64,000 bases of DNA from Chitinibacter sp. FCG-7 (lineage in GTDB: Bacteria; Pseudomonadota; Gammaproteobacteria; Burkholderiales; Chitinibacteraceae): positions 3,100,001 through 3,164,000 of the forward strand of contig NZ_CP157355.1 in assembly GCF_040047665.1 (NCBI RefSeq), in the 5' to 3' direction. Below, piece by piece: positions 1 to 64,000 of the stretch. The notes beneath the pieces were generated by a model. The model did no database searches, was not told the origin of the DNA, and saw only the letters and a program-made list of their open reading frames with translations. A program made the position numbers and the translations under genes. The number at the start of each line of letters is the position of its first letter. Positions within the stretch are counted from its first letter, which is position 1.

Positions 1-2
1 TG

Positions 3-491
3 GGGCTGGGCTATTTGCCGCAGGAAGCGTCGATTTTTCGCAAAATGACCGTGGCCGAAAATATCAAAGCCGTGCTGGAGTTGCACTATGACGACAAAGC
101 GCAAATTGACGAGCGGCTAGATGAGTTATTGCACGATCTGCACGTCGGACATTTGCGCGACAGTAGCGCGATGAGCTTGTCGGGTGGCGAGCGCCGTCGG
201 GTTGAAATTGCCCGTGCTCTGGCGTCCAACCCGCAGTTTGTCTTGCTCGATGAGCCCTTTGCCGGCGTTGACCCTATCGCGGTAATCGATATTCAGCGCA
301 TTATCGGTTTTCTGAAAGAGCGCGGTATCGGTGTGTTGATTACCGATCACAATGTGCGTGAAACCCTAGGGATTTGCGATCGCGCCTATATTATCTCGGA
401 AGGTGCCGTGATGGCCGCTGGCAAACCGGCCGAGATCGTGAATAATGAAGAAGTCCGCCGCGTGTACCTGGGCGAGCATTTCCGCATGTAG
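3..491 (+). CDS. lptB: LPS export ABC transporter ATP-binding protein LptB (5' end outside window)
   Basis: ATPase of the LptB2FGC complex, which extracts lipopolysaccharide from the inner membrane and drives it across the periplasm. The reading frame is open to the left edge, so the N-terminus with the Walker A loop is missing. What remains begins in the Q-loop region ([17 protein letters not shown], a hallmark of LptB). It continues with the ABC signature [15 protein letters not shown], Walker [12 protein letters not shown] and the switch histidine in ITDHNVRE. The protein ends 23 bp before rpoN, the usual lptB-rpoN order in proteobacteria. Family identification is secure; only the missing start limits it. 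Confidence 0.95.
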
Positions 492-514
492 TTTTTTATA
501 TTATCGCTGGATTT

Positions 515-1909
515 ATGAAGCAATCACTGCAGCTGCGCATGTCGCAGCAGCTCAATCTCACGCCCCAGTTGCAGCAGTCGATCAAGCTGCTGCAACTGTC
601 TACGCTCGATTTCAATCAGGAAATCGAACAATACCTCGCAGATAACCCTTTGCTTGAACGTGAAGACACGGCTGATCAGCCTGAAGCAGCCGAGCAGGCA
701 CCAGATACTGCCGAAACCAGTGCCGAGCAGGGCGATGATCTGGATGGTTTGCGCTGGGACGAAGTCAAAAGCGGGGCTTCTTTTGATGATGACGATGAGC
801 ATGACCCAACCTTGCGTGTCGCCATCGAGGTGACTTTACGCGACCATTTGCTGCAGCAGGCACGCCTGCTGGGTTTGTCGGCGCGTGATCATGCTTTGCT
901 CGCTTTGCTCATTGAAGCGCTGGACGAGGATGGTTTGCTGACGCAGCAGCTGGACGAGATCTTTGCGCAATTGCCCGACGAGCTGGTGCAGGAGTTTGAA
1001 CTGGAAGTTGATGAGCTGCGCACCGCCCATCAGTATCTGATGCAGCTGGAGCCACTGGGAATCGGCACGCGTTCTTTGTCCGAATGCCTGCTTTTGCAAT
1101 TGAAGTCCGCACCGCACTTGCCTGAGTATGAATTGGCACGCCAGTTGATTGATGCAGGATTGGAATTGTTGGCGGTGCGTGACTTTGCACGGATTAAAAA
1201 ACAGTTCCATTGTGATGAAGATCAGTTACGGCAGGCACAGCAGATTATTCGCAGCCTTAATCCGCGGCCCGCAGCCAACTGGGGTGCGGATACAACACGT
1301 TATGTGGTGCCGGATGTGCTGGTGCAAAAGTTGCGTGGCCGCTGGACTGTACGCTTGAATCAGGCCGCTCAGCCCAAAATTAAAGTCAATGAAATGTATG
1401 CGCGACTCTTGCAGGGTGAAGCTGGCGAGAGCATGGCTGGCGCTTTGCAGGAAGCTAGGTGGTTGATTAAAAGCATAGAACAGCGTGGCAGTACCATTTT
1501 GCGAGTAGCCCAAGCGATCGTCGCGCGACAGCAAGCTTTCTTCGAGCATGGCGAAGTAGCCATGAAGCCCATGGTCTTGCGTGACATTGCTGACGAGCTG
1601 GAATTACACGAATCGACAATTTCTCGTGTGACAACGCAAAAATTTATGCTGACACCGCGCGGCGTTTTGGAGTACAAATACTTCTTCGGCAGCCATGTTG
1701 AAAACGACAGCGGCGGCGAAAATTCGGCTACATCGATCAAGGCTTTGATCAAACAGCTGGTAGCGCAGGAAAATCCGAAGAAACCCCTATCGGATAGTGC
1801 TATAACTGAAGAACTCGCAAGGCAAGGTGTCGCAGTAGCGCGGCGCACCGTGGCCAAGTATCGGGAGGCGCTGAACATTGCGCCTGCCAGTCAGCGCAAA
1901 AGCCTGTAG
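515..1909 (+). CDS. rpoN: RNA polymerase sigma-54 factor RpoN
   Basis: Alternative sigma factor that recognises -24/-12 promoters and needs AAA+ activators. Length 464 aa is normal for the family. Region I is the Gln/Leu-rich N-terminus (residues 1-50, MKQSLQLRMSQQLNLTPQLQ onward). An acidic region II follows (about 50-115), then the core-binding domain. The RpoN box ARRTVAKYRE lies at residues 442-451, close to the C-terminus. It lies between lptB and hpf, the conserved neighbourhood, and ptsN downstream belongs to the same regulatory block. The ATG at 515 is the natural start because region I begins right there. Confidence 0.97.
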   Translation: MKQSLQLRMSQQLNLTPQLQQSIKLLQLSTLDFNQEIEQYLADNPLLEREDTADQPEAAEQAPDTAETSAEQGDDLDGLRWDEVKSGASFDDDDEHDPTLRVAIEVTLRDHLLQQARLLGLSARDHALLALLIEALDEDGLLTQQLDEIFAQLPDELVQEFELEVDELRTAHQYLMQLEPLGIGTRSLSECLLLQLKSAPHLPEYELARQLIDAGLELLAVRDFARIKKQFHCDEDQLRQAQQIIRSLNPRPAANWGADTTRYVVPDVLVQKLRGRWTVRLNQAAQPKIKVNEMYARLLQGEAGESMAGALQEARWLIKSIEQRGSTILRVAQAIVARQQAFFEHGEVAMKPMVLRDIADELELHESTISRVTTQKFMLTPRGVLEYKYFFGSHVENDSGGENSATSIKALIKQLVAQENPKKPLSDSAITEELARQGVAVARRTVAKYREALNIAPASQRKSL

Positions 1910-1939
1910 CAGGGCGATATAAATCGAAGGAGCAATAAT

Positions 1940-2266
1940 ATGAACCTCAACATCAGCGGTCATCATCTTGAAGTTACTCCAGCTATCCGTGAGTATGTCA
2001 GCAGCAAAATCGAACGCGTAATCCGTCATTTCGACAACGTCATCGATGCGTCTGTGATTCTGACGGTAGACAAACTGCAGCACAAAGCCGAGGTCACAGT
2101 GCATGTGAGCGGCAAAGACATTCACGTTGAGGCGATTGAGGAAGATTTGTACGCCGCGATCGATGTCCTGATGGACAAGCTGGATCGTCAGGTGGTCAAA
2201 CACAAAGAAAAAATGTCTTCTCATCGCAATGAAGCGATCAAACACCAAGCGGTGATTGAAGAATAA
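1940..2266 (+). CDS. hpf: Ribosome hibernation-promoting factor, short form
   Basis: Small protein (108 aa) of the HPF/RaiA family that binds the decoding region of the 30S subunit and helps form inactive 100S ribosomes in stationary phase. The sequence begins MNLNISGHHLEVTPAIREYV, the standard family opening, with the beta-alpha fold and no long-form C-terminal dimerisation domain. A good ribosome site (GAAGGAG) precedes the ATG by eight bases. It follows rpoN by 30 bp and is closed by an intrinsic terminator at 2286, so rpoN-hpf is probably the end of one transcript. Confidence 0.95.
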   Translation: MNLNISGHHLEVTPAIREYVSSKIERVIRHFDNVIDASVILTVDKLQHKAEVTVHVSGKDIHVEAIEEDLYAAIDVLMDKLDRQVVKHKEKMSSHRNEAIKHQAVIEE

Positions 2267-2285
2267 TTCGTTGCGTAAGCAAGAC

Positions 2286-2320
2286 AACGGGAACGCCGCG
2301 AGTCGTTCCCGTTTTTGTTT
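2286..2320 (+). terminator. Intrinsic terminator after hpf
   Basis: A perfect 10-bp stem (AACGGGAACG at 2286-2295 pairing with CGTTCCCGTT at 2304-2313) with an 8-nt loop is followed by TTTTTGTTT. It lies 20 bp after the hpf stop codon and should separate lptB-rpoN-hpf from ptsN. Confidence 0.85.
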
Positions 2321-2370
2321 CTGAGCAAGGCAAGTACAATACCCAGTCCACTAGGGAATACAGACAGACC

Positions 2371-2844
2371 ATGAGCCTGATTACCAAAATTCTGCCAACG
2401 AGCAATGTTTTTCTCGATCTAGACGTTGGTAGCAAAAAACGCGTTTTTGAGCACGTGGGCATTGTGTTTGAAAATAGCCACGGCATTGCGCGCAGCGTGA
2501 TTTTTGACAGCCTGTTTGCCCGCGAAAAGCTCGGTTCTACCGGCTTGGGGCAGGGCGTGGCAATTCCGCATGGCCGGATTAAAGGCCTGAAAGAAGCCAC
2601 GGGTGCTTTTGTCCGCCTGAAAGAACCCATCCCGTTTGATGCGCCCGACGGCAAGCCGGTGTCGCTGATTTTTGTCTTGCTGGTGCCTGCCAATGCCACT
2701 GATCTGCATTTGCAGATTCTGTCCGAGCTGGCACAACTCTTTTCGGACAAGCAATTGCGCGAAGAGCTCAATACCTTGCCAGAGCCGCATCTGGTGTGGG
2801 AGCGCATCGCAAACTGGCTGCCGTACGGCGCCGATTTTGCGTAA
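2371..2844 (+). CDS. ptsN: PTS IIA-like nitrogen regulatory protein PtsN (EIIA-Ntr)
   Basis: EIIA component of the nitrogen PTS, a regulatory phosphocarrier acting on potassium transport, nitrogen and phosphate signalling. It is 157 aa, the usual length. The phosphorylated histidine is His67 in the segment GQGVAIPHGRI. The C-terminal part carries the EIIA mannitol/Ntr-type core. It lies between hpf and hprK, as in many betaproteobacteria where HPr kinase is linked to the Ntr PTS. A terminator hairpin follows the gene at 2889, so read-through into hprK is probably partial. Confidence 0.95.
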   Translation: MSLITKILPTSNVFLDLDVGSKKRVFEHVGIVFENSHGIARSVIFDSLFAREKLGSTGLGQGVAIPHGRIKGLKEATGAFVRLKEPIPFDAPDGKPVSLIFVLLVPANATDLHLQILSELAQLFSDKQLREELNTLPEPHLVWERIANWLPYGADFA

Positions 2845-2888
2845 CTGCATTGAGCTAGACTCCGTTTGCTTAGCTGGTTAATATCAAG

Positions 2889-2917
2889 ACTGCATCTCAT
2901 CGGTGCAGTTTTTTTTT
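2889..2917 (+). terminator. Terminator-like hairpin in the hprK leader
   Basis: ACTGCA (2889-2894) pairs with TGCAGT (2904-2909) across a 9-nt loop and runs straight into nine T residues (2909-2917). The T tract directly abuts the GAG ribosome site of hprK (2918-2920), whose ATG is at 2927. The stem is only six pairs, so termination may be incomplete. Confidence 0.7.
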
Positions 2918-2926
2918 GAGAATCGT

Positions 2927-3871
2927 ATGCCCCAGATTACCGCCCGCCAATTATTTATTGATAACGCCGAAAAACTGCGCCTGACCTGGGTTGCGGGTCA
3001 ATCTGGGGCCAATAATCTGCTCTCGAATGACGCCAGCGAGCAAAAACCGTCGCTCTCGTTAGTTGGCCATTTGAATTTTGTTCACCCGAACCGGATTCAG
3101 GTGCTGGGGATTGCCGAGATTGCCTACGTCAACAGCCTCTCGCCTGATGTACAGCTCAATAGCCTCAATCAGCTTTTTGCCAGCGAAATGGCGGCGATGA
3201 TCGTGGCCAATGGGCAGGTTGTTCCTGATGCGCTGCGCGACGCGGCCGAAAGGCACCATGTTCCCTTATTGACCAGCCCGGAGCAGTCTCCGTATTTAAT
3301 GGAGGTATTGCGCTACTACCTAAGCAAGGCACTGGCTGTATCGACACACCTGCATGGGGTATTTCTGGATGTGCTGGAGGTCGGCGTTTTGCTGACTGGT
3401 GAGTCATCAATGGGTAAATCCGAGCTGGCGCTGGAGCTGATTTCGCGCGGCCACGGTCTGGTGGCCGATGATGTGGTCGAGGTCTATCGGACCAACCCGG
3501 AGACGCTGGAAGGGCGCTGCCCGCCGATGTTGCGCGATTTTCTCGAAGTGCGCGGGATCGGGGTCTTGAATATCCGCACCATCTTTGGCGAAACCGCCGT
3601 GCGCCCGAAAAAAACCCTGAAGCTGATTATCCATCTGGCCAAAGCCGGTGGCGAATCGCTCGCGCCAGTCGATCGCTTGCAAATGCAGGCGGCCACGCAG
3701 GCGATTCTGGATGTACCGATCCGCAAGCTGGTGATTCCGGTGGCCGCCGGGCGTAATCTGGCGGTGCTGGTTGAATCGGCTGTGCGCAATTATATTTTGC
3801 AGCTGCGCGGGATTGATTCGACGCGCGAGTTTATCGAACGGCATCAGAAATTTATGGAAATGGGCGAATAA
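2927..3871 (+). CDS. hprK: HPr kinase/phosphorylase
   Basis: Bifunctional enzyme that phosphorylates and dephosphorylates HPr on the regulatory serine. The Walker A motif GESSMGKS lies at residues 158-165, followed by the HprK stretch [13 protein letters not shown] and the signature [16 protein letters not shown]. With the ATG at 2927 it is 314 aa, typical for the family. An upstream in-frame GTG at 2903 would place the start inside the terminator loop and lacks a ribosome site, whereas ATG 2927 has GAG at a suitable distance. The stop codon is immediately followed by the rapZ ATG, so the two are translationally linked. Confidence 0.95.
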
Positions 3872-4726
3872 ATGCCGACTCCACAGCAAGTCGTTCTGTT
3901 ATCTGGTTTGTCCGGCGCTGGCAAATCGGTGGCTTTGCGGGCGCTGGAAGATCTGGGCTATTACTGCCTCGACAATCTGCCCGCGCCTTTGTTGCCGCAA
4001 GCGGTGTCCATGCTGGATCTGGATGGTTATCCGCGCGTGGCGATTGCGGTCGATGCCCGTAGTGCGCATAACCTGACCAGCCTGCCCGAACATCTGGATG
4101 CCTTGCTGCAGCTGAACGTGGATGTGCGCGTGCTGTTTCTGGAGGCCAATGATGAAACCATCATCAAGCGCTACTCCGAAAGTCGCCGTAGCCACCCGCT
4201 GTCCAATGGCCAGCTCACTGTGAGCGAATGCATTGGGATGGAGCGCGAAGTACTCGGTGATATTCGGGAGATGGGGCATTGTATTGATACCAGTGGTATG
4301 GCTGCGTCCAAGTTGCGGCAGTGGATCCGTGATTTTATTGTCTCGGATAAGGCCAAGCTGACGCTGATTTTTGAATCATTTGGCTTTAAGCACGGCATTC
4401 CGCTGGATGCCGATTTTGTGTTTGACGCGCGTTGTCTACCCAACCCCTATTACGACCCCGATTTGCGCCCGCTGACGGGCATGGATCAGCCGGTGGCCGA
4501 TTTCCTAATGCGCCAGCCCACCGTGGGCCCGTATCTGACGCATATTCTGGGCTTTCTGGAGCGCTGGTTGCCCGAATTTGAGCGCGACCAGCGCAGCTAT
4601 GTCACCGTGGCGATTGGTTGTACTGGCGGTCAACACCGCTCGGTGTATCTGGCTGAGGAGCTTAAACGGCATTTTGCCCGTTCCCGGCAGGTGATGATCC
4701 GCCACCGCGAGCAAGATGGTTATTGA
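3872..4726 (+). CDS. rapZ: RNase adapter protein RapZ
   Basis: Nucleotide-binding RNA adaptor that in E. coli delivers the GlmZ small RNA to RNase E and so controls amino-sugar synthesis. The 284-aa protein has the Walker A motif GLSGAGKS (residues 12-19) and the conserved segment YDPDLRPLTGMDQPVADFL. The C-terminal AIGCTGGQHRSVYLAEEL is a family signature. It starts with no gap after hprK and overlaps the next gene by 11 bp. Whether GlmZ-type RNAs exist here cannot be told from this window. Confidence 0.95.
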   Translation: MPTPQQVVLLSGLSGAGKSVALRALEDLGYYCLDNLPAPLLPQAVSMLDLDGYPRVAIAVDARSAHNLTSLPEHLDALLQLNVDVRVLFLEANDETIIKRYSESRRSHPLSNGQLTVSECIGMEREVLGDIREMGHCIDTSGMAASKLRQWIRDFIVSDKAKLTLIFESFGFKHGIPLDADFVFDARCLPNPYYDPDLRPLTGMDQPVADFLMRQPTVGPYLTHILGFLERWLPEFERDQRSYVTVAIGCTGGQHRSVYLAEELKRHFARSRQVMIRHREQDGY

Positions 4727-5099
4727 AAGCTGGCGGCTGCTGAAATGGGGCGATGTGCTGTGTCTATTGCTACTGGCCGCGCTATGGGGTGTGCTGACTT
4801 ATTGGAGCTGGGCGCAGCCACGGGCAACGCGGGTCCGGATTTATCAGGATGGCCAAGTGTATGCCGAGCTTGATCTGATGGCCGCCAAAACCTTGCACGT
4901 GGCCGGGCCTTTGGGTGAAACCGTGGTTGAAGTCGCGGCGGGCAAGGCGCGGATTGCCGCTGATCCTAGCCCGCGCCAGTATTGTGTGCGGGCCGGGTGG
5001 TTGCAGCAAGCCGGGCAGAGTGCAATTTGCCTGCCCAACCGAACCAGTATCGAACTCGTCGGCCATCAGCCGCGCGCTTATGACAGCCTCAGTTACTAA
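4716..5099 (+). CDS. NusG domain II-containing small membrane-anchored protein
   Basis: A 127-aa protein with one N-terminal membrane segment (about residues 13-33, VLCLLLLAALWGVLTYWSW) followed by a beta-rich domain. The domain contains the pattern RIYQDGQVYAELDL and a cysteine pair (QYCVRAG, AICLPN). This matches the NusG-domain-II (DUF1312-type) family, usually encoded just before a Gx transporter, as here. The biochemical role is not established, and the pairing suggests a shared envelope or transport function. It overlaps rapZ by 11 bp and the next gene by 20 bp, indicating coupled translation. Confidence 0.75.
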   Translation: MVIESWRLLKWGDVLCLLLLAALWGVLTYWSWAQPRATRVRIYQDGQVYAELDLMAAKTLHVAGPLGETVVEVAAGKARIAADPSPRQYCVRAGWLQQAGQSAICLPNRTSIELVGHQPRAYDSLSY

Positions 5100-5670
5100 G
5101 CGTACTACCAACAAGCACACCACCGCGCCCAAGCGTATCCAGATTACGCCGCAGGACGCTTATATTGCGCGCCTGGCCGCGTATGCCATTGTGTTGAGTG
5201 TGCTCGAGTCGGGCATTCCATCGCCGATTCCGGGCGTGAAGCCGGGCCTGGCCAATATTGTGACGCTGATTGCACTGGAGCGTATGGGCTGGAAAGCCGC
5301 TGCCTGGGTGAGTATCCTGCGTATACTTGGGGCTAGTATTGTGCTGGGCGGCATATTTTCGCCAGGTTTCGCACTCAGCCTGGCGGGCGGTATATTGAGC
5401 TTGCTGGTGTTGGCGCTGTGCCAGTGTTTGCCCCGGCGGCATTTTGGGATGGTAAGTATTTCCTTGCTCTCCGCGCTGGCGCATACCGCAGGGCAATTGC
5501 TGCTGGCGCGGCTGTGGCTGATTCCGCACGATGGCATTATTTATTTGATCCCGCTGTTGAGCGGCATGGCGCTGGTATTTGGTTTTGTGAACGGCGTGAT
5601 TGCCGAGCGTTTGCTCAGGCAATATCCGGCGCAAGCCCCGACATCAATCGCTAGCGCTCACACGCAGTAG
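5080..5670 (+). CDS. Gx transporter family protein (heptaprenyl diphosphate synthase component I-like)
   Basis: A 196-aa integral membrane protein with about five hydrophobic segments. The conserved opening AAYAIVLSVLESGIPSPIPGVKPGLANIVTL is characteristic of the Gx/Hpre_diP_synt_I family, which is thought to be an ECF-like substrate-binding membrane component. The start is set at ATG 5080, overlapping the end of the NusG-II gene; the longer open frame to 4915 lies wholly inside that gene. The substrate is unknown. The name of the family reflects an old annotation and not proven prenyl-synthase activity. Confidence 0.75.
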   Translation: MTASVTKRTTNKHTTAPKRIQITPQDAYIARLAAYAIVLSVLESGIPSPIPGVKPGLANIVTLIALERMGWKAAAWVSILRILGASIVLGGIFSPGFALSLAGGILSLLVLALCQCLPRRHFGMVSISLLSALAHTAGQLLLARLWLIPHDGIIYLIPLLSGMALVFGFVNGVIAERLLRQYPAQAPTSIASAHTQ

Positions 5671-5696
5671 ACACACTGACCCGGACAGGATTTGGC

Positions 5697-6299
5697 ATGA
5701 AAACGATTACTCTGGCTTTTACTGGCGCATCCGGTTTGCCTTACGGACTGCGCACGCTGGAATGCCTGCTGGCTGCAGGCTGCACAGTGCGTTTGGTGTA
5801 TACCTCGGTGGCGCAGATTGTGGCCAAGCAGGAAATGAACCTGAGCTGGCCCTCGCGTGCAGCCGATCTGGCCGAGCTATTGCGCGCGCAGTACCAATTG
5901 GCCGATCCGGCGCAATTGCAGGTTTATGGCCAGCAGGAATGGTTTGCACCGATGGCTTCGGGCTCCAATCCGGGCGACGGTATGGTGGTGGTGCCGTGCA
6001 CGATGGGTGCGCTCTCGGCGATTGCCAATGGCGCTTCGGATAATCTCTTGGAGCGCGCCGCCGATGTGATGATCAAGGAGCGCAAAACGTTGATCGTTGT
6101 GCCGCGCGAGACACCGTATTCGGCAATTCATCTGGAAAATATGCTTAAGCTCGCCCGGCTGGGCGTGGTGATTTTGCCGCCCAACCCAGGTTTTTATCAC
6201 CATCCGACGCAGGTGTCGGATCTGGTTGATTTTGTTGTGGCGCGCATACTGGATCAGTTGCAAGTGCCGCACCAGTTGATGCAGCGCTGGGGAGAGTAG
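5697..6299 (+). CDS. ubiX: Flavin prenyltransferase UbiX
   Basis: Makes prenylated FMN, the cofactor of the UbiD decarboxylase in ubiquinone synthesis. The 200-aa protein opens with TLAFTGASGLPYGLR, the FMN-binding glycine/serine loop of UbiX. It also contains VVVPCTMGALSAIANG and the C-terminal PPNPGFYHHPTQVSDLVDF motif. It starts 26 bp after the Gx transporter gene and is followed directly by a dispersed hairpin repeat. ubiD is not in the window. Family assignment is firm. Confidence 0.95.
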   Translation: MKTITLAFTGASGLPYGLRTLECLLAAGCTVRLVYTSVAQIVAKQEMNLSWPSRAADLAELLRAQYQLADPAQLQVYGQQEWFAPMASGSNPGDGMVVVPCTMGALSAIANGASDNLLERAADVMIKERKTLIVVPRETPYSAIHLENMLKLARLGVVILPPNPGFYHHPTQVSDLVDFVVARILDQLQVPHQLMQRWGE

Positions 6300-6349
6300 G
6301 GGGTATTGCCCTGTAGCCTATGATTAGAATTGGCCGTAGGCATATACTC
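6299..6349. repeat. Dispersed intergenic hairpin repeat, copy 1 (degenerate)
   Basis: Left arm GGGGGTATTGCCCTGTAGCC begins on the last base of ubiX. The right arm GGCCGTAGGCATATACT is imperfectly complementary. It belongs to the family seen at 12834, 30301, 36133, 48164, 56081, 61236 and 62576, and lies between the convergent ubiX and MATE genes. Confidence 0.65.
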
Positions 6350-6361
6350 TGAATTAATGTT

Positions 6362-7711
6362 TTAAGAGCTTGAAAGTCGGCTGAGGCTGACGCGGCGGAA
6401 TAGCCAGAGTAAAGACAAGGCGGCAAAGGTTAGGGCCACCACCAGCGCCAGCCAGTAGCCTTGAGCGCCATGTGCGGTGAACGGGCCAACGCCAAAAGTG
6501 AGTGCATAGCCCAGCGGCAGGCCGATTAACCAGAAAGCCAGCAAATGCAGCATCATCGGCAGCCGGGTCGATTGGTAGCCGCGCAAGACGCCGCTGGCGA
6601 CCACTTGGGTGGCATCGGAAAACTGAAATAATCCGGCAAACACCAGCAATTGCGTCGCCAGCGCCAGCACGGCGGCATCCTGGGTATAGAGCCGGGCAAT
6701 CTGGCCGCCCAGTAGCATCGTCAAGCCGCCGCCCAGAGCGGCCACAATCAGGCCCAGCCGAACGCCATTCTGGCCGATCAGCCGCGCTTGGGCCCAGTCG
6801 CCAGCACCTGCCGCATGGCCTACGCGCACCGTGAGCGCTGTCCCAATCGCCATTGGAATCATAAACAGCAGTGAGGCAAAATTAAGCGCCACCTGATGCG
6901 CTGCCACCGCCGTGGTGCCAAGGCGGGCGATCAGCAGGGCAATCAGGCTGAAGGCACTGACTTCGATAAAGAACATCATCCCAATGGGTATGCCCAGCTT
7001 GGCCAATTGCCACTGGGCCTGCCAGTCAATACCCCTGAGTTTATCAAAGGGATGAGTACCCCGATATACCGGCGCATGCCGAATCCAGATCAGCCACATC
7101 AGCGCACTGACCCACATGCACAAAGCCGTGGCCCAGCCGCAACCGACTGCACCCAGCGCTGGAAAGCCAAAATAACCGTAAATCAGTACCCAGTTGGCTG
7201 GAATATTCAAGGCCAGCGCAATCAAGGCAATCACCATCATCGGTTTGGTTTGATTGAGCGCCGAGCTATAGCCATACAAGACCCGGCTGATCGCCAGCGC
7301 GGGTAGACCCCAGCTCACTGCGGCTAGAAAACGTTTGGCTTTATCGGCGACTTCGGCTGTCAAGCCGAGGTGATCAAAGACCGGCAAAACCGCATGTGCA
7401 ATCAGCATGGCGATCCCACCGGCCAGAATGGCCTGATACAGGGCCTGCTGGGTTAGGCCGGGTAATTCGGCCTGGGCATTGGCCCCCACTTTTTGCGCCG
7501 CCAGCGGGCTGATGGCCAGCAATAAACCCATCAGCGTGACGATCAGCGTGGTCCAGATCGACGCCCCCACCGATACGGCGGCCAGATCAGCCGCCGAGAC
7601 ATGGCCAGCCATCACCGCATCGACAAACGCAGTTCCTGTTTGCGCCAGCTGGCCGACCATAATTGGCCAGGCCAGTAACCAGGTTGCTTTGGCGTCTTTT
7701 CGTAGTGACAT
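6362..7711 (-). CDS. MATE family multidrug efflux transporter
   Basis: A 449-aa, roughly twelve-helix exporter of the MATE (NorM-like) family, which expels cationic compounds in exchange for Na+ or H+. The N-terminal half contains WPIMVGQLAQTGTAFVDAVMAGHVSAADLAAVS, the characteristic MATE opening, and VLYGYSSALNQTKPMM; a second MatE repeat follows around residue 235. The start ATG is preceded by TTAGGA. It begins six bases after the end of the upstream unrecognised gene, so the two probably share a transcript. The substrate cannot be predicted from sequence. Confidence 0.9.
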   Translation of the reverse strand: MSLRKDAKATWLLAWPIMVGQLAQTGTAFVDAVMAGHVSAADLAAVSVGASIWTTLIVTLMGLLLAISPLAAQKVGANAQAELPGLTQQALYQAILAGGIAMLIAHAVLPVFDHLGLTAEVADKAKRFLAAVSWGLPALAISRVLYGYSSALNQTKPMMVIALIALALNIPANWVLIYGYFGFPALGAVGCGWATALCMWVSALMWLIWIRHAPVYRGTHPFDKLRGIDWQAQWQLAKLGIPIGMMFFIEVSAFSLIALLIARLGTTAVAAHQVALNFASLLFMIPMAIGTALTVRVGHAAGAGDWAQARLIGQNGVRLGLIVAALGGGLTMLLGGQIARLYTQDAAVLALATQLLVFAGLFQFSDATQVVASGVLRGYQSTRLPMMLHLLAFWLIGLPLGYALTFGVGPFTAHGAQGYWLALVVALTFAALSLLWLFRRVSLSRLSSS

Positions 7712-7717
7712 GGTGTC

Positions 7718-8047
7718 CTAAGTACTGTGTGGCGTATGTCGTGCGGGTTCGTAGTGGGCCAGCAGATCGGCAAAGCGCAGCTGGAACGATAGCGCCTGAT
7801 CCAGATTGAGCTTGAAAATCAGCACACTGCCATTGGGTAAATTCTGCGTGGCCAGCCCGGCGCTGAGCGCTGCGGCATACGCCAGACCAAGCTGCGCAGG
7901 CGAAGCGTCTGGTGCCAGTTTGAGCAGCAACCGCGAATGTTCCCGGTAATGCAGGTGCAATTGAAAGTGTACGCCGGATGGTAGGGTTGGTTTTGTCACT
8001 GCGGGTATGGCGCGTTTTACACTGGTATCGTCTAAACAGTCGTACAT
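7718..8047 (-). CDS. Hypothetical protein upstream of the MATE gene
   Basis: A 109-aa protein I do not recognise. It has no signal peptide or membrane helix and a mixed, moderately hydrophobic composition. The N-terminus is polar; the middle has the beta-like stretch FQLHLHYREHSRLLLKLA, and a helical Ala/Leu segment follows. An AGGAG ribosome site precedes the ATG by eight bases, and the gene ends six bases before the MATE start codon, which supports it being real. It is bounded upstream by a terminator at 8165, so it should have its own promoter in 8048-8160. Confidence 0.6.
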   Translation of the reverse strand: MYDCLDDTSVKRAIPAVTKPTLPSGVHFQLHLHYREHSRLLLKLAPDASPAQLGLAYAAALSAGLATQNLPNGSVLIFKLNLDQALSFQLRFADLLAHYEPARHTPHST

Positions 8048-8164
8048 TGGGCAAACTCCTGAATGAAGTTGCCGGCAGCCTTTGCTGCCGACGCTTTAGC
8101 GGTATTTGGACCGGATTGGCCCGCGCGCCCCGCAAGTTGTCGATTAATAGGCGCAACAGCACGG

Positions 8165-8192
8165 CAATAAAAAAGCCACGGCTCGCGTGGCT
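8165..8192 (-). terminator. Intrinsic terminator downstream of dtd (minus strand)
   Basis: A perfect 7-bp stem, AGCCACG (8174-8180) with CGTGGCT (8186-8192), and a 5-nt loop. On the minus strand it is followed by a T-rich run (complement of 8166-8174). It ends the dtd transcript. The 267-bp gap 8048-8314 otherwise shows nothing recognisable beyond presumed promoter sequence for the next gene. Confidence 0.8.
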
Positions 8193-8314
8193 GGATGCTA
8201 TGCACGCTTTAGCAGATTATTTAAAGCGCCCTGCAAGCTGTTTTCAACTCAGCGCTGGTTTTATTCTGCCCCGCACCGCAAGCAGGGTCAAGATTAGTAG
8301 TTTCCCGTACGTGC

Positions 8315-8767
8315 TTAATCAGGTTGCTTCGAGTCCAGCCAGATGGTAACTGGCCCGTTATTGGTCAACGAGACCTGCATATCGGCACCAAACTGCCCGG
8401 TGGCGACGGGACGCCCCAGTTTTTGCGCCAGTGTGGCTACAAATTGCTCGAATAAAGGTTCGCTGATGGCACCCGGTGCGGCGGCACTCCAGCTGGGGCG
8501 ATTGCCTTTTTTGCAGCTGGCGTACAAGGTAAATTGACTCACCGCCAGTACTTCGCCTGCGACATCAATGACCGAACGGTTCATGACCCCCTGTTCATCG
8601 TCAAAAATGCGTAAGTTACTAATTTTATTAGCCAGCAGTTCAATGTCTGCGGTGGTGTCCGTATGAGTGACGCCCAGCAGTAGTAGCAAGCCGTGGTCAA
8701 TTTTGCCGATGACATGCTGTGCAACAGTAACCTGAGCCGAACTAACCCGCTGAATGAGAATACGCAT
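8315..8767 (-). CDS. dtd: D-aminoacyl-tRNA deacylase
   Basis: Hydrolyses D-amino acids, and glycine mischarged on tRNA-Ala, from tRNA as a proofreading step in trans. The 150-aa protein begins [15 protein letters not shown] and carries both family motifs, SQFTL at residues 77-81 and NGPVT around 137-141. The start codon overlaps the stop codon of the preceding gene by one base, so it is translated in coupling with that small unrecognised protein. Confidence 0.96.
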
Positions 8768-9123
8768 TAACGTACAGCCAAAGAGGAAAGATGCGGATAC
8801 TGCGATATCTTGAGCTGGCTGTCAAAAGCGTCGTGGCGTCCGTCTGGCAAGCCCTGCAAGAGGCGATCTTGCAGACTGGCGGCTTCACGCGGCGCATGTT
8901 GATGCAGTTGCCGCAAATCCTTGAGCAAATGACGCAGGAAGAACGTCAGCCCTTCGCTGTCTTCAAGAAATAGCGTCAATTGCCGCGACTGCCCCGACAT
9001 CAGCGCCATTTCGATCCGGAAGGCAAGATCATCCTGATCGCGCTGGAGCTGCTGCGTGACGAGCTTTTGCTGAGCCTCGATCAACATTGGATGCTTGAAT
9101 TTTCTGGGTGAAGCTTCTTGCAT
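8767..9123 (-). CDS. Hypothetical protein translationally coupled to dtd
   Basis: A 118-aa soluble protein of unknown function, predicted largely helical (many Gln, Leu, Arg and His residues), without cysteines, signal peptide or membrane segment. The chosen ATG at 9123 has GCGAGG seven bases upstream; an in-frame ATG at 9141 lies on top of that ribosome site and is less likely. Its TAA overlaps the dtd ATG by one base. The association with dtd hints at a translation-related role, but this is inference only. Confidence 0.6.
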
Positions 9124-9360
9124 GTTTTGACCTCGCTCCATGTTTTTACTTACTAAATTCTTTTGAATTTTAAAATTTTATATTAATTTTAGGGTAATTT
9201 GTGAGTTGGGGAATGATTCTTGCGTTTTTCCAACTAGCCATATATACGGAATTTCTCTAATATCAAGGGCTTGCTCTGAAGCACAGACAAAAGTCTGGAT
9301 TGCAGTCGCAAATCACAGATGGCAGTGCTTGGTATTTTGTTATCGGATAAGGAAAAGAAC

Positions 9361-10467
9361 ATGAAACGGGTTGGTTTAGTCGGTTGGCGCGGTATGGTGG
9401 GCTCGGTCCTGATGCAACGTATGCAGGAAGAACGCGATTTTGATGTGATTGATCCCGTCTTTTTCACCACATCGCAAGCAGGTCAGGCTGCGCCTAATTT
9501 TGGCAAAGACGCTGGCACCCTGAAAGACGCTAACGATATTGCACAATTGGCCGAGATGGACGTGATTATCTCTTGCCAAGGCGGCGACTACACGACTGCG
9601 GTATTCCCGAAATTGCGCGCGGCTGGCTGGGAAGGCTACTGGATTGATGCGGCTTCAACGCTGCGTATGGAAGAAGACGCAGTCATTATCCTTGATCCAG
9701 TGAACGACGACGTGATCCAGGGCGCTTTGGCTAAAGGCGTGAAAAACTACATCGGCGGTAACTGTACCAACTCGATCATGCTGATGGGCATGGGCGGCTT
9801 GTTTAAAGCAGGTCTGGTTGACTGGGTGTCGTCAATGACTTACCAAGCTGCTTCTGGTGGCGGTGCGAACCATATGCGTGAATTGCTCAAAGGCATGGGC
9901 GTGGTTTACAACTCGGTAGCCGATGCGTTGGCAACGCCATCGTCAGCAATTCTGGAAATCGACAAAAAAGTGGCGCATACGATTTCTAACGACGTACCAA
10001 CCGAATTCTTTGGCGCGCCATTGGCGGGCGGCTTGATCCCTTGGATCGACAAACAACTCGATAACGGTCAATCAAAAGAAGAGTGGAAAGGCCAGGCTGA
10101 AGTGAACAAAATCCTCGGCACGGATGCAACGATTCCGGTTGACGGTTTGTGCGTACGTATCGGCGCGATGCGTTGCCACAGCTTGGCATTGACGATCAAA
10201 CTGAAACGCGACCTGCCTTTGGCTGAAATCGAGTCGATTATCAAATCAGGTAACGATTGGGTGAAATGGGTGCCGAACGACCGCGAAGTCAGCGTGAAAG
10301 AGCTGATCCCAGCGCAAATCACCGGCAAGCTCGATATCGGTGTTGGCCGTGTACGCAAGCTGAATATGGGCCCGGAATACATCAGCGCGTTTGTGATTGG
10401 CGATCAATTGCTGTGGGGCGCTGCTGAGCCGCTGCGTCGCATGTTGCGGATTTTGCTGGCTAAGTAA
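9361..10467 (+). CDS. asd: Aspartate-semialdehyde dehydrogenase
   Basis: Converts beta-aspartyl phosphate to aspartate semialdehyde with NADPH, the branch step towards lysine/diaminopimelate, methionine and threonine. With the ATG at 9361 it is 368 aa. It opens with the NADP-binding loop [14 protein letters not shown] and has the catalytic cysteine at residue 135 ([11 protein letters not shown]), the position of the E. coli enzyme. An in-frame upstream start at 9319 is ignored because it would add residues before the conserved N-terminal strand. The AT-rich 9124-9360 upstream should contain divergent promoters; I see no riboswitch-like structure there. Confidence 0.96.
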
Positions 10468-10492
10468 TTCGGCTATTTAATAAAGTCCTTTG

Positions 10493-10538
10493 AAGCTGCT
10501 CGTTCCCTCGATCTTTATGATTGCGGGGCGAGTAGCTT
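10493..10538. other. Inverted repeat after asd
   Basis: AAGCTGCTCG (10493-10502) faces CGAGTAGCTT (10529-10538), nine of ten pairs plus one G-U, with an inner CCC/GGG pairing. There is no T tract on either strand, so it is a stable hairpin but not a standard intrinsic terminator. It lies between the convergent asd and lolD genes. Confidence 0.45.
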
Positions 10539-10646
10539 GATCGCATCCCAAGATTATTCTAGTTCTTTATGCCTTGCTCAAACTGGCTGCAGCCTAGCCA
10601 ATCAGACTCACACTCTCCATATCACCAGCAATACATTCAAATCTGA

Positions 10647-11342
10647 TTAACTGATTTCTTCTGCATCAATTCGGCCATCTGTTATTTTGCAAATGCGCTG
10701 GCAGCGCTCGGCCAGTTCAATATCGTGCGTAACGATCACGAATCCGGTACCGGTGTTCTGGGCCAATTCAATCATCAGATCAAAAACGGCCAGCGCGTTG
10801 CTGCGGTCCAGGTTGCCTGTGGGTTCATCAGCCAGCACGCAGGCGGGTTGGGTAACCAAAGCTCTAGCGATGGCAGCTCTTTGCCTTTCTCCACCCGATA
10901 GCTCGCTAGGCTTGTGTTCTAGCCGGTGTTCAAGCCCTACTTGTGTGAGCATTTTGCCCGCTTGCGCTAAGGCGGCAGCCTTGTCCATGCGTCTGATCAA
11001 CAAGGGCATGGCAACATTTTCTATTGCGCTAAATTCGGGCAGCAAATGATGAAACTGATAAATAAAGCCCAGATGTGTATTGCGTAACTGGCCGCGGGCA
11101 GTTTCACCCAGTGCAAACGGATCTTGCCCCATCAGCGCTATGCTGCCGGCGCTGGGTTGATCCAGCGCGCCCAGCAAATGCAGCAAAGTTGATTTGCCCG
11201 AGCCGGACGCGCCGACCAGTGCGGTAATTTCGCCCCGGTTCAGGCTGAAATTGATGTCGTGCAGCACAGGCGTACTCAGTTTTCCGCTTTGGTAGCTTTT
11301 GCATACATTGCGGGCACTGAGAATGATGTCAGAAGTATTCAT
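10647..11342 (-). CDS. lolD: Lipoprotein-releasing ABC transporter ATP-binding protein LolD
   Basis: ATPase of the Lol exporter, which detaches outer-membrane lipoproteins from the inner membrane and hands them to LolA. The 231-aa protein has Walker A GASGSGKS (residues 44-51), the LolD-characteristic IYQFHHLLPEFSAIENVAMPL, signature LSGGERQRAAIARAL and Walker B VLADEPTGNLD. It follows the permease gene lolC by 94 bp on the same strand, so it is probably in one transcript. The subfamily rests on that Q-loop segment and on the permease next door. Confidence 0.93.
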   Translation of the reverse strand: MNTSDIILSARNVCKSYQSGKLSTPVLHDINFSLNRGEITALVGASGSGKSTLLHLLGALDQPSAGSIALMGQDPFALGETARGQLRNTHLGFIYQFHHLLPEFSAIENVAMPLLIRRMDKAAALAQAGKMLTQVGLEHRLEHKPSELSGGERQRAAIARALVTQPACVLADEPTGNLDRSNALAVFDLMIELAQNTGTGFVIVTHDIELAERCQRICKITDGRIDAEEIS

Positions 11343-11436
11343 GATGAACTCATCAAAATAATAGCTAAGCAGCTCACGCAGTCAGCCCTAGTTGCGTGCG
11401 CAGCTTCGGCGCGGTGAGCGTTTTGTGCATCGAGGT

Positions 11437-12672
11437 CTATTCGTAGCGCAAAGCTTCGGCCGGGTTGACTCGGGAAGCACGCCAGCTTGGGTAGAGTGTG
11501 GCCAGCAGAGCCAGCAACAGTGAGATCACGCCAATGCTGATCACATCGCTGCTAATCACTTTGCTGGGCAATTCGGTAATCAGATAAACATCGGCGGACA
11601 GAATCTGGCTGCCGATCAGCCGTTCAATAAACGGGACAATCGTGCCAATATTGAGCGCAACCAGCACGCCGCCCGCTACGCCACTGGCCGTGCCTATCAC
11701 GCCTGACATGGCGCCCTGAACCAGAAAGATCTTCATGATCGAGGCGGGAGAGGCACCCAATGTCCGTAGGATGGCAATGTCGGCCTGCTTGTCGGTCACA
11801 ACCATCACCAGCGTGGAAACCAGATTAAACGCCGCTACCGCCACAATCAGTGTCAGGATAATAAACATCATGCGCTTTTCGATCTCAACCGCCCGGAAAT
11901 AGCTGGGGTTTTCCTGGCTCCAGTCGGCAACAATCAGTTCGGGCAGGCTGCGGTTGATTTCCCTGGCCACTTGCCGTGCCTGGAATAAATCGTCCAGTTT
12001 GACCCGCACGCCAGTCACAGCATCGCCAGTGCGATAGAGCTTTTGGGCGTCCGATAGGTGAATGAGCGCTAGATTGGCGTCGTATGGGTAGTAATCAGCT
12101 TTGAAAATGCCAACGATCTCAAATTGGCGCAGGCGTGGAATCAGCCCGGCTGGCGTGACTTGGCCCTGCGGCGTAATCAGCGTGACCTTGTCGCCCATGG
12201 TTACGCCCAGCTCCTGCGCCAGATTCCAGCCCAGAATTACCGAAAACTCATTGGCGCGCAAATCGGCTGCCGAGCCCACCAGCATTTTGTCGGTGATCTC
12301 GCTGACTTTAGGTTCCTGAGCCGGCTCAATGCCTCGTACCAGTACGCCTTTCACCTGGCTGCCATTGGTAAATAATCCCTGGCCCAGTACATACGGCGCA
12401 GTTCCTTTGACATGCGGGTTCTGCTCGGCGGTTTGCGCGGCGGCTTGCCAGTTGCCCAGCGCGCTGCCTGGGCCGGTAATTGTAATGTGCGAGGCCATGC
12501 CCAGAATGCGGTTGCGCACTTCTTCCTGAAAGCCATTCATCACCGACAGCACAATAATCAGCGCGGCAACGCCCAGCCCGATGCCGGCAATCGAAATCAG
12601 CTGGATAAAGGAGATAAAGCCATTGCGGCGTTTTGCCCGTGTGTAGCGTAAGCCGATGAGTAGTTCAAACAT
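11437..12672 (-). CDS. lolC: Lipoprotein-releasing ABC transporter permease LolC/LolE family
   Basis: Membrane subunit of the Lol exporter. The 411-aa protein begins MFELLIGLRYTRAKRRNGFISFIQLISIAGIGLGVAAL, the standard LolC/E opening with the first helix. A large periplasmic domain follows, then three C-terminal helices (about residues 265-395), with FtsX-type architecture. ATG 12672 is preferred over the 12690 codon because the family begins with MFELLIGLRY. Only one permease gene lies beside lolD; whether a second exists elsewhere, or this is a single LolF-type subunit, cannot be decided here. Confidence 0.9.
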   Translation of the reverse strand: MFELLIGLRYTRAKRRNGFISFIQLISIAGIGLGVAALIIVLSVMNGFQEEVRNRILGMASHITITGPGSALGNWQAAAQTAEQNPHVKGTAPYVLGQGLFTNGSQVKGVLVRGIEPAQEPKVSEITDKMLVGSAADLRANEFSVILGWNLAQELGVTMGDKVTLITPQGQVTPAGLIPRLRQFEIVGIFKADYYPYDANLALIHLSDAQKLYRTGDAVTGVRVKLDDLFQARQVAREINRSLPELIVADWSQENPSYFRAVEIEKRMMFIILTLIVAVAAFNLVSTLVMVVTDKQADIAILRTLGASPASIMKIFLVQGAMSGVIGTASGVAGGVLVALNIGTIVPFIERLIGSQILSADVYLITELPSKVISSDVISIGVISLLLALLATLYPSWRASRVNPAEALRYE

Positions 12673-12833
12673 AGCGCTTGCCAAAGTCAAAGTGGTGGCA
12701 GTTTAGCACAGGCTGCCGCATTGCCCGGCAACGCTTGTGTCGTCGGGTCGAGCCGCATCACGCAAGGCGCGCTAAATCCAGGGTGGCCAGCAGGGGGTGA
12801 TTGCTTTGTGTCTGGCTTAGATTTTATATGGCA

Positions 12834-12881
12834 GGTATAGCTCTGTATGTATTGATAAATATGCTCTATAGATCAATACCC
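12834..12881. repeat. Dispersed intergenic hairpin repeat, copy 2 (weak match)
   Basis: AGGTATAGCTCTGTATG faces a right arm ending CTATAGATCAATACCCT. When the right arm is reverse-complemented the two arms agree at roughly two thirds of positions. It resembles the GGGTATTG...CTGTAG family but is the most diverged member that I assign to it. Confidence 0.4.
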
Positions 12882-13023
12882 TAGTAGATTGATCTGTGTA
12901 CGAAAAAACGGTTCTTTGTAATTGCCATGATTTGCTGACCGAGTGGTTTGGGTGTGCCGTGTGAGCTCGTGTTGGTTTTGCCACGTTCTGCTAGGCAATT
13001 ACCTGTATTTAAGCGTTTGCTAC

Positions 13024-13070
13024 TTGACAAGACTTCAGGCTGGATTTAATTTTCAAACACTTGTTTGAAA
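13024..13070 (+). promoter_or_regulatory. Promoter and autoregulatory palindrome of the PsrA-like regulator
   Basis: A perfect -35 TTGACA (13024-13029) is followed by a TTTAAT -10-like hexamer (13045-13050), with a short spacer of 15 bp. Directly overlapping the expected start site is a palindrome with 9-bp arms, TTTCAAACA (13051-13059) and TGTTTGAAA (13062-13070). Its core CAAAC-N4-GTTTG fits the operator described for PsrA-type TetR repressors, and the position suits autorepression. The rest of the 440-bp gap 12673-13112 shows one weak repeat copy and no gene. Confidence 0.75.
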
Positions 13071-13112
13071 TTGATTTTCGTCAACTACAAAATCTAGTCG
13101 CTGGAGCGCACG

Positions 13113-13763
13113 ATGGATGCAGTAAAAAACCTCGATACATCGACCCGGATTTTAAATGCCGCCGAGCTGCTGTTTATCGATCATGGCTTTGATGGCACTT
13201 CAATGCGGCAAATCACTGCCGCGGCCGAAGTGAATATCGCCGCGGTCAACTATTACTTTGGTTCAAAAGATGGCCTGTTTCAGGCGGTGTTTGAACGTCG
13301 TGCCGAGCCATTTGTCCGGCTTTCGCTGGCCAAGCTGACCGAGCTGGAGTCTACCGCACAAGCCAATGATCCAATCGCGATTGCCGAATCATTTTTATCG
13401 GCAGCGCTCGAAATGGGGAGCAAGCCGGAGTACGGCGGCCTGGTATTTGTCCGGCTGCTGGCGCGCACCTACATCGAGCCGCGCGCCATTTTGAAAGAAA
13501 AAATCCCGCAGCGCTATGGTGAGTTGACTCGCCGCTATCAGCAGGCGCTAGAGCGCGCTTTGCCCGAATTATCGGCAGCAGAAGTCGCCTGGCGCTTTCA
13601 CTTTATGACCAGTGCAATGTTTAACGCTTTTGCTGGCAATCATGTGCTGCGCCTGTTTACCGCCCAGCCCATGGTCAATGCGCGTGATCCGCAGCGCGTG
13701 GCGCAAATGCTGCTTCCCTTCATTTCTGCAGGCTTAACCAGCCCGGCAGCTGTTCAGGCCTAG
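13113..13763 (+). CDS. TetR family transcriptional regulator, PsrA-like
   Basis: A 216-aa TetR-type repressor. The helix-turn-helix lies in residues 10-57 (RILNAAELLFIDHGFDGTSM, VNIAAVNYYFGSKDGLFQAVF), with the NYYFGSK recognition helix seen in Pseudomonas PsrA. The C-terminal ligand domain is of the matching type. It sits first in an operon with fadE, nine bases apart, behind a palindromic operator. By analogy with PsrA it should sense long-chain acyl groups and repress beta-oxidation genes; the ligand is inferred. Confidence 0.8.
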   Translation: MDAVKNLDTSTRILNAAELLFIDHGFDGTSMRQITAAAEVNIAAVNYYFGSKDGLFQAVFERRAEPFVRLSLAKLTELESTAQANDPIAIAESFLSAALEMGSKPEYGGLVFVRLLARTYIEPRAILKEKIPQRYGELTRRYQQALERALPELSAAEVAWRFHFMTSAMFNAFAGNHVLRLFTAQPMVNARDPQRVAQMLLPFISAGLTSPAAVQA

Positions 13764-13772
13764 GAGGCTATC

Positions 13773-16229
13773 ATGACCCTCGTTATTTGCATGGCAGTTA
13801 TTGTGGTTTTGCTAGGGGCGCTAGCGTACTTGCGTGCGCCGCTCTGGCTGAGCTCGGTGCTGATTCTGGTCGGTGCGGCGTATGGCACATTTGTTCAGGG
13901 CGCATCGCCAATCTGGTTTTATCTCTTACTGACCGTCGCGATCATTCTGAATCTCAAACCGCTGCGCCAGATTATTCTGACTGGCCCCTTGTTTGGCATT
14001 TTCCGCAAAATCACGCCGCCGATGTCGCAAACCGAACAGGAAGCCATCGACGCCGGTACGGTGTGGTGGGACCGTGAGTTATTTAGCGGTAAACCCGATT
14101 TTGACGAGCTGCACAGCTATCCCGAGCCCAAATTGAGCGCCGAAGAAGAGGCGTTTATTAATGGGCCAACCGAAACGCTGTGCCAGATGCTCGACGACTG
14201 GGACATCACGCAAAATCGCAAAGACCTATCGCCCGAAGTGTGGGATTTCATCAAGCAAAACGGCTTCTTGGGCATGATTATCAAGAAGGAATACGGCGGT
14301 AAACAGTTTTCCAATTACGCCCACGCGCGTGTTGTGACCAAGATCGCGACGCGTTCGGGCAGCGCCGCGGTAACGGTGATGGTGCCCAATTCGCTCGGCC
14401 CAGGCGAATTGCTGCAACACTACGGCACTGAAGCGCAGAAAAACTACTATCTGCCGCGCTTGGCCAAAGGTGAAGAAATCCCATGTTTTGCGCTGACTAG
14501 CCCAGAAGCAGGCTCGGACGCGGGCGGCATTCCCGATTATGGTGTTGTCACTCGCGGCAGTTATACCGATAAACGTACTGGCGAGCGCCATGAGAACGTC
14601 CTCGGCATCCGCCTGAGCTGGGAAAAACGCTATATCACGCTCGGCCCAGTGGCGACGATTCTGGGTATGGCGTTCAAGTTGTACGACCCCGATCATCTGA
14701 TCGGCACCAAGGACGACGTGGGCATTACCTGCGCGCTAATTCCAACCAATCACGACGGCGTCAATATCGGCCGCCGCCATTATCCGGGCACCAGCACATT
14801 CCAGAATGGCCCGAACTGGGGCAAGGACGTCTTTATCCCGATGGATTGGGTGATTGGCGGACAGGATTACGTCGGTCAGGGCTGGAAAATGCTCGTTGAA
14901 TGCCTGTCGGTCGGCCGCTGTATTTCGCTGCCTGCGATGTCGGTGGCATCGGGCAAGCTCGCTGCGTATACCACTGGGGCTTATGCGCGGATTCGTAGCC
15001 AGTTTGGCCTGTCGATTGGTCGCTTTGAAGGCGTCGATGAAGCTTTGGGTCGCATCGGTGGCTACACCTATCAGATGGATGCCGCGCAACGCCTGGCGCT
15101 GACCGCGCTTGATATGGGCGAAAAACCCTCGGTCTTGTCGGGGATTTTGAAGTATCACAATACCGAACGCATGCGTAAAACCATCAATGACGCGATGGAC
15201 GTTCACGCCGGTAAAGCGGTATGTATCGGTCCGCGCAACTACTTGGCATTGGGCTACCAGGCTATACCCGTCGCTATTACGGTGGAAGGGGCGAATATTC
15301 TGACGCGCAGCATGATTATTTTTGGTCAGGGCGCGATCCGTTGCCATCCCTTCGTGCTCAAAGAATTGCGCGCGGCAATGAGCAAGGATTTGAACGCCTT
15401 TGACGACGCAGTGATCGGCCATATCGGCTTTGCGATTTCCAATAAAGTGCGGGCTTTCTGGTTGGGGTTAACTGGCGCACGCTTTGTTGTCTCGCCAAAA
15501 GACGGCCCGACTGCACAGAATTATCGTGACATTGTGCGTTTTTCCAGCGCTTTTGCTTTCCTTGCCGATTTGGGTATGGGGACGCTCGGCGGTAGTTTGA
15601 AATTTAAGGAAAAACTCTCTGCGCGCTTGGGCGATATGTTGTCCAACCTGTATATCGCCACCGCCGCACTGAAGAAATTTCACGACGATGGCGAGCCCAA
15701 AGAAGACCGTCCATTGGTGCGCTGGGCTGTTGAAACGGCGCTCTACGATTGTCAGGAAGCAATGAATGGCTTTCTGGCCAATCACCCGAACCGCTTTATC
15801 GCCTGGTGCGCCCGCCGGATTGTTTTTCCGTGGGGGATGAGCATGAAAGCACCAGCCGACCGCGTTGGTACACGCATCGCGCGCAATCTGATGGAGCCAT
15901 GCGCGTCGCGTGATCGTCTGGTGAAATATATGTACCGCCCGAATGATGAGCACGATGCGGTCGGCGTGCTGGAGTTTGCCCTCAAAGCGGTGATCGAGAC
16001 CGAAGGCGTGGAAAGCAAATTGCGCCGTGCGCAGCGTGAAGGCCAGCTCAAAGCATTCACTGGCAGCGAGCGTTTGCAGGAAGCACTCGATCAGGGCTTA
16101 TTGACGCAGGAGGAATTTGCTGCGGTAACACGCGCCCGTCGCCTGAAACGCGAAGTGATTATGGTCGACGATTTTGACGCCCATTTAAGCAACCCGGACC
16201 CTGATGCCATTCGCCGGACGATCGTTTAA
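13773..16229 (+). CDS. fadE: Acyl-CoA dehydrogenase FadE
   Basis: FAD enzyme catalysing the first step of fatty-acid beta-oxidation. At 818 aa it is the long FadE form: two N-terminal hydrophobic helices (about residues 1-70), an acyl-CoA dehydrogenase core (about 110-500, with CFALTSPEAGSDAGGIPDYG) and the FadE-specific C-terminal extension. A near-perfect AGGAGG ribosome site precedes the ATG at 13773. It directly follows the TetR regulator gene and is likely co-transcribed with it. No missing motif or frameshift was noticed. Confidence 0.95.
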   Translation: MTLVICMAVIVVLLGALAYLRAPLWLSSVLILVGAAYGTFVQGASPIWFYLLLTVAIILNLKPLRQIILTGPLFGIFRKITPPMSQTEQEAIDAGTVWWDRELFSGKPDFDELHSYPEPKLSAEEEAFINGPTETLCQMLDDWDITQNRKDLSPEVWDFIKQNGFLGMIIKKEYGGKQFSNYAHARVVTKIATRSGSAAVTVMVPNSLGPGELLQHYGTEAQKNYYLPRLAKGEEIPCFALTSPEAGSDAGGIPDYGVVTRGSYTDKRTGERHENVLGIRLSWEKRYITLGPVATILGMAFKLYDPDHLIGTKDDVGITCALIPTNHDGVNIGRRHYPGTSTFQNGPNWGKDVFIPMDWVIGGQDYVGQGWKMLVECLSVGRCISLPAMSVASGKLAAYTTGAYARIRSQFGLSIGRFEGVDEALGRIGGYTYQMDAAQRLALTALDMGEKPSVLSGILKYHNTERMRKTINDAMDVHAGKAVCIGPRNYLALGYQAIPVAITVEGANILTRSMIIFGQGAIRCHPFVLKELRAAMSKDLNAFDDAVIGHIGFAISNKVRAFWLGLTGARFVVSPKDGPTAQNYRDIVRFSSAFAFLADLGMGTLGGSLKFKEKLSARLGDMLSNLYIATAALKKFHDDGEPKEDRPLVRWAVETALYDCQEAMNGFLANHPNRFIAWCARRIVFPWGMSMKAPADRVGTRIARNLMEPCASRDRLVKYMYRPNDEHDAVGVLEFALKAVIETEGVESKLRRAQREGQLKAFTGSERLQEALDQGLLTQEEFAAVTRARRLKREVIMVDDFDAHLSNPDPDAIRRTIV

Positions 16230-16294
16230 CGACTGCGTAGCTGCGTCTTGTGCAGCGAGAGCCTTTTTAAATAAGTAACTTAATACTGAAATAA

Positions 16295-16316
16295 GGGCCG
16301 GCCAAAGAGCCGGCTC
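16295..16316. other. GC-rich hairpin between fadE and fadL
   Basis: GGGCCGGC (16295-16302) pairs with GCCGGCTC (16309-16316), one G-U pair, with a 6-nt loop. No T tract follows on the plus strand, so it is more likely an mRNA-stabilising or attenuating structure than a full terminator. It lies 30 bp before the fadL ATG. Confidence 0.5.
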
Positions 16317-16346
16317 ATTGATGCACTGCCTCTTGGAGAAACGATA

Positions 16347-17774
16347 ATGACGCAAAGCGCTTTTTCACTCAAAACCACGGTACGTTCGCTACAAATGATA
16401 GGCCTGCTGGGCGCTTTGCTCGGCTCTGGTCAGGCGCTGGCTTCGGGCTATAACTTTGGTACGCAAAGTGCCAGCAATCAGGGCGTGGCCAATTCGGGCG
16501 CAGCGGGGATGAACGATGCCTCGGTCTTGTTCTATAACCCGGCAGGGCTGGCTCAGGTTGAAGGCACGCAAGTGGCAGGTGTGATCAATTACATCATGCC
16601 TGACGGCAAATTTAGCGATACCGGATCAACCAATGCCGCAGGCCGCCCGATTGTGGGCAGCAATGGCGGCAGCTTTGGCGTGAGCACGCCGGTGCCGCAT
16701 CTGTATCTGTCGCATCAGCTGAATGATCGCCTGACCGTGGGTGCCGGGCTATTTGTGCCGTTTGGTTCGCACACCGATTACAGCAAGGACTGGGTAGGGC
16801 GCTACAACACGACCGAAAGCTCGCTGTCGACGTTTAATTTCAATCCTTCGCTGGCCTACAAAGTGAACGAGATGCTGACGATTGGTGCCGGGGTGAGCGT
16901 GCAGTATATCGACGGCAAGTTGGCCAAACAGCTGGATCTGGGCTCGTCGGCTGCACGTTCTGCGCTGACCAATGTGTGTACGCCAGCGCCATTGTCGCCA
17001 CAATGTACCTCAGTGCGTGCCGCCGCGGCGCAGATTTCCAGCAATACCGCCTACGATGGTAGTAGCGAGGTGACGGGTGATGACATCGGGTATGGCTTTA
17101 ACCTTGGCGCAACCATTAACTTCTCGGCCGATACCCGTATGGGTATTGCGTATCGCTCGGCGATCCGCCACAAGCTGGAGGGCAACGCCAAATTTAATGT
17201 GCCGCAAAACTTCGCCAGCAGCCCATTGGGGCCAGTGCTGGGCGGCGGCATTCAGGCTGGCCTGAATGCCCAGCTGACCAATAGCAAAGCCACTTTGCAG
17301 GTTGAAACCCCGGAGTCTTTCTCGATTAACGGCTTTCACCAGATCAACGCGCAATGGGCAGTAATGGCCGATTACACCTGGACCCGCCACTCACGCTTTC
17401 AGGAAATCCGCATTAAGCTCGATGGCAAGGCCGATTCAGTCACGCCAACCAACTGGAACAACACCAGCCGTTACTCAATTGGCGCAACGTATAAAGCCAG
17501 CGAAAAATGGCTGATCCGTACCGGTCTGGCCTACGACAATGCGCCGGAAAACGACGCTAACCGCATTGCCAGCATCCCTGACAGCGACCGGATCTGGGTG
17601 GCGCTGGGTGCCAACTACGCCATTTCGCCAAACCAGTCGATTGACGTTACCGCGATCTACGTTGATCTGGCCAAGGCCAAAGTGGCGCAAACCGACCAGA
17701 ACGGCGCAACAGTACGGGGCAATTACGATGTCAGCTCCATCACTCTGGGCGCGCAGTACAACCATCGTTTCTGA
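16347..17774 (+). CDS. fadL: Outer membrane long-chain fatty acid transporter, FadL/OmpP1/TodX family
   Basis: Fourteen-strand beta-barrel that lets long-chain fatty acids or other hydrophobic molecules cross the outer membrane. The 475-aa protein has a signal peptide (about residues 1-33, ending GQALA). The mature N-terminus SGYNFGTQSASNQGVANSG forms the plug ('hatch') region, and the family motif VLFYNPAGLAQVEG follows. It ends in the aromatic GAQYNHRF expected of an outer-membrane barrel. The neighbours fadE and the two downstream oxidation genes support a fatty-acid substrate. Confidence 0.93.
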   Translation: MTQSAFSLKTTVRSLQMIGLLGALLGSGQALASGYNFGTQSASNQGVANSGAAGMNDASVLFYNPAGLAQVEGTQVAGVINYIMPDGKFSDTGSTNAAGRPIVGSNGGSFGVSTPVPHLYLSHQLNDRLTVGAGLFVPFGSHTDYSKDWVGRYNTTESSLSTFNFNPSLAYKVNEMLTIGAGVSVQYIDGKLAKQLDLGSSAARSALTNVCTPAPLSPQCTSVRAAAAQISSNTAYDGSSEVTGDDIGYGFNLGATINFSADTRMGIAYRSAIRHKLEGNAKFNVPQNFASSPLGPVLGGGIQAGLNAQLTNSKATLQVETPESFSINGFHQINAQWAVMADYTWTRHSRFQEIRIKLDGKADSVTPTNWNNTSRYSIGATYKASEKWLIRTGLAYDNAPENDANRIASIPDSDRIWVALGANYAISPNQSIDVTAIYVDLAKAKVAQTDQNGATVRGNYDVSSITLGAQYNHRF

Positions 17775-17871
17775 TTGTTAACGCCATCCGGGGCGCAGGC
17801 CGCTGGCCGCCCCCGGATCAATCAGGCAGGGCAAAGCCCTGTGTTACACAACCTCTGCCGAGGCCATCACA

Positions 17872-20271
17872 ATGACAGTATTGAAACAACAATCAACGCC
17901 GCAGATCCGCCGTGTCGCCGTGCTGGGCGCTGGCGTGATGGGCGCGCAAATCGCCGCGCATTTATCCAATGCCGGGATTGCCACGGTGCTCTTTGATTTG
18001 CCTGCTCCGTCGGGCGAGCCCAATGGTATTGCGCTTAAAGCGATTGAAAACCTGAAAAAACTCAAACCGGCCCCGTTGATGTCGGCCAGCCGCGTCGATG
18101 GCATTACGCCCGCCAACTACGGTAGCGACTTGGCGCTGCTCGCCGATTGCGATCTGGTCATCGAAGCGATTGCCGAACGGCTCGATTGGAAGTCCGATCT
18201 GTACGCCAAAATCGCACCACATCTAGCGCCGCATGCGATTTTAGCGACCAATACCTCGGGTCTGTCGATTGAGAGCCTGGCGCAAGCCGTGCCTGCCGAG
18301 TTGCGTGAGCGTTTCTGCGGCATCCATTTTTTCAACCCGCCGCGCTATATGTATCTGGTTGAACTCATTGCTACGCAAGGCGTACACGGCGATACCCTCG
18401 ATGCTTTGGAGACTTTCCTGACGCTGCGGCTGGGCAAGGGCGTCGTTCGCGCCAAAGATACGCCGAACTTTATCGCCAACCGCATCGGTGTATTTTCGAT
18501 GCTGGCAACGATCAAGCATGCGCAGGATTTTGGCATCCGTTTTGATGTGGTTGATGATCTTACCGGCCCGCGCTTAGGTCGCCCTAAATCGGCCACTTTC
18601 CGTACTGCCGATGTGGTCGGCCTGGATACTTTTGCGCATGTGGTCAAAACCATGACCGATACGCTGGCGAGCGATCCATGGCACAGCCTGTTTGCTACGC
18701 CTGATTGGTTGCAAAAGCTGATCGCCGCTGGTGCTTTGGGGCAGAAAACCCGGCAAGGTATTTATAAAAAAGTCGGCAAGGATTTGCTGGTGCTTGACCC
18801 GGTTGCAGGTGATTACGTCGCTAGCGGCCAAAAGGGCAGCGATGCCGTTAAAGCCTTGCTCAAAATCACCGATCCAGCCGAACGGATTTGCGCGCTGCGC
18901 GAGTCTGAGCTGCCCGAGGCGCAATTTATCTGGGCTTGCTTGCGCGATGTGTGGCATTACATCGCCGTGCAGCTGGAGCATATTGCCGACAACGCCCGCG
19001 ATGTTGATTTTGCGATTCGTTGGGGTTTTGGCTGGGCGCAAGGCCCATTTGAAATGTGGCAAGCCGCTGGCTGGAAGTCCGTTGCTGAGGCGATCAATGC
19101 CGACATTGCGGCCGGTAAAACACTGTCAGCTACGCCATTGCCTAACTGGGTAATGAACCGCGATGGTGTGCATGGCGAGCAAGGCTCATTCAATGCGGCG
19201 ACTGGCGCTTTGATGGCGCGTTCAAGCCTGCCAGTTTATCAGCGCCAACTTTATCCGCCGCAAGTGCTCGGCGAAGTCGCGCCCGATTTTGGGCAAACCA
19301 TTTACGAGAACGACAGCGTGCGAATGTGGCTACCGCCCGCATCAACGGGGGGTAACGATGTACCCGTGCTGTCATTCAAAACCAAAGCGCATTGCATCGG
19401 CGCTGGGGTATTGGCCGGAGTGCAAGAATCCATAAAGATTGCAGAGCAATACTATCAAGGCTTGGTGATTTGGCACCCGGAAGCGCCATTCTCGGTCGGC
19501 GCTGATTTAATGAGCATGGGCCCGGCGTTTATGACCGGCGATTTTGCCGCGATTGAAACCATGGTGGCGGAATTTCAAAACACCTCGCAAGCGATCAAGT
19601 ACGCCAAAGTGCCGGTCGTTGGTGCTGCGCAAGGCTACGCCTTTGGCGGCGGTTGCGAGTTTCTGATGCATTGCGCCCGCGTGGTCGCGCACGTCGAAAC
19701 TTATATCGGTCTGGTCGAAGTCGGCGTTGGCTTGTTGCCTGCTGGTGGCGGTTGCAAAGAGTTCGCGCTGCGCGCGTCCAAACTGGCCCGCAATGGCAAT
19801 ATTCTGGAAATCTTAAAAGATTATTACCTCGCGATGGCGACAGCCAAAGTCGGCACCAGTGCTGAAGAAGGCCAGCAGATCGGTTACTTGAAAGAGTCTG
19901 ATGTGATCGTGATGAACGCCAATGAGCTGCTATTTGTCGCCCAAGCACAAGTACGCGCAATGGCGGCGACTGGTTACCGCGCGCCGGTGCCACCGAAGGC
20001 TTTTGCGGTAGCAGGGCGCTCGGGCGCAGCGACGATCCGTGGCCAGCTCGTGAATATGCTCGAAGGCGGATTTATCTCCAAATACGACTACCACATCGGC
20101 ATGCAAATCGCTGACGTGGTCACCGGCGGTGACGTTGAGGCGGGTACGCTGGTTAACGAGGATTGGATCTTGAAGCTGGAGCGTGAGCGCTTTATGGGTT
20201 TGCTGAAAAAAGGCAAAACGCAAGAGCGGATCATGCACATGATCGAATTTAACAAGCCATTGCGTAATTGA
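17872..20271 (+). CDS. 3-hydroxyacyl-CoA dehydrogenase/enoyl-CoA hydratase fusion
   Basis: Catalyses the hydration and dehydrogenation steps of beta-oxidation. The 799-aa protein has the dehydrogenase first: NAD loop LGAGVMGAQ (about 18-26), the catalytic His/Glu segment GIHFFNPPRYMYLVELI and a second hydroxyacyl-CoA dehydrogenase C-terminal domain. The crotonase-type hydratase domain follows (GYAFGGGCEFLMHC, GLVEVGVGLLPAGGGC). This order is the reverse of E. coli FadB and matches FadN-type proteins. The thiolase gene follows within 13 bp, giving a hydratase-dehydrogenase/thiolase pair. Confidence 0.93.
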   Translation: MTVLKQQSTPQIRRVAVLGAGVMGAQIAAHLSNAGIATVLFDLPAPSGEPNGIALKAIENLKKLKPAPLMSASRVDGITPANYGSDLALLADCDLVIEAIAERLDWKSDLYAKIAPHLAPHAILATNTSGLSIESLAQAVPAELRERFCGIHFFNPPRYMYLVELIATQGVHGDTLDALETFLTLRLGKGVVRAKDTPNFIANRIGVFSMLATIKHAQDFGIRFDVVDDLTGPRLGRPKSATFRTADVVGLDTFAHVVKTMTDTLASDPWHSLFATPDWLQKLIAAGALGQKTRQGIYKKVGKDLLVLDPVAGDYVASGQKGSDAVKALLKITDPAERICALRESELPEAQFIWACLRDVWHYIAVQLEHIADNARDVDFAIRWGFGWAQGPFEMWQAAGWKSVAEAINADIAAGKTLSATPLPNWVMNRDGVHGEQGSFNAATGALMARSSLPVYQRQLYPPQVLGEVAPDFGQTIYENDSVRMWLPPASTGGNDVPVLSFKTKAHCIGAGVLAGVQESIKIAEQYYQGLVIWHPEAPFSVGADLMSMGPAFMTGDFAAIETMVAEFQNTSQAIKYAKVPVVGAAQGYAFGGGCEFLMHCARVVAHVETYIGLVEVGVGLLPAGGGCKEFALRASKLARNGNILEILKDYYLAMATAKVGTSAEEGQQIGYLKESDVIVMNANELLFVAQAQVRAMAATGYRAPVPPKAFAVAGRSGAATIRGQLVNMLEGGFISKYDYHIGMQIADVVTGGDVEAGTLVNEDWILKLERERFMGLLKKGKTQERIMHMIEFNKPLRN

Positions 20272-20284
20272 GTTGGGGAACGTC

Positions 20285-21496
20285 ATGAAACAAATTCAAG
20301 AAGCTTATGTCGTTGCCGCAGTGCGCAGCCCAGTGGGTAAGGCGCCGCGTGGCATGTTGAAAAATGTTCGCCCTGATGATCTGCTGGCGCATGTGCTGAA
20401 AGCGGCGATGGCGCAAGTGCCGGGCTTAGATCCTGCCTTGGTCGAAGACGTGGTGGTCGGCTGCGCGATGCCGGAAGGCGAGCAGGGGATGAATGTGGCG
20501 CGCATCGGCGCGCTGCTGGCGGGTCTGCCCAATACCGTTGGCGGGATCACGATTAACCGCTTCTGCTCTAGCGGTATTAACGCGGTGGCGCTGGCGGCCG
20601 ACAAAATCCGTCTTGGCGAAGCCGATGTGATGATTGCGGCGGGTACTGAATCGATGTCGATGGTGCCGATGGGCGGCAATAAGCTCTCGCTTGGCAGCAG
20701 TATTTATGAGCGTGATGAAAATGTCGCCATCGCCTACGGCATGGGTTTGACGGCGGAAAAAATCGCTACCCAGTGGGGGATTAGCCGCGAAGACCAAGAT
20801 GCATTTGCGCTGCAGTCGCATACCCGTGCTTTGGCTGCCGCTGCCAATGGTGCATTCAGCGATGAAATCGCACCACTGGATGTGACTTATCGCGTACCCA
20901 ATTTAGCGACTGGCGAAGTTGAGCTGGTCAGCAAAACGCTGATGCAAGACGAAGGCCCGCGTGCAGACACCAGCATCGAAGGTCTGGCAAAGCTGAAAAC
21001 TGTGTTTGCAGGACCGTCGAAGAATGGCTCGGTCACAGCAGGCAATAGTTCGCAAATGTCCGACGGTGCTGCCGCGCTGATTCTGGTGTCCGAGAAAATC
21101 CTTAAGCAATTCAATCTGACGCCACTGGCCAAGTACGTGACCTTTGCAGTTAAAGGCGTGCCACCCGAAATTATGGGCATCGGCCCGAAAGAAGCGATTC
21201 CGGCGGCTTTGAAACAGGCTGGTTTGGGCTTGCAAGATCTGGAGTGGATTGAGCTTAATGAAGCATTCGCCGCACAAGCGCTAGCGGTGAGCCGTGATCT
21301 GGGGTTGGACATGAGCAAGGTGAATCCAAACGGCGGTGCAATTGCCTTGGGTCATCCGCTGGGCGCTACCGGTGCGATTCGTGCCGCGACGATGATTCAT
21401 GGTCTACGTCGGCAAGGCAAAACCGGTAGCTACGGCATGGTGACGATGTGTATTGGTACCGGTATGGGTGCGGCGGGGATTTTGCAGGTGCTGTAA
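20285..21496 (+). CDS. fadA: Acetyl-CoA C-acyltransferase (beta-oxidation thiolase)
   Basis: Cleaves 3-ketoacyl-CoA to acetyl-CoA and a shortened acyl-CoA. The chosen ATG (20285) gives 403 aa. The nucleophilic cysteine is Cys94 in NRFCSSGINA, with the thiolase motifs GGAIALGHPLGATGA and CIGTGMGAAGIL near the C-terminus and LNEAFAAQ between them. A GGGGA ribosome site precedes the ATG; an in-frame TTG at 20273 is less likely. It completes the fad cluster and is followed by a strong terminator. The symbol fadA is by function and position. Confidence 0.92.
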   Translation: MKQIQEAYVVAAVRSPVGKAPRGMLKNVRPDDLLAHVLKAAMAQVPGLDPALVEDVVVGCAMPEGEQGMNVARIGALLAGLPNTVGGITINRFCSSGINAVALAADKIRLGEADVMIAAGTESMSMVPMGGNKLSLGSSIYERDENVAIAYGMGLTAEKIATQWGISREDQDAFALQSHTRALAAAANGAFSDEIAPLDVTYRVPNLATGEVELVSKTLMQDEGPRADTSIEGLAKLKTVFAGPSKNGSVTAGNSSQMSDGAAALILVSEKILKQFNLTPLAKYVTFAVKGVPPEIMGIGPKEAIPAALKQAGLGLQDLEWIELNEAFAAQALAVSRDLGLDMSKVNPNGGAIALGHPLGATGAIRAATMIHGLRRQGKTGSYGMVTMCIGTGMGAAGILQVL

Positions 21497-21519
21497 GTTA
21501 GTGCGACTTTTTAACCTTC

Positions 21520-21543
21520 AACCCGCTTCGCGCGGGTTTTTTT
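21520..21543 (+). terminator. Intrinsic terminator of the fad cluster
   Basis: AACCCGC (21520-21526) pairs perfectly with GCGGGTT (21532-21538) around a TTCGC loop and continues into a run of seven T residues (21537-21543). It lies 24 bp after the thiolase stop codon. Confidence 0.9.
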
Positions 21544-21584
21544 CCGTTTTCAATGGGCTTTTGTTCTGTATTCAGGAGTGAGCA

Positions 21585-22163
21585 ATGAAACATACATTAT
21601 TGATGGCAGTGATTTTGGGCGCTTTTCAGCTGGGTGCGGTGCAACTGGCGGCTGCGGCCGAGCTTGAAGGCGTCAAGCTGGCCGATCAGCTCGAGCTGGC
21701 CGGGCAGACCTTGCAGCTCAATGGCGCAGGACTGCGCAAGAAAATGGTCTTTGATGTCTACGTTGCGGCCTTGTACGCCACCAGCAAAAGCAACGACGCC
21801 GCGCAACTGCTCAATGCCAGAACGCCAAAACGCATGCAGCTGACCTTGCTGCGCAGCGTAGAGGGCAAAGCGCTGGCCGAGGCGCTGCGTGACGGCTTGC
21901 AAGACAATCTGAGCACCAGCCAGTTTGCCGCACAGGCAGGACGGATTGCCGAGCTGGAGAAAATCCTGCTGGAAACCAAGGTGGCGAACAAAGGCGATGT
22001 AATCAATCTGGATTTTATTGCCGGGCAGGGCACACGCATCCAGTTTCGCGGCCAGCAAATTGGCAGCATTCAATCTGATGAATTTGCCCGGGATCTCTTG
22101 CTGATCTGGCTGGGCAGCAAGCCGGTTCAGGAGAATCTGAAGGCCAGATTGCTGGGGCGCTAG
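21585..22163 (+). CDS. Chalcone isomerase-like periplasmic protein
   Basis: A 192-aa exported protein. The signal peptide occupies residues 1-24 (MKHTLLMAVILGAFQLGAVQLAAA). The mature part matches the bacterial chalcone-isomerase-like domain: LNGAGLRKKMVFDVYVAALYA near the start and VINLDFIAGQGTRIQFRGQQIG in the second half. Family members adopt the chalcone isomerase fold, but the cellular role is not known in most bacteria. It has its own ribosome site (AGGAG) after the fad terminator. No operon partner is evident. Confidence 0.8.
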   Translation: MKHTLLMAVILGAFQLGAVQLAAAAELEGVKLADQLELAGQTLQLNGAGLRKKMVFDVYVAALYATSKSNDAAQLLNARTPKRMQLTLLRSVEGKALAEALRDGLQDNLSTSQFAAQAGRIAELEKILLETKVANKGDVINLDFIAGQGTRIQFRGQQIGSIQSDEFARDLLLIWLGSKPVQENLKARLLGR

Positions 22164-22291
22164 GCGGCATTGCGCCTAGTTTTACACGTTTTGCCGTGGT
22201 GGAAAGTATGTAGTTTAGTTACGATTCGGTTTTGGATTTGATTTGCTGTAATTACGGTTTAATGACGTATTTGCTAGTGTTTGTGCCTATC

Positions 22292-22344
22292 TTTGTAGTT
22301 GTTGTGAATATTTGTTACAAATATGTACGTAGCAATACTACAAA
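22292..22344. repeat. Nested inverted repeats in the leader of the 30-codon ORF
   Basis: Outer arms TTTGTAGT (22292-22299) and ACTACAAA (22337-22344) enclose a 17-bp palindrome with 8-bp arms, ATATTTGT (22308-22315) and ACAAATAT (22317-22324). The two dyads are almost concentric. This could be an operator for a dimeric repressor or a structured transcript. It lies about 100-150 bp upstream of the small ORF at 22443. Confidence 0.5.
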
Positions 22345-22442
22345 AAGACTTGCGTTAATTTCGTAGTTTTGATAAAGTTCACTCATCGAAAGAAAAGACA
22401 GCTACCTCAGTGTGAGGCGGCGCTAATGCAAGGAGATAGACC

Positions 22443-22535
22443 ATGCGTTCAATGATGAAATTTTCCAAAACTGTAGAAGCTTTCCAGCAATTGCTCGTTA
22501 AATCGTACGGCTGGACACTGACTCTGCCTCGCTAA
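22443..22535 (+). CDS. Candidate 30-residue peptide
   Basis: A short ORF of 31 codons including the stop. A strong ribosome site, AAGGAG, sits seven bases before the ATG, which is better than those of many genes here. The peptide begins MRSMMKFSKTVEAF and ends SYGWTLTLPR. It is basic and probably an amphipathic helix in its first twenty residues. It is the only coding candidate in the 585-bp gap 22164-22748 and is followed 90 bp later by a strong terminator. I do not recognise it; a leader peptide, a membrane-active microprotein or a small RNA with an ORF are all possible. Confidence 0.5.
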   Translation: MRSMMKFSKTVEAFQQLLVKSYGWTLTLPR

Positions 22536-22553
22536 GCGAGTGGCAAACCGGTT

Positions 22554-22588
22554 TCGTAGTGTGTAGTAAATCGTAGTGTTGTAGTACC
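22554..22588. repeat. Tandem GTAGT-containing direct repeat
   Basis: Two adjacent imperfect 17-18-nt units, TCGTAGTGTGTAGTAAA (22554-22570) and TCGTAGTGTTGTAGTACC (22571-22588). The GTAGT core also occurs at 22208, 22295 and 22361 in the same gap. It lies between the small ORF stop and the terminator, so it would be in the 3' untranslated part. Confidence 0.55.
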
Positions 22589-22626
22589 CGCGACGAAAGT
22601 TGCGTTATCGACTCCATCCTCCTGTG

Positions 22627-22673
22627 CCCGATTCAGTCAACATCGCAAGATGTTTGCTAATCGGGTTTTTTTT
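22627..22673 (+). terminator. Strong intrinsic terminator after the 30-codon ORF
   Basis: CCCGATT (22627-22633) pairs with AATCGGG (22659-22665). AACATC (22639-22644) pairs with GATGTT (22649-22654) around a GCAA tetraloop, with a small internal loop between the two helices. Eight T residues follow. It ends whatever is transcribed from the 22164-22626 region before tamA begins at 22749. Confidence 0.88.
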
Positions 22674-22748
22674 GTCCAAATAACGGCGCTTTCCATTGTG
22701 GCGAGATAGTTTTTGGTAAAGTGATGTTTTTCCCTGCGAGCTTGTTCT

Positions 22749-24503
22749 GTGCGATTGCTTACCCTGCTCTGTGCCATTTCGACTGCTATTTCGACAACTA
22801 TCGCCGCGCCGGCGTGGGCAGAGACAGAGACTTTCCGCTATGACATCCGGCTGGAAGCGCCGTCCGCAGCACGCGATTTGTTGGTCAAACATTTGAATAT
22901 CTACAAATGGCAGCAGAAAAACCGCTTTACCCCCGAGCTGTTGCAGCGTGAACTCAGCGCGCTGCCTGCCGCCGCCAGCGATCTGTTGGCTACCGAAGGC
23001 TATTTTGATGCCAAGGTGGAGGCCACACTCAATGAAGATACCGCCACGGTGTATATCAAGGTAGACCTTGGTGAGCAAACGATGGTGGGCAATACCTCTG
23101 TTGTTTTACAGGGTGCTATTGTGGATGATCCCGAACGCTACGCCACTTTGATGCAGCGCTTTAGCCGCCGTGGCGATTTGCTGGAAGACGGGCCGTTTAG
23201 CCAGTCGATCTGGGATGATTTCAAAAAGCGCGCTTTGCAAACCGTGCAGGCGCGGGACTACCCGGCGGCCAGCCTGCTCGATAGCGAGGCGGTGATTGAT
23301 CCGGTACGCAAAGAAGCCCAATTCAATCTGCTGATCGATAGCGGCCCGGCCTATGTGTTTGGTCCGGCTACGATTAACGGTTTGTCGCGTTACCCCGAAG
23401 GCCTGGTGCAGGAGAGGATCAAAATTGCCGAAGGCAGCCGCTATAGCCGCTCGGCGCTCAATGAGTTGCAGGCCGATCTGCAAAGCATGCCGCACTTTGC
23501 CACCGCGCTGGTCGATGTGCAATTACCGCAACAAGCACCCTATGTGGCACCGATTCGCGTTGACGTGCAGGAAGTGCCATTCAAGCGCTGGAACGGCAGC
23601 CTGGGTTACAGCACCAATACGCGCTTCAAGTCCGAAGCTGCTTACCGCTACCATGATTTGTTCGACAAAGGCTGGGTATTTGACGGCCGCGTGCGGCTGG
23701 AGCAGCTGGAGCAGGCCGCCGAAGCCAGCGTGACTTTTCCGCGTGGCGCGAGCAATTGGGAGCATCGCGTCTGGGGCTCGGTGCTGGCGCAGGATTTGCA
23801 GGGTTTGAACTCGCATTTATATAAAACCGGCATTTCGCGTGTGCAGAAAAAGGATGAAATCGAGCGCTTTTTTGCCTTGCAGTACCAGATCGAGTCGCGC
23901 AAATTCGACGGCGGTGGCGAGGAATACCCGCAGTCATTTACGCTCAATCATGTCTGGACCCAGCGCAAGCTCGATAACCCCAATAACCCGCGCAATGGCT
24001 ATCTGCTGCAGCTGGAAGCGGGTGGCGCGCTCAAGCAGATTTTGAGCGATGCCAGCTTCTTGCGGCTGTATGGCCGTGGTGTTTATTACTCGCGCATTGG
24101 CCAGCAGGGGCAGTTTATCGGGCAGGCCAGCGTAGGGCAGACGTTCTCGGGTTCGCCCGCCGGGATTACCAGTGATTGGCTATTCCGGGCTGGTGGCGCG
24201 GGCAGTGTGCGCGGCTATGATTATCAATCACTGGGTGTACAGAGTAATGGCTCAACTGTGGGCGGGCGTGTGCTGGCCACGGCCTCACTGGAATACCAGC
24301 ATCCGGTGATTCGCGATTGGCGGGCAGCGGCTTTTGTCGATTACGGCGGTGCAGGCGCCGATTGGCAAAGCCTGCAGCCGGTCACTGGGCTGGGGCTGGG
24401 TGCGCGCTGGAATAGCCCGGTTGGGCAGGTGGGGATGGATCTGGCTTATGGCGTGGATTACCAGCAAATTCGTTTCCACTTTGCGATGGGGTTGGCATTT
24501 TGA
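22749..24503 (+). CDS. tamA: Outer membrane translocation and assembly protein TamA
   Basis: Omp85-family outer-membrane protein that with TamB helps assemble autotransporters and move phospholipids. The 584-aa protein starts with GTG and a signal peptide (about 1-24, ending APAWA). Three POTRA domains follow to about residue 270, then a C-terminal 16-strand barrel with GGAGSVRGYDYQSLG, the conserved Omp85 loop motif (RGY). It ends ...HFAMGLAF with a terminal aromatic. It overlaps tamB by four bases. Length and partner distinguish it from BamA. Confidence 0.93.
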   Translation: MRLLTLLCAISTAISTTIAAPAWAETETFRYDIRLEAPSAARDLLVKHLNIYKWQQKNRFTPELLQRELSALPAAASDLLATEGYFDAKVEATLNEDTATVYIKVDLGEQTMVGNTSVVLQGAIVDDPERYATLMQRFSRRGDLLEDGPFSQSIWDDFKKRALQTVQARDYPAASLLDSEAVIDPVRKEAQFNLLIDSGPAYVFGPATINGLSRYPEGLVQERIKIAEGSRYSRSALNELQADLQSMPHFATALVDVQLPQQAPYVAPIRVDVQEVPFKRWNGSLGYSTNTRFKSEAAYRYHDLFDKGWVFDGRVRLEQLEQAAEASVTFPRGASNWEHRVWGSVLAQDLQGLNSHLYKTGISRVQKKDEIERFFALQYQIESRKFDGGGEEYPQSFTLNHVWTQRKLDNPNNPRNGYLLQLEAGGALKQILSDASFLRLYGRGVYYSRIGQQGQFIGQASVGQTFSGSPAGITSDWLFRAGGAGSVRGYDYQSLGVQSNGSTVGGRVLATASLEYQHPVIRDWRAAAFVDYGGAGADWQSLQPVTGLGLGARWNSPVGQVGMDLAYGVDYQQIRFHFAMGLAF

Positions 24504-27500
24504 CGACATCCGGCCTGCCTGATCCGGCAACACCTGCTTCTGAACTGCAGGAAAACCTCACCGTGCCCGCAGCAGAGCCACAAGCTACTGGCCAAGCGGG
24601 TCAAGGCCGCAAACCTCGGTATGGCTTTGTGCGGCGTTTGCTTCGCGCCGTGTTCTGGAGCACCTTAGTTACTTTCAGCCTGATTGCCTTGCTGTTGTTT
24701 CTGGCGCTGAGCTGGTTTAATTCGGCCTCCGGCCGTTATTGGCTGACCGATGCGATCAACCGCAGCCAGATTGTCAGCGTAGCGGCGATTGAAGGCTCGT
24801 TCTGGTCCGAGCTGCAGATCAAGCAGCTTAGCGTGAAGACCGACGATCTCACTCTGGTGCTGGACTATGGGGTATTGGAGTGGGAGCCATATATGCTCTT
24901 GCTTCGCGACTTATACCTGCCTAGAGTGTCTTTGGGCGAATTATCCATTCAAACCAAAGCTGCGCCGCCCAATGCGCCACCCACGCCTGCGCCCGATAGC
25001 CTGTCGCTGCCTTTTGGCATGCATCTGGACGAGTTTTCGCTCGCCAAGCTCAATATCAATGGCAATCTAATCACCGATATTCGCGGTCGGGTATCGAGCA
25101 ATGGCCGTTTTCACCGCCTGCAGCTTGAGCAGTTGCAAGTGCCACAAGGGCGTCTGGCCGCTGCGCTCAATATCACCGGCAAAAAACCGTTTCAAAGTGC
25201 GGGCTCTTTTGTTTTAAGCGGGCAGCTGGAGGGCGAAGCGATTCAGGCCGTTGGCCAGCTGGAAGGCCCATTGCGCGCGCTGATGGTGCAGGCCTCGGTG
25301 AGCCATCCACGGCTAAGCGGGAAAATCAGTGTGCAAGCCGATGTGTTTGCGCCGTACGCTTATCAGCTGGTTCGTCAGGGGCAGATCAATGTACGCGGCC
25401 TTGATCCATCGCTGTGGCAGCGCGACGCGCCGCAAGCCCGGCTGGATCTGGATGCCCGTTTTGAGCCGGTGAAAGACGGGGTGGATGGGCAGCTGACGCT
25501 GAAAAATCACCTACCGGGTGCGCTCGATCAGCATCAATTGCCGCTGCAACACGCCACGCTGCAATTTGCCCTGCGCGATCAGACGCTGAATATTGCCCGC
25601 CTTGATGTGCAGTTGCCGGGCAAAAGCAGCGTGCAGGCTCGCGGCCAGATTGCACAAGGGACGCTGGATTTGCAACTGCAAGCGCAGCAGATCGACCCGC
25701 AAACGCTGTGGTCGCCGCAGCCCAAGGGCGAAATGAACGGCAAACTGCAGCTTAAAGGCCCATGGCTGACGCCGGGTGTGCAGGGCGAGATTAGCGATGT
25801 GCAAAGGCAGGCCAAATTAAAGCTCGATATTGGCTGGATCAAGCCCGAAACCGAGCGCCGCCTGGCGATTCGCGAGCTGCAATTGAGCCGGGGTGCCAGC
25901 CAGCTGGCGGCCAAGGGCGAATTTAATCTGCAGGCGCTGCAGGATTTTGCCGCTGAGCTCACGCTGAAAAACATCAATCCGGCCGAGTTTGCCCAGATAC
26001 CTGCTGGACGTATATCCGGGCAGGCCAATATCAAAGGGAAGTTGCAGCCTAAACCCCTGCTGGATCTGCAATTCCAGCTGCAGGACAGCGTATTTAACCA
26101 GCAAGCGCTGACCGGGCAGGGCCGTGTTCAACTGAGCGCAGAGCGCCTGAGCCAGAGTGATTTCTGGCTGGCGCTGGGCAATAACCGCATTAGTGCCAGC
26201 GGTGCGCTGGGCCTGCCTGCCGATCGCTTGCAGCTGGAGCTGGATGTGCCCAATCTGGCCGTGCTGGGTAGCCAATTTACTGGCCGCATCGACGGTGGCG
26301 CGACGCTCTCCGGCGCATTGCTGCATCCGCGAGTGGACGCCCAGCTGCAGATCAGGCAGCTGGCCACGCCTTTTGCCGCGAAAGTGCAGCAGGCCGATAT
26401 TGATCTGGCGCTCAGCAGTGATTTGCAAGGCGCGATTCGCGTTGGTGGCAAAGTTCAGCAGCTGGTTTATGCACAAACCCGGATCGATCAGCTGACGCTG
26501 GCGATCAATGGCACGATGCAGCAGCATGATTTTAATCTGCAGGCGACTGGTAGGCAGGCGATGGCTCCGCCTGACGCTGGCAAAGCCGAATCCGGCGAAA
26601 CCAAACCCGACGAGACTGTCGCGCTGGCGCTCGATTGGCAATCGCGGGGTGGTTTTGACGCGCAGCGGCGCTGGCAAGGGCAAATTCTGGCATTGTCAGG
26701 GCAGGCCGGTTTGCCGTTCAAATTGCAAAACTCACCCAAGCTGGTCTTGGCCAGCGATGAGCTGGAGCTTGACCCGGCCAGCCTCGCTATTGGGGCAAGC
26801 CAGATTCAGTTGCAGCAAACGCAGTGGAAAAAAGGCACTTTTGTCTCCAGCGGCCAATTGCGCTCGCTGGCGCTGGCTGAATGGTTGAAGTTGGGCAAAA
26901 TGATTCACCCCGCCACAGCTCTGGACACGGATCTACAACTGGCAGGCGATTGGCAAATCAGGCAGAGCGGGGTTTTAAACGGCACATTCAATCTGGCGCG
27001 TGTGAGTGGCGATGTGCGCTGGCAGGATGCGCAGCGGGGAATGATCCCACTGACCTTGCGCAAGCTAAGCGCAAGTGGCCAGCTGGAGATGAACCGGCTC
27101 ACTATTCAGGCGCAGCTCGAGAGCGAGAAATTTGGCCAGCTGGGTCTAACTGGCTCGGCGCTGGTCGACCTGGCGCAAGGTGGGCTAGATGCTGCAGCGC
27201 CAGTGAGCGCCAGCGTTAAGGGTACATTACCTAATTTGAGTGTGTTTGCGCCTTTTCTGGGGCCGGATACCAAGCTGGCGGGTGATGCGGTGCTTGATGT
27301 GCGCGTGAGCGGTAGCGTCAGCCAGCCCCAATTGGGCGGCAGCATCCGCGCTGCGCATCTGCTTTACGCCGACACGCAGGCCGGGATCAAGCTGCAGGAC
27401 GGTGAGCTGGAGCTTGTGCTGAGTAATCAGGATGTGATTTTGAAGTCGTTCTCCGCCAAAGGCGTATCCAAAGGCGGGATCAAGGTTTCGGGCTCGCTCA

Positions 27501-28477
27501 GTCTGACCGGTGGTAAACCCAATGGCCAGCTCAAGCTGCAGGCCGAGCGCTTTACGCTGATCAGCAAGCCGGAAATGCTGCTGGTGCTGAGCGGGCAGGG
27601 TGGTTTGAGCGTAGCGGACGGTGTGCTCAGCGTGAACGGCAGCTTTAAGGCCGACGCGGGCGATATTCAGTATCAGTCTTCCGATGTGCCCAAGCTGTCA
27701 AATGATGTGCGCGTGATTGGCAGGGAGAATAAAACCCGCTCGGCGAATGTGATGAAGCTCAATATGCTGCTCGATTTTGACCTAGGCGATCAGTTTGTTT
27801 TCCGTGGCTACGGGCTGGAAAGCCGCTTGCTGGGTAAGCTCAGGTTAAAAGCTGTGCCCAATCAGTTATTGACAGCCTCGGGCACCATTACCACCGAGGG
27901 CGGCGAATATAAGGCCTACGGGCAAAAACTGGTGATTGAGCGCGGCATTTTGTCGTTTCAGGGCGCGGTAGATAATCCATCGCTTGATATTCTGGCCATG
28001 CGCCGTAATCAGGCGGTTGAGGCCGGCGTGCAAGTCAGCGGCAATGCCTATGCGCCACGGGTTAGCCTGTATTCGGAGCCCAATGTGCCGGACGCGGAGA
28101 AAATCTCCTGGCTGCTGTTTGGTCACGGCAGCGATAGCATGGCCAAATCCGATGGGGCGCTGGTGCTGCAGTTGCTTAACGCAATGGCGAGTAATGGCGC
28201 CAGCGGCAAAGGCCTGACCGACGAAATTCTGGGGAATTTTGGGATTGATGAAGTGGGCTACAAGTCCAAGGAAGAGGACGATGGCACGACGACGCAGGTG
28301 GTGACGGTGAGCAAGCATTTGAGCAAATCACTGCGCGTCTCGCTGGAGAAAAGCTTTAACGGGCTGAGTGATGCGGTGAGTTTTACCTTGCAGCTATCGC
28401 GCAACTGGTCGCTGGTGTCCCGCATTGGCGTGGATAATAGTGCGGTGGATGTGAAATACACGCTGACTGCAGACTAA
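24500..28477 (+). CDS. tamB: Translocation/assembly module TamB
   Basis: A 1325-aa AsmA-like bridge protein anchored in the inner membrane and spanning the periplasm to TamA. The start is taken as the TTG at 24500, overlapping the tamA stop (TTGA). The first fifty residues are Pro/Glu-rich and cytoplasmic. One membrane segment follows (about 56-75, STLVTFSLIALLLFLALSWF), then long repetitive beta structure. The C-terminal TamB domain (DUF490) contains LYSEPNVPDAEKISWLLFGHG. A slightly later start in the N-terminal tail is possible. Adjacent tamA makes the assignment firm. Confidence 0.93.
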   Translation: MTTSGLPDPATPASELQENLTVPAAEPQATGQAGQGRKPRYGFVRRLLRAVFWSTLVTFSLIALLLFLALSWFNSASGRYWLTDAINRSQIVSVAAIEGSFWSELQIKQLSVKTDDLTLVLDYGVLEWEPYMLLLRDLYLPRVSLGELSIQTKAAPPNAPPTPAPDSLSLPFGMHLDEFSLAKLNINGNLITDIRGRVSSNGRFHRLQLEQLQVPQGRLAAALNITGKKPFQSAGSFVLSGQLEGEAIQAVGQLEGPLRALMVQASVSHPRLSGKISVQADVFAPYAYQLVRQGQINVRGLDPSLWQRDAPQARLDLDARFEPVKDGVDGQLTLKNHLPGALDQHQLPLQHATLQFALRDQTLNIARLDVQLPGKSSVQARGQIAQGTLDLQLQAQQIDPQTLWSPQPKGEMNGKLQLKGPWLTPGVQGEISDVQRQAKLKLDIGWIKPETERRLAIRELQLSRGASQLAAKGEFNLQALQDFAAELTLKNINPAEFAQIPAGRISGQANIKGKLQPKPLLDLQFQLQDSVFNQQALTGQGRVQLSAERLSQSDFWLALGNNRISASGALGLPADRLQLELDVPNLAVLGSQFTGRIDGGATLSGALLHPRVDAQLQIRQLATPFAAKVQQADIDLALSSDLQGAIRVGGKVQQLVYAQTRIDQLTLAINGTMQQHDFNLQATGRQAMAPPDAGKAESGETKPDETVALALDWQSRGGFDAQRRWQGQILALSGQAGLPFKLQNSPKLVLASDELELDPASLAIGASQIQLQQTQWKKGTFVSSGQLRSLALAEWLKLGKMIHPATALDTDLQLAGDWQIRQSGVLNGTFNLARVSGDVRWQDAQRGMIPLTLRKLSASGQLEMNRLTIQAQLESEKFGQLGLTGSALVDLAQGGLDAAAPVSASVKGTLPNLSVFAPFLGPDTKLAGDAVLDVRVSGSVSQPQLGGSIRAAHLLYADTQAGIKLQDGELELVLSNQDVILKSFSAKGVSKGGIKVSGSLSLTGGKPNGQLKLQAERFTLISKPEMLLVLSGQGGLSVADGVLSVNGSFKADAGDIQYQSSDVPKLSNDVRVIGRENKTRSANVMKLNMLLDFDLGDQFVFRGYGLESRLLGKLRLKAVPNQLLTASGTITTEGGEYKAYGQKLVIERGILSFQGAVDNPSLDILAMRRNQAVEAGVQVSGNAYAPRVSLYSEPNVPDAEKISWLLFGHGSDSMAKSDGALVLQLLNAMASNGASGKGLTDEILGNFGIDEVGYKSKEEDDGTTTQVVTVSKHLSKSLRVSLEKSFNGLSDAVSFTLQLSRNWSLVSRIGVDNSAVDVKYTLTAD

Positions 28478-28496
28478 ACAACAGAGCCTAACCTGC

Positions 28497-29228
28497 CTAC
28501 TTAAACGGCGTTCTGGCCAGCACCAGATTGATCACGCGTGCGGCTCCGGCTTGCTTTAAGGCCTTGGCCGCCGCTTGCAGGCTGGCACCGCTGGTTATTA
28601 CATCGTCCACCACGATAATCACCTGCCCGCTGCAATTGCCCCGGCATGCAAAAGCGCCGCGCAGATTTTTCCAGCGCGCTTGTGCGCTCAATCTGCTTTG
28701 ATGCTCGGTATCGCGCACGCGCAGCAACAGCTCGCGCCTGAGGGCAATGCCGGACAGCTGGCTGAAGGTGCGAGCAATTTCCAGCGACTGATTAAAGCCG
28801 CGCTCGCGCAAGCGCTGCCGGTGCAGCGGTAGTGGCAGCATGCAATCGGCGTTCAATCGGGCAAGTTCGTTCAATCGAGCAAGGTCAGTATCCAGCTGCC
28901 CAGCCAGCGCCGGGAAAATAGCCCACTGCCGGGCAAATTTGGCCGCATGGATCATCGATTGCAAGGGCTCGACAAACAGATACAGCGCCAGCGTCTGATC
29001 AAAAGCAGGAGGCTTGCGCAGGCAGGCCCCGCATACATGACCCTGTGTGTCGGGTCGAGCGCAGCGCGGGCAGCTCTCGGCGGCCTGCCAGCGCGGCAAA
29101 GCCTGCTGGCAGGGCTGACAAATGGCCGAGTTCGCTACTCCCGATTGCGCCTGATTGAGCAGGCCACGGCAGACCAGACATTGTGCCGGGATATAGTTGT
29201 TCAAAAAACGGCTGAATAAATTTGACAA
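28497..29228 (-). CDS. comF: ComF family protein (amidophosphoribosyltransferase-like)
   Basis: A 243-aa protein with an N-terminal four-cysteine-pair zinc region (CLVC, CQPC, CPRC, CGAC) and a C-terminal phosphoribosyltransferase fold with the PRPP loop [11 protein letters not shown]. ComF proteins take part in DNA uptake during natural transformation in several bacteria. The start is the TTG at 29228, chosen because a GGGAGGA ribosome site precedes it. The open frame reaches 29384 but would then run over the bioB start region. It is divergent from bioB with only 58 bp between start codons. Confidence 0.88.
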
Positions 29229-29286
29229 GTTATCCTCCCGCTCGGACAATCCCTCCAGAATAGAATCTATCTGGATAATCTGCCGC

Positions 29287-30291
29287 ATGAGCCAAGCCAC
29301 CTGTACTTCAACTTCAACGCAAACGATCGAATTCAAACGCCACACGCCGCACCCCGAGCAAGATCTGTGGTCGCGCGAGGCCATTCAGGCGCTATTTGAT
29401 TTACCGCTGAACGATCTGCTGTTTCAGGCGCAAGTGGTTCATCGCGAAAATTTCGATCCAAATAAGGTGCAACTATCGACGCTGCTGTCGGTAAAAACCG
29501 GCGGTTGTTCGGAAGATTGTGGCTATTGTTCACAATCCAAACGCTACGACACCGGTCTGGAAGCGCAAAAGCTGATGGATGCCGATGACGTGATCGCCGC
29601 AGCCGCGATTGCCAAAGAAAACGGCTCGTCGCGCTTCTGTATGGGTGCTGCATGGCGCGGTCCGAAAAACCGTGATCTGGAAGAAGTGAAAAAAATGATC
29701 GCCGGCGTGAAAGCGCTGGGGCTGGAAACCTGCGCGACCTTTGGCATGCTCAAAGAAGGGCAGGCCGAGCAGCTAAAAGACGCGGGTCTGGATTACTACA
29801 ACCATAATCTCGACACGTCGGAAGAAAAATACAGCGACATCGTCAGTACGCACAGCTACGCCGACCGCCTCGATACCTTGGGCAAGGCGCGTAAAGCGGG
29901 CTTGAATGTGTGTTCGGGTGGGATTGTCGGCTTGGGTGAAACGCGACTGGACCGCGTGGGCTTGATCGGCCAGCTGGCCAATCTGGACCCGCAACCTGAC
30001 TCGGTGCCGATCAATAATCTGGTGCAAATCGACGGCACGCCACTCGATGGCTCGGAAAAAGTCGACTGGACCGAGTTCGTGCGCACGATTGCCGTTGCGC
30101 GCATTACGATGCCCAAATCATTCGTTCGCCTGTCGGCAGGTCGTCAACAAATGCCCGAGGCGATGCAGGCTTTGTGTTTCCTCGCTGGCGCGAATTCGAT
30201 TTTCTACGGCGATAAATTGCTGACGACAGGCAATCCAGAAGTGGAAGGTGATAAAGCGCTATTCAAAAAATTGAATCTGCAGCCTTTGTGA
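29287..30291 (+). CDS. bioB: Biotin synthase
   Basis: Radical-SAM enzyme inserting sulfur into dethiobiotin. With the ATG at 29287 it is 334 aa. The SAM-cluster cysteines are Cys74, Cys78 and Cys81 in [10 protein letters not shown]; family segments [13 protein letters not shown] and [11 protein letters not shown] follow. No other bio gene is present nearby, and no clear BirA-type operator was seen in the 58-bp divergent gap with comF. A terminator follows at 30361. Confidence 0.97.
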
Positions 30292-30300
30292 TCTTTTGTA

Positions 30301-30352
30301 TGGGGTATAGCTCTCTGAGTCAATTCAATAATGGGCTTAAGAGATATACCCA
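30301..30352. repeat. Dispersed intergenic hairpin repeat, copy 3
   Basis: TGGGGTATAGCTCTCTGAG faces CTTAAGAGATATACCCA; the reverse complement of the right arm is TGGGTATATCTCTTAAG. It lies just after bioB and before its terminator. Confidence 0.65.
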
Positions 30353-30360
30353 GTGCAATA

Positions 30361-30392
30361 AAAAACCACGCTATCCAGCGTGGTTTTTGTTT
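30361..30392 (+). terminator. Intrinsic terminator after bioB
   Basis: A perfect 11-bp stem (AAAAACCACGC, 30361-30371, with GCGTGGTTTTT, 30378-30388) and a 6-nt loop. The T run inside and after the right arm suits plus-strand termination, and the A run on the left may let it also stop transcripts coming from the copper operon on the minus strand. Confidence 0.85.
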
Positions 30393-30535
30393 TGACATTC
30401 TCGCGAAGCGAGGCACCCTCTCAAGGAGAGGGCGGGGGAGTGGGTATAAAACATGAGGCTGCAGGGCTTGCATTTATGCCTCTAGGGCTCGGCTTTGCCG
30501 AGACCTGCGCTATAAACCACAACCGTTCGTGCAGC

Positions 30536-30820
30536 CTAGCCGCGTACTTTCTTGATCACTTGCAGCAATTGCTCAACCGCGTCGTCAGCTTTGCCGGATT
30601 TCAAGGCTTGGGCGATGCAGTCTTGTGTTTGCTGTTCGAGCAGGATCAGGCCCAAAGCGTCGAGCGCCGAGCGCGCAGCAGCCACTTGATTGAGCACGTC
30701 GCTGCTGGTGCGGTCTTCTTCGATCATGCGGGTGATGCCTGAAACCTGGCCGACGATGCGGTTCAGGCGTTTGATCAGTTGGTCTTTGTTTTGGCGCTCT
30801 TGCTTAAGGCTTGATGTCAT
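30536..30820 (-). CDS. CsoR/RcnR family metal-sensing repressor, unusual ligand set
   Basis: A 94-aa all-helical repressor of the CsoR/FrmR/RcnR family (IKRLNRIVGQVSGITRMIEEDR, VLNQVAAARSALDAL). It is the last gene of the copA-copZ operon, overlapping copZ by 17 bp, so a copper-sensing role is expected. However, aligning it by eye with M. tuberculosis CsoR places Ser39 at the first cysteine and Gln64 at the histidine; only Cys68 of the Cys-His-Cys triad is kept. It may therefore sense by another mechanism, or sense something other than Cu(I). Confidence 0.85.
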   Translation of the reverse strand: MTSSLKQERQNKDQLIKRLNRIVGQVSGITRMIEEDRTSSDVLNQVAAARSALDALGLILLEQQTQDCIAQALKSGKADDAVEQLLQVIKKVRG

Positions 30821-31025
30821 ATCCAGCTTCCTCTATCTTGGTTTCCAGCTCTGCGCGGCTGGTTTGCGTGGCGTCGAACACAATGCGTGCTGTGCCGGGG
30901 TTTAAGGTGACGGTGGCACTGTGCACCCCCGCAACCGCTTCCAAAACACGCGTTACCGCAGCCGAACAGCCGCCGCAACTCATGCCTTCGATTTTCAATT
31001 CAATGGTTTCTTCAATTGCTTGCAT
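30804..31025 (-). CDS. copZ: CopZ-like heavy-metal-associated chaperone
   Basis: A 73-aa single HMA domain with the metal site GMSCGGC (CxxC) at residues 14-20 and the usual beta-alpha-beta-beta-alpha-beta fold pattern. It should shuttle Cu(I) in the cytoplasm to CopA, encoded just upstream with a 14-bp overlap, and its end overlaps the repressor gene. All three genes appear translationally coupled. Confidence 0.88.
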   Translation of the reverse strand: MQAIEETIELKIEGMSCGGCSAAVTRVLEAVAGVHSATVTLNPGTARIVFDATQTSRAELETKIEEAGYDIKP

Positions 31026-33411
31026 CGGATTTCTGCCATTTAAAACGTTTCAATAACAGGGCATTGCTAATTACCGAGACCGATGAGAGCGCCATGGCGG
31101 CACCAGCAATCATCGGGCTCAAGAGGCCCAATGCGGCCAGCGGAATGCCCAGAATATTGTAAATAAAAGCGAAAAACAGGTTTTGCCGGATCTTGCGCAG
31201 CGTGGCGCGCGAAAGCGCAATCGCCGCGCTGATATGGGCAATATCGTTGTGCATCAGCGTAATGTCGGCGGTTTCCAGCGCCACGCTGGCTCCGCTTTTC
31301 ATCGCAAAGCTGACATCCGCAGCGGCCAGCGCGGGGGCGTCGTTCACGCCATCGCCGGCCATGGCGACGCGTTTGCCGGCTTTTTGCAGTGCCAGCAAGG
31401 TCTGGTATTTGTCATTGGGCGAGCAGCGGGCGTGAAACTGGCTAATACCCAACGCTTTGGCGACGCGTGCGGCGCTGTCCGGATGATCTCCGGTCAGCAT
31501 CAGCACCTCGACGCCATTCGCTTGTAAGCCCTGAATGGCGGCCAGGCTGCCGGGGCGAATTTGGTCCTGCAGCATGAATAATGCGGCAGGCAGGGTATCG
31601 ACTGCTAGAGCAATCACAGTATGACCTTCAGTCTGATACCGGGCTAATGTATCTTGCAAGCTGGCGATGGTTTCGGCGGGGAAAACCCAGTCTGGGCGGC
31701 CAATCTGGAGCTGATGCCCAGCAACGAGTCCGCGCAAACCAAAACCAGCCGTTGATTCAATCTCGCTGGCGTCGAGTAAAGACTGCTTGGGCGATTGCTG
31801 GCTGAGCGCCGCTTGAAAAGCGTGCGCCAGCGGATGTTGCGAGTGCAATTCCAGGCTGGCTGTCCACAGCAGAATATCTTGCGGCGTGAAAGTGGTCGCA
31901 GCGAGGTATTCGGTGGCGATCAGCTGCGGCTCGCCAACGGTCAGCGTGCCGGTTTTATCAACGATCAGCGTATCAATATGGCTGCCCAGTTCGAGTGCAC
32001 TGGCGTTGCGAAACAGGATGCCGTGCTGGGCACCCAGACCGACGCCGACCATGACGGCCGCTGGTGTCGCCAGCCCCAGCGCGCAAGGGCAGGCAATGAC
32101 CAGTACTGCCACCGCATGAATAATGGCCGTGCTGCTCTCTTGCGTCAGCAGGTAGGTGGCGATCAGTGTGATCAGCGCAATCAGCAGAATAACGGGCACA
32201 AAAATGGCCGAGATGCGGTCGGCCAGTTGCTGAATCGGTGCCTTGCTGCCTTGGGCCTGACTTACCAGATTGACGATTGCAGCCAGCTGAGTCTGGCTGC
32301 CGATGGCGGTGGCTTTGATTTGTGCGCTGCCCGCCAGATTACGTGTCCCGGCATACACGGTGTCGCCCGGTAATTTGCTGATGCTGAGGGATTCACCGGT
32401 CAACATGGCTTCGTTCATTTCCACCTGGCCCTGGATGATTTCACCGTCAATCGGGGCGGTTTCGCCATCGCGTAATTGCACAATATCACCGGGGACAATC
32501 TGCCCAAGCGCAAGCGCCACCCACTGACCATCACGCAGCACACTGGCCGTTTGTGGCTGCAGCGCGAGCAGGGCCGACAATGCGGCACCGGTGCGCTGTT
32601 TGGCGCGTGATTCCAGCCATTTTCCTAGCAAGACCAAGGTAATGACGCTGGCGCTGGCTTCAAAATACAAGGTATGCAGCCCGCTAAAGTACGCCCAGGT
32701 GCTGTAACCCCACGCTGCGCTAGTGCCCAATGCCACCAGCACATCCATATTGGCGGCGCCACCGCGCACGGCCAGATACGCGCCACGATAAAACCGCCAG
32801 CCAGCGATAAATTGCACCAGACTAGCGAGGACTAACTGCAGCAGTGGTGACAAAGCACCGTGCTCGCCAGTGATCATCAAAAGCATGTCATATAGAAACG
32901 GCAAGGTGCCGATCACGGCCAGCCAGAGTGTCCACGGCTGTTGTCGGCTTAGTGATGGCTGTGCTGCACTGGCTTCGCTAACCGCATTGGCCGCGTAGCC
33001 AGCACGGCTAATCACCGCCTGAAAATCACTGATTTGAAATTGCCCGGCTTTGGCGGTGATGGTGGCGGTTTCAGTGGCGAAATTGACTTGCGCATGCTCA
33101 ATGGGCAATTTGCGCAACTGTTTTTCAATTCGCGTCGCACACGCTGCGCAAGTCATACCGCTGATCGCGAATGTGAAATTTTGACTGGGAATTTGAAACC
33201 CGGCTTGGTGAATCGCCGCCTGTATGGTTTTCAGCTGCGAGGTATCGGCAACGATGCTGGCACGCTCGCTGGCAAAATTGACGCTGGCTTGTACGCCATC
33301 GAGGCGGTTGAGCACTTTTTCCAGCCTGTTTGCGCAGGCAGCACAAGTCATGCCTTCGATAGGTATATCGAGGTGTTCATGATTGGAAGCGGTGTGTGCA
33401 TGAGTACCCAT
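31012..33411 (-). CDS. copA: Copper-exporting P-type ATPase CopA
   Basis: P1B-type ATPase that expels Cu(I) from the cytoplasm. With the ATG at 33411 it has 799 aa. A His-rich N-terminus (HAHTASNHEH) leads to two HMA domains (GMTCAACANRL and GMTCAACATRI), then eight membrane helices, the CPC ion site in CPCALGLATP, phosphorylation motif DKTGTLT and GDGVNDAPALAAADV. The ATG sits inside a G/C-tract operator and lacks a clear ribosome site, so the transcript may be leaderless; the frame is open upstream to 33486. It heads the copA-copZ-csoR operon. Confidence 0.92.
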   Translation of the reverse strand: MGTHAHTASNHEHLDIPIEGMTCAACANRLEKVLNRLDGVQASVNFASERASIVADTSQLKTIQAAIHQAGFQIPSQNFTFAISGMTCAACATRIEKQLRKLPIEHAQVNFATETATITAKAGQFQISDFQAVISRAGYAANAVSEASAAQPSLSRQQPWTLWLAVIGTLPFLYDMLLMITGEHGALSPLLQLVLASLVQFIAGWRFYRGAYLAVRGGAANMDVLVALGTSAAWGYSTWAYFSGLHTLYFEASASVITLVLLGKWLESRAKQRTGAALSALLALQPQTASVLRDGQWVALALGQIVPGDIVQLRDGETAPIDGEIIQGQVEMNEAMLTGESLSISKLPGDTVYAGTRNLAGSAQIKATAIGSQTQLAAIVNLVSQAQGSKAPIQQLADRISAIFVPVILLIALITLIATYLLTQESSTAIIHAVAVLVIACPCALGLATPAAVMVGVGLGAQHGILFRNASALELGSHIDTLIVDKTGTLTVGEPQLIATEYLAATTFTPQDILLWTASLELHSQHPLAHAFQAALSQQSPKQSLLDASEIESTAGFGLRGLVAGHQLQIGRPDWVFPAETIASLQDTLARYQTEGHTVIALAVDTLPAALFMLQDQIRPGSLAAIQGLQANGVEVLMLTGDHPDSAARVAKALGISQFHARCSPNDKYQTLLALQKAGKRVAMAGDGVNDAPALAAADVSFAMKSGASVALETADITLMHNDIAHISAAIALSRATLRKIRQNLFFAFIYNILGIPLAALGLLSPMIAGAAMALSSVSVISNALLLKRFKWQKSDASN

Positions 33412-33454
33412 AGGGGTATGGTAGCCACAATACCCAATACCCGCAAGGGGTATT
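33405..33454 (-). promoter_or_regulatory. Putative CsoR-type operators in front of copA
   Basis: Two inverted repeats with C/G tracts flanked by TA: TACCC-ATAG-GGGTA (33405-33418, covering the copA start codon) and AATACCC-GCAAG-GGGTATT (33436-33454). A further AATACCC half-site lies between them (33429-33435). This arrangement is typical of CsoR/RcnR-family operators and matches the repressor encoded in the same operon. Confidence 0.7.
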
Positions 33455-33694
33455 TGCGCGTAGCAAAAGTCATGCAAATTGATCAAAAAGACCGCGTTAG
33501 CAGTTTGAAGATCATCGCGGCTGTCTGCTGGCTTGTTAATTTTTACAGGAAAATGAATCGGATAAAGCTAAGCAAAATATGTGTCGTTTTGCCTATGGCG
33601 TCTATCAGTGAATGCTTGTTTCCTTACAGTCTAGCGTTTATGCTGACCAAAGACGTTTCAACCGGTTCAGTAAAAATTGGGTAATCAATTCGTG

Positions 33695-36112
33695 ATGGTT
33701 TCTTTTTTTCAGCGCATCGGACAGTTCTACAGCGCTAATCGCCTAGCCTGGCACTTGATTATTGCAGTTTTTCTGACCGGCCTGGTGGTGACGGTGGCGA
33801 TGACTTTGTTTTTGCTCAAGCAAGAATACGATCGCAGCCTGGCGCAGACGCAGTCCGATTTGCTAACACTGGGCAAAAGCGCCACGCCACAGCTGGCTAG
33901 CAATCTGTGGCTGGTCAATACCGATGCCATTCATGGCCAGCTCAATTCCTTGCTGCAAACGCGCGTTGTGCAGCATGTGCTGCTGATTGAAAGCGATGGC
34001 CAGCAATACAGCGCGGGCCCCTCGCTCGAATCCGATAGCAATAAAGTAACCAAGACCTTTCCGGTGGTCTATCTGCACCCGCTGACCAATAAGCAGGTGG
34101 TGCTTGGGCAATTGCAGATCAGTACCACCTTGTCCGAAGTCGAATCGCGCCTCTATGCCCAGTTTTTGCGCCTGCTGATTTTGCAGGGTTTGGGCATGGC
34201 GACGGCCGCGATTTTCTTCCTGATTCTGTACCATCGCTTGATCGCCCGCCATTTGAGCCATATTGCTGAATACACGCGGCGTTTTAACTACCAGCAATTA
34301 TCCGAGCCCTTGCATTTATTTCGCCGCAGCAATAAGCCCGACGAGATGCAGACTCTGGTCGATGCGATCAATGAAATGCGCCGCAATATCCGGCGTGGTC
34401 ATCAGGAGCGCGAAGAGGCCAGACGGGCTTTGTATGTCGAAAAAGAGCTGGCCGAGGTGACGCTGATTTCCATTACCGACGCCATTTTAACGACCGATAG
34501 CGATTTCAAAATCAAGCTGATCAATCCCGCAGCCGAAGCGCTCACTGGCTGGAATGCGGCCGATGCGCGCGGGCGCGAGGTGGCTGATCTGCTGTGTCTG
34601 GGCGGCGATCTAACACCGGAAGAATTGCACAGCACCTTGCTCAGGGCACGGGATAATCTTAAAGCGCAAGACGGGCAGAAAGCCATGCTGCTCAATCGCG
34701 AAGGCGCCAAACTCAATGTGGAATACGCCGTCGCGCCGATTTCCGACCAGGATGGTCATGTTGTCGGCTTGGTACTGGTATTGCACGATGTGACCGAATC
34801 GCAGGCCTTGACCGAAAAGCTGGCTTATCAGGCCGAACACGATTACCTGACTGGGCTGACCAACCGCCGTGGTTTTGAAAATGCACTGAATCTGGCGCAT
34901 CAGCAGGTGCTCTCGGGTGGCGAGCCTCAGGTGCTGATGCTGCTGGATCTGGATCAATTCAAGCTGGTTAATGATACTTGCGGGCATCTGGCTGGTGACG
35001 AGCTGCTGCGGCACGTTACCTCACTCCTACAGGGATTGATGCTGCCGGGGCGTTCGGTGCTGGGGCGTCTGGGGGGCGACGAGTTTGGCGTTTTGCTCTC
35101 CAATGTCACCAACGCTGAAGCCCAGATGCTGGCCGAGCGTATTTTGCACGCACTGGCTCAGTTTCGCTTTGTCTGGCAAGACCGGCCGCATGGCGTGACG
35201 GTGAGTATTGGTCTGGTTAAGCTCGACCAGCGCTGTGCAACGCCGCAAGAGGCCATGAGTCAGGCCGATGTCGCCTGCTTTGCCGCTAAAGACGGCGGGC
35301 GCAACCAGTTAAGCTGGTACAGCAGCGAAGATCAGGATTTGCAAGAGCGGCATAATGAAATCCAGCTATTGGCGACTTTAAAAGAAGCGATTGAGCAAAA
35401 TCGCTTCCAACTGTATTGCCAGGCGATTGTGCCGATGAATTCGCGTACCAGCGAAGTGCATCATCTGGAAATTCTGCTGCGGCTGGTCGATGGCGCTGGC
35501 AGGGTGATTGCGCCGGGCGCCTTTATTCCGGCTGCCGAGCGTTTTGACATGATGGCGCAGGTTGATAAATGGGTGGTCGAAAATAGCATCGCGTATTTGG
35601 CGCAGTGCCAGCAGGCCAATCAGCCGCTGCCGCATATTGCGATCAATTTATCGGGGAAATCTCTAAACAAGCAGACGCTGGCGTTTATTTTGCAGCAGCT
35701 GGATCGCACACAGGTGCCGCCGTATACGATCTGCTTTGAAATTACCGAAACGGCGGCGATTTCCAACCTGAAAGAATCGTCGATGTTTATCGAAACCTTG
35801 CGCACCCGTGGCTGCAAATTTGCGCTGGATGATTTTGGCAGCGGTTTTTCATCGTTTAATTATCTGAAAACCTTGCCGGTGGATTTTCTGAAAATTGACG
35901 GCAGTCTGGTGACCGATATCGCTGAAGACAAGGTCAGCCGCCAGATGGTGATTGCCGTCAACGATATTGCGCACAGTCTGGGTTGTCGCACGATTGCCGA
36001 ATTTGTTGAAGATGAAAGCATTCTGGCCGAGCTGACTGCGATTGGCGTTGATTATGCGCAGGGCTATTACTTTGGCAAACCGCAGCCCTTGCCGGTGATT
36101 GCTGCGGCTTAA
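33695..36112 (+). CDS. Membrane-bound diguanylate cyclase/phosphodiesterase (GGDEF-EAL)
   Basis: An 805-aa sensor with a transmembrane helix at about 20-44, a periplasmic region of about 115 residues and a second helix (about 160-180). A HAMP-like linker, a PAS domain (around 265-370), GGDEF and EAL follow. The GGDEF motif is intact (RLGGDEFGVLL) but has no RxxD inhibitory site before it. The EAL motif reads ELL-like (LEILLRL), while the metal-site segments EITE and DDFGSGFSS are present, so hydrolysis remains possible. A GTG at 33692 or TTG at 33677 are alternative starts. Confidence 0.9.
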   Translation: MVSFFQRIGQFYSANRLAWHLIIAVFLTGLVVTVAMTLFLLKQEYDRSLAQTQSDLLTLGKSATPQLASNLWLVNTDAIHGQLNSLLQTRVVQHVLLIESDGQQYSAGPSLESDSNKVTKTFPVVYLHPLTNKQVVLGQLQISTTLSEVESRLYAQFLRLLILQGLGMATAAIFFLILYHRLIARHLSHIAEYTRRFNYQQLSEPLHLFRRSNKPDEMQTLVDAINEMRRNIRRGHQEREEARRALYVEKELAEVTLISITDAILTTDSDFKIKLINPAAEALTGWNAADARGREVADLLCLGGDLTPEELHSTLLRARDNLKAQDGQKAMLLNREGAKLNVEYAVAPISDQDGHVVGLVLVLHDVTESQALTEKLAYQAEHDYLTGLTNRRGFENALNLAHQQVLSGGEPQVLMLLDLDQFKLVNDTCGHLAGDELLRHVTSLLQGLMLPGRSVLGRLGGDEFGVLLSNVTNAEAQMLAERILHALAQFRFVWQDRPHGVTVSIGLVKLDQRCATPQEAMSQADVACFAAKDGGRNQLSWYSSEDQDLQERHNEIQLLATLKEAIEQNRFQLYCQAIVPMNSRTSEVHHLEILLRLVDGAGRVIAPGAFIPAAERFDMMAQVDKWVVENSIAYLAQCQQANQPLPHIAINLSGKSLNKQTLAFILQQLDRTQVPPYTICFEITETAAISNLKESSMFIETLRTRGCKFALDDFGSGFSSFNYLKTLPVDFLKIDGSLVTDIAEDKVSRQMVIAVNDIAHSLGCRTIAEFVEDESILAELTAIGVDYAQGYYFGKPQPLPVIAAA

Positions 36113-36132
36113 TCGCACTGGTCATAGCATAC

Positions 36133-36191
36133 AAGGTGGAGTATTGCTCTGTAGCTAGCTCCGATATTGTTCTACAGGGCAATACCCCTTG
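36133..36191. repeat. Dispersed intergenic hairpin repeat, copy 4
   Basis: Left arm AAGGTGGAGTATTGCTCTGTAGC and right arm TCTACAGGGCAATACCCCTTG form a long near-perfect hairpin between the convergent GGDEF-EAL and dnaE genes. It is one of the clearest copies of the family. Confidence 0.8.
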
Positions 36192-36236
36192 TTTGATGCT
36201 GGTCGGTGAACCGGAATCGGTGATAAATCAATCGAC

Positions 36237-39200
36237 CTAGAATTTAACTTCTACCGCATTGGCATCCAGCGCCGTTTTCAAATCGCTAATCAACTCATCG
36301 CGCAATAATACCCGCCACTGATGGCCCAGCCTGACCATGCAGCTGGCCAGCTCGTTCTGGTACTGCACTTCAACAGCGCACCCTTCCTCGCTGCAGTGGG
36401 CTGACAGCAGTGATTTCAGTTTCTCTGCGTCGTTCATCGTGCCCAGATTCAATTTCAGCGCGCGGGCAAAGTGGCTGCGCGTTTCGGCAATGTCAAAAAC
36501 CCGTTCGGCGACAATGCGCTGACCGCCAGAAAAACGGTCTTCCGATACCTTGGCTTCAACCACAATCAGCGCGTCGTCCTTGACCTTGGTGCGGTTGGCT
36601 TCAAAAACATCAGAAAACAGCGCCACTTCGACTTTGCCATTGCCGTCGTCCAGCTGGACAAAACCCATCCGGCCGCGCTCGCCGTTTTTAACGCGCATGC
36701 CTGCCACGATCCCGGCGATAAACTGCGGTTCACGCTGGTTTTGCAGCCGATCGAGCCGGGTTTTGATTAGCCCTTTGATGGCTTTGGCGTGAGCGTCAAA
36801 CGGGTGGCCCGACAAGTAGAAACCAATCGCGGTTTTTTCTTCTGCGAGCTGGACTTTATCATCCCAGCGCGGCGCTTCGATGGTTTCAAATTGTGGCGCT
36901 GCCGCCGGTTCCAGCATGTCAAACAGGCTGATCTGATTGGCGTTGGCGTTGGCGGCTTCGGCCACCGCCATCGCTTGCTCGACATTGGCCATTAGCCGGG
37001 CGCGATGATCGTCGATTGCATCAAATGCGCCACCACGTATCAGCGCTTCCAGCACGCGTTTGTTGACTTCTTTCTTGTCGGTGCGGCTGCACAAATCGTA
37101 AATCGACGTGAACGGGCCGTTTTTCTCTCGTTCGGCGACGATCATATTGACTGCGCCTTCGCCTACGCCTTTGATCGCGCCCAGTGCATAACGAATTTGC
37201 CGTTTGCCAACTGGCATAAAGCGATAAAAGCTTTGATTGACGTCGGGCGGCAGAATTTCGAGTTTGTTTTTCTCGATGCAATCGTCAAAAAACACCTTGA
37301 GCTGATCGGTGTTATCCAGCTCGGACGACATCGTCGCAGCCATAAAGGCCGCGGTATGGTGTGCTTTGAGCCAGGCCGTGTGATACGACACCACGGCATA
37401 GGCGGCCGTATGCGACTTGTTAAAGCCGTACTCGGCAAACTTGGTCATCAAGTCAAACAGCTGCTCGGCCAGCGCCGGATCATAGCCTTTCTTGGCCGCA
37501 CCCTCAGCAATCGTCGCCCGGTGTTTGGCCATTTCTTCCGGTTTTTTCTTACCCATCGCCCGGCGCAACATATCGGCGCCACCGAGTGTGTAGCCGCCGA
37601 TAATCTGCGAAATCTGCATCACCTGCTCTTGGTAAACGATGACGCCGTAAGTCGGCTCCAGACATTTTTCCAAGTCAGGGTGGAAGTAGTCGGGCTGCTC
37701 AATGCCTTTTTTCCGGTTAATAAAGGTATCGACCATGCCTGAGCCCAGCGGGCCGGGACGATACAGCGCCAACACCGCAATGATGTCCTCAAAACGGTCA
37801 GGCGCAAGTTTTTCGAGCAGGCGTTTCATCCCGTCCGACTCGACCTGGAATACGCCAGTGGTGTTGGCATCGCGGAAAACCTGATACGCAGCCTGATCGT
37901 CAAAGCCTAGGCTCATCAGATCAAGGTATTCACCAGTCTGGTTTTTGATGTATTGCAGCGCCAGCTCGATAATTGTTAAGTTGCGCAGACCCAAGAAGTC
38001 AAACTTGACGAGGCCCACCGATTCAACGTCGTCTTTATCGAGCATCGACACCGGCGAGGCATCTTCGCCGCTGGCCTGGTATACTGGGCAAAAGTCGGTA
38101 ATCTGCCCCGGAGCGATCAATACCCCCCCCGCGTGCATACCGATATTACGCGTCAGGCCTTCGAGTGTTTTGGCCAGCTCCCATAGCTCGCGCAGCTCTT
38201 CCTCACGCTCAATGCGCTCGGCCAACTCGGGTACCATTTCTACCGCATCATCAAGGCTGTATTGCTTGCCCGGTGCGGCCGGGATCAGCTTGGAGACGCC
38301 ATCGCAGAACATATACGGCAGATCCAGCACACGGCCGACATCACGAACCACGGCTTTGGCGGCCATCGTACCGAAAGTCGCAATCTGGCTAACGGCTTCG
38401 GCGCCGTATTTTTCGCGGACATACTCGATTACGCGCCAGCGGTTTTCCTGGCAGAAGTCAATGTCAAAGTCCGGCATTGAAACGCGTTCTGGATTCAGGA
38501 AACGCTCGAACAGCAGGGCGTAGGCCGTTGGGTCGATATCGGTAATGCCAAGGCTATACGCAACGAGCGAACCCGCACCTGAGCCACGGCCAGGCCCGAC
38601 CGGGCAGCCGTTGACCTTACCCCAGGCGATAAAGTCGGCAACGATCAGGAAGTAGCCCGGAAAACCCATCTGGATAATGGTGTCGGTTTCAAATTTGAGC
38701 CGGTCGTAATAGCGCGGCCGCTCGGCTTCGCGTTTGGCCTCGTCGGGATAAAGCTGCGCCAGACGCATCTCCAGGCCGCGTTTGGCCTCATATACCAGAA
38801 AGTCATCCAGTGTCATGCCATCCGGTGTTGGAAACAGCGGCAGATAGTTTTTACCCAGCACAATCGACAAATTGCAGCATTGCGCAATGGTGACGGTATT
38901 GGCGAGCGCTTCGGGCAGGTCGGAAAACAACTCCTGCATTTCGGCCATCGATTTGAAATATTGCTCTTCGGTAAAACGCTTGGGGCGGCGTTTGTCGGCC
39001 ATCACGAAGCCTTCGGCAATGCAGGTACGGGCTTCGTGGGCTTTAAAGTCTTCGCGATTCATAAATTGAATCGGATGCGTGGCGACGACCGGCAGATTCA
39101 GCTGCTCGGCAAGATCCAGATGGCCTTGCAGGCTTTTCTCGCTGCTTGCGCTGCCGGTACGCTGGAGTTCCAGGTAGAAAGTACCGGGAAACAGGGCAGA

Positions 39201-39689
39201 CCACCACTGCGCTGCTTGCTGCGCCGCCGGATGATTATTGGCCAGAATCTGCAGGCCAATTTCACCATGTTCGGCGCCAGAGAGGCAGATTAATCCACTA
39301 TTGTCGCCCTGAGTCAGCCATTCTTTTTTCAGTTCACCCCGGCCGCGATACTGATTGCTTTTATAGGCTTGCGTGAGTAATTCGCACAATCGGCCATAAC
39401 CTGCGCGGTTTTTGCAAATCAGCAAAATGCGCGATGGTTTATCGCGGCCATCTTCGTTTTCCACCCAGGCATCCAGGCCGACAATCGGTTTAAGCCCGGC
39501 ATTGCGGCAAGCTTTGTAGTGCTTGACCAGGCCAAACAGATTCATCAGGTCAGAAACACCCAGTGCTGGCATCTGTTCGGACTTGGCGCGTTTAACCGCA
39601 TCGTCCAGCCGAACAATACCGTCGGTCACGGAAAACTCGGAATGGAGGCGCAGGTGAATAAAAGAGGGGGTAAAGGAAGGCGTATTCAT
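36237..39689 (-). CDS. dnaE: DNA polymerase III subunit alpha
   Basis: Catalytic subunit of the replicative polymerase. At 1150 aa it is the DnaE1 length. The N-terminal PHP domain starts FIHLRLHSEFSVTDGIV. The palm carries GPGRGSGAGSLVAYSLGITDIDP and the catalytic acidic pair in MPDFDIDFCQENR. An OB-fold (around residues 1000-1080) and a short C-terminal tail binding the clamp follow. An eight-C run at 38123 is within the open frame. No partner gene is adjacent. Confidence 0.97.
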   Translation of the reverse strand: MNTPSFTPSFIHLRLHSEFSVTDGIVRLDDAVKRAKSEQMPALGVSDLMNLFGLVKHYKACRNAGLKPIVGLDAWVENEDGRDKPSRILLICKNRAGYGRLCELLTQAYKSNQYRGRGELKKEWLTQGDNSGLICLSGAEHGEIGLQILANNHPAAQQAAQWWSALFPGTFYLELQRTGSASSEKSLQGHLDLAEQLNLPVVATHPIQFMNREDFKAHEARTCIAEGFVMADKRRPKRFTEEQYFKSMAEMQELFSDLPEALANTVTIAQCCNLSIVLGKNYLPLFPTPDGMTLDDFLVYEAKRGLEMRLAQLYPDEAKREAERPRYYDRLKFETDTIIQMGFPGYFLIVADFIAWGKVNGCPVGPGRGSGAGSLVAYSLGITDIDPTAYALLFERFLNPERVSMPDFDIDFCQENRWRVIEYVREKYGAEAVSQIATFGTMAAKAVVRDVGRVLDLPYMFCDGVSKLIPAAPGKQYSLDDAVEMVPELAERIEREEELRELWELAKTLEGLTRNIGMHAGGVLIAPGQITDFCPVYQASGEDASPVSMLDKDDVESVGLVKFDFLGLRNLTIIELALQYIKNQTGEYLDLMSLGFDDQAAYQVFRDANTTGVFQVESDGMKRLLEKLAPDRFEDIIAVLALYRPGPLGSGMVDTFINRKKGIEQPDYFHPDLEKCLEPTYGVIVYQEQVMQISQIIGGYTLGGADMLRRAMGKKKPEEMAKHRATIAEGAAKKGYDPALAEQLFDLMTKFAEYGFNKSHTAAYAVVSYHTAWLKAHHTAAFMAATMSSELDNTDQLKVFFDDCIEKNKLEILPPDVNQSFYRFMPVGKRQIRYALGAIKGVGEGAVNMIVAEREKNGPFTSIYDLCSRTDKKEVNKRVLEALIRGGAFDAIDDHRARLMANVEQAMAVAEAANANANQISLFDMLEPAAAPQFETIEAPRWDDKVQLAEEKTAIGFYLSGHPFDAHAKAIKGLIKTRLDRLQNQREPQFIAGIVAGMRVKNGERGRMGFVQLDDGNGKVEVALFSDVFEANRTKVKDDALIVVEAKVSEDRFSGGQRIVAERVFDIAETRSHFARALKLNLGTMNDAEKLKSLLSAHCSEEGCAVEVQYQNELASCMVRLGHQWRVLLRDELISDLKTALDANAVEVKF

Positions 39690-39794
39690 GCCGATATTTT
39701 AACACCAGCGCTTCTTTGCCGTTGGCGTTTTAGCTGATCTTTATCGTGGCCGGGGGTATGATGGTTGCGATGAGCACAAATAAGGGAGTTTGGT

Positions 39795-39980
39795 ATGGAT
39801 GCCGGTTTAGTGAATGCCGCCAGTAGTGCAGGGCCCAGCGATGTGGCCCCGCTGATGATGCTGAAAAAGGCGATGGATATTCAGGCGCAGACCACCTTGA
39901 GCCTGCTGCAAAGCATCCCTCAGGCACCCGCGACGAATAATCCGCCCAATCTGGGGCAAAACGTCGACGTTAAAGCCTGA
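39795..39980 (+). CDS. YjfB-like putative motility protein
   Basis: A 61-aa protein resembling the YjfB family: a short acidic/Ala-rich N-terminus (MDAGLVNAASSAGPSDVA), a helix LKKAMDIQAQTTLSLLQSIP and a Pro/Asn-rich tail ending in VDVKA. Family members are often found with flagellar regulons, but the function is unproven. A GGGAG ribosome site precedes the ATG. It is divergent from dnaE and followed directly by the terminator at 39979, which faces the other strand. Confidence 0.6.
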   Translation: MDAGLVNAASSAGPSDVAPLMMLKKAMDIQAQTTLSLLQSIPQAPATNNPPNLGQNVDVKA

Positions 39981-40004
39981 AAAAAGCCCACTATTGAGTG
40001 GGCT
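39979..40004 (-). terminator. Intrinsic terminator of the ccoG-fixH transcript (minus strand)
   Basis: AGCCCACT (39985-39992) pairs with AGTGGGCT (39997-40004) around a 4-nt loop. On the minus strand it is followed by TTTTTT. It lies immediately beyond fixH and also abuts the end of the YjfB-like gene. Confidence 0.88.
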
Positions 40005-40012
40005 TGGGGGTA

Positions 40013-40501
40013 TTACTTGCTAGGGCTTAGTGTAACTGGCTCATCGGGCAATACATGCCATTCTTTAACTAGGCGCCAGCCGTTTTTACTGTCACTAATT
40101 TCAGCTTGCCAGCGCTCAAGCGCCAGCGGGTGTGCCAGTTTGCCAGCAAATAGCGTTGGTGCTTGCGGTTTCAAATTGAGCGTCTGATCAATACCCACCC
40201 GGGTTGGGTGCGAGAGTTTTAACGTCAATTCCCCTTCAAAAGCCTGATTCAGAATAATGCGCACACTCTGCTGATCGCTTCCCAATAGCAGTTGAGCCTG
40301 TAATCCCTGCGCTGCCGCATGCTGATCCTGAGCGAGGCGCTCATTAATCCGCTGGCCGTCTTTGTAGTAGCTGTCGCTAACCAGCCCATCTTTATTGGTA
40401 TAAGCCAGATAGGCCATATTGATCCCACCTATAATCGCCAGGGCAGGGAACAGGATGATTAGCCAGACAAAATAATGTTTATACCAGGGTTTTTCGTCCA
40501 T
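40013..40501 (-). CDS. fixH: FixH/CcoH family cbb3 oxidase assembly protein
   Basis: A 162-aa protein with one N-terminal membrane helix (about 10-32) followed by SYYKDGQRINERLAQDQ, a FixH landmark, and a periplasmic beta-sandwich domain. It is needed for stable assembly of cbb3 cytochrome oxidase. Its ATG overlaps the ccoG stop (TGATG), so the two are co-translated. Confidence 0.88.
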   Translation of the reverse strand: MDEKPWYKHYFVWLIILFPALAIIGGINMAYLAYTNKDGLVSDSYYKDGQRINERLAQDQHAAAQGLQAQLLLGSDQQSVRIILNQAFEGELTLKLSHPTRVGIDQTLNLKPQAPTLFAGKLAHPLALERWQAEISDSKNGWRLVKEWHVLPDEPVTLSPSK

Positions 40502-41946
40502 CAGTCTCTTCCAATAAAAGTGGCTTTTTCGCTTACGGTAATGCCGTGTTCATCCAGTGAGTTCACCGTGATCATGATCGGGTGACTTCCCGCTTTGGCT
40601 TTGCCCGGGGCGACTTGCAAGCGAACTGAGACATTGGCGGTGGCTGTTGGTTCCAGTTGGTACTGACCAGTACCCTCTGGCACAATTTTCATGCCGTCCA
40701 AGCCCGTTGCGCTGATGACATAGGTGTGCGTTTTCTCGCTGGCGTTCTGGATTTGTACGCGGTAGCTGTTTTCCAGCCAGCCGTCTTCCACTTCCCGCAC
40801 CAGCGCAACGCGATCACGCTCGATATTAACCTTGATGGGTTGGCGGGTATAAAGCGAATAAACCGTTGCGCCCAGAATAATGGTCAATACCAGCGCGTAC
40901 ATGATGACGCGCGGTCGTTTGAGCTGCTTGTGGATGTCTTTTTCCGGGTATTTGTGTTCCAGCGCGTTTTCTGTTGTGTAGCGGATCAGGCCACGTGGGT
41001 AGTTCATTTTGTCCATGACTTCGTCACAGGCGTCAATACAGGCGGCGCAGCCTATGCATTCGTATTGCAGACCATCGCGGATGTCGATCCCTACCGGACA
41101 GACCTGCACACAGATCGAACAGTCAATACAGTCACCCAGACCCTGTGCCTTGTAATCCGCGCCTTTCTTGCGCGTGCCGCGTTGCTCACCGCGCCCGCTG
41201 TCGTAGCTGATGATCAACGTATCGGCGTCAAACATCGCGCTCTGAAAGCGGGCGTAGGGGCACATATACTTGCAAACCTGTTCGCGCATCCAGCCAGCGT
41301 TGCCGTAGGTGGCAAAGCCGTAAAACAGAATCCAGAATATTTCTGTGCCTGTGAGTGTGAGCGTAATCAGCTCAAGCCACAGCTCGCGGATTGGCGTGAA
41401 GTAGCCCACAAAGGTAAAGCCAGTCCACAGGGCAAACAAGATCCATAGCGTATGTTTGCTGGTTTTAAGGCGGATTTTTCGGCCATTGAGCGCGCCGTTA
41501 TCGAGCTTGATGCGCGCTGCACGATCGCCTTCAACCCATTTTTCTATCCACAGGAAAATTTCGGTGTACACCGTTTGCGGACAGGCGTAGCCGCACCAGA
41601 GGCGGCCACCTATCGTCGTCCAGGCAAACAGGCCAAATGCGGACAGCAAAAGCAGGGCGGTTAGGTAGATAAAGTCTTGTGGCAGAAAAATCAGGCCGAA
41701 AATGTAGAATTTGCGCTCGACTAGGTCAAAAAGCAGAGCCTGGCGTTCATTGATCTGCAGCCAGGGTATGCCGTAGAAAAACAGCTGCGTGGCGATCACA
41801 AAAAAAATCCGCCACTTGTTCCAGAAACCATTGATCCAGCGCGGGTAGATTTTCTTGTGCGCGGCGTACAGCATCACTTCTTCAAGCTCGCCATCGTCTT
41901 TGACGTTGACCACATGTACTGGAATGTCTTTGAGTTTCTGGCTCAT
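40501..41946 (-). CDS. ccoG: Cytochrome c oxidase accessory protein CcoG (RdxA/FixG)
   Basis: A 481-aa membrane iron-sulfur protein linked to copper reduction for cbb3 oxidase maturation. It has about five transmembrane helices, the cysteines of CGYACPQTVYTE, two ferredoxin-type clusters (CIDCSICVQVCPVG and CIGCAACIDACD) and a C-terminal immunoglobulin-like periplasmic domain. It follows ccoP by 116 bp in the same direction. Motifs leave little doubt. Confidence 0.94.
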   Translation of the reverse strand: MSQKLKDIPVHVVNVKDDGELEEVMLYAAHKKIYPRWINGFWNKWRIFFVIATQLFFYGIPWLQINERQALLFDLVERKFYIFGLIFLPQDFIYLTALLLLSAFGLFAWTTIGGRLWCGYACPQTVYTEIFLWIEKWVEGDRAARIKLDNGALNGRKIRLKTSKHTLWILFALWTGFTFVGYFTPIRELWLELITLTLTGTEIFWILFYGFATYGNAGWMREQVCKYMCPYARFQSAMFDADTLIISYDSGRGEQRGTRKKGADYKAQGLGDCIDCSICVQVCPVGIDIRDGLQYECIGCAACIDACDEVMDKMNYPRGLIRYTTENALEHKYPEKDIHKQLKRPRVIMYALVLTIILGATVYSLYTRQPIKVNIERDRVALVREVEDGWLENSYRVQIQNASEKTHTYVISATGLDGMKIVPEGTGQYQLEPTATANVSVRLQVAPGKAKAGSHPIMITVNSLDEHGITVSEKATFIGRD

Positions 41947-42062
41947 TTCTCGCTCCGGTCAGAACATTCATTAAACGGCGTTCGTTTAATCAAGGCACTG
42001 CAAGTAAATACAAGTAAAAACGGGCAGGATGAACCTGCCCGGCTATTCAATTTAAATTGAAA

Positions 42063-42974
42063 TTACTTTTTGTCTTGGCTTAGGCTGTAAACATAAGCTG
42101 ACAACAGATGAACCTTACCGTCGCCCAGGAATTCCTTCCAGGCTGGCATCACATTGGTACGACCATTGGTCACTGTTTCAACAATGGTCGCCTCAGAGCC
42201 GCCATACAGCCAGATTTTGTCAGTCAGGTTGGGCGCGCCCAGATCCTGATTGCCTTTGCCTTCTGCGCCGTGACATGCCACACAAACCTGTTTATAGGTT
42301 TCTGCACCGCGAGCTGCACGCACGTCGTTAAACGCCGCATTGCCCGAGATTTTCAGCACGTAGTTAGCCACGTCGCGTACTTTCTCTTCACCGAATGCTG
42401 CACCGAATGCGGGCATCTGACCTTGACGGCCTTTAACCAGAGTTTCCTTGATCTTGGCTGGGGAGCCACCGTACAGCCAATCGTTGTCGGTCAGATTAGG
42501 AAAGCCTTTGGCGCCGCGTGCGTCCGAGCCGTGGCACTGTACGCAGTAGGTCTGGAACAGGCGTTTGCCCATTTCATTGGCTTGCGGGTCTTTGGCAACG
42601 GCTTCAATTGGCATGGCAGTGTATTTGTCGTACAAAGCCTGATACTTGGCATCAGCTTTAGCCACTTCTTCCTTGTGCTGGCCTTCCTGTGACCAGCCCT
42701 TGGCATTACCCATGACCACCAGGCCAGGGTAAAGCCACAGGTAGCCAAAGGCAAAGACGATCGTGAGCACGAACATGCCAACCCACCAGCCTGGTAGCGG
42801 GTTGTTGTACTCCTCCAGATCGCCATCCCACTTGTGGCCGGTAACCTGTGCTTTTTCGCCTTTCTTGAGCTTGACCTTCATTTGCGTGATCAACAAATAC
42901 GCACAGAAGACGATGCCCAAAATTGACACTGTGGCAATAAAATAGCCCCAGAAACCGCTAGTAAAGTCTGTCAT
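42063..42974 (-). CDS. ccoP: cbb3-type cytochrome c oxidase subunit III (CcoP)
   Basis: A 303-aa dihaem cytochrome c subunit. Two N-terminal membrane helices (about 10-30 and 60-85) are followed by two haem-binding sites, CVQCH in TYCVQCHGSDARGAKG and CVACH in QVCVACHGAEGKGNQ. It passes electrons from soluble cytochrome c to CcoO/CcoN. It follows ccoQ by 21 bp. Confidence 0.95.
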   Translation of the reverse strand: MTDFTSGFWGYFIATVSILGIVFCAYLLITQMKVKLKKGEKAQVTGHKWDGDLEEYNNPLPGWWVGMFVLTIVFAFGYLWLYPGLVVMGNAKGWSQEGQHKEEVAKADAKYQALYDKYTAMPIEAVAKDPQANEMGKRLFQTYCVQCHGSDARGAKGFPNLTDNDWLYGGSPAKIKETLVKGRQGQMPAFGAAFGEEKVRDVANYVLKISGNAAFNDVRAARGAETYKQVCVACHGAEGKGNQDLGAPNLTDKIWLYGGSEATIVETVTNGRTNVMPAWKEFLGDGKVHLLSAYVYSLSQDKK

Positions 42975-42995
42975 TCTCTATTCTCCGTTAGCCGG

Positions 42996-43163
42996 TCAGG
43001 ACTGCTTGCCCGACGATGGCAAATCATCGTCGAGGAACGGTTGTTGCGCGGCTTCATCAAAGTGCTGCTTGCTTCCCCTGCTGTAGGCCCAGAAACAGAT
43101 GCCGACAAAGAGGATAAATCCCATCACAGTCACAATGACACGAACTTCGTTCTGCAGATCCAT
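42996..43163 (-). CDS. ccoQ: cbb3-type cytochrome oxidase subunit CcoQ (FixQ)
   Basis: A 55-aa single-helix protein. It begins MDLQNEVRVIVTVMGFILFV, with the helix spanning about residues 7-27. The family segment FWAYSRGSKQHFDEAAQ and an acidic tail (LDDDLP) follow. It lies between ccoO (5 bp away) and ccoP, exactly where CcoQ is encoded in the canonical operon. It stabilises the interaction of CcoP with the CcoNO core. Confidence 0.92.
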   Translation of the reverse strand: MDLQNEVRVIVTVMGFILFVGICFWAYSRGSKQHFDEAAQQPFLDDDLPSSGKQS

Positions 43164-43168
43164 CGTGC

Positions 43169-43783
43169 TTACCTTTTATTTTTCAGTGCGAGACCAAGGC
43201 CTTGCAGATAGGCGATTACTGCATCCATTTCGGTTTTGCCTTCAACTTCTTTGCTGGCATTGGCAATGTCAGCATCGGTATAAGGCACGCCCAGTTTGCG
43301 CAGCGCTTCCATTTTCTTCGGCGTCATTGTCGAATCAATGGTGCTGGTCAGCAGCCACGGGAAGGCTGGCATGTTCGATTCCGGCACGACATCACGCGGA
43401 TTAATCATATGGGCACGATGCCATTCATCCGAGTAGCGACCGCCAACGCGAGCCAGATCTGGGCCCGTACGTTTTGAGCCCCACTGGAACGGATGATCGT
43501 AAACTGATTCGCCTGCCACAGAGTAGTGACCGTAACGCTCGGTTTCCGAACGGAAAGGGCGGATCATTTGCGAGTGGCAGTTGTAGCAGCCTTCGCGGAT
43601 ATAGATGTCACGACCTTCAAGGCGCAGTGCGCTGTAAGGTTTGACGCCTGCGATAGGCTGGGTCACCGTTTTGCTGAACATCAGCGGCAAAATCTCGACG
43701 AGCATCGCCACGCTAATGGTCATCAGCGTGAGGATGATCAGTGCCGCGACGTTTTCCTCGATCAGTTTCTGAATTTTATTCAT
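43169..43783 (-). CDS. ccoO: cbb3-type cytochrome c oxidase subunit II (CcoO)
   Basis: A 204-aa monohaem cytochrome c subunit with one N-terminal membrane anchor (about 14-35). The haem site is CYNCH in [17 protein letters not shown], with the conserved [26 protein letters not shown] further on. It lies 19 bp after ccoN and five before ccoQ. Confidence 0.96.
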
Positions 43784-43802
43784 TGTTATTGTCCTTCCCT
43801 AA

Positions 43803-45224
43803 TCAGGCGTGTGCTGCAACAGCCGGGATTTTTGCATCAACAGCTTTGCCGTCAAATACAGTACGCAGCACGTTGTAAAGCATCAAGACCATGCCTGACA
43901 GATACATCAGACCACCCAAGAAGCGGATGAAGTAATACGGGTAAGACGCTTTGACTGCATCAATAAATGCATAAGTCAGCGTGCCGTCCGTATTGATTGC
44001 GCGCCACATCAGGCCCTGAGTTACACCAGAAATCCACATTGAAGCGATATACAGCACAACGCCCAGCGTAGCGATCCAGAAGTGAACTTCGATCAGTTTC
44101 ACCGACCACATTTGTTCGCGGCCAAACAGGCGCGGGATCAGGTAGTAGATCGAACCGATAGAAATCATGGCTACCCAGCCCAAAGCACCAGAGTGAACGT
44201 GACCTACGGTCCAGTCGGTGTAGTGGCTCAGTGCATTGACCGATTTGATGGCCATCATCGGGCCTTCAAACGTTGACATGCCGTAGAACGACAGCGCCGT
44301 TACCATAAATTTCAGGATCGGGTCAGTGCGCAGTTTGTGCCATGCGCCAGACAGCGTCATGATCCCGTTGATCATGCCACCCCAGCTTGGTGCCAGCAGA
44401 ATCAGTGAGAACACCATGCCCAGCGACTGAGTCCAGTCAGGCAAAGCGGTGTAGTGCAGGTGGTGAGGACCGGCCCACATATAAGTGAAAATCAGCGCCC
44501 AGAAGTGAACAACCGACAGGCGATACGAGTAAACAGGGCGGCCAGCCTGTTTTGGGATGAAATAATACATCATGCCCAGGAAGGCCGCTGTCAGGAAGAA
44601 ACCAACCGCATTGTGGCCGTACCACCATTGCACCATGGCATCCACTGCACCTGAATACGCTGAATATGACTTCATGCCGCTAACTGGCATGGCTGCGCTA
44701 TTAACCAGATGCAACAAGGCAACGGCCAGAATGAAGGCACCGTAGAACCAGTTGGCCACATAAATGTGTTTAACCTTGCGAATCGCAATTGTGCCAAAGA
44801 AAACAATGGCGTAGGCAACCCAGACCACAGTAATCAGAATGTCGATTGGCCACTCCAGCTCGGCGTACTCTTTGCCGCTGGTATAACCCATTGGCAAGGT
44901 GATGGCGGCGAGCACAATAACGAGCTGCCAGCCCCAGAAAGTAAATCCGGCCAGTTTGTCGCTGAGCAAGCGTACATTACAGGTACGTTGAACGACGTAG
45001 TAAGACGTGGCGAAGAGTGCACAACCACCAAAGGCAAAAATAACCGCATTGGTGTGAAGTGGACGCAAACGACCAAAGTGAAAGTATGGCCCGATATTGA
45101 GTTCCGGCCAGTACATCTGGGCGGCGCAAATTACGCCAACCAGCATGCCGACAATGCCCCAGACGACCGTCATGATGGCAAATTGCCGCACCACTTTGTA
45201 ATTGTATGTGGCTTGGTTTTCCAT
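43803..45224 (-). CDS. ccoN: cbb3-type cytochrome c oxidase subunit I (CcoN)
   Basis: Catalytic haem-copper subunit reducing oxygen at low tension. The 473-aa, twelve-helix protein contains the conserved histidine segments [20 protein letters not shown] and [16 protein letters not shown], and [15 protein letters not shown] near the N-terminus. The start is ATG 45224, with GGAG upstream; the TTG at 45248 lacks a ribosome site. It heads ccoNOQP-ccoG-fixH behind an FNR-type promoter. Confidence 0.95.
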
Positions 45225-45291
45225 TACAGCGCTCCGATTGATCTCCAACTGCTTGGAATTAAAATTAAAATAAGGTATTGAAAAATAAAAA

Positions 45292-45334
45292 ATAATCGCA
45301 AATTACATTCAAATGAAAAATAATTTGCGATTAT
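45292..45334 (-). other. Perfect 14-bp inverted repeat in the ccoN leader (terminator-like)
   Basis: ATAATCGCAAATTA (45292-45305) and TAATTTGCGATTAT (45321-45334) are perfectly complementary with a 15-nt spacer. On the minus strand the stem is followed by TTTTTTATTTTT. It lies between the predicted start site (about 45375) and the ccoN ATG, so it would be in the untranslated leader. It may be an AT-rich terminator or attenuator, or a regulator site. Confidence 0.65.
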
Positions 45335-45374
45335 AGGTTGAGGGAGAGCACCCCCAAACCGGGTACAAAAGTGC

Positions 45375-45423
45375 CTACTGGACTATACGCAGACTTGCTG
45401 CGCAGTTTCTTGACGGATATCAA
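45375..45423 (-). promoter_or_regulatory. FNR/ANR-dependent promoter of ccoNOQP
   Basis: Read on the minus strand, TTGAT-ATCC-GTCAA (45423-45410) matches the FNR consensus at nine of ten fixed positions. A TATAGT -10 hexamer lies at 45387-45382. The expected start near 45375 puts the FNR box centre at -41.5, the classic class II activation position, and no -35 hexamer is present. This fits oxygen-regulated expression of a high-affinity oxidase. Confidence 0.8.
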
Positions 45424-45468
45424 GCAGACCGGTCGACAATCTGGGTGATTTTACCTTGTTGCTGCCGC

Positions 45469-45663
45469 TCAGTCAGGGTTTTTTTCCGCGGCATGCCGCG
45501 TTTTCTCATCCTGGCTGCGGATTGAATCGTCATCCTGAAGAATGCGCCAGCCTGGCCCTTCCAAATCATCCGACTGCCCGCTGCGTATAAACCACCAGAA
45601 GACAATCGCAATTGCCGCTGCAATCAGAATCGATAGCGGGATGAGTAAATACAGACTTTCCAT
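45469..45663 (-). CDS. ccoS: cbb3 oxidase maturation protein CcoS (FixS)
   Basis: A 64-aa protein with one helix (MESLYLLIPLSILIAAAIAIVFWWFIRSGQ) and the family segment QSDDLEGPGWRIL, followed by a charged tail. It is required to insert cofactors into CcoN. The start ATG at 45663 lies five bases after the ccoI stop codon; the longer open frame to 45759 lies within ccoI and is ignored. Confidence 0.92.
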   Translation of the reverse strand: MESLYLLIPLSILIAAAIAIVFWWFIRSGQSDDLEGPGWRILQDDDSIRSQDEKTRHAAEKNPD

Positions 45664-45668
45664 TGAAT

Positions 45669-48110
45669 TTATTCCGCTTTTTGCTGCTTGCCGAGCAAGC
45701 GTAGGGCATTTAATACGACGCAAAGCGAGCTTAATGCCATACCCAAACTGGCCAGCCACGGCGTGACCAAACCCGCTAGGGCAATCGGCAGTGCAATCAG
45801 GTTATAGATCAGAGCCCAAGCCAGATTTTCGCGAATGATGTGGCGGCATTTTTTTGCCAGCTCAAGTGAGCGTGGCAGCGCGCTTAGCTGATTGTTCAAT
45901 AGCACCATGTCGCCAGCCGCGTGCGCAATATCAACGCCGCCGCCCATGGCAATAGATACATTGGCCAGCGCCAGTACGGGCGTGTCATTAACGCCGTCGC
46001 CCAGCATGAGTACCCGATGTCCTTTGCTTTGCAGTGCCTGAATGTAAGCCACTTTCGCTTCAGGGCTGGCAGCCGCCCGTAGTTGGGTAATACCTAGCTG
46101 TTCAGCCACCTGATTGACAATGGGCAGCTGATCACCCGAGAGCAGATGCACGCGGTAGCCTGATTGCTGCAAGCGCTTGATCAGGCCGTGTGCCTCGGGG
46201 CGAAGCTGGTCGGCCAGCACAAAAGCGGCGGCAATCGCCGTTTCGTCGGCCAGATAGATTAGCGTGCCTTCTTGCTGATGCGCTTTGGTGCATTCGGGCT
46301 CATGAAACCCCAGCGCTTGTCGGATAAAGTCGATCGAGCCCAGCCAATAGCTTTCGCCGTTGACTTTGCCGCTAATCCCGCCGCCGGGATGATTTTTGAA
46401 TTCGCTCACGATGTTGCTGCCCAAGCTTGGCGATTTCTGGGCGGCAAAGGCTTTGGCAATCGGGTGTTCCGATTGCGCTTCCAAGGCGCAGGCCAGAGCC
46501 AGCGCCTCGTCGGCAAACGCCGCTAGCGGAATGACTTTCACCAGCCGAGGCTCGCCAAAGGTGAGCGTGCCGGTTTTGTCAAAAACGATGTCACTGATTT
46601 TGGCCAGATTTTCCAGGCTATTGCCACGCGTAGTCAGTAAGCCGATTTGCGCCAGATGCCCGGTAGCCGCTGTAAGCGCCGCAGGCGTCGCCAGCGAGAG
46701 CGCGCAAGGGCAGGAAATTACCAGCACGGCAACGGTATAGGGCAGGGCGTGGACCGGGTCATGGATGGACCAGTACCAGTAGCAGCCCGCAGCCGCAAGC
46801 AGCAGCCCCAGCACAAACCAGCCTGCTACCTGGTCGGCCAGCTGCGCCAGCCGTGGTTTGTGCTGCAGCGCCTGATCAAGCAGCCTTACCATGCTGCCCA
46901 GTCGGGTGTTATTGCCAACGGCCTTCACTTCAATCGTGAGCGCCGACATCAGGTTCAGGCTGCCTGCAATCACAGCACTGCCGGATTTTTTGCTAATCGG
47001 GCGGCTTTCACCGCTGAGCATGGCCTCGTTGACCTCGCTTTCTCCGTCCAGTACCACACCGTCCACCGGAATGGTTTCCCCGGCTTTGGCCAGAATCAGA
47101 TCGCCTGCGTGCAGGCGGTGTACCGGCATTTCATGCACGCTTTTATCGTGGCTGATCCGGTGGGCAAAGGCGGGTACGAGTTTAACCAGCATCTCGGCTG
47201 CGGCACCGGCGCGGCGGCGTGCTTTGAGTTCCAGATAGCGACCGCCCAGCAGCAAAAAGACAAACATCGAGACCGAGTCAAAGTAGATTTCGCCATGCTC
47301 GGTAATCAGCGCGTACAGGCTGGCGGTGAAGGCCGCGACGACGCCGATGCTGACCGGCAAATCCATGCCTGCCCGGCCATGCTTGAGCTCGCGCCAGCTG
47401 TTCTGATAAAACGGCCAGCAGGAATACAGCACGACTGGCAAGGTCAGGATGGCGCTGCTCCAGTGCATCATGGTCAGCCAGACGGCTTCGATTTCGCCAT
47501 CAGGTGCCATATACATCGGCACGACAAACATCATCACCTGCATCATCGACAGCCCGGCGACCCAAAGCCGCAATAGTGCCGATTTGCGCTCGCTTTGCCA
47601 TTGCGCTTCATGGCGCTCGTGATCGTAGGGGTGGGCACGATAACCAATCGCGGCAATGTGCTGCAAGATGGTCGATAGCTTGACCTGTTTTTCATCCCAG
47701 CGAACGCGGGCGCGGTAGGTGCTGTAATTGATCGACGCCGAGATCACGCCGGGCAATTTGGCCAAGTGCTGCTCGTTGAGCCAGATACAGGCCGCGCAGC
47801 TGATGCCTTCCAGTATCAAAGAGGCTTCGCGGGTGTCGTCGGCCAGCTGCTGGACAAAATCAGTTTGCAGATACTGATCGTCATACAGCTGCAGTTGCTC
47901 GCGGATTTCGATGGGTAATGGCTCTGAGCGGCTGGCGTTTTCGGTGCGCTGCTCGTAATAGCTCTCCAGCCCGCTGGCCAGAATGGTCTCGGCCACCGCC
48001 TTGCAACCGGCGCAGCAGGCCGCTTGATTGACCTGACGATACAGAATGGAAAACTGCGCGGGGTCGGGGCAGTCGTTGCCGCAGTGGAAGCAGGGGTTGT
48101 TTGCACTCAT
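45669..48110 (-). CDS. ccoI: Copper-translocating P-type ATPase CcoI (FixI)
   Basis: P1B-ATPase that supplies copper for cbb3 oxidase assembly. The 813-aa protein starts with a cysteine-rich segment (CFHCGNDCP) and has one HMA-like domain (GISCAACIWLNEQHL). CPCALSLATP, DKTGTLT and GDGVNDTPVLALANV follow. The N-terminal Cys cluster and adjacent ccoS distinguish it from CopA at 31012. It is transcribed towards ccoS and ccoN, with ccoN carrying its own promoter. Confidence 0.94.
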   Translation of the reverse strand: MSANNPCFHCGNDCPDPAQFSILYRQVNQAACCAGCKAVAETILASGLESYYEQRTENASRSEPLPIEIREQLQLYDDQYLQTDFVQQLADDTREASLILEGISCAACIWLNEQHLAKLPGVISASINYSTYRARVRWDEKQVKLSTILQHIAAIGYRAHPYDHERHEAQWQSERKSALLRLWVAGLSMMQVMMFVVPMYMAPDGEIEAVWLTMMHWSSAILTLPVVLYSCWPFYQNSWRELKHGRAGMDLPVSIGVVAAFTASLYALITEHGEIYFDSVSMFVFLLLGGRYLELKARRRAGAAAEMLVKLVPAFAHRISHDKSVHEMPVHRLHAGDLILAKAGETIPVDGVVLDGESEVNEAMLSGESRPISKKSGSAVIAGSLNLMSALTIEVKAVGNNTRLGSMVRLLDQALQHKPRLAQLADQVAGWFVLGLLLAAAGCYWYWSIHDPVHALPYTVAVLVISCPCALSLATPAALTAATGHLAQIGLLTTRGNSLENLAKISDIVFDKTGTLTFGEPRLVKVIPLAAFADEALALACALEAQSEHPIAKAFAAQKSPSLGSNIVSEFKNHPGGGISGKVNGESYWLGSIDFIRQALGFHEPECTKAHQQEGTLIYLADETAIAAAFVLADQLRPEAHGLIKRLQQSGYRVHLLSGDQLPIVNQVAEQLGITQLRAAASPEAKVAYIQALQSKGHRVLMLGDGVNDTPVLALANVSIAMGGGVDIAHAAGDMVLLNNQLSALPRSLELAKKCRHIIRENLAWALIYNLIALPIALAGLVTPWLASLGMALSSLCVVLNALRLLGKQQKAE

Positions 48111-48163
48111 GCCGCTATTTTATCGAAAAAGCACCTAGGGCTGAGGCTGTTTTTATTGTTGAT

Positions 48164-48214
48164 GGGTATATGGCTGCAGGTTATATTCATAATGAGCTGT
48201 GTGCCTATACCCCC
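48164..48214. repeat. Dispersed intergenic hairpin repeat, copy 5
   Basis: GGGTATATGGCTGCAGGTTAT faces ATGAGCTGTGTGCCTATACCCC (reverse complement begins GGGGTATAGGCACACAGC). It lies between the ccoI start and the HDOD gene end. Confidence 0.6.
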
Positions 48215-48216
48215 TC

Positions 48217-49071
48217 TTAAAAAAGTGAAACCTTGTCGACCATGTCTTCAAATTCTTCCAGTTTAAGCGCCAGATGATTCAGCAGCAGTGGTTCGATACG
48301 CCGCCATTCCGGGTGCTCAAACTGGTGAACGTGCATTTTCAGGATGTGTTCGGCTAGGCTGGCAATGGCAATCAGGGTGCAGACATGGTGCCACTCACCG
48401 TACATGGCTTGCTCGAACAGCTTCAGATCATTGTGATTCAAAATCGCCAGTTGCATGCTTTCGGGCAGATACCAGGTGCGGCTGAGCAGGTAGCCAACGA
48501 CATGATGGTTGCTTTGATGGCGGCTGTTTTCCAGCGCAATATATTCTTGGCGGCTCATTCGCTCGCCCCGCGTCATGGTGTCCATATAGGTATTAAAACG
48601 AGCCGCCATAATCGCTTTGCCGCTATTGCGAAACAAACCAAAGGTATAGGCTTCTTCGGCTGAAATACCGTGGACATTGCTGGCGATCTGGGCCGAAATC
48701 ATCGCGATTTGTACCGAGGTCTCCCAGAAATAACTCATTCTGGCCTCGTGCTCGGCGGCGATGTCGCCCGATAGCGTCTGGCGCAGTAGCTGGCCTTCGA
48801 GCAAATTGCAGATATTGCGTAGCCCGAGTAATTGCATGGCCTGATCAATCGAGGTGATTTTCTGCGTGAGCTGGAAAAAGGGTGAATTGACCGTCTTGAG
48901 CATGGCCATCGACAGCGCCAGATCACTATTGATCAGGCTGGCGATATAGGGAAAATCAGGCTCTTCGGCCAGCTGGGCCTCCCTGATCGCGACCAGAATT
49001 TCCGGGCGGGGTGGGATAACCAGGTTTTTGACCAGTTGTTCGCATTCCGAGTCAGGCAGATGTTGCAGCAT
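48217..49071 (-). CDS. HDOD domain-containing protein
   Basis: A 284-aa cytoplasmic protein consisting essentially of one HDOD domain, a catalytically dead HD-related fold used in signalling. Recognisable parts are NLVIPPRPEILVAIREAQ, the alpha-rich SLINSDLALSMAMLKTVNSP and ITSIDQAMQLLGLRNICNLL. No output domain such as GGDEF is fused. Targets are unknown, and neighbours (ccoI upstream on the same strand, sufE-like behind) do not suggest a partner. Confidence 0.85.
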   Translation of the reverse strand: MLQHLPDSECEQLVKNLVIPPRPEILVAIREAQLAEEPDFPYIASLINSDLALSMAMLKTVNSPFFQLTQKITSIDQAMQLLGLRNICNLLEGQLLRQTLSGDIAAEHEARMSYFWETSVQIAMISAQIASNVHGISAEEAYTFGLFRNSGKAIMAARFNTYMDTMTRGERMSRQEYIALENSRHQSNHHVVGYLLSRTWYLPESMQLAILNHNDLKLFEQAMYGEWHHVCTLIAIASLAEHILKMHVHQFEHPEWRRIEPLLLNHLALKLEEFEDMVDKVSLF

Positions 49072-49213
49072 GGTGGGGGCCGTCCTGTGCGTGATCTTCT
49101 TACTGTAGCAGCCACGAGCAAAAGCGGGCAGCTGGCATGGGGCATGCTTTGTTCTAAATCAGTTTCAATATCGGTTTCTTGCGTCCGCAGCGAGCTTTGT
49201 GCGGTGAGCCGGA

Positions 49214-49738
49214 TTAGGCTGCGGCCTGATTTTGCAAATGCTCGCCAATCGTGCGGGTAATCGCGCGCAGGCCATTGCCCCGGCTGGCGGATAAAAATCG
49301 CTGCATGCCACGCTCATTCAGCCAGGCCTCAAAATCAAATGCTCCGCTATCGCTGCGCTGGTTATAGGCCGTGAGCACCAGCGCGAGCAAACCTTTGACA
49401 ATGCGCGAGTCGCTGTCAGCCGCCAACTGCCAGCGGGCACCATTCTCCGTTTGCCCGAGAGGCGAAAAGGCCAGCCAGACCTGGCTTTCGCAGCCGGCTA
49501 CCTTGCTATCGGGCGTCTTTTGCTCGGCGCTCCAGTCGGGTAGCTGTTTGGCCAGTTGCACCAGTAAGCGGTTTTTGGCTTCCCAGCTGGCTGCGGCGTC
49601 AAGCTGGCGCGCCAGTTCGGCAAGGTCGATGGCGTTGGCGTGGTGTGGATTGCCAAAAGGGTGGTCAAAACGCGGGTCGGCACACTCGCTGGCAGCAGGT
49701 TGAAGGCTTATTGCGCTGCTTGCATTGATCGTGTTCAT
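49214..49738 (-). CDS. SufE/CsdE family sulfur acceptor protein
   Basis: A 174-aa protein that accepts persulfide sulfur from a cysteine desulfurase. The acceptor cysteine is Cys83 in KVAGCESQVWL, a SufE/CsdE signature; a roughly 40-residue N-terminal extension is longer than usual. The ATG overlaps the desulfurase stop (ATGA), so the pair forms a unit. No sufBCD genes lie nearby, so CsdE-like function is as likely as SufE. Confidence 0.88.
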   Translation of the reverse strand: MNTINASSAISLQPAASECADPRFDHPFGNPHHANAIDLAELARQLDAAASWEAKNRLLVQLAKQLPDWSAEQKTPDSKVAGCESQVWLAFSPLGQTENGARWQLAADSDSRIVKGLLALVLTAYNQRSDSGAFDFEAWLNERGMQRFLSASRGNGLRAITRTIGEHLQNQAAA

Positions 49739-50973
49739 GCCAGTATCTCCAGTGTTTCGCTCAAGGCCGCCAGAAAGCGGTTCACATCGTCGGCCGTATT
49801 GTAGAGAGCCAGCGAGGCGCGCAAGGTTCCGCTAATACCCAGGCTATGTATCAGCGGCTGGGCGCAGTGGTGTCCCACTCGCACGGCTATACCACTATTG
49901 TCCAGAAATTGCGCCACATCGTAAGGATGAATCGGGCCAAAGCTCATCGACGTCAAGCTCACCTTTTGCCGTGCCTGGCCGTGAATGACTACGCCGGGCA
50001 TTTGTCGCAAGCCGTCTTCCAGCTGGCGATGTAGCGCTGCTTCATGTGCGTGCATCGCCTCGCGATCCAGCGCGCTTAGCCAGTCCAGCGCGGCAGCCAG
50101 GCCAACAGCCTGGGCAATCGGCGGGGTGCCCGCCTCCAGTCTTTGCGGTGCGCTGGCGTAGGTGGTGCCGGAAAACGACACCACGTCGATCATTTCACCG
50201 CCGCCTTGCCACGGCGGCAACGTGCGCAAAATATCGCTGCGGATATACGCCGCGCCAATGCCCGTTGGGCCATAGGCCTTGTGGCCGGAAAAAACATAAA
50301 AATCGCAATCGAGCGCACGCACATCCACTGGCCAATGCGCAATCGCCTGCGCACCGTCGACCAGCACCTTGCAATGGTGCTGGTGCGCCAGCTGGCAGAT
50401 TGTCCGAATATCCTGAATGCTGCCAATCGCATTGGACGCATGGCTGATCGCCAGCAGCCGCGCGCGCGGTGAGGCCAGCAACTGGGCAAGATGCGTCAGA
50501 TCAATCTCGCCTTCAGCAGTCAGATTCAGCGGTTTGATCACTAGCCCACGGCGCTGCGCTAGCATTTGCCACGGCACAATATTGGCGTGATGTTCCAGCG
50601 TGGACACAATAATCTCGTCGCCAGCGCTCAGCTGTTCAGGACTTTCCCCAAAGGTATTTGCGATCAGGTTGATAGCTTCGGTGGTGCCACGGGTGAAAAT
50701 AATTTCGTCGCTGCTGGTGGCATTGATAAAGCGCGCCACGGTGGCGCGAGCGCCCTCAAAGGCATCGGTGGCCGCCACGGCCAGCCGGTGCGCGCCACGG
50801 TGAACATTGGCGTTGCACTGCTCGTAATATTGCCGCTCGGCATCAAGCACCACAGCCGGTTTTTGCGTGGTGGCCGCATTGTCCAGATACACCAGATCGG
50901 GGTGATGGGCAAAAATGGCAAACTGGGCGCGGTAGTAGCAGGGGTCAAACCGGGGGACGGCAAGATCAAACAT
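49735..50973 (-). CDS. Cysteine desulfurase, SufS/CsdA type (group II)
   Basis: PLP enzyme mobilising sulfur from cysteine. The 412-aa protein has the family opening LVYLDNAATTQKP, the PLP lysine Lys232 in SGHKAYGPTGIGA and the catalytic cysteine Cys370 in RVGHHCAQPL, consistent with group II. It is followed in overlap by the SufE/CsdE partner. The gene is divergent from nudB across a 151-bp gap with a TATAAT at 51009 on the plus strand. Confidence 0.93.
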   Translation of the reverse strand: MFDLAVPRFDPCYYRAQFAIFAHHPDLVYLDNAATTQKPAVVLDAERQYYEQCNANVHRGAHRLAVAATDAFEGARATVARFINATSSDEIIFTRGTTEAINLIANTFGESPEQLSAGDEIIVSTLEHHANIVPWQMLAQRRGLVIKPLNLTAEGEIDLTHLAQLLASPRARLLAISHASNAIGSIQDIRTICQLAHQHHCKVLVDGAQAIAHWPVDVRALDCDFYVFSGHKAYGPTGIGAAYIRSDILRTLPPWQGGGEMIDVVSFSGTTYASAPQRLEAGTPPIAQAVGLAAALDWLSALDREAMHAHEAALHRQLEDGLRQMPGVVIHGQARQKVSLTSMSFGPIHPYDVAQFLDNSGIAVRVGHHCAQPLIHSLGISGTLRASLALYNTADDVNRFLAALSETLEILA

Positions 50974-51124
50974 GGGCAGGCAATGCTAGAGAGATTGGTG
51001 GGCAATTGTATAATGGCTCAGTGCGAAACCAAAACTTCCTGTGCGCTTGGCCCCGCTTGGGGATTTTTGCCTAGCCAAGTTTTCCAATATTCCAATACAT
51101 TTAATTGCGGCAGACAAAAACCAC

Positions 51125-51568
51125 ATGCCTTACAAACAACCTGTTTCAATCCTGCTGATCATCCATACACCGGAGCTTAAAGTGCTGCTGCTCGAGCGCA
51201 ATGATTTTACCGATGCCTGGCAATCGGTTACCGGCAGTCGCGAGGGCGAAGAGTCGCTGATTGAAACTGCCCGTCGTGAATTGCAGGAAGAAACCGGGCT
51301 TTGCGTCGAGCTGGCGCAGATTCGTGACTGGCATGAATGTCACGATTTCGAGATTTTTGAAATCTGGCGGCATCGCTACGCGCCGGGCGTGATGAGCAAT
51401 ACCGAGCATGTATTTAGCGTTCAGCTGCCCGAGGCCTGCCAGATCGAGATTGCGGCCAAGGAGCATCGCCGCTATCAGTGGGTTGATTGGCAGCAGGCGG
51501 CCGAAATGGTGTTTTCGCCGTCCAATGCCGAAGCAATCCGCCAGCTGCCCGAGCGGATAGGCCACTAA
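51125..51568 (+). CDS. nudB: Dihydroneopterin triphosphate diphosphatase NudB
   Basis: Nudix hydrolase removing pyrophosphate in folate synthesis. With the ATG at 51125 it is 147 aa, the NudB length. The Nudix box is GSREGEESLIETARRELQEETGL (residues about 38-60). The NudB-like WRHRYAPGVMSNTEHVFSVQLP follows. The open frame extends to 51041 but ATG 51125 matches the family start. It is immediately followed, one base apart, by an EEP-family gene and then clsB. Confidence 0.9.
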   Translation: MPYKQPVSILLIIHTPELKVLLLERNDFTDAWQSVTGSREGEESLIETARRELQEETGLCVELAQIRDWHECHDFEIFEIWRHRYAPGVMSNTEHVFSVQLPEACQIEIAAKEHRRYQWVDWQQAAEMVFSPSNAEAIRQLPERIGH

Positions 51569-51569
51569 A

Positions 51570-52340
51570 ATGCGCCCGCATGCCGCACTGCCTGCCCATC
51601 ATCGCCAATTGGTTGTGGCTTCCTACAATATCCACAAAGGATTGTCGCCGCTGAACCGGCGGCTGGTGCTGCACGATGTGCGCCACGCTTTGAGCCAGCT
51701 GGCGCCGGATATGGTGTTTTTGCAGGAAGTGCAGGGCGTGCATCTGGCGCATTCGCACCGTTTTGAAACCTGGCAGCAGGCGCAGCATGAATATCTGGCT
51801 GGCGATTTGCTGCACAGCGCTTACGGCAAAAATGCACATTATCATCTGGGGCATCATGGCAATGCGCTGCTGTCGCGTTATCCGATTTTGCACTGGGACA
51901 ATTTTGACCTGACTCTGCACCGCTTCGAGCAGCGTGGCGCGCTGCACTGCCAGCTTGATGTGGCCGATTGGGATCAGCCGCTGCACGCGCTGTGCGTGCA
52001 TCTGAATCTGCGCGCAGGCGATAGGCGCAAGCAGATTGGCATCCTGGTTGACTATATCCAGCGCCATATTCCGGCTGACGCGCCGCTGGTGCTAGCGGGT
52101 GATTTCAACGATTGGCGCGGCGAGCTCAGCGCCATGCTGGCGCAGCATCTGGACATGCACGAAGCATTTGAAACGCTATACGGCGCGCCAGCGCGCAGCT
52201 TTCCGGTGCGCATGCCCTTGCTGACGCTGGATCGGGTGTATGTACGCGGTTTTCAGGTGAGCGTGGCCGAAGTGCTCTCGGGCGCGCCGTGGCGCAATCT
52301 GTCCGATCACGCGCCCTTGTACGCCGTTTTGCAGGGTTAG
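51570..52340 (+). CDS. Endonuclease/exonuclease/phosphatase family protein
   Basis: A 256-aa cytoplasmic protein of the EEP fold. Metal-site and catalytic segments are present: ASYNIHKG (Asn), FLQEVQGV (Glu), LVLAGDFNDW (Asp-x-Asn) and LSDHAPLYAVL (Asp-His). Members before clsB often act together with ClsB in phospholipid-related operons, but substrate is unproven. The start codon is one base after the nudB stop, and clsB begins five bases after its end. Confidence 0.88.
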   Translation: MRPHAALPAHHRQLVVASYNIHKGLSPLNRRLVLHDVRHALSQLAPDMVFLQEVQGVHLAHSHRFETWQQAQHEYLAGDLLHSAYGKNAHYHLGHHGNALLSRYPILHWDNFDLTLHRFEQRGALHCQLDVADWDQPLHALCVHLNLRAGDRRKQIGILVDYIQRHIPADAPLVLAGDFNDWRGELSAMLAQHLDMHEAFETLYGAPARSFPVRMPLLTLDRVYVRGFQVSVAEVLSGAPWRNLSDHAPLYAVLQG

Positions 52341-52345
52341 TCGCG

Positions 52346-53524
52346 ATGGGCAAAGCAATCAGGCTGCAACCCAAGCCGCAGCATCAGGTCGAGCTGCTAC
52401 GTAATGGCGCCGAGTTTTTTCCGGCGCTGCTCGCCGCCTGCGATGCGGCGCAGATCGAGATTCATCTGGAAACCTATTTGTTCGAGCCCGACGAAGTGGG
52501 CCTGGCCGTTGCGCAAGCCTTGATGCGCGCCGCACAACGTGGCGTGCGCGTGTCGGTGTTGATTGATGGCTTTGGTGCGCGTGATTTTCCGGTGCAATTG
52601 AAAGAAGATCTGCTGCAATCGGGCGTGCGCCTGCTGTTCTTTCGTCCGGAAATCCGCCGCTTTTCGCTTAATCGCTCGCGCCTGCGGCGGATGCACCGCA
52701 AATTGTCGTGCTTTGACGGCCAGCTGGCGCTGGTTGGTGGCATTAATATTCTGAGCGACGACGATGGCCCCGGTCTGGCTCCGCGTTATGACTACGCCGT
52801 ACGCATCGTCGGCCCGGTGGTTGCCGATGTACGCGAAGCGATGTGCCGCGAGTGGCGGCATACGGCCTGGTCGCAATTGAAAAAAGCCTGGGCCAAACGC
52901 GAGCATCTACATACCCGTGCCAAGTATAGCGATGGTGTGCTTGCCCAACTTGTTGTGCGGGACAATACCCGTAATCGGCGTGCTATTGAACAATGCTATC
53001 TGGATTTGATTGATCAGGCGCAATCCGAAATCGTGATCGCCAATGCCTATTTTCTGCCGGGTTTGCGCTTGCGTCAGGCGCTGCTCAGGGCGGCCTTGCG
53101 CGGCGTGGCTGTGGTGTTGCTGTTGCAGGATGAACGCGATCACGCCTTATTGCAGTATGCCAGCTGGGCGTTTTACCGGCCTTTGCTCAGGGCCGGTGTC
53201 GAGATTTATCAGTACCGCGCCGGTTTTATGCACGCCAAAGTGGCGATTTTTGACGGTGAATGGGCTACCGTGGGTTCGAGTAATATTGACCCCTTCAGCC
53301 TCTTGCTAGCCCGCGAGGCCAATGTTTTTATCCGTGACCGCGCCTTTGCCGGGCAATTGCGCCAGGATGTGCAGCTGCATCTGGTGCAGGATGCGCGCGC
53401 GATTTTGCCGCAGCATGTGCAGCAGGCCAAGCTAGGTTTGCGTTTGCTGGTATGGCTGTGCTTTGGTCTGGTGCGGCTGATCATGGGGCTGTCCGGTTAT
53501 GGCGGCAAAAAATACCTTGAGTAA
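52346..53524 (+). CDS. clsB: Cardiolipin synthase ClsB
   Basis: Phospholipase-D-family enzyme joining phospholipids to make cardiolipin. With the ATG at 52346 it has 392 aa. Two HKD motifs are visible, MHRKLSCFDGQLALVGGINI (about residue 115) and MHAKVAIFDGEWATVGSSNID (about 295). A hydrophobic segment lies near the C-terminus (LRLLVWLCFGLVRLIMGLSG). It follows an EEP gene in the nudB-EEP-clsB operon, a common arrangement. Confidence 0.92.
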   Translation: MGKAIRLQPKPQHQVELLRNGAEFFPALLAACDAAQIEIHLETYLFEPDEVGLAVAQALMRAAQRGVRVSVLIDGFGARDFPVQLKEDLLQSGVRLLFFRPEIRRFSLNRSRLRRMHRKLSCFDGQLALVGGINILSDDDGPGLAPRYDYAVRIVGPVVADVREAMCREWRHTAWSQLKKAWAKREHLHTRAKYSDGVLAQLVVRDNTRNRRAIEQCYLDLIDQAQSEIVIANAYFLPGLRLRQALLRAALRGVAVVLLLQDERDHALLQYASWAFYRPLLRAGVEIYQYRAGFMHAKVAIFDGEWATVGSSNIDPFSLLLAREANVFIRDRAFAGQLRQDVQLHLVQDARAILPQHVQQAKLGLRLLVWLCFGLVRLIMGLSGYGGKKYLE

Positions 53525-55684
<2,160 letters not shown>

Positions 55685-55797
55685 TTGCCGTTTAATTTCT
55701 CTTTTAGTAATTGTAAATTAATGAAATTTTAAGAAATTCTGCTGGAGTATTGATCGCATTATTCTAAGGTGAGGCATCAGGCACCGGAGGATACGCG

Positions 55798-56055
55798 ATG
55801 AAAATCTGGGGATGGTTTTTCATTTTGCTTAGCAGCCCGACATGGGCCATGTGTGATGTGCAAGTCAAAGCGCTGCGCGCCGAAATGAGCGCGCAGCAGC
55901 TTGATCTGGAAGTACGGCGGCAGGTGAATTCGGCTTTGCAGCCCTTGCTGGCGCCCAGGCCCGATTTAAATCCTTTGAGCGAAGCTGAATGCAGGCAAAA
56001 AGTGCAGCAGGTTCGCGAAAAAATGCGCAGCGCCTCCGGCAAAACGCGCCAATAG
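55798..56055 (+). CDS. Hypothetical small secreted protein
   Basis: An 85-aa protein with a signal peptide (about 1-17, MKIWGWFFILLSSPTWA) and a short helical, charged mature part with two cysteines (AMCDVQV, EAECRQK). The ribosome site GGAGG precedes the ATG by eight bases. It is not a recognisable family, and the cysteine pair suggests a disulfide in the periplasm. It follows fadH by 113 bp and is followed by a dispersed hairpin repeat. Confidence 0.6.
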   Translation: MKIWGWFFILLSSPTWAMCDVQVKALRAEMSAQQLDLEVRRQVNSALQPLLAPRPDLNPLSEAECRQKVQQVREKMRSASGKTRQ

Positions 56056-56080
56056 CGCAATACGCTCAATTGCCTCTATA

Positions 56081-56129
56081 GGTATGTACATGCAGGCTAA
56101 GCTGGATATGGCCTCTAGCTATATACCCA
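56081..56129. repeat. Dispersed intergenic hairpin repeat, copy 6 (degenerate)
   Basis: GGTATGTACATGCAGGCTAAG faces GGCCTCTAGCTATATACCCA (reverse complement TGGGTATATAGCTAGAGGCC). It lies after the small secreted protein, before the end of rdgC. Confidence 0.55.
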
Positions 56130-56213
56130 TCTTTGATGCGGGCAGGCGCTGTGGCGATTTGCTTGGGCAGATTTAGGCAGGGAGCCAGATAGTGCGCTCG
56201 CCAGCAGTCATCA

Positions 56214-57122
56214 TCAGCGCTGCGTTTCTCCGCCCAGCGCGTCGAGCAGCGCCGGAATAAAGCCGCGCAGCTCGCCCGCCAGCAGGGCAAATTGCGATTC
56301 AAACAGCGCGTCCTGCGTTTCGGCGTCCATGTCTTTCAATTCATCTTTCAGTACGTCCAGCATCGCCAGCGATTTGATTTCCAGCGCTTCGGTCAGCGTA
56401 AAAGTCAGGCGCTCGCCAAAGGCCAGGCTCAATCGTGTGGCGATTTTGCCCGCGTCCAGATGCTGACGCACCTCGTCGCAGTCCATCACCTGACGCTTGA
56501 AGCGTGCAATCGATCCTTCGTCACCCGGCGTTTTGAGTTCGGCGTCCTGACCCAGCGAGAACGCATCCGGTGTTTCGGTGGTGAGCCAGTCGGTCATCGC
56601 GGCCGCCGGGCTGATTTCGGTGTCGATCAGCCGCGTCGGCAGGCTGCCCAGCGTTTCCCGCAAGGTAGAGAGCAAATATTCGGCCTTGGCCGCGCTGGCG
56701 GCGTCAACAATCACTAGGCCGTTTTCCAGGTCAAGCAGCGCGCGCTGGATACGCGAGCGGGTAAAGGCGCGTGGTGTTAGCTCTTCAATAATCCTGTCTT
56801 TGAGCTCGCGCTGCTCTTTGCGGCCGACTTTACGGCTTTCTGCCGCTTCAATTTGCTGCACGCGATAATCGAGCTCATCCTTGATGACCGCAGCAGGCAG
56901 CACTTTTTCTTCACTTTTCAGCGCTACCAACACGGCATTCTGGCGTTCGATCGCCATCAGTTCGGGCTCGTGGCGCGCAGGTGGCACCCAGCCACTCGAT
57001 TCCATATCCATGCTGCCGCACGGTACGAAAGGGCGTTTGGCCAGCTCGCCCTGAATGCTGGCGCTGCTTAGGGCGTGGTCGGCGGATAAACGATAAATTT
57101 GTAAGTTACGAAACCACAGCAT
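56214..57122 (-). CDS. rdgC: Recombination-associated protein RdgC
   Basis: Ring-forming DNA-binding protein that modulates RecA. The 302-aa sequence opens MLWFRNLQIYRLSADHAL and contains RKVGRKEQRELKDRIIEELTPRAF, characteristic of RdgC, plus the C-terminal segment ETQDALFESQFALLAGELRGFIPALLDALGG. It is divergent from fbpA, with a 192-bp gap holding the fbpA promoter. Confidence 0.94.
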   Translation of the reverse strand: MLWFRNLQIYRLSADHALSSASIQGELAKRPFVPCGSMDMESSGWVPPARHEPELMAIERQNAVLVALKSEEKVLPAAVIKDELDYRVQQIEAAESRKVGRKEQRELKDRIIEELTPRAFTRSRIQRALLDLENGLVIVDAASAAKAEYLLSTLRETLGSLPTRLIDTEISPAAAMTDWLTTETPDAFSLGQDAELKTPGDEGSIARFKRQVMDCDEVRQHLDAGKIATRLSLAFGERLTFTLTEALEIKSLAMLDVLKDELKDMDAETQDALFESQFALLAGELRGFIPALLDALGGETQR

Positions 57123-57258
57123 GGCGTCCCTTTTTAGTATTCAAGGCTCAAAGAATGGTCGCCGATTGTAGCGCTGTCGGCGCGCAGGCAAAACTGATTT
57201 TATGTGGTGATTTTATGCAGGCGGCCGAAAATGGTGAAAATAGACCAAGCGCGGATGA

Positions 57259-57300
57259 TTGAGAATGATTCCGGTTTTTGCGTATAATGCGAATACTTAT
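57259..57300 (+). promoter_or_regulatory. fbpA promoter with Fur-like half-sites
   Basis: TTGAGA (57259-57264) and TATAAT (57283-57288) are separated by 18 bp, a good sigma-70 promoter with start near 57295. GAGAATGATT overlaps the -35 and TGCGAATACTTATTG overlaps the start site. Both resemble partial Fur boxes but neither is a strong 19-bp match. Iron repression is expected for this transporter. Confidence 0.65.
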
Positions 57301-57314
57301 TGTTTAGGACGTCG

Positions 57315-58325
57315 ATGATGAAAAAGTTTGCCCTCTCTGCACTTGCTTTGTCGCTGCTGGCAGGTTTTGCCCAGGCCGAAACCGTGACGGTGTACTCGTC
57401 GCGCAATGAACAGCTGATCAAGCCGCTGTTTGATGCCTACACCAAGGAAACCGGTATTGAAGTCAAAGTTCTGACCGATAAGGAAGGCCCGCTGATGGCG
57501 CGCCTGCAGGCAGAAGGCGCTAATACGCCAGCCGATATGTTCATTACCGTTGACGCGGGCAATCTGTGGCAAGCGTCGAATATGGGTTTACTGAAGGCCG
57601 TGAACTCAAAAACACTCGCAGATAATATCCCGGCGCATTTGCGCGATGCACGCAACCAGTGGTTTGGCCTGTCAGTGCGTGCGCGCACAATGATTTACAA
57701 CCCAAGCCTGATCAAGGCCGAGCAGCTCTCGAGCTATGAAGATCTGGCCGATCCGAAATTCAAAGGCAAGCTATGCCTGCGCACCAGCAAGAAAGTCTAC
57801 AACCAGTCGCTGGTGGCGATGATGATTGCGCAGCAGGGCGAGCCAAAAGCCGAGAAAATCGTTCGCGGCTGGGTGGATAATCTGGCAACCGACGTTTTCC
57901 CTGATGATACCAAGCTGATTGAAGCGGTCGCGGCGGGTCAATGTGCCGTTGGTGTGGTCAATACCTACTACTTTGGCCGCATTCTGGACAAATTGCCTGC
58001 CGACAAACGCGCAGCGTACCCGGTCAAACTATTCTGGGCTAACCAGAAAACCAATGGCACGCACGTGAATATCTCGGGTGCGGGTGTGACGCGTTACGCA
58101 AAAAATGAAGCCGGTGCTGTCAAATTGATGGAATGGCTGTCGTCAGAAAAAGCGCAGAACCTGTACGCAGACAAAGATATGGAATTCCCGGCTAATCCGA
58201 AAGTGAAAGCCGACGTGCTGGTGAGCAGCTGGGGCCCGTTCAAACAAAACCTGATCAATATGAGCAAAGCTGGCGAGTTGCAGGGCGCAGCTGTTAAACT
58301 GATGGATCGCGCTGGTTATAAATAA
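57315..58325 (+). CDS. fbpA: Fe(III) ABC transporter substrate-binding protein
   Basis: Periplasmic ferric-ion-binding protein of the FbpABC system. The 336-aa protein has a signal peptide (about 1-21, ending GFAQA) and mature start ETVTVYSSRNEQLIKPLFDAY. The paired tyrosines in VVNTYYFGRIL are the iron-binding Tyr pair of FbpA-like proteins. A second ATG at 57318 is possible. It is followed by a terminator-like structure and then the permease gene, so it is probably expressed above fbpB/fbpC. Confidence 0.92.
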   Translation: MMKKFALSALALSLLAGFAQAETVTVYSSRNEQLIKPLFDAYTKETGIEVKVLTDKEGPLMARLQAEGANTPADMFITVDAGNLWQASNMGLLKAVNSKTLADNIPAHLRDARNQWFGLSVRARTMIYNPSLIKAEQLSSYEDLADPKFKGKLCLRTSKKVYNQSLVAMMIAQQGEPKAEKIVRGWVDNLATDVFPDDTKLIEAVAAGQCAVGVVNTYYFGRILDKLPADKRAAYPVKLFWANQKTNGTHVNISGAGVTRYAKNEAGAVKLMEWLSSEKAQNLYADKDMEFPANPKVKADVLVSSWGPFKQNLINMSKAGELQGAAVKLMDRAGYK

Positions 58326-58331
58326 TCCAGC

Positions 58332-58370
58332 CTGATTTTCTGGCAGGGCAGCCTGCCGGATCAGTTTTTT
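58332..58370 (+). terminator. Terminator hairpin between fbpA and fbpB
   Basis: Inner stem GGCAGG (58342-58347)/CCTGCC (58352-58357) and outer stem CTGAT (58332-58336)/ATCAG (58360-58364), followed by six T residues (58365-58370). It would reduce transcription into fbpB/fbpC relative to fbpA. Confidence 0.75.
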
Positions 58371-58401
58371 CAATGGGCAGGCCATCAGGCGCTGCCCATT
58401 G
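58371..58401 (+). other. Second hairpin between fbpA and fbpB
   Basis: CAATGGGCAG (58371-58380) pairs perfectly with CTGCCCATTG (58392-58401) with an 11-nt loop, directly after the terminator. No T run follows. It may protect or structure the downstream mRNA. Confidence 0.65.
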
Positions 58402-58463
58402 TCTTTCCGGATTTCTTTTCTGATTGGGTCGATTGCCAGTCAGTTGTTTTGATTAGGATCTCT

Positions 58464-60062
58464 ATGCGCCTCTCATCGCTGCGTGGAATGGGGTATGCCG
58501 CGCCGATTGCCTTGCTGACCATTATTCCTTTGCTGGTGGTGCTCGCTTCTTTTTTGCATCCACAGCCCGAAGTATGGGCGCACTTGAGCGAATATGTATT
58601 GCCGGACGTGATTAAAAATACGCTGATCCTGATTGTGGGCGTCGGGCTGGGCGTGCTGCTGCTGGGCGTGCCGCTGGCGTGGCTGACTGCCGTGTGCGAG
58701 TTTCCGGGGCGGCGTTTTTTCAGCTGGGCGCTGATGCTGCCGCTGGCGATGCCCGCGTATGTCTTGGCTTTTGTGCAGGTGGGCTTGCTTGATTTCACCG
58801 GCCCGGTGCAAACGCTGATTCGTGAGCTCACCGGCGATTCCAGCTGGTTTCCGCGCATTCGCTCGACTGGCGGCGTGATTATGGTGCTGTCGCTGGCGTT
58901 TTACCCCTATGTGTATCTGCTGGCGCGTAATGCTTTTCTAACGCAGGGCAAACGTGCGCTGGAAGCCGCGCAAATGCTCGGCTTGTCACGGGCTCAGGGT
59001 TTCTGGCTTGTAGCGTTGCCGATGGCCAGACCGTGGTTGATTGGCGGCCTGACGCTAGCGCTGATGGAAACACTGGCCGATTTTGGCACGGTGTCGATTT
59101 TCAATTTTGATACCTTTACCACCGCGATTTATAAATCGTGGTTTGCGCTATTCAATCTACCTGCCGCGTCACAGCTGGCGTCGATTCTGGTGCTGTTTGT
59201 GCTGGTGCTGGTCGCGCTGGAGTACTGGGCGCGCGGCGCGCGGCTCTATCATGGCCGGATTGTCGCTGCCGAACGCATCCACCTGCAGGGCACTTACCGA
59301 TGGCTGGCCATTGCACTGTGCAGCACGGTATTGCTGATCGCTTTTATCATTCCGCTGATCCAGCTGCTGCTGTGGGTTGCAACCATCTGGCAGGACGATT
59401 TTGATGCACGCTATATCGGCTTTACGCTGCGCTCGATGCTGATCTCGCTGTTTGCCGCGCTGATTGTGGCGGTTTTTGCGCTGCTGCTGGTCTTTATCCA
59501 GCGCCGCTTTGCCAGCACAGGCACGCGCTGGGTGGTGCGGCTGGCCACGCTGGGTTATGCCGTACCCGGCTCGGTGCTGGCGGTAGGCGTTTTTCTGCCG
59601 ATTGCCTGGCTGGATAATCTGCTGATTCCGATTGCCAATAGCCTGGGTTTTGCTACGTTCCAGATTCTAAAAGGCTCGGTCGCAGTGATGCTGCTGGCGC
59701 TTGCGGCCCGCTTTATGGCCGTGGCTTTTCAGCCCATGGAAAGCGCCATGCAGCGCATCAGCCGCAATCAGGAAGACGCCGCGCGCTCGCTGGGCCTGAG
59801 CCAGCGGCAATTACTCTGGCGTTTGCACCTGCCGCTGCTGCGCGGCGGCGTGTTGACCGCAGTGCTGATGTGCTTTGTCGATGTGATGAAAGAAATGCCG
59901 ATTACGCTGATGACCCGCCCATTCGGCTGGGACACGCTGGCTGTGCGCGTGTTTGAAATGACGTCCGAAGGCATGTGGGCCAACGCGGCCTTGCCCAGCT
60001 TGATGATTGTGATCACCGGCCTGATTCCGGTGGTGTTGCTGGTGCTGAAGTCGGAAGACTAA
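58464..60062 (+). CDS. fbpB: Ferric iron ABC transporter permease FbpB
   Basis: A 532-aa permease made of two BPD-type halves with about twelve helices, as in FbpB/HitB. The EAA loop of the second half reads EDAARSLGLSQRQLLWRLHLPLLRGG; the first half has LEAAQMLGLSRAQGFWLVALPMARPW. The ATG 58464 is preceded by TAGGA; a TTG at 58449 is less suitable. It moves Fe(III) delivered by FbpA into the cytoplasm. Confidence 0.92.
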   Translation: MRLSSLRGMGYAAPIALLTIIPLLVVLASFLHPQPEVWAHLSEYVLPDVIKNTLILIVGVGLGVLLLGVPLAWLTAVCEFPGRRFFSWALMLPLAMPAYVLAFVQVGLLDFTGPVQTLIRELTGDSSWFPRIRSTGGVIMVLSLAFYPYVYLLARNAFLTQGKRALEAAQMLGLSRAQGFWLVALPMARPWLIGGLTLALMETLADFGTVSIFNFDTFTTAIYKSWFALFNLPAASQLASILVLFVLVLVALEYWARGARLYHGRIVAAERIHLQGTYRWLAIALCSTVLLIAFIIPLIQLLLWVATIWQDDFDARYIGFTLRSMLISLFAALIVAVFALLLVFIQRRFASTGTRWVVRLATLGYAVPGSVLAVGVFLPIAWLDNLLIPIANSLGFATFQILKGSVAVMLLALAARFMAVAFQPMESAMQRISRNQEDAARSLGLSQRQLLWRLHLPLLRGGVLTAVLMCFVDVMKEMPITLMTRPFGWDTLAVRVFEMTSEGMWANAALPSLMIVITGLIPVVLLVLKSED

Positions 60063-60081
60063 GTTTTTGTAAGTAACCGTA

Positions 60082-60164
60082 CAAAAGTTTTCCAGCAAGG
60101 CACTGAGTCGAAGACAGTACAAATAGTACGGCAAGACGAAAGTAACGCTGCTGTAGAACTTTTG
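60082..60164. repeat. 83-bp element with terminal inverted repeats between fbpB and fbpC
   Basis: CAAAAGTT (60082-60089) and AACTTTTG (60157-60164) are perfect terminal inverted repeats, extended imperfectly inwards (TTCCAGC facing GCTGCTGTAG). A GTAC-AAATA-GTAC palindrome (60117-60129) is near the centre. It fills most of the 129-bp gap between the two genes of one operon and looks like a miniature intergenic repeat. I see only this copy in the window. Confidence 0.5.
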
Positions 60165-60191
60165 GTTTAGCACTTATTCAGGATTGGAAGT

Positions 60192-61232
60192 ATGAGCTTG
60201 TTAAAGGTAGCCAACATCAGCATCGGCTTTGCCGAGCGCAATATTGTTGAAGGCCTGTCGTTTGAATTGCAGGCCGGTGAAATCGGCTGCCTGCTGGGCG
60301 CTTCGGGCTGCGGTAAAACGACGGTGTTGCGCGCGATTGCCGGTTTTGAAGCCTTGCGTTCTGGTGAAATTCAGCTCGCCGATGTGCAGGTCTCCAGCGC
60401 CGATCAAATGGTGCCGCCGCAGCTGCGCGGTGTGGGCATGGTGTTTCAGGATTACGCGCTGTTTCCGCATCTAACGGTCGCCGCCAATGTTGCGTTTGGC
60501 CTGAAAAAACTGCCCAAGGCCGAGCAGGTCGAGCGCGTGGCCAAAATGCTGGCGCTGGTTGGCCTGGCTGATCTGGGTGCGCGTTATATCCATGAGCTTT
60601 CCGGCGGCCAGCAGCAACGCGTTGCGCTGGCGCGGGCCTTAGCGCCACAGCCCCGGCTCTTGCTGCTCGACGAGCCGTTTTCCAATCTGGACGTTGAATT
60701 GCGTGAGCGACTCGGGCAGGAAGTGCGCGCCATTCTGAAAGAAACCGGCACCACGGCGATTCTGGTGACGCACGATCAGCGCGAAGCCTTTGCGGTGGCC
60801 GACCAGATCGGCGTGATGTCCGAAGGCCATATCCGCCAGTGGGGCACGCCCTACGATTTGTACCACGAGCCGGTGGACCGCTTTGTCGCCAACTTCATCG
60901 GCGAAGGCGTGCTGCTACCCGCCCAGCTCACCGGCCCGCAATGCATTGACTTCGAGCTAGGCCAGATCTGCCGCACCGCACCGGTAGCGTGCTGCGTCGG
61001 CTGCGACATGGAAGTGCTGATCCGCCCCGACGATATCCAGCACAATGACGCCAGCGAAATGAAAGCCAAAGTGCTCGCCAAAGCCTTTCGCGGCGCGGAA
61101 TTCATGTACACGCTAGGCCTGCCCTCCGGCCGCACATTGCTGTCGCTAGTACCCAGCCACCACAATCACGCGATTGGCGAATACATTGGTATCGAGCTAG
61201 AGATGGATCACCTGATTGTATTCAAGAAGTAA
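60192..61232 (+). CDS. fbpC: Ferric iron ABC transporter ATP-binding protein FbpC
   Basis: A 346-aa ATPase. Walker A is GASGCGKT, signature LSGGQQQRVALARAL, Walker B LLLLDEPFSNLDVELRE, with a switch histidine in ILVTHDQREAF. The C-terminal regulatory TOBE-like domain ends in PSHHNHAIGEYIGIELEMD. The last 31 codons have a second, diverged copy at 62480-62575. It completes the fbpABC locus. Confidence 0.93.
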   Translation: MSLLKVANISIGFAERNIVEGLSFELQAGEIGCLLGASGCGKTTVLRAIAGFEALRSGEIQLADVQVSSADQMVPPQLRGVGMVFQDYALFPHLTVAANVAFGLKKLPKAEQVERVAKMLALVGLADLGARYIHELSGGQQQRVALARALAPQPRLLLLDEPFSNLDVELRERLGQEVRAILKETGTTAILVTHDQREAFAVADQIGVMSEGHIRQWGTPYDLYHEPVDRFVANFIGEGVLLPAQLTGPQCIDFELGQICRTAPVACCVGCDMEVLIRPDDIQHNDASEMKAKVLAKAFRGAEFMYTLGLPSGRTLLSLVPSHHNHAIGEYIGIELEMDHLIVFKK

Positions 61233-61235
61233 GTG

Positions 61236-61285
61236 GGGGTGTTGCCCTGTGGATCAACGCTTAATATATCCACAGGGCAATACCT
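61236..61285. repeat. Dispersed intergenic hairpin repeat, copy 7
   Basis: Left arm GGGTGTTGCCCTGTGGAT (ending 61254) and right arm ATCCACAGGGCAATACC (from 61268) give at least 14 consecutive pairs. It lies just after fbpC, within long direct repeat copy A. Confidence 0.8.
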
Positions 61286-61340
61286 AGATGGAGTAATCCA
61301 GCTCTTGCGGACTGAGCGTTTGCATCGCGGCGTTGGTGGG
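61284..61340 (-). pseudogene. Remnant of the sulP 3' end
   Basis: On the minus strand this segment encodes ...AAMQTLSPQELDYSI followed by TAG, the same as the C-terminus of the transporter at 62624. Upstream the similarity to sulP stops after about 57 bp, so it is only a C-terminal fragment left by duplication of the fbpC/sulP junction. Confidence 0.75.
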
Positions 61341-61449
61341 GGATCAAGGGCCAAAAACCCTGATTTTCCTCTGTGATTGCTTAGCCTTGACCATGCGCTT
61401 GCAGGGTGTGATTATTCAGCGCAATATTCTCATCATCAGCAGCGTTAAT

Positions 61450-62172
61450 ATGCGTAGCCATTTTCCTCGATTTCAGCAAGGTGCCGCTTCCGGTATTGTC
61501 CATAAACTTGGTGGTCTGCCTTGGGGTTTGCCTGTTGCACAATGGCCAATTTGCCAAGAGTGTGGACGTCCCATGAGCCATTTGGGGCAATTTCCAGCTC
61601 GTGTACCTGATACGGATTCTCCCATCCTGCCTCTACCGGAAGACGAGGTATTGTTTCTATTTAAATGTGAATGGGACAGCGTATGCAGTTTCTGGGATTT
61701 TGCCGATGGGGCGAACAGGGTGATCAGCCTGCCTCGCCAAGCATTGAGCGATGCCTTCACGCAGCCGCCGCCTGTTGAGGCGCAAGACGACGGGGAAGTC
61801 TTGAAAATCCTGCCCGAATTGGGCGTGGCAAATTGGCTGGCACAGGATGATGGCGTTTCCGCTGAGCTGGAAGCTGCGTTTTACGATTATGCCCGGCACA
61901 GCGAGCTGCCTGATCAGATTGCCAATCCTCATGAGTGGGCCAGTGAGTGGCTTACCAAGTTTGGCGGTGTTCCATTCTGGACTGCCAATGGTGCGCAAGG
62001 ACAACCTTCCTTACCGCCTGGGCGTTTGCTGCTACAAATCGACAACTGGGTCACGATGAGCGATGGCAGTGAAGCCCAATCAATTGCCAATTTTTGCTCT
62101 GACGGTATTGCCTATGTGTTTATCGACTGTACCGCTGCGCCGCACGTATTCTCGATGATGATCAATCGCTAA
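61450..62172 (+). CDS. DUF1963-like protein (YwqG-type), in duplication-flanked cargo
   Basis: A 240-aa protein from ATG 61450; the frame is open further left, with a second ATG at 61393. The N-terminal part KLGGLPWGLPVAQWPICQECGRPM contains a CxxC and a proline/glycine pattern found in DUF1963-type proteins. The C-terminal LLLQIDNWVTMSDG and DGIAYVFID fit the same family. Several such proteins have been proposed as immunity or SMI1-like accessory factors, but function here is unknown. It sits in the 1.1 kb segment between the two 200-bp direct repeats and has no homologue among its neighbours. Confidence 0.6.
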   Translation: MRSHFPRFQQGAASGIVHKLGGLPWGLPVAQWPICQECGRPMSHLGQFPARVPDTDSPILPLPEDEVLFLFKCEWDSVCSFWDFADGANRVISLPRQALSDAFTQPPPVEAQDDGEVLKILPELGVANWLAQDDGVSAELEAAFYDYARHSELPDQIANPHEWASEWLTKFGGVPFWTANGAQGQPSLPPGRLLLQIDNWVTMSDGSEAQSIANFCSDGIAYVFIDCTAAPHVFSMMINR

Positions 62173-62240
62173 ACATCTGGTGGGGCATTTCGAGAGATAT
62201 CTCAAGAGCATCGCAGAGGGTTAGCGCAGCGTAGTTGCCC

Positions 62241-62453
62241 ATGTTGGCTGCATACGCGATTTTTGCCACTACAGCTGCGGGGATGCTCCTCATGATGGAA
62301 TTCTTTATTGTGGCCAGCTCTGTTTTGCTTGCCTTATTCATCATTGCATATGCAACTTGGCTATTCATTAGTCGCTCAAAAAAGGGTGAGTCCAAATATC
62401 AAAGTTTTAGAGAATGGATAAAAAATATTCTTGAGGCGTTCTGGGGTCTATGA
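62241..62453 (+). CDS. Small two-helix membrane protein, in duplication-flanked cargo
   Basis: A 70-aa protein from ATG 62241 with a hydrophobic N-terminal third (LAAYAIFATTAAGMLLMMEF), a second hydrophobic stretch (VASSVLLALFIIAYATWLF) and a charged tail (SRSKKGESKYQSF). There is no clear ribosome site, and an in-frame TTG at 62235 is also possible. The composition is AT-richer than its surroundings. I do not recognise it; its position beside a DUF1963-like gene suggests accessory cargo. Confidence 0.45.
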   Translation: MLAAYAIFATTAAGMLLMMEFFIVASSVLLALFIIAYATWLFISRSKKGESKYQSFREWIKNILEAFWGL

Positions 62454-62479
62454 AACGCGATAAATCAGGCCTCAATAGG

Positions 62480-62575
62480 CTATCGCTGCTGCCCAGCCAC
62501 CACAACCATGCGATTGGCGAATACATCGCTATCGAGCTGGAGATGGATCAGCTGATTGTATTCAAGAAGCAGTGA
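62480..62575 (+). pseudogene. Remnant of the fbpC 3' end
   Basis: In frame, this encodes LSLLPSHHNHAIGEYIAI and on to VFKKQ with a stop (TGA at 62573-62575), a diverged copy of the last 31 residues of FbpC at 61140. No upstream portion of fbpC is present and there is no start signal, so it is a fragment. Confidence 0.8.
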
Positions 62576-62680
62576 GGGGTATTGCCTTGTAGCTAAATAC
62601 CAAATTGTCCTACATGGCAATACCTAGATGGAGTAATCCAGCTCTTGCGGGCTGAGCGTTTGCATGGCGGCGTGGGTGGA
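62481..62680. repeat. Long direct repeat, copy B (fbpC remnant + hairpin + sulP end)
   Basis: This is the second copy of the unit at 61141-61340, offset 1340 bp with no gaps. It contains a truncated fbpC end, a hairpin repeat and the true 3' end of the sulP gene (stop at 62624). Confidence 0.85.
62576..62625. repeat. Dispersed intergenic hairpin repeat, copy 8
   Basis: Left arm GGGGTATTGCCTTGTAG (62576-62592) and right arm CTACATGGCAATACC (62610-62624) pair with one mismatch. It lies in direct repeat copy B, between the fbpC remnant and the sulP end. Confidence 0.8.
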
Positions 62681-64000
62681 GATAAAGGGCGGGTGGATCA
62701 GCTGGTCGAGAAAGTCGCCGTGCCGCAGTGTGTCGAGAACCGGGCCTTTGACTTCGGCCAGATGCAGTGTGGTGCCTTGGTCGGCCAGCCCCCGCTGCCA
62801 GTCTTTTAGCGCGTTGACTGCGCTGTAGTCGATGCTGTTCACCGCCGACAGAATGAGTAATAGCTGCCGACTTGCCGGGTGCTGACTCAGCTGGGTGTTG
62901 ATCTGGGCGATGACGTTGGCGATATTGGCAAAGTACAGATTTTCATCGATCCGCACGGCCAGTACTTCGGGCGTGGTTTCTACCTGATGGCGCAATACAT
63001 TACGGTAATGTTCGCTCTGCGCGACCCGCCCAACAATGGCGATATGCGGTTGCTGGCTGCGCCACAGATACAGTGCAATGGCGATGCCGACGCCCAGCGC
63101 GATGCCGATCATGGGGCCGGTTAGCAGCACGCCGACAAAAGTCATCAGCCACGCTACGCCATCGCGGTAATCAAAATGCCAGGCTTGGCGCAGTTGCGAT
63201 AGTGAGATCATTCGGGCTGTCGCCAGAATAATCGTTGCGGCGAGTAGCGCCTGCGGCAAAAAGGCGAGCAGGGGGAGTAATGCCCACAAAGCCAATATGA
63301 TCCAGACTGCTGACAGCATACCTGCCAGGGGGGTCTGCGCGCCCGCGTTAGTGTTGACGACGGTGCGTGAGAAGCCGCCGCTGACCGGCATGCCGCCAAC
63401 GAGGGCCGAGGCCAGATTGCAATTGCCCAGTGCGAGTAGCTCACGGTTGGCGCTGATGCCGGGATGGCGAGCGGCGGGGCTGGTTTGCTGGCGCTCGGCG
63501 GCCATGCTCTGCGCCACGGTGATGCTCTGTAAAAATCCCGCCAGCCCGATCAAGAGGGCTGGTAGCAAGAGCGATTGCACGCTGGCCAGATCGAGGCGGT
63601 GTAGACCCGTGATGGCCGGGCTGCTCAAATGCGCGGCGGGCAATTGCCCCAGCGTTTTGATCTGGTGCGTGCTGTCCAGTGTGGCGAGCAGGGCTGCAAG
63701 CGCAAGCATTACCAGTAGCGGCAGAATTTTCCCTGCCATTTGCGCGGCTTTGTCGGCCACGCCCAGTTTGCCGAGTAGCTGGCTGGTGGGATTGGCGGCC
63801 AGCCACATCAGCGCTAGACCGATCAGGCCAAAGAGTACCTGGGGTAGAGCGAGTGCCTGCAAGGCGGCAGGCAGGTTGGTGACCAGCGCTGGCAGTGTAT
63901 CGCCGCGCCATACAGTGCCGAGCAGCGCGCCGGTTTGCCCCAATGCAATCAGCAAGGCGGTGCCGGCGCTAAAGCCCTGAATCACCGGCAGTGACAAAAT
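62624..64000 (-). CDS. SulP family inorganic anion transporter with STAS domain (5' end outside window)
   Basis: Open to the right edge; 458 codons remain. SulP proteins move sulfate, bicarbonate or other anions. At least seven membrane segments are visible, with the conserved NRELLALGNCNLASALVGGMPVSGGFSRTVVN. The C-terminal STAS domain is in the last 130 residues (LILSAVNSIDYSAVNALKDW, QTLSPQELDYSI at the end). The terminal stretch is duplicated at 61284. The N-terminal helices are missing because of the window edge. Confidence 0.9.
   Translation of the reverse strand: MLSLPVIQGFSAGTALLIALGQTGALLGTVWRGDTLPALVTNLPAALQALALPQVLFGLIGLALMWLAANPTSQLLGKLGVADKAAQMAGKILPLLVMLALAALLATLDSTHQIKTLGQLPAAHLSSPAITGLHRLDLASVQSLLLPALLIGLAGFLQSITVAQSMAAERQQTSPAARHPGISANRELLALGNCNLASALVGGMPVSGGFSRTVVNTNAGAQTPLAGMLSAVWIILALWALLPLLAFLPQALLAATIILATARMISLSQLRQAWHFDYRDGVAWLMTFVGVLLTGPMIGIALGVGIAIALYLWRSQQPHIAIVGRVAQSEHYRNVLRHQVETTPEVLAVRIDENLYFANIANVIAQINTQLSQHPASRQLLLILSAVNSIDYSAVNALKDWQRGLADQGTTLHLAEVKGPVLDTLRHGDFLDQLIHPPFISTHAAMQTLSPQELDYSI

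Follow-up and report, generated by a model that had tools for sequence, protein, structure and literature searches.

The junction between fbpC and sulP raises the question of how the boundary of two core genes could come to be present twice, in direct orientation, around a small cargo segment. In the window, which is the whole 64,000-nucleotide stretch analysed (genome G000), the sequence-only reading had ascribed this arrangement to a single crossover of circular or homology-flanked DNA carrying the junction of a related strain, an event that needs no transposase. The features concerned are the following.

60192 to 61232, plus strand: fbpC-like ABC transporter ATPase gene, an intact ORF (Pfam ABC_tran, E 4.5e-35, and TOBE_2); its last ~93 bp form the left part of copy A
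61138 to 61341, plus strand: repeat copy A, with the real fbpC 3' end, a terminator-like hairpin and a sulP 3' fragment
61237 to 61285, plus strand: terminator-like hairpin of copy A, an inverted repeat with an 18-bp stem (-32.1 kcal/mol, z -6.3)
61342 to 62477, no strand assigned: cargo segment enclosed by copies A and B; the initial ~40 bp of the segment are alignable to the A-side border of the sister species G001
61453 to 62172, plus strand: cargo ORF of 239 aa, DUF1963/TYPP-like
62292 to 62453, plus strand: small ORF of 53 aa with a hydrophobic start by eye and no family match near cut-off
62478 to 62681, plus strand: repeat copy B, aligned to copy A at an offset of 1340, with an fbpC 3' fragment, a terminator-like hairpin and the real sulP 3' end
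62577 to 62625, plus strand: terminator-like hairpin of copy B (-22.3 kcal/mol, z -3.8)
62624 to 64000, minus strand: sulP-like permease gene, an ORF that runs out of the window (Pfam Sulfate_transp, E 5.6e-45, and STAS; tblastn over the whole gene in locus L040); its 3' end forms the right part of copy B

The repeat itself is beyond dispute, as positions 61141-61340 and 62481-62680 are identical at 166 of 200 sites (83%) without a gap and at an offset of exactly 1340; the earlier hand count of about 83% is thus borne out by exact computation, in which the alignment became neither shorter nor gapped. A direct-repeat search gave a wider extent of 61125-61339 and 62465-62679 at 82% identity, and the identity profile reaches background level at ~61138-61141 on the left and at 61341 on the right. 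The next-best ungapped match to the 200-mer in the window is 78/200 on the plus strand and 80/200 on the minus strand. The pair is also the only direct-repeat family of at least 70 nt within 8 kb reported across the window, by a search that can miss repeats with indels or less than ~65% alike. The proposed geometry holds as well, copy A joining the real fbpC end to a sulP fragment and copy B showing the reverse, and the reading frames of fbpC and sulP are both open in the window, with their identities borne out by Pfam.

The cargo agrees with its first description in part. A DUF1963-like ORF is present, although its Pfam match is weak (E 0.0021, 18.9 bits, below the gathering cut-off of 23), and the small ORF beside it may not be a gene. 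The marks of the DUF1963/TYPP superfamily given in the available part of PMC4275035 are a GGxP motif and a conserved Q, with a pair of CxxC in a subset; the first part of the cargo protein shows, by eye, GGLP, LGQ and one CxxC (CQEC). The protein was found in one of 41 relatives, namely G000 itself, and was not detected in G001. In the order it was found in 2 of 399 genomes, a count that includes G000, the sole homologue elsewhere being that of G408 (~59-60% identity), for which Pfam gave no match. A search of solved structures returned nothing below E 0.07, the PADLOC defence-system models gave no match to the cargo at E 1, and the protein had no match in viral contigs and only four distant ones (27.5-33.3%) in plasmids. 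Within the window itself, a candidate inverted repeat at the edges of the cargo (CCTGATTT at 61359-61366 and AAATCAGG at 62462-62469) was set aside, as an equal or higher score occurs in 24% of null windows.

Comparison with relatives shows that the duplicated arrangement is not private to the strain of the window. In G001, the nearest sister species, the junction is likewise duplicated at this place, and a different small gene lies inside. Its repeats (L035, 2940-3151 and 4005-4216) are ~80% alike and their borders lie, by eye, within ~4 bp of those of the window. The G001 cargo is an SMI1/KNR4 SUKH-1-like gene interrupted by a single stop codon (Pfam E 3.3e-5, 24.9 bits, cut-off 25.4), its protein being found in 2 of 43 genomes (G001 and G010) and not detected in G000. 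No kinship between the two cargos was detected by blastn, which gave no similarity better than E 1.5. Among the 43 family genomes two junction-spanning matches occur only in G000 and G001, and all four more distant congeners (G002-G005) have one junction each, with gaps of 200, 56, 83 and 53 bp. Hence the proposed comparison of the fbpC-sulP interval in relatives yielded both a different cargo and empty sites, the latter all outside the G000/G001 pair, and not one cargo shared by all relatives with no repeat. Elsewhere the interval holds a 690-697 aa ORF in all five genomes examined of genus g11, and a 406 aa ORF in G019, in each case without direct repeats. Among the matches listed in genome contigs, the nearest one with a name came from an uncultured Deefgea MAG (71% in fbpC).

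The same duplication around a different gene in G001 makes the spot look like a site of single-gene swapping, which probably proceeds by ordinary recombination. We favour, at about an even chance of being right, the explanation that the meeting point of fbpC and sulP serves as a small exchange site, where integration via junction homology left cargo between two copies and later exchange or repeated integration followed. A piece of DNA with a cargo gene and a copy of the junction would integrate through that homology, leaving the cargo between two copies, of which A would complete fbpC and B would complete sulP, each keeping its own terminator-like hairpin, so that neither core gene would be harmed. 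The junction arms may then have served either to replace the cargo or to take up a unit of this kind on repeated occasions, as the same arrangement and borders with another cargo in the sister species would suggest. The comparisons show that the junction is duplicated, that its borders recur in the sister species, that the cargos differ and that other congeners have single junctions, and these points support this explanation together with the mostly silent differences on the fbpC side; integration by homologous recombination, the origin of an arm in a relative and the replacement of cargo are what we infer from them. Against it stand the lack of silent bias on the sulP side and in the test over all four fragments, the almost equal distances among the copies, the weaker decay of the window's fragments than a date at the species split would predict, and the failure to find a free donor, while the transposon ends at the cargo borders of G001 allow an origin linked to transposition.

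The substitution pattern bears directly on the supposed origin of one copy in a related strain. Differences between A and B in the fbpC part are mostly silent, with 20 of 27 at third positions in both species together (8/10 in the window, 12/17 in G001; P=0.0096 against in-place decay), as would be expected if one copy came from the working gene of a relative. This origin is hence favoured by the fbpC side but not by the sulP side, where 7/19 differences fall at third positions without silent bias, nor by the test over all four fragments, which is not significant (P=0.15). The four copies (A and B of G000 and G001) are almost equidistant (79-83%), and one site groups A with A and B with B, compared with three and three for the other groupings, so the sites do not demonstrate one shared ancestral event. 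The window fragments have 4/96 changes at codon positions 1 and 2, where 10.6 are expected from the species split (P=0.015), and the G001 fragments 15/97, where 10.7 are expected; judged from these changes, the former appear less decayed than they would be if they dated from the split, and the latter do not. As to whether recombination may be raised in the flanking core genes, the third-position differences between G000 and G001 amount to 11/30 in the last 30 fbpC codons and 59/316 in the rest (p=0.03), though another stretch of 30 codons in fbpC reaches 13.

A stricter form of recombination, the original proposal in its narrowest sense, would be one recent single crossover of circular DNA with the junction of a related strain, private to this lineage. 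It accounts for the A/B geometry, the mostly silent fbpC-side differences and the little-decayed fragments of the window. It is doubtful nonetheless, as the duplication recurs in G001 with borders that almost coincide, and a private event would then need a coincidence or the same carrier twice. Nor was a carrier found: searches of 72,556 plasmid records and 50,697 phage records for the junction returned nothing, and viral contigs gave no match to two exact patterns.

The claim that no transposase is needed has been weakened by the cargo borders of G001, and it can no longer be made. This cargo is bordered by inverted GTGGTCTGTCCC(C/T)TATT ends, and in L165 the same ends lie on either side of a gene for an IS200-like Y1 transposase (Pfam E 2.8e-11). 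In this respect the G001 cargo resembles RAYT/REP elements, but it holds no transposase gene and its ends are the wrong way round to bound it as an ordinary element; the side of the end turned to the transposase in L165 is turned to copies A and B in G001. It is therefore conceivable, though unlikely, that an IS200-like (Y1, RAYT) insertion was at work, in which REP-type ends bracketed a captured fragment of the junction and transposition or end-to-end recombination brought the cargo. Besides the borders and the orientation of the ends in G001, this explanation draws on the company that such ends keep. Among the 112 ORFs lying no more than 1.2 kb from an end in 27 loci, which are part of a list of places and were taken regardless of content, Y1 transposase is the commonest family (7/112); among the 25 of 64 families listed there are also DDE_Tnp_1 (2), HTH_3 (2), AbiE toxin (1) and AbiE antitoxin (1). 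These counts exclude 44 of the 156 ORFs near ends in all, which come from five loci retrieved for different purposes (L165, L218-L221). Similarly, the A-side border of the window resembles that of G001 over 37 columns (score 28, a value attained in 0.07% of null windows), a likeness of which part is repeat sequence. Against the explanation, the B-side border of the window lacks such an end (its score against G001 lies at the null mean), the motif with at most one mismatch has no copy in G000, and among the genomes examined only G001 has this geometry around a core-gene junction. A 200-bp target duplication, moreover, is not known for IS200-like (Y1/RAYT) transposons.

Direct repeats of at least 80 bp ending at such ends occur in 6 of 33 test loci, among which L218-L220 were chosen for their clusters of ends; spaced direct repeats of any kind occur in 16/33 test and 4/13 control loci, and as such ends are missing from all 13 control loci, these provide no control for repeats ending at them. 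A link of GTGGTCTGTCCCC ends to toxin or immunity genes was considered and is not general: among the 112 ORFs of the 27 loci, the toxin-type matches in the 25 of 64 families listed are the single ones to AbiE toxin and AbiE antitoxin, and we draw no conclusion on enrichment in either direction. Single cases of GTGGTCTGTCCCC ends near toxin-type genes are G001:C32 (Rhs-AHH tip) and G076 (toxin-antitoxin genes), and in G013 such ends lie near Fic, with pre-toxin VENN below its cut-off.

A bolder idea, and a decidedly improbable one, is that of a small mobile unit with a captured piece of the junction as homology arm and RAYT/REP ends, which would land repeatedly at fbpC/sulP in different species with interchangeable single-gene cargos, some of them protective, rebuilding both genes and their terminators and so being site-specific without an integrase. 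Such a unit would explain why the borders are identical, the cargos unrelated, the apparent ages unlike and the four copies almost equally distant from one another. Least credible among the biological accounts, and very improbable, is that replication slippage duplicated the junction in tandem, cargo being inserted later between the copies and decay taking place in situ. It would likewise yield A and B, and it suits the fragments of G001, of which that of sulP is decayed with stops and that of fbpC has two single-base gaps; yet both cargo borders coincide with both duplication borders in two species, and the fbpC side, unlike the sulP side, is too silent for decay in place. Chance similarity or an assembly artefact, for which no supporting point was found, is almost certainly wrong given a match of 166/200 where the best background is 80/200, the recurrence of the structure in a second species' assembly, the pair being the only direct-repeat family of at least 70 nt reported in the window, and the assembly of G000 as one contig.

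The proposed exchange site is not categorically new, its nearest known patterns being insertion with long target duplication and recombination-driven exchange sites. In the former, described for H. pylori (Nobusato et al., 2000), foreign genes lie between direct copies of a target that is single in relatives; in the available parts of PMC1643837 and PMC3031569 it is suggested as a mode of gene mobility and is often linked to restriction-modification genes. Here too direct copies, ~204 bp long and 83% identical in the window and likewise present in G001, flank an insert where relatives have a single copy. The differences from that account, as far as those parts go, are a DUF1963-like or SUKH-like cargo with no restriction-modification system (a cargo usual for such insertions and not strictly defining them), copies that differ by 17-20%, and transposon ends at the cargo borders of one species. 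The recombination hotspots of a 2017 study (PMC5635113) likewise hold variable cargo between the same core genes, its exchange being put down there to recombination in the flanks and no integrase being seen, as G000 and G001 hold different cargo here. In the part of that paper available, the hotspots are apparently not defined by a duplicated junction, and only two species with cargo and duplication are at hand here. The orphan immunity genes of polymorphic toxin and T6SS competition include the SUKH family, according to the available text of PMC3482391 and PMC12247911. The G001 cargo resembles them as a lone SUKH-1-like gene with no recognised toxin gene beside it, and differs in its internal stop; the DUF1963-like cargo of the window is not among the listed immunity families, DUF1963 being absent from the first 300,000 characters of PMC3482391.

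The stakes are moderate, as the pattern has already been described for restriction-modification genes. If the exchange-site explanation is right, the locus would be a two-species example of the entry and exchange of single genes at a fixed place without an integrase, and the duplicated junction would be a readable scar from which age and direction may be estimated. A search across genomes for duplicated core-gene junctions around one-gene cargos would, in addition, be an inexpensive screen.

The fbpC/sulP junction is present twice in the window, with both reading frames open and convergent. The sequence-only reading had counted an ungapped repeat, 61141-61340 against 62481-62680 at an offset of 1340, and the exact count (166 of 200 positions identical) agrees with it; a repeat search places the direct repeat at 61125-61339 and 62465-62679 (82% identity). 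Across the 64 kb window, this search reported no other direct repeat that was at least 70 bp long and spaced by up to 8 kb; the second-best ungapped match of the 200-mer reached only 80/200.

Features of the duplicated junction
61138-61341: copy A, the real fbpC 3' end, a hairpin and a sulP fragment
61342-62477: cargo between the copies
61453-62172, plus strand: cargo ORF of 239 aa
62292-62453, plus strand: cargo ORF of 53 aa
62478-62681: copy B, an fbpC fragment, a hairpin and the real sulP 3' end

Each copy comprises the final ~93 bp of fbpC, a terminator-like hairpin of ~50 bp and the final ~57 bp of sulP. The predicted folding is -32.1 kcal/mol (z -6.3) for copy A and -22.3 kcal/mol (z -3.8) for copy B; since both fold well, a terminator-like structure is retained by fbpC and by sulP. 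A dispersed palindrome, GGGTATTGCCNTGTAG...CTACANGGCAATACCC, lies in the window at 6302, 36172, 61237-61285 and 62577-62625, and its sequence looks terminator-like or REP-like. Its half-sites number 37 in the genome containing the window (G000, a single contig of 3.58 Mb), 27 in the nearest sister species (G001) and 5-9 in the more distant congeners G002-G005, making it several times commoner in the first two (reversed-pattern control zero in all six genomes). The second arm is intact in 11 of 27 half-sites inspected. At 6302, the palindrome is predicted to fold only as well as expected by chance.

The comparison covered 61 genomes, five others being congeneric with G000. G001 is the nearest (89% identity across fbpC and copy A), and its junction is also duplicated (L035, 2940-3151 and 4005-4216, mutual identity ~80%), with borders that match those of the window, in the alignment by eye, within ~4 bp on the left and 1-2 bp on the right. 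The copies are separated by 1.1 kb in the window versus ~0.85 kb in G001, and the intervening DNA of the two shows no blastn similarity above chance.

The fbpC-sulP interval in the more distant congeners
G002: one junction, intergenic gap 200 bp
G003: one junction, intergenic gap 56 bp
G004: one junction, intergenic gap 83 bp
G005: one junction, intergenic gap 53 bp

Among 43 family genomes searched with the junction, two junction-spanning matches occur in G000 and G001 only; G005 yielded two partial matches, which fall on the two halves of its one junction, and for G004 no match passed the threshold used. The single junction of G002 contains a nested palindromic element of ~137 bp (L036 ~2541-2677, counted on the minus strand; outer arms 26 bp, 92%; inner palindrome 59 bp, 78%). 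In more distant genomes the interval can be occupied by other genes, with direct repeats absent: an ORF of 690-697 aa in 5/5 genomes examined of genus g11, and one of 406 aa in genome G019.

The cargo of G001 is an SMI1/KNR4 (SUKH-1) gene carrying one internal stop (E 3.3e-5 with the stop read through as X, 24.9 bits versus a cut-off of 25.4), and its protein was found in 2/43 genomes, G001 and G010 (42%). SUKH is described as one of two superfamilies dominating polymorphic-toxin immunity proteins (PMC3482391), and according to a preprint SUKH proteins function in gut bacteria as orphan immunity proteins (PMC12247911). No result of the analysis supports an immunity role for the cargo of the window itself. 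Its 239 aa protein has a weak DUF1963 match under the cut-off (E 0.0021) and shows, by eye, GGxP, a single CxxC and Q, features given for the TYPP superfamily, for which a chaperone-like role has been proposed (PMC4275035). It was found in one of 41 relatives, G000 itself, and, among 399 genomes belonging to the order, in two: G000 and, at 59%, G408. In the latter a putative methylmalonyl-CoA mutase ORF (by eye) lies ~3 kb upstream. The family search with the 53 aa ORF gave no usable match.

The four junction copies are almost equidistant (79-83%). Under simple decay in place, about half of the fbpC-side differences between the copies of a genome are expected at third codon positions; the counts are 8/10 in the window (P=0.055) and 12/17 in G001 (P=0.072; combined P=0.0096). 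Because these differences are mostly third-position, they favour one arm having once served as the terminal part of a functional fbpC belonging to a different lineage. The fbpC side is in line with the earlier proposal that an arm came from a related strain, and the sulP side is not (third-position counts 2/4 in the window, 5/15 in G001); across all four fragments P=0.15. Silent divergence is raised at the fbpC end (11/30 vs 59/316 in the rest, p=0.03), which is unspecific since another fbpC stretch is equally high.

With decay calibrated on the third-position divergence of fbpC and sulP since the species split, the window fragments carry fewer changes at codon positions 1 and 2 than expected (4/96 vs 10.6, P=0.015), and those of G001 as many or more (15/97 vs 10.7). 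The window arrangement may therefore be younger than the split, despite borders matching those of G001. Two histories would fit: a unit of this kind may have integrated more than once, or DNA of a relative may have replaced cargo and arms.

In G001, GTGGTCTGTCCCCTATT lies at the A-side cargo border, and the B-side border has the inverted sequence, altered at one position. The exact 17-mer end is present in 32/399 genomes of the order. Two such ends flank a Y1 (IS200-like) transposase gene in G019 (Pfam E 2.8e-11), and this gene sits on the ...GACCACG side of both; at the G001 site this side is turned toward copies A and B, so that the cargo lies outside, not inside, the element's polarity. Ends of this type were looked for in the window, and none was found. 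The A-side border of the window aligns with that of G001 across 37 columns, partly repeat sequence (score reached by 0.07% of null windows); the B-side borders gave no alignment. These findings hint at, and do not prove, the past involvement of an IS200-like element.

Such ends also occur at other loci. For example, L218 (G076:C14:3500-18500) has thirteen GTGGTCTGTCCCC-type ends in a single orientation over ~11 kb, eight being exact 17-mers, interspersed with toxin-antitoxin-type genes (MqsRA, HI1420/Gp49, two PIN genes, TacA and GNAT); several of its direct repeats of ~100-200 bp terminate at these ends, and it looks like a cassette array. Likewise, L219 (G183:C63:38500-47000) has seven copies and a putative Y1 transposase gene adjoining putative toxin-antitoxin genes (both by eye). 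In G001, an Rhs tip in which Pfam recognises an AHH nuclease domain (L050 1209-2254, G001:C32) is split by a 376 bp piece flanked by GTGGTCTGTCCCC ends; by eye the piece resembles the terminal part of a Y1 transposase gene, which Pfam does not confirm.

The window junction shares its anatomy with 'insertion with long target duplication', known from H. pylori and there often associated with genes for restriction-modification (Nobusato et al. 2000, as cited in PMC1643837 and PMC3031569), and exchange via flanking core genes without integrases is already described (PMC5635113). To these descriptions the locus adds two sister species that share one duplicated junction and differ in the single-gene cargo it holds.
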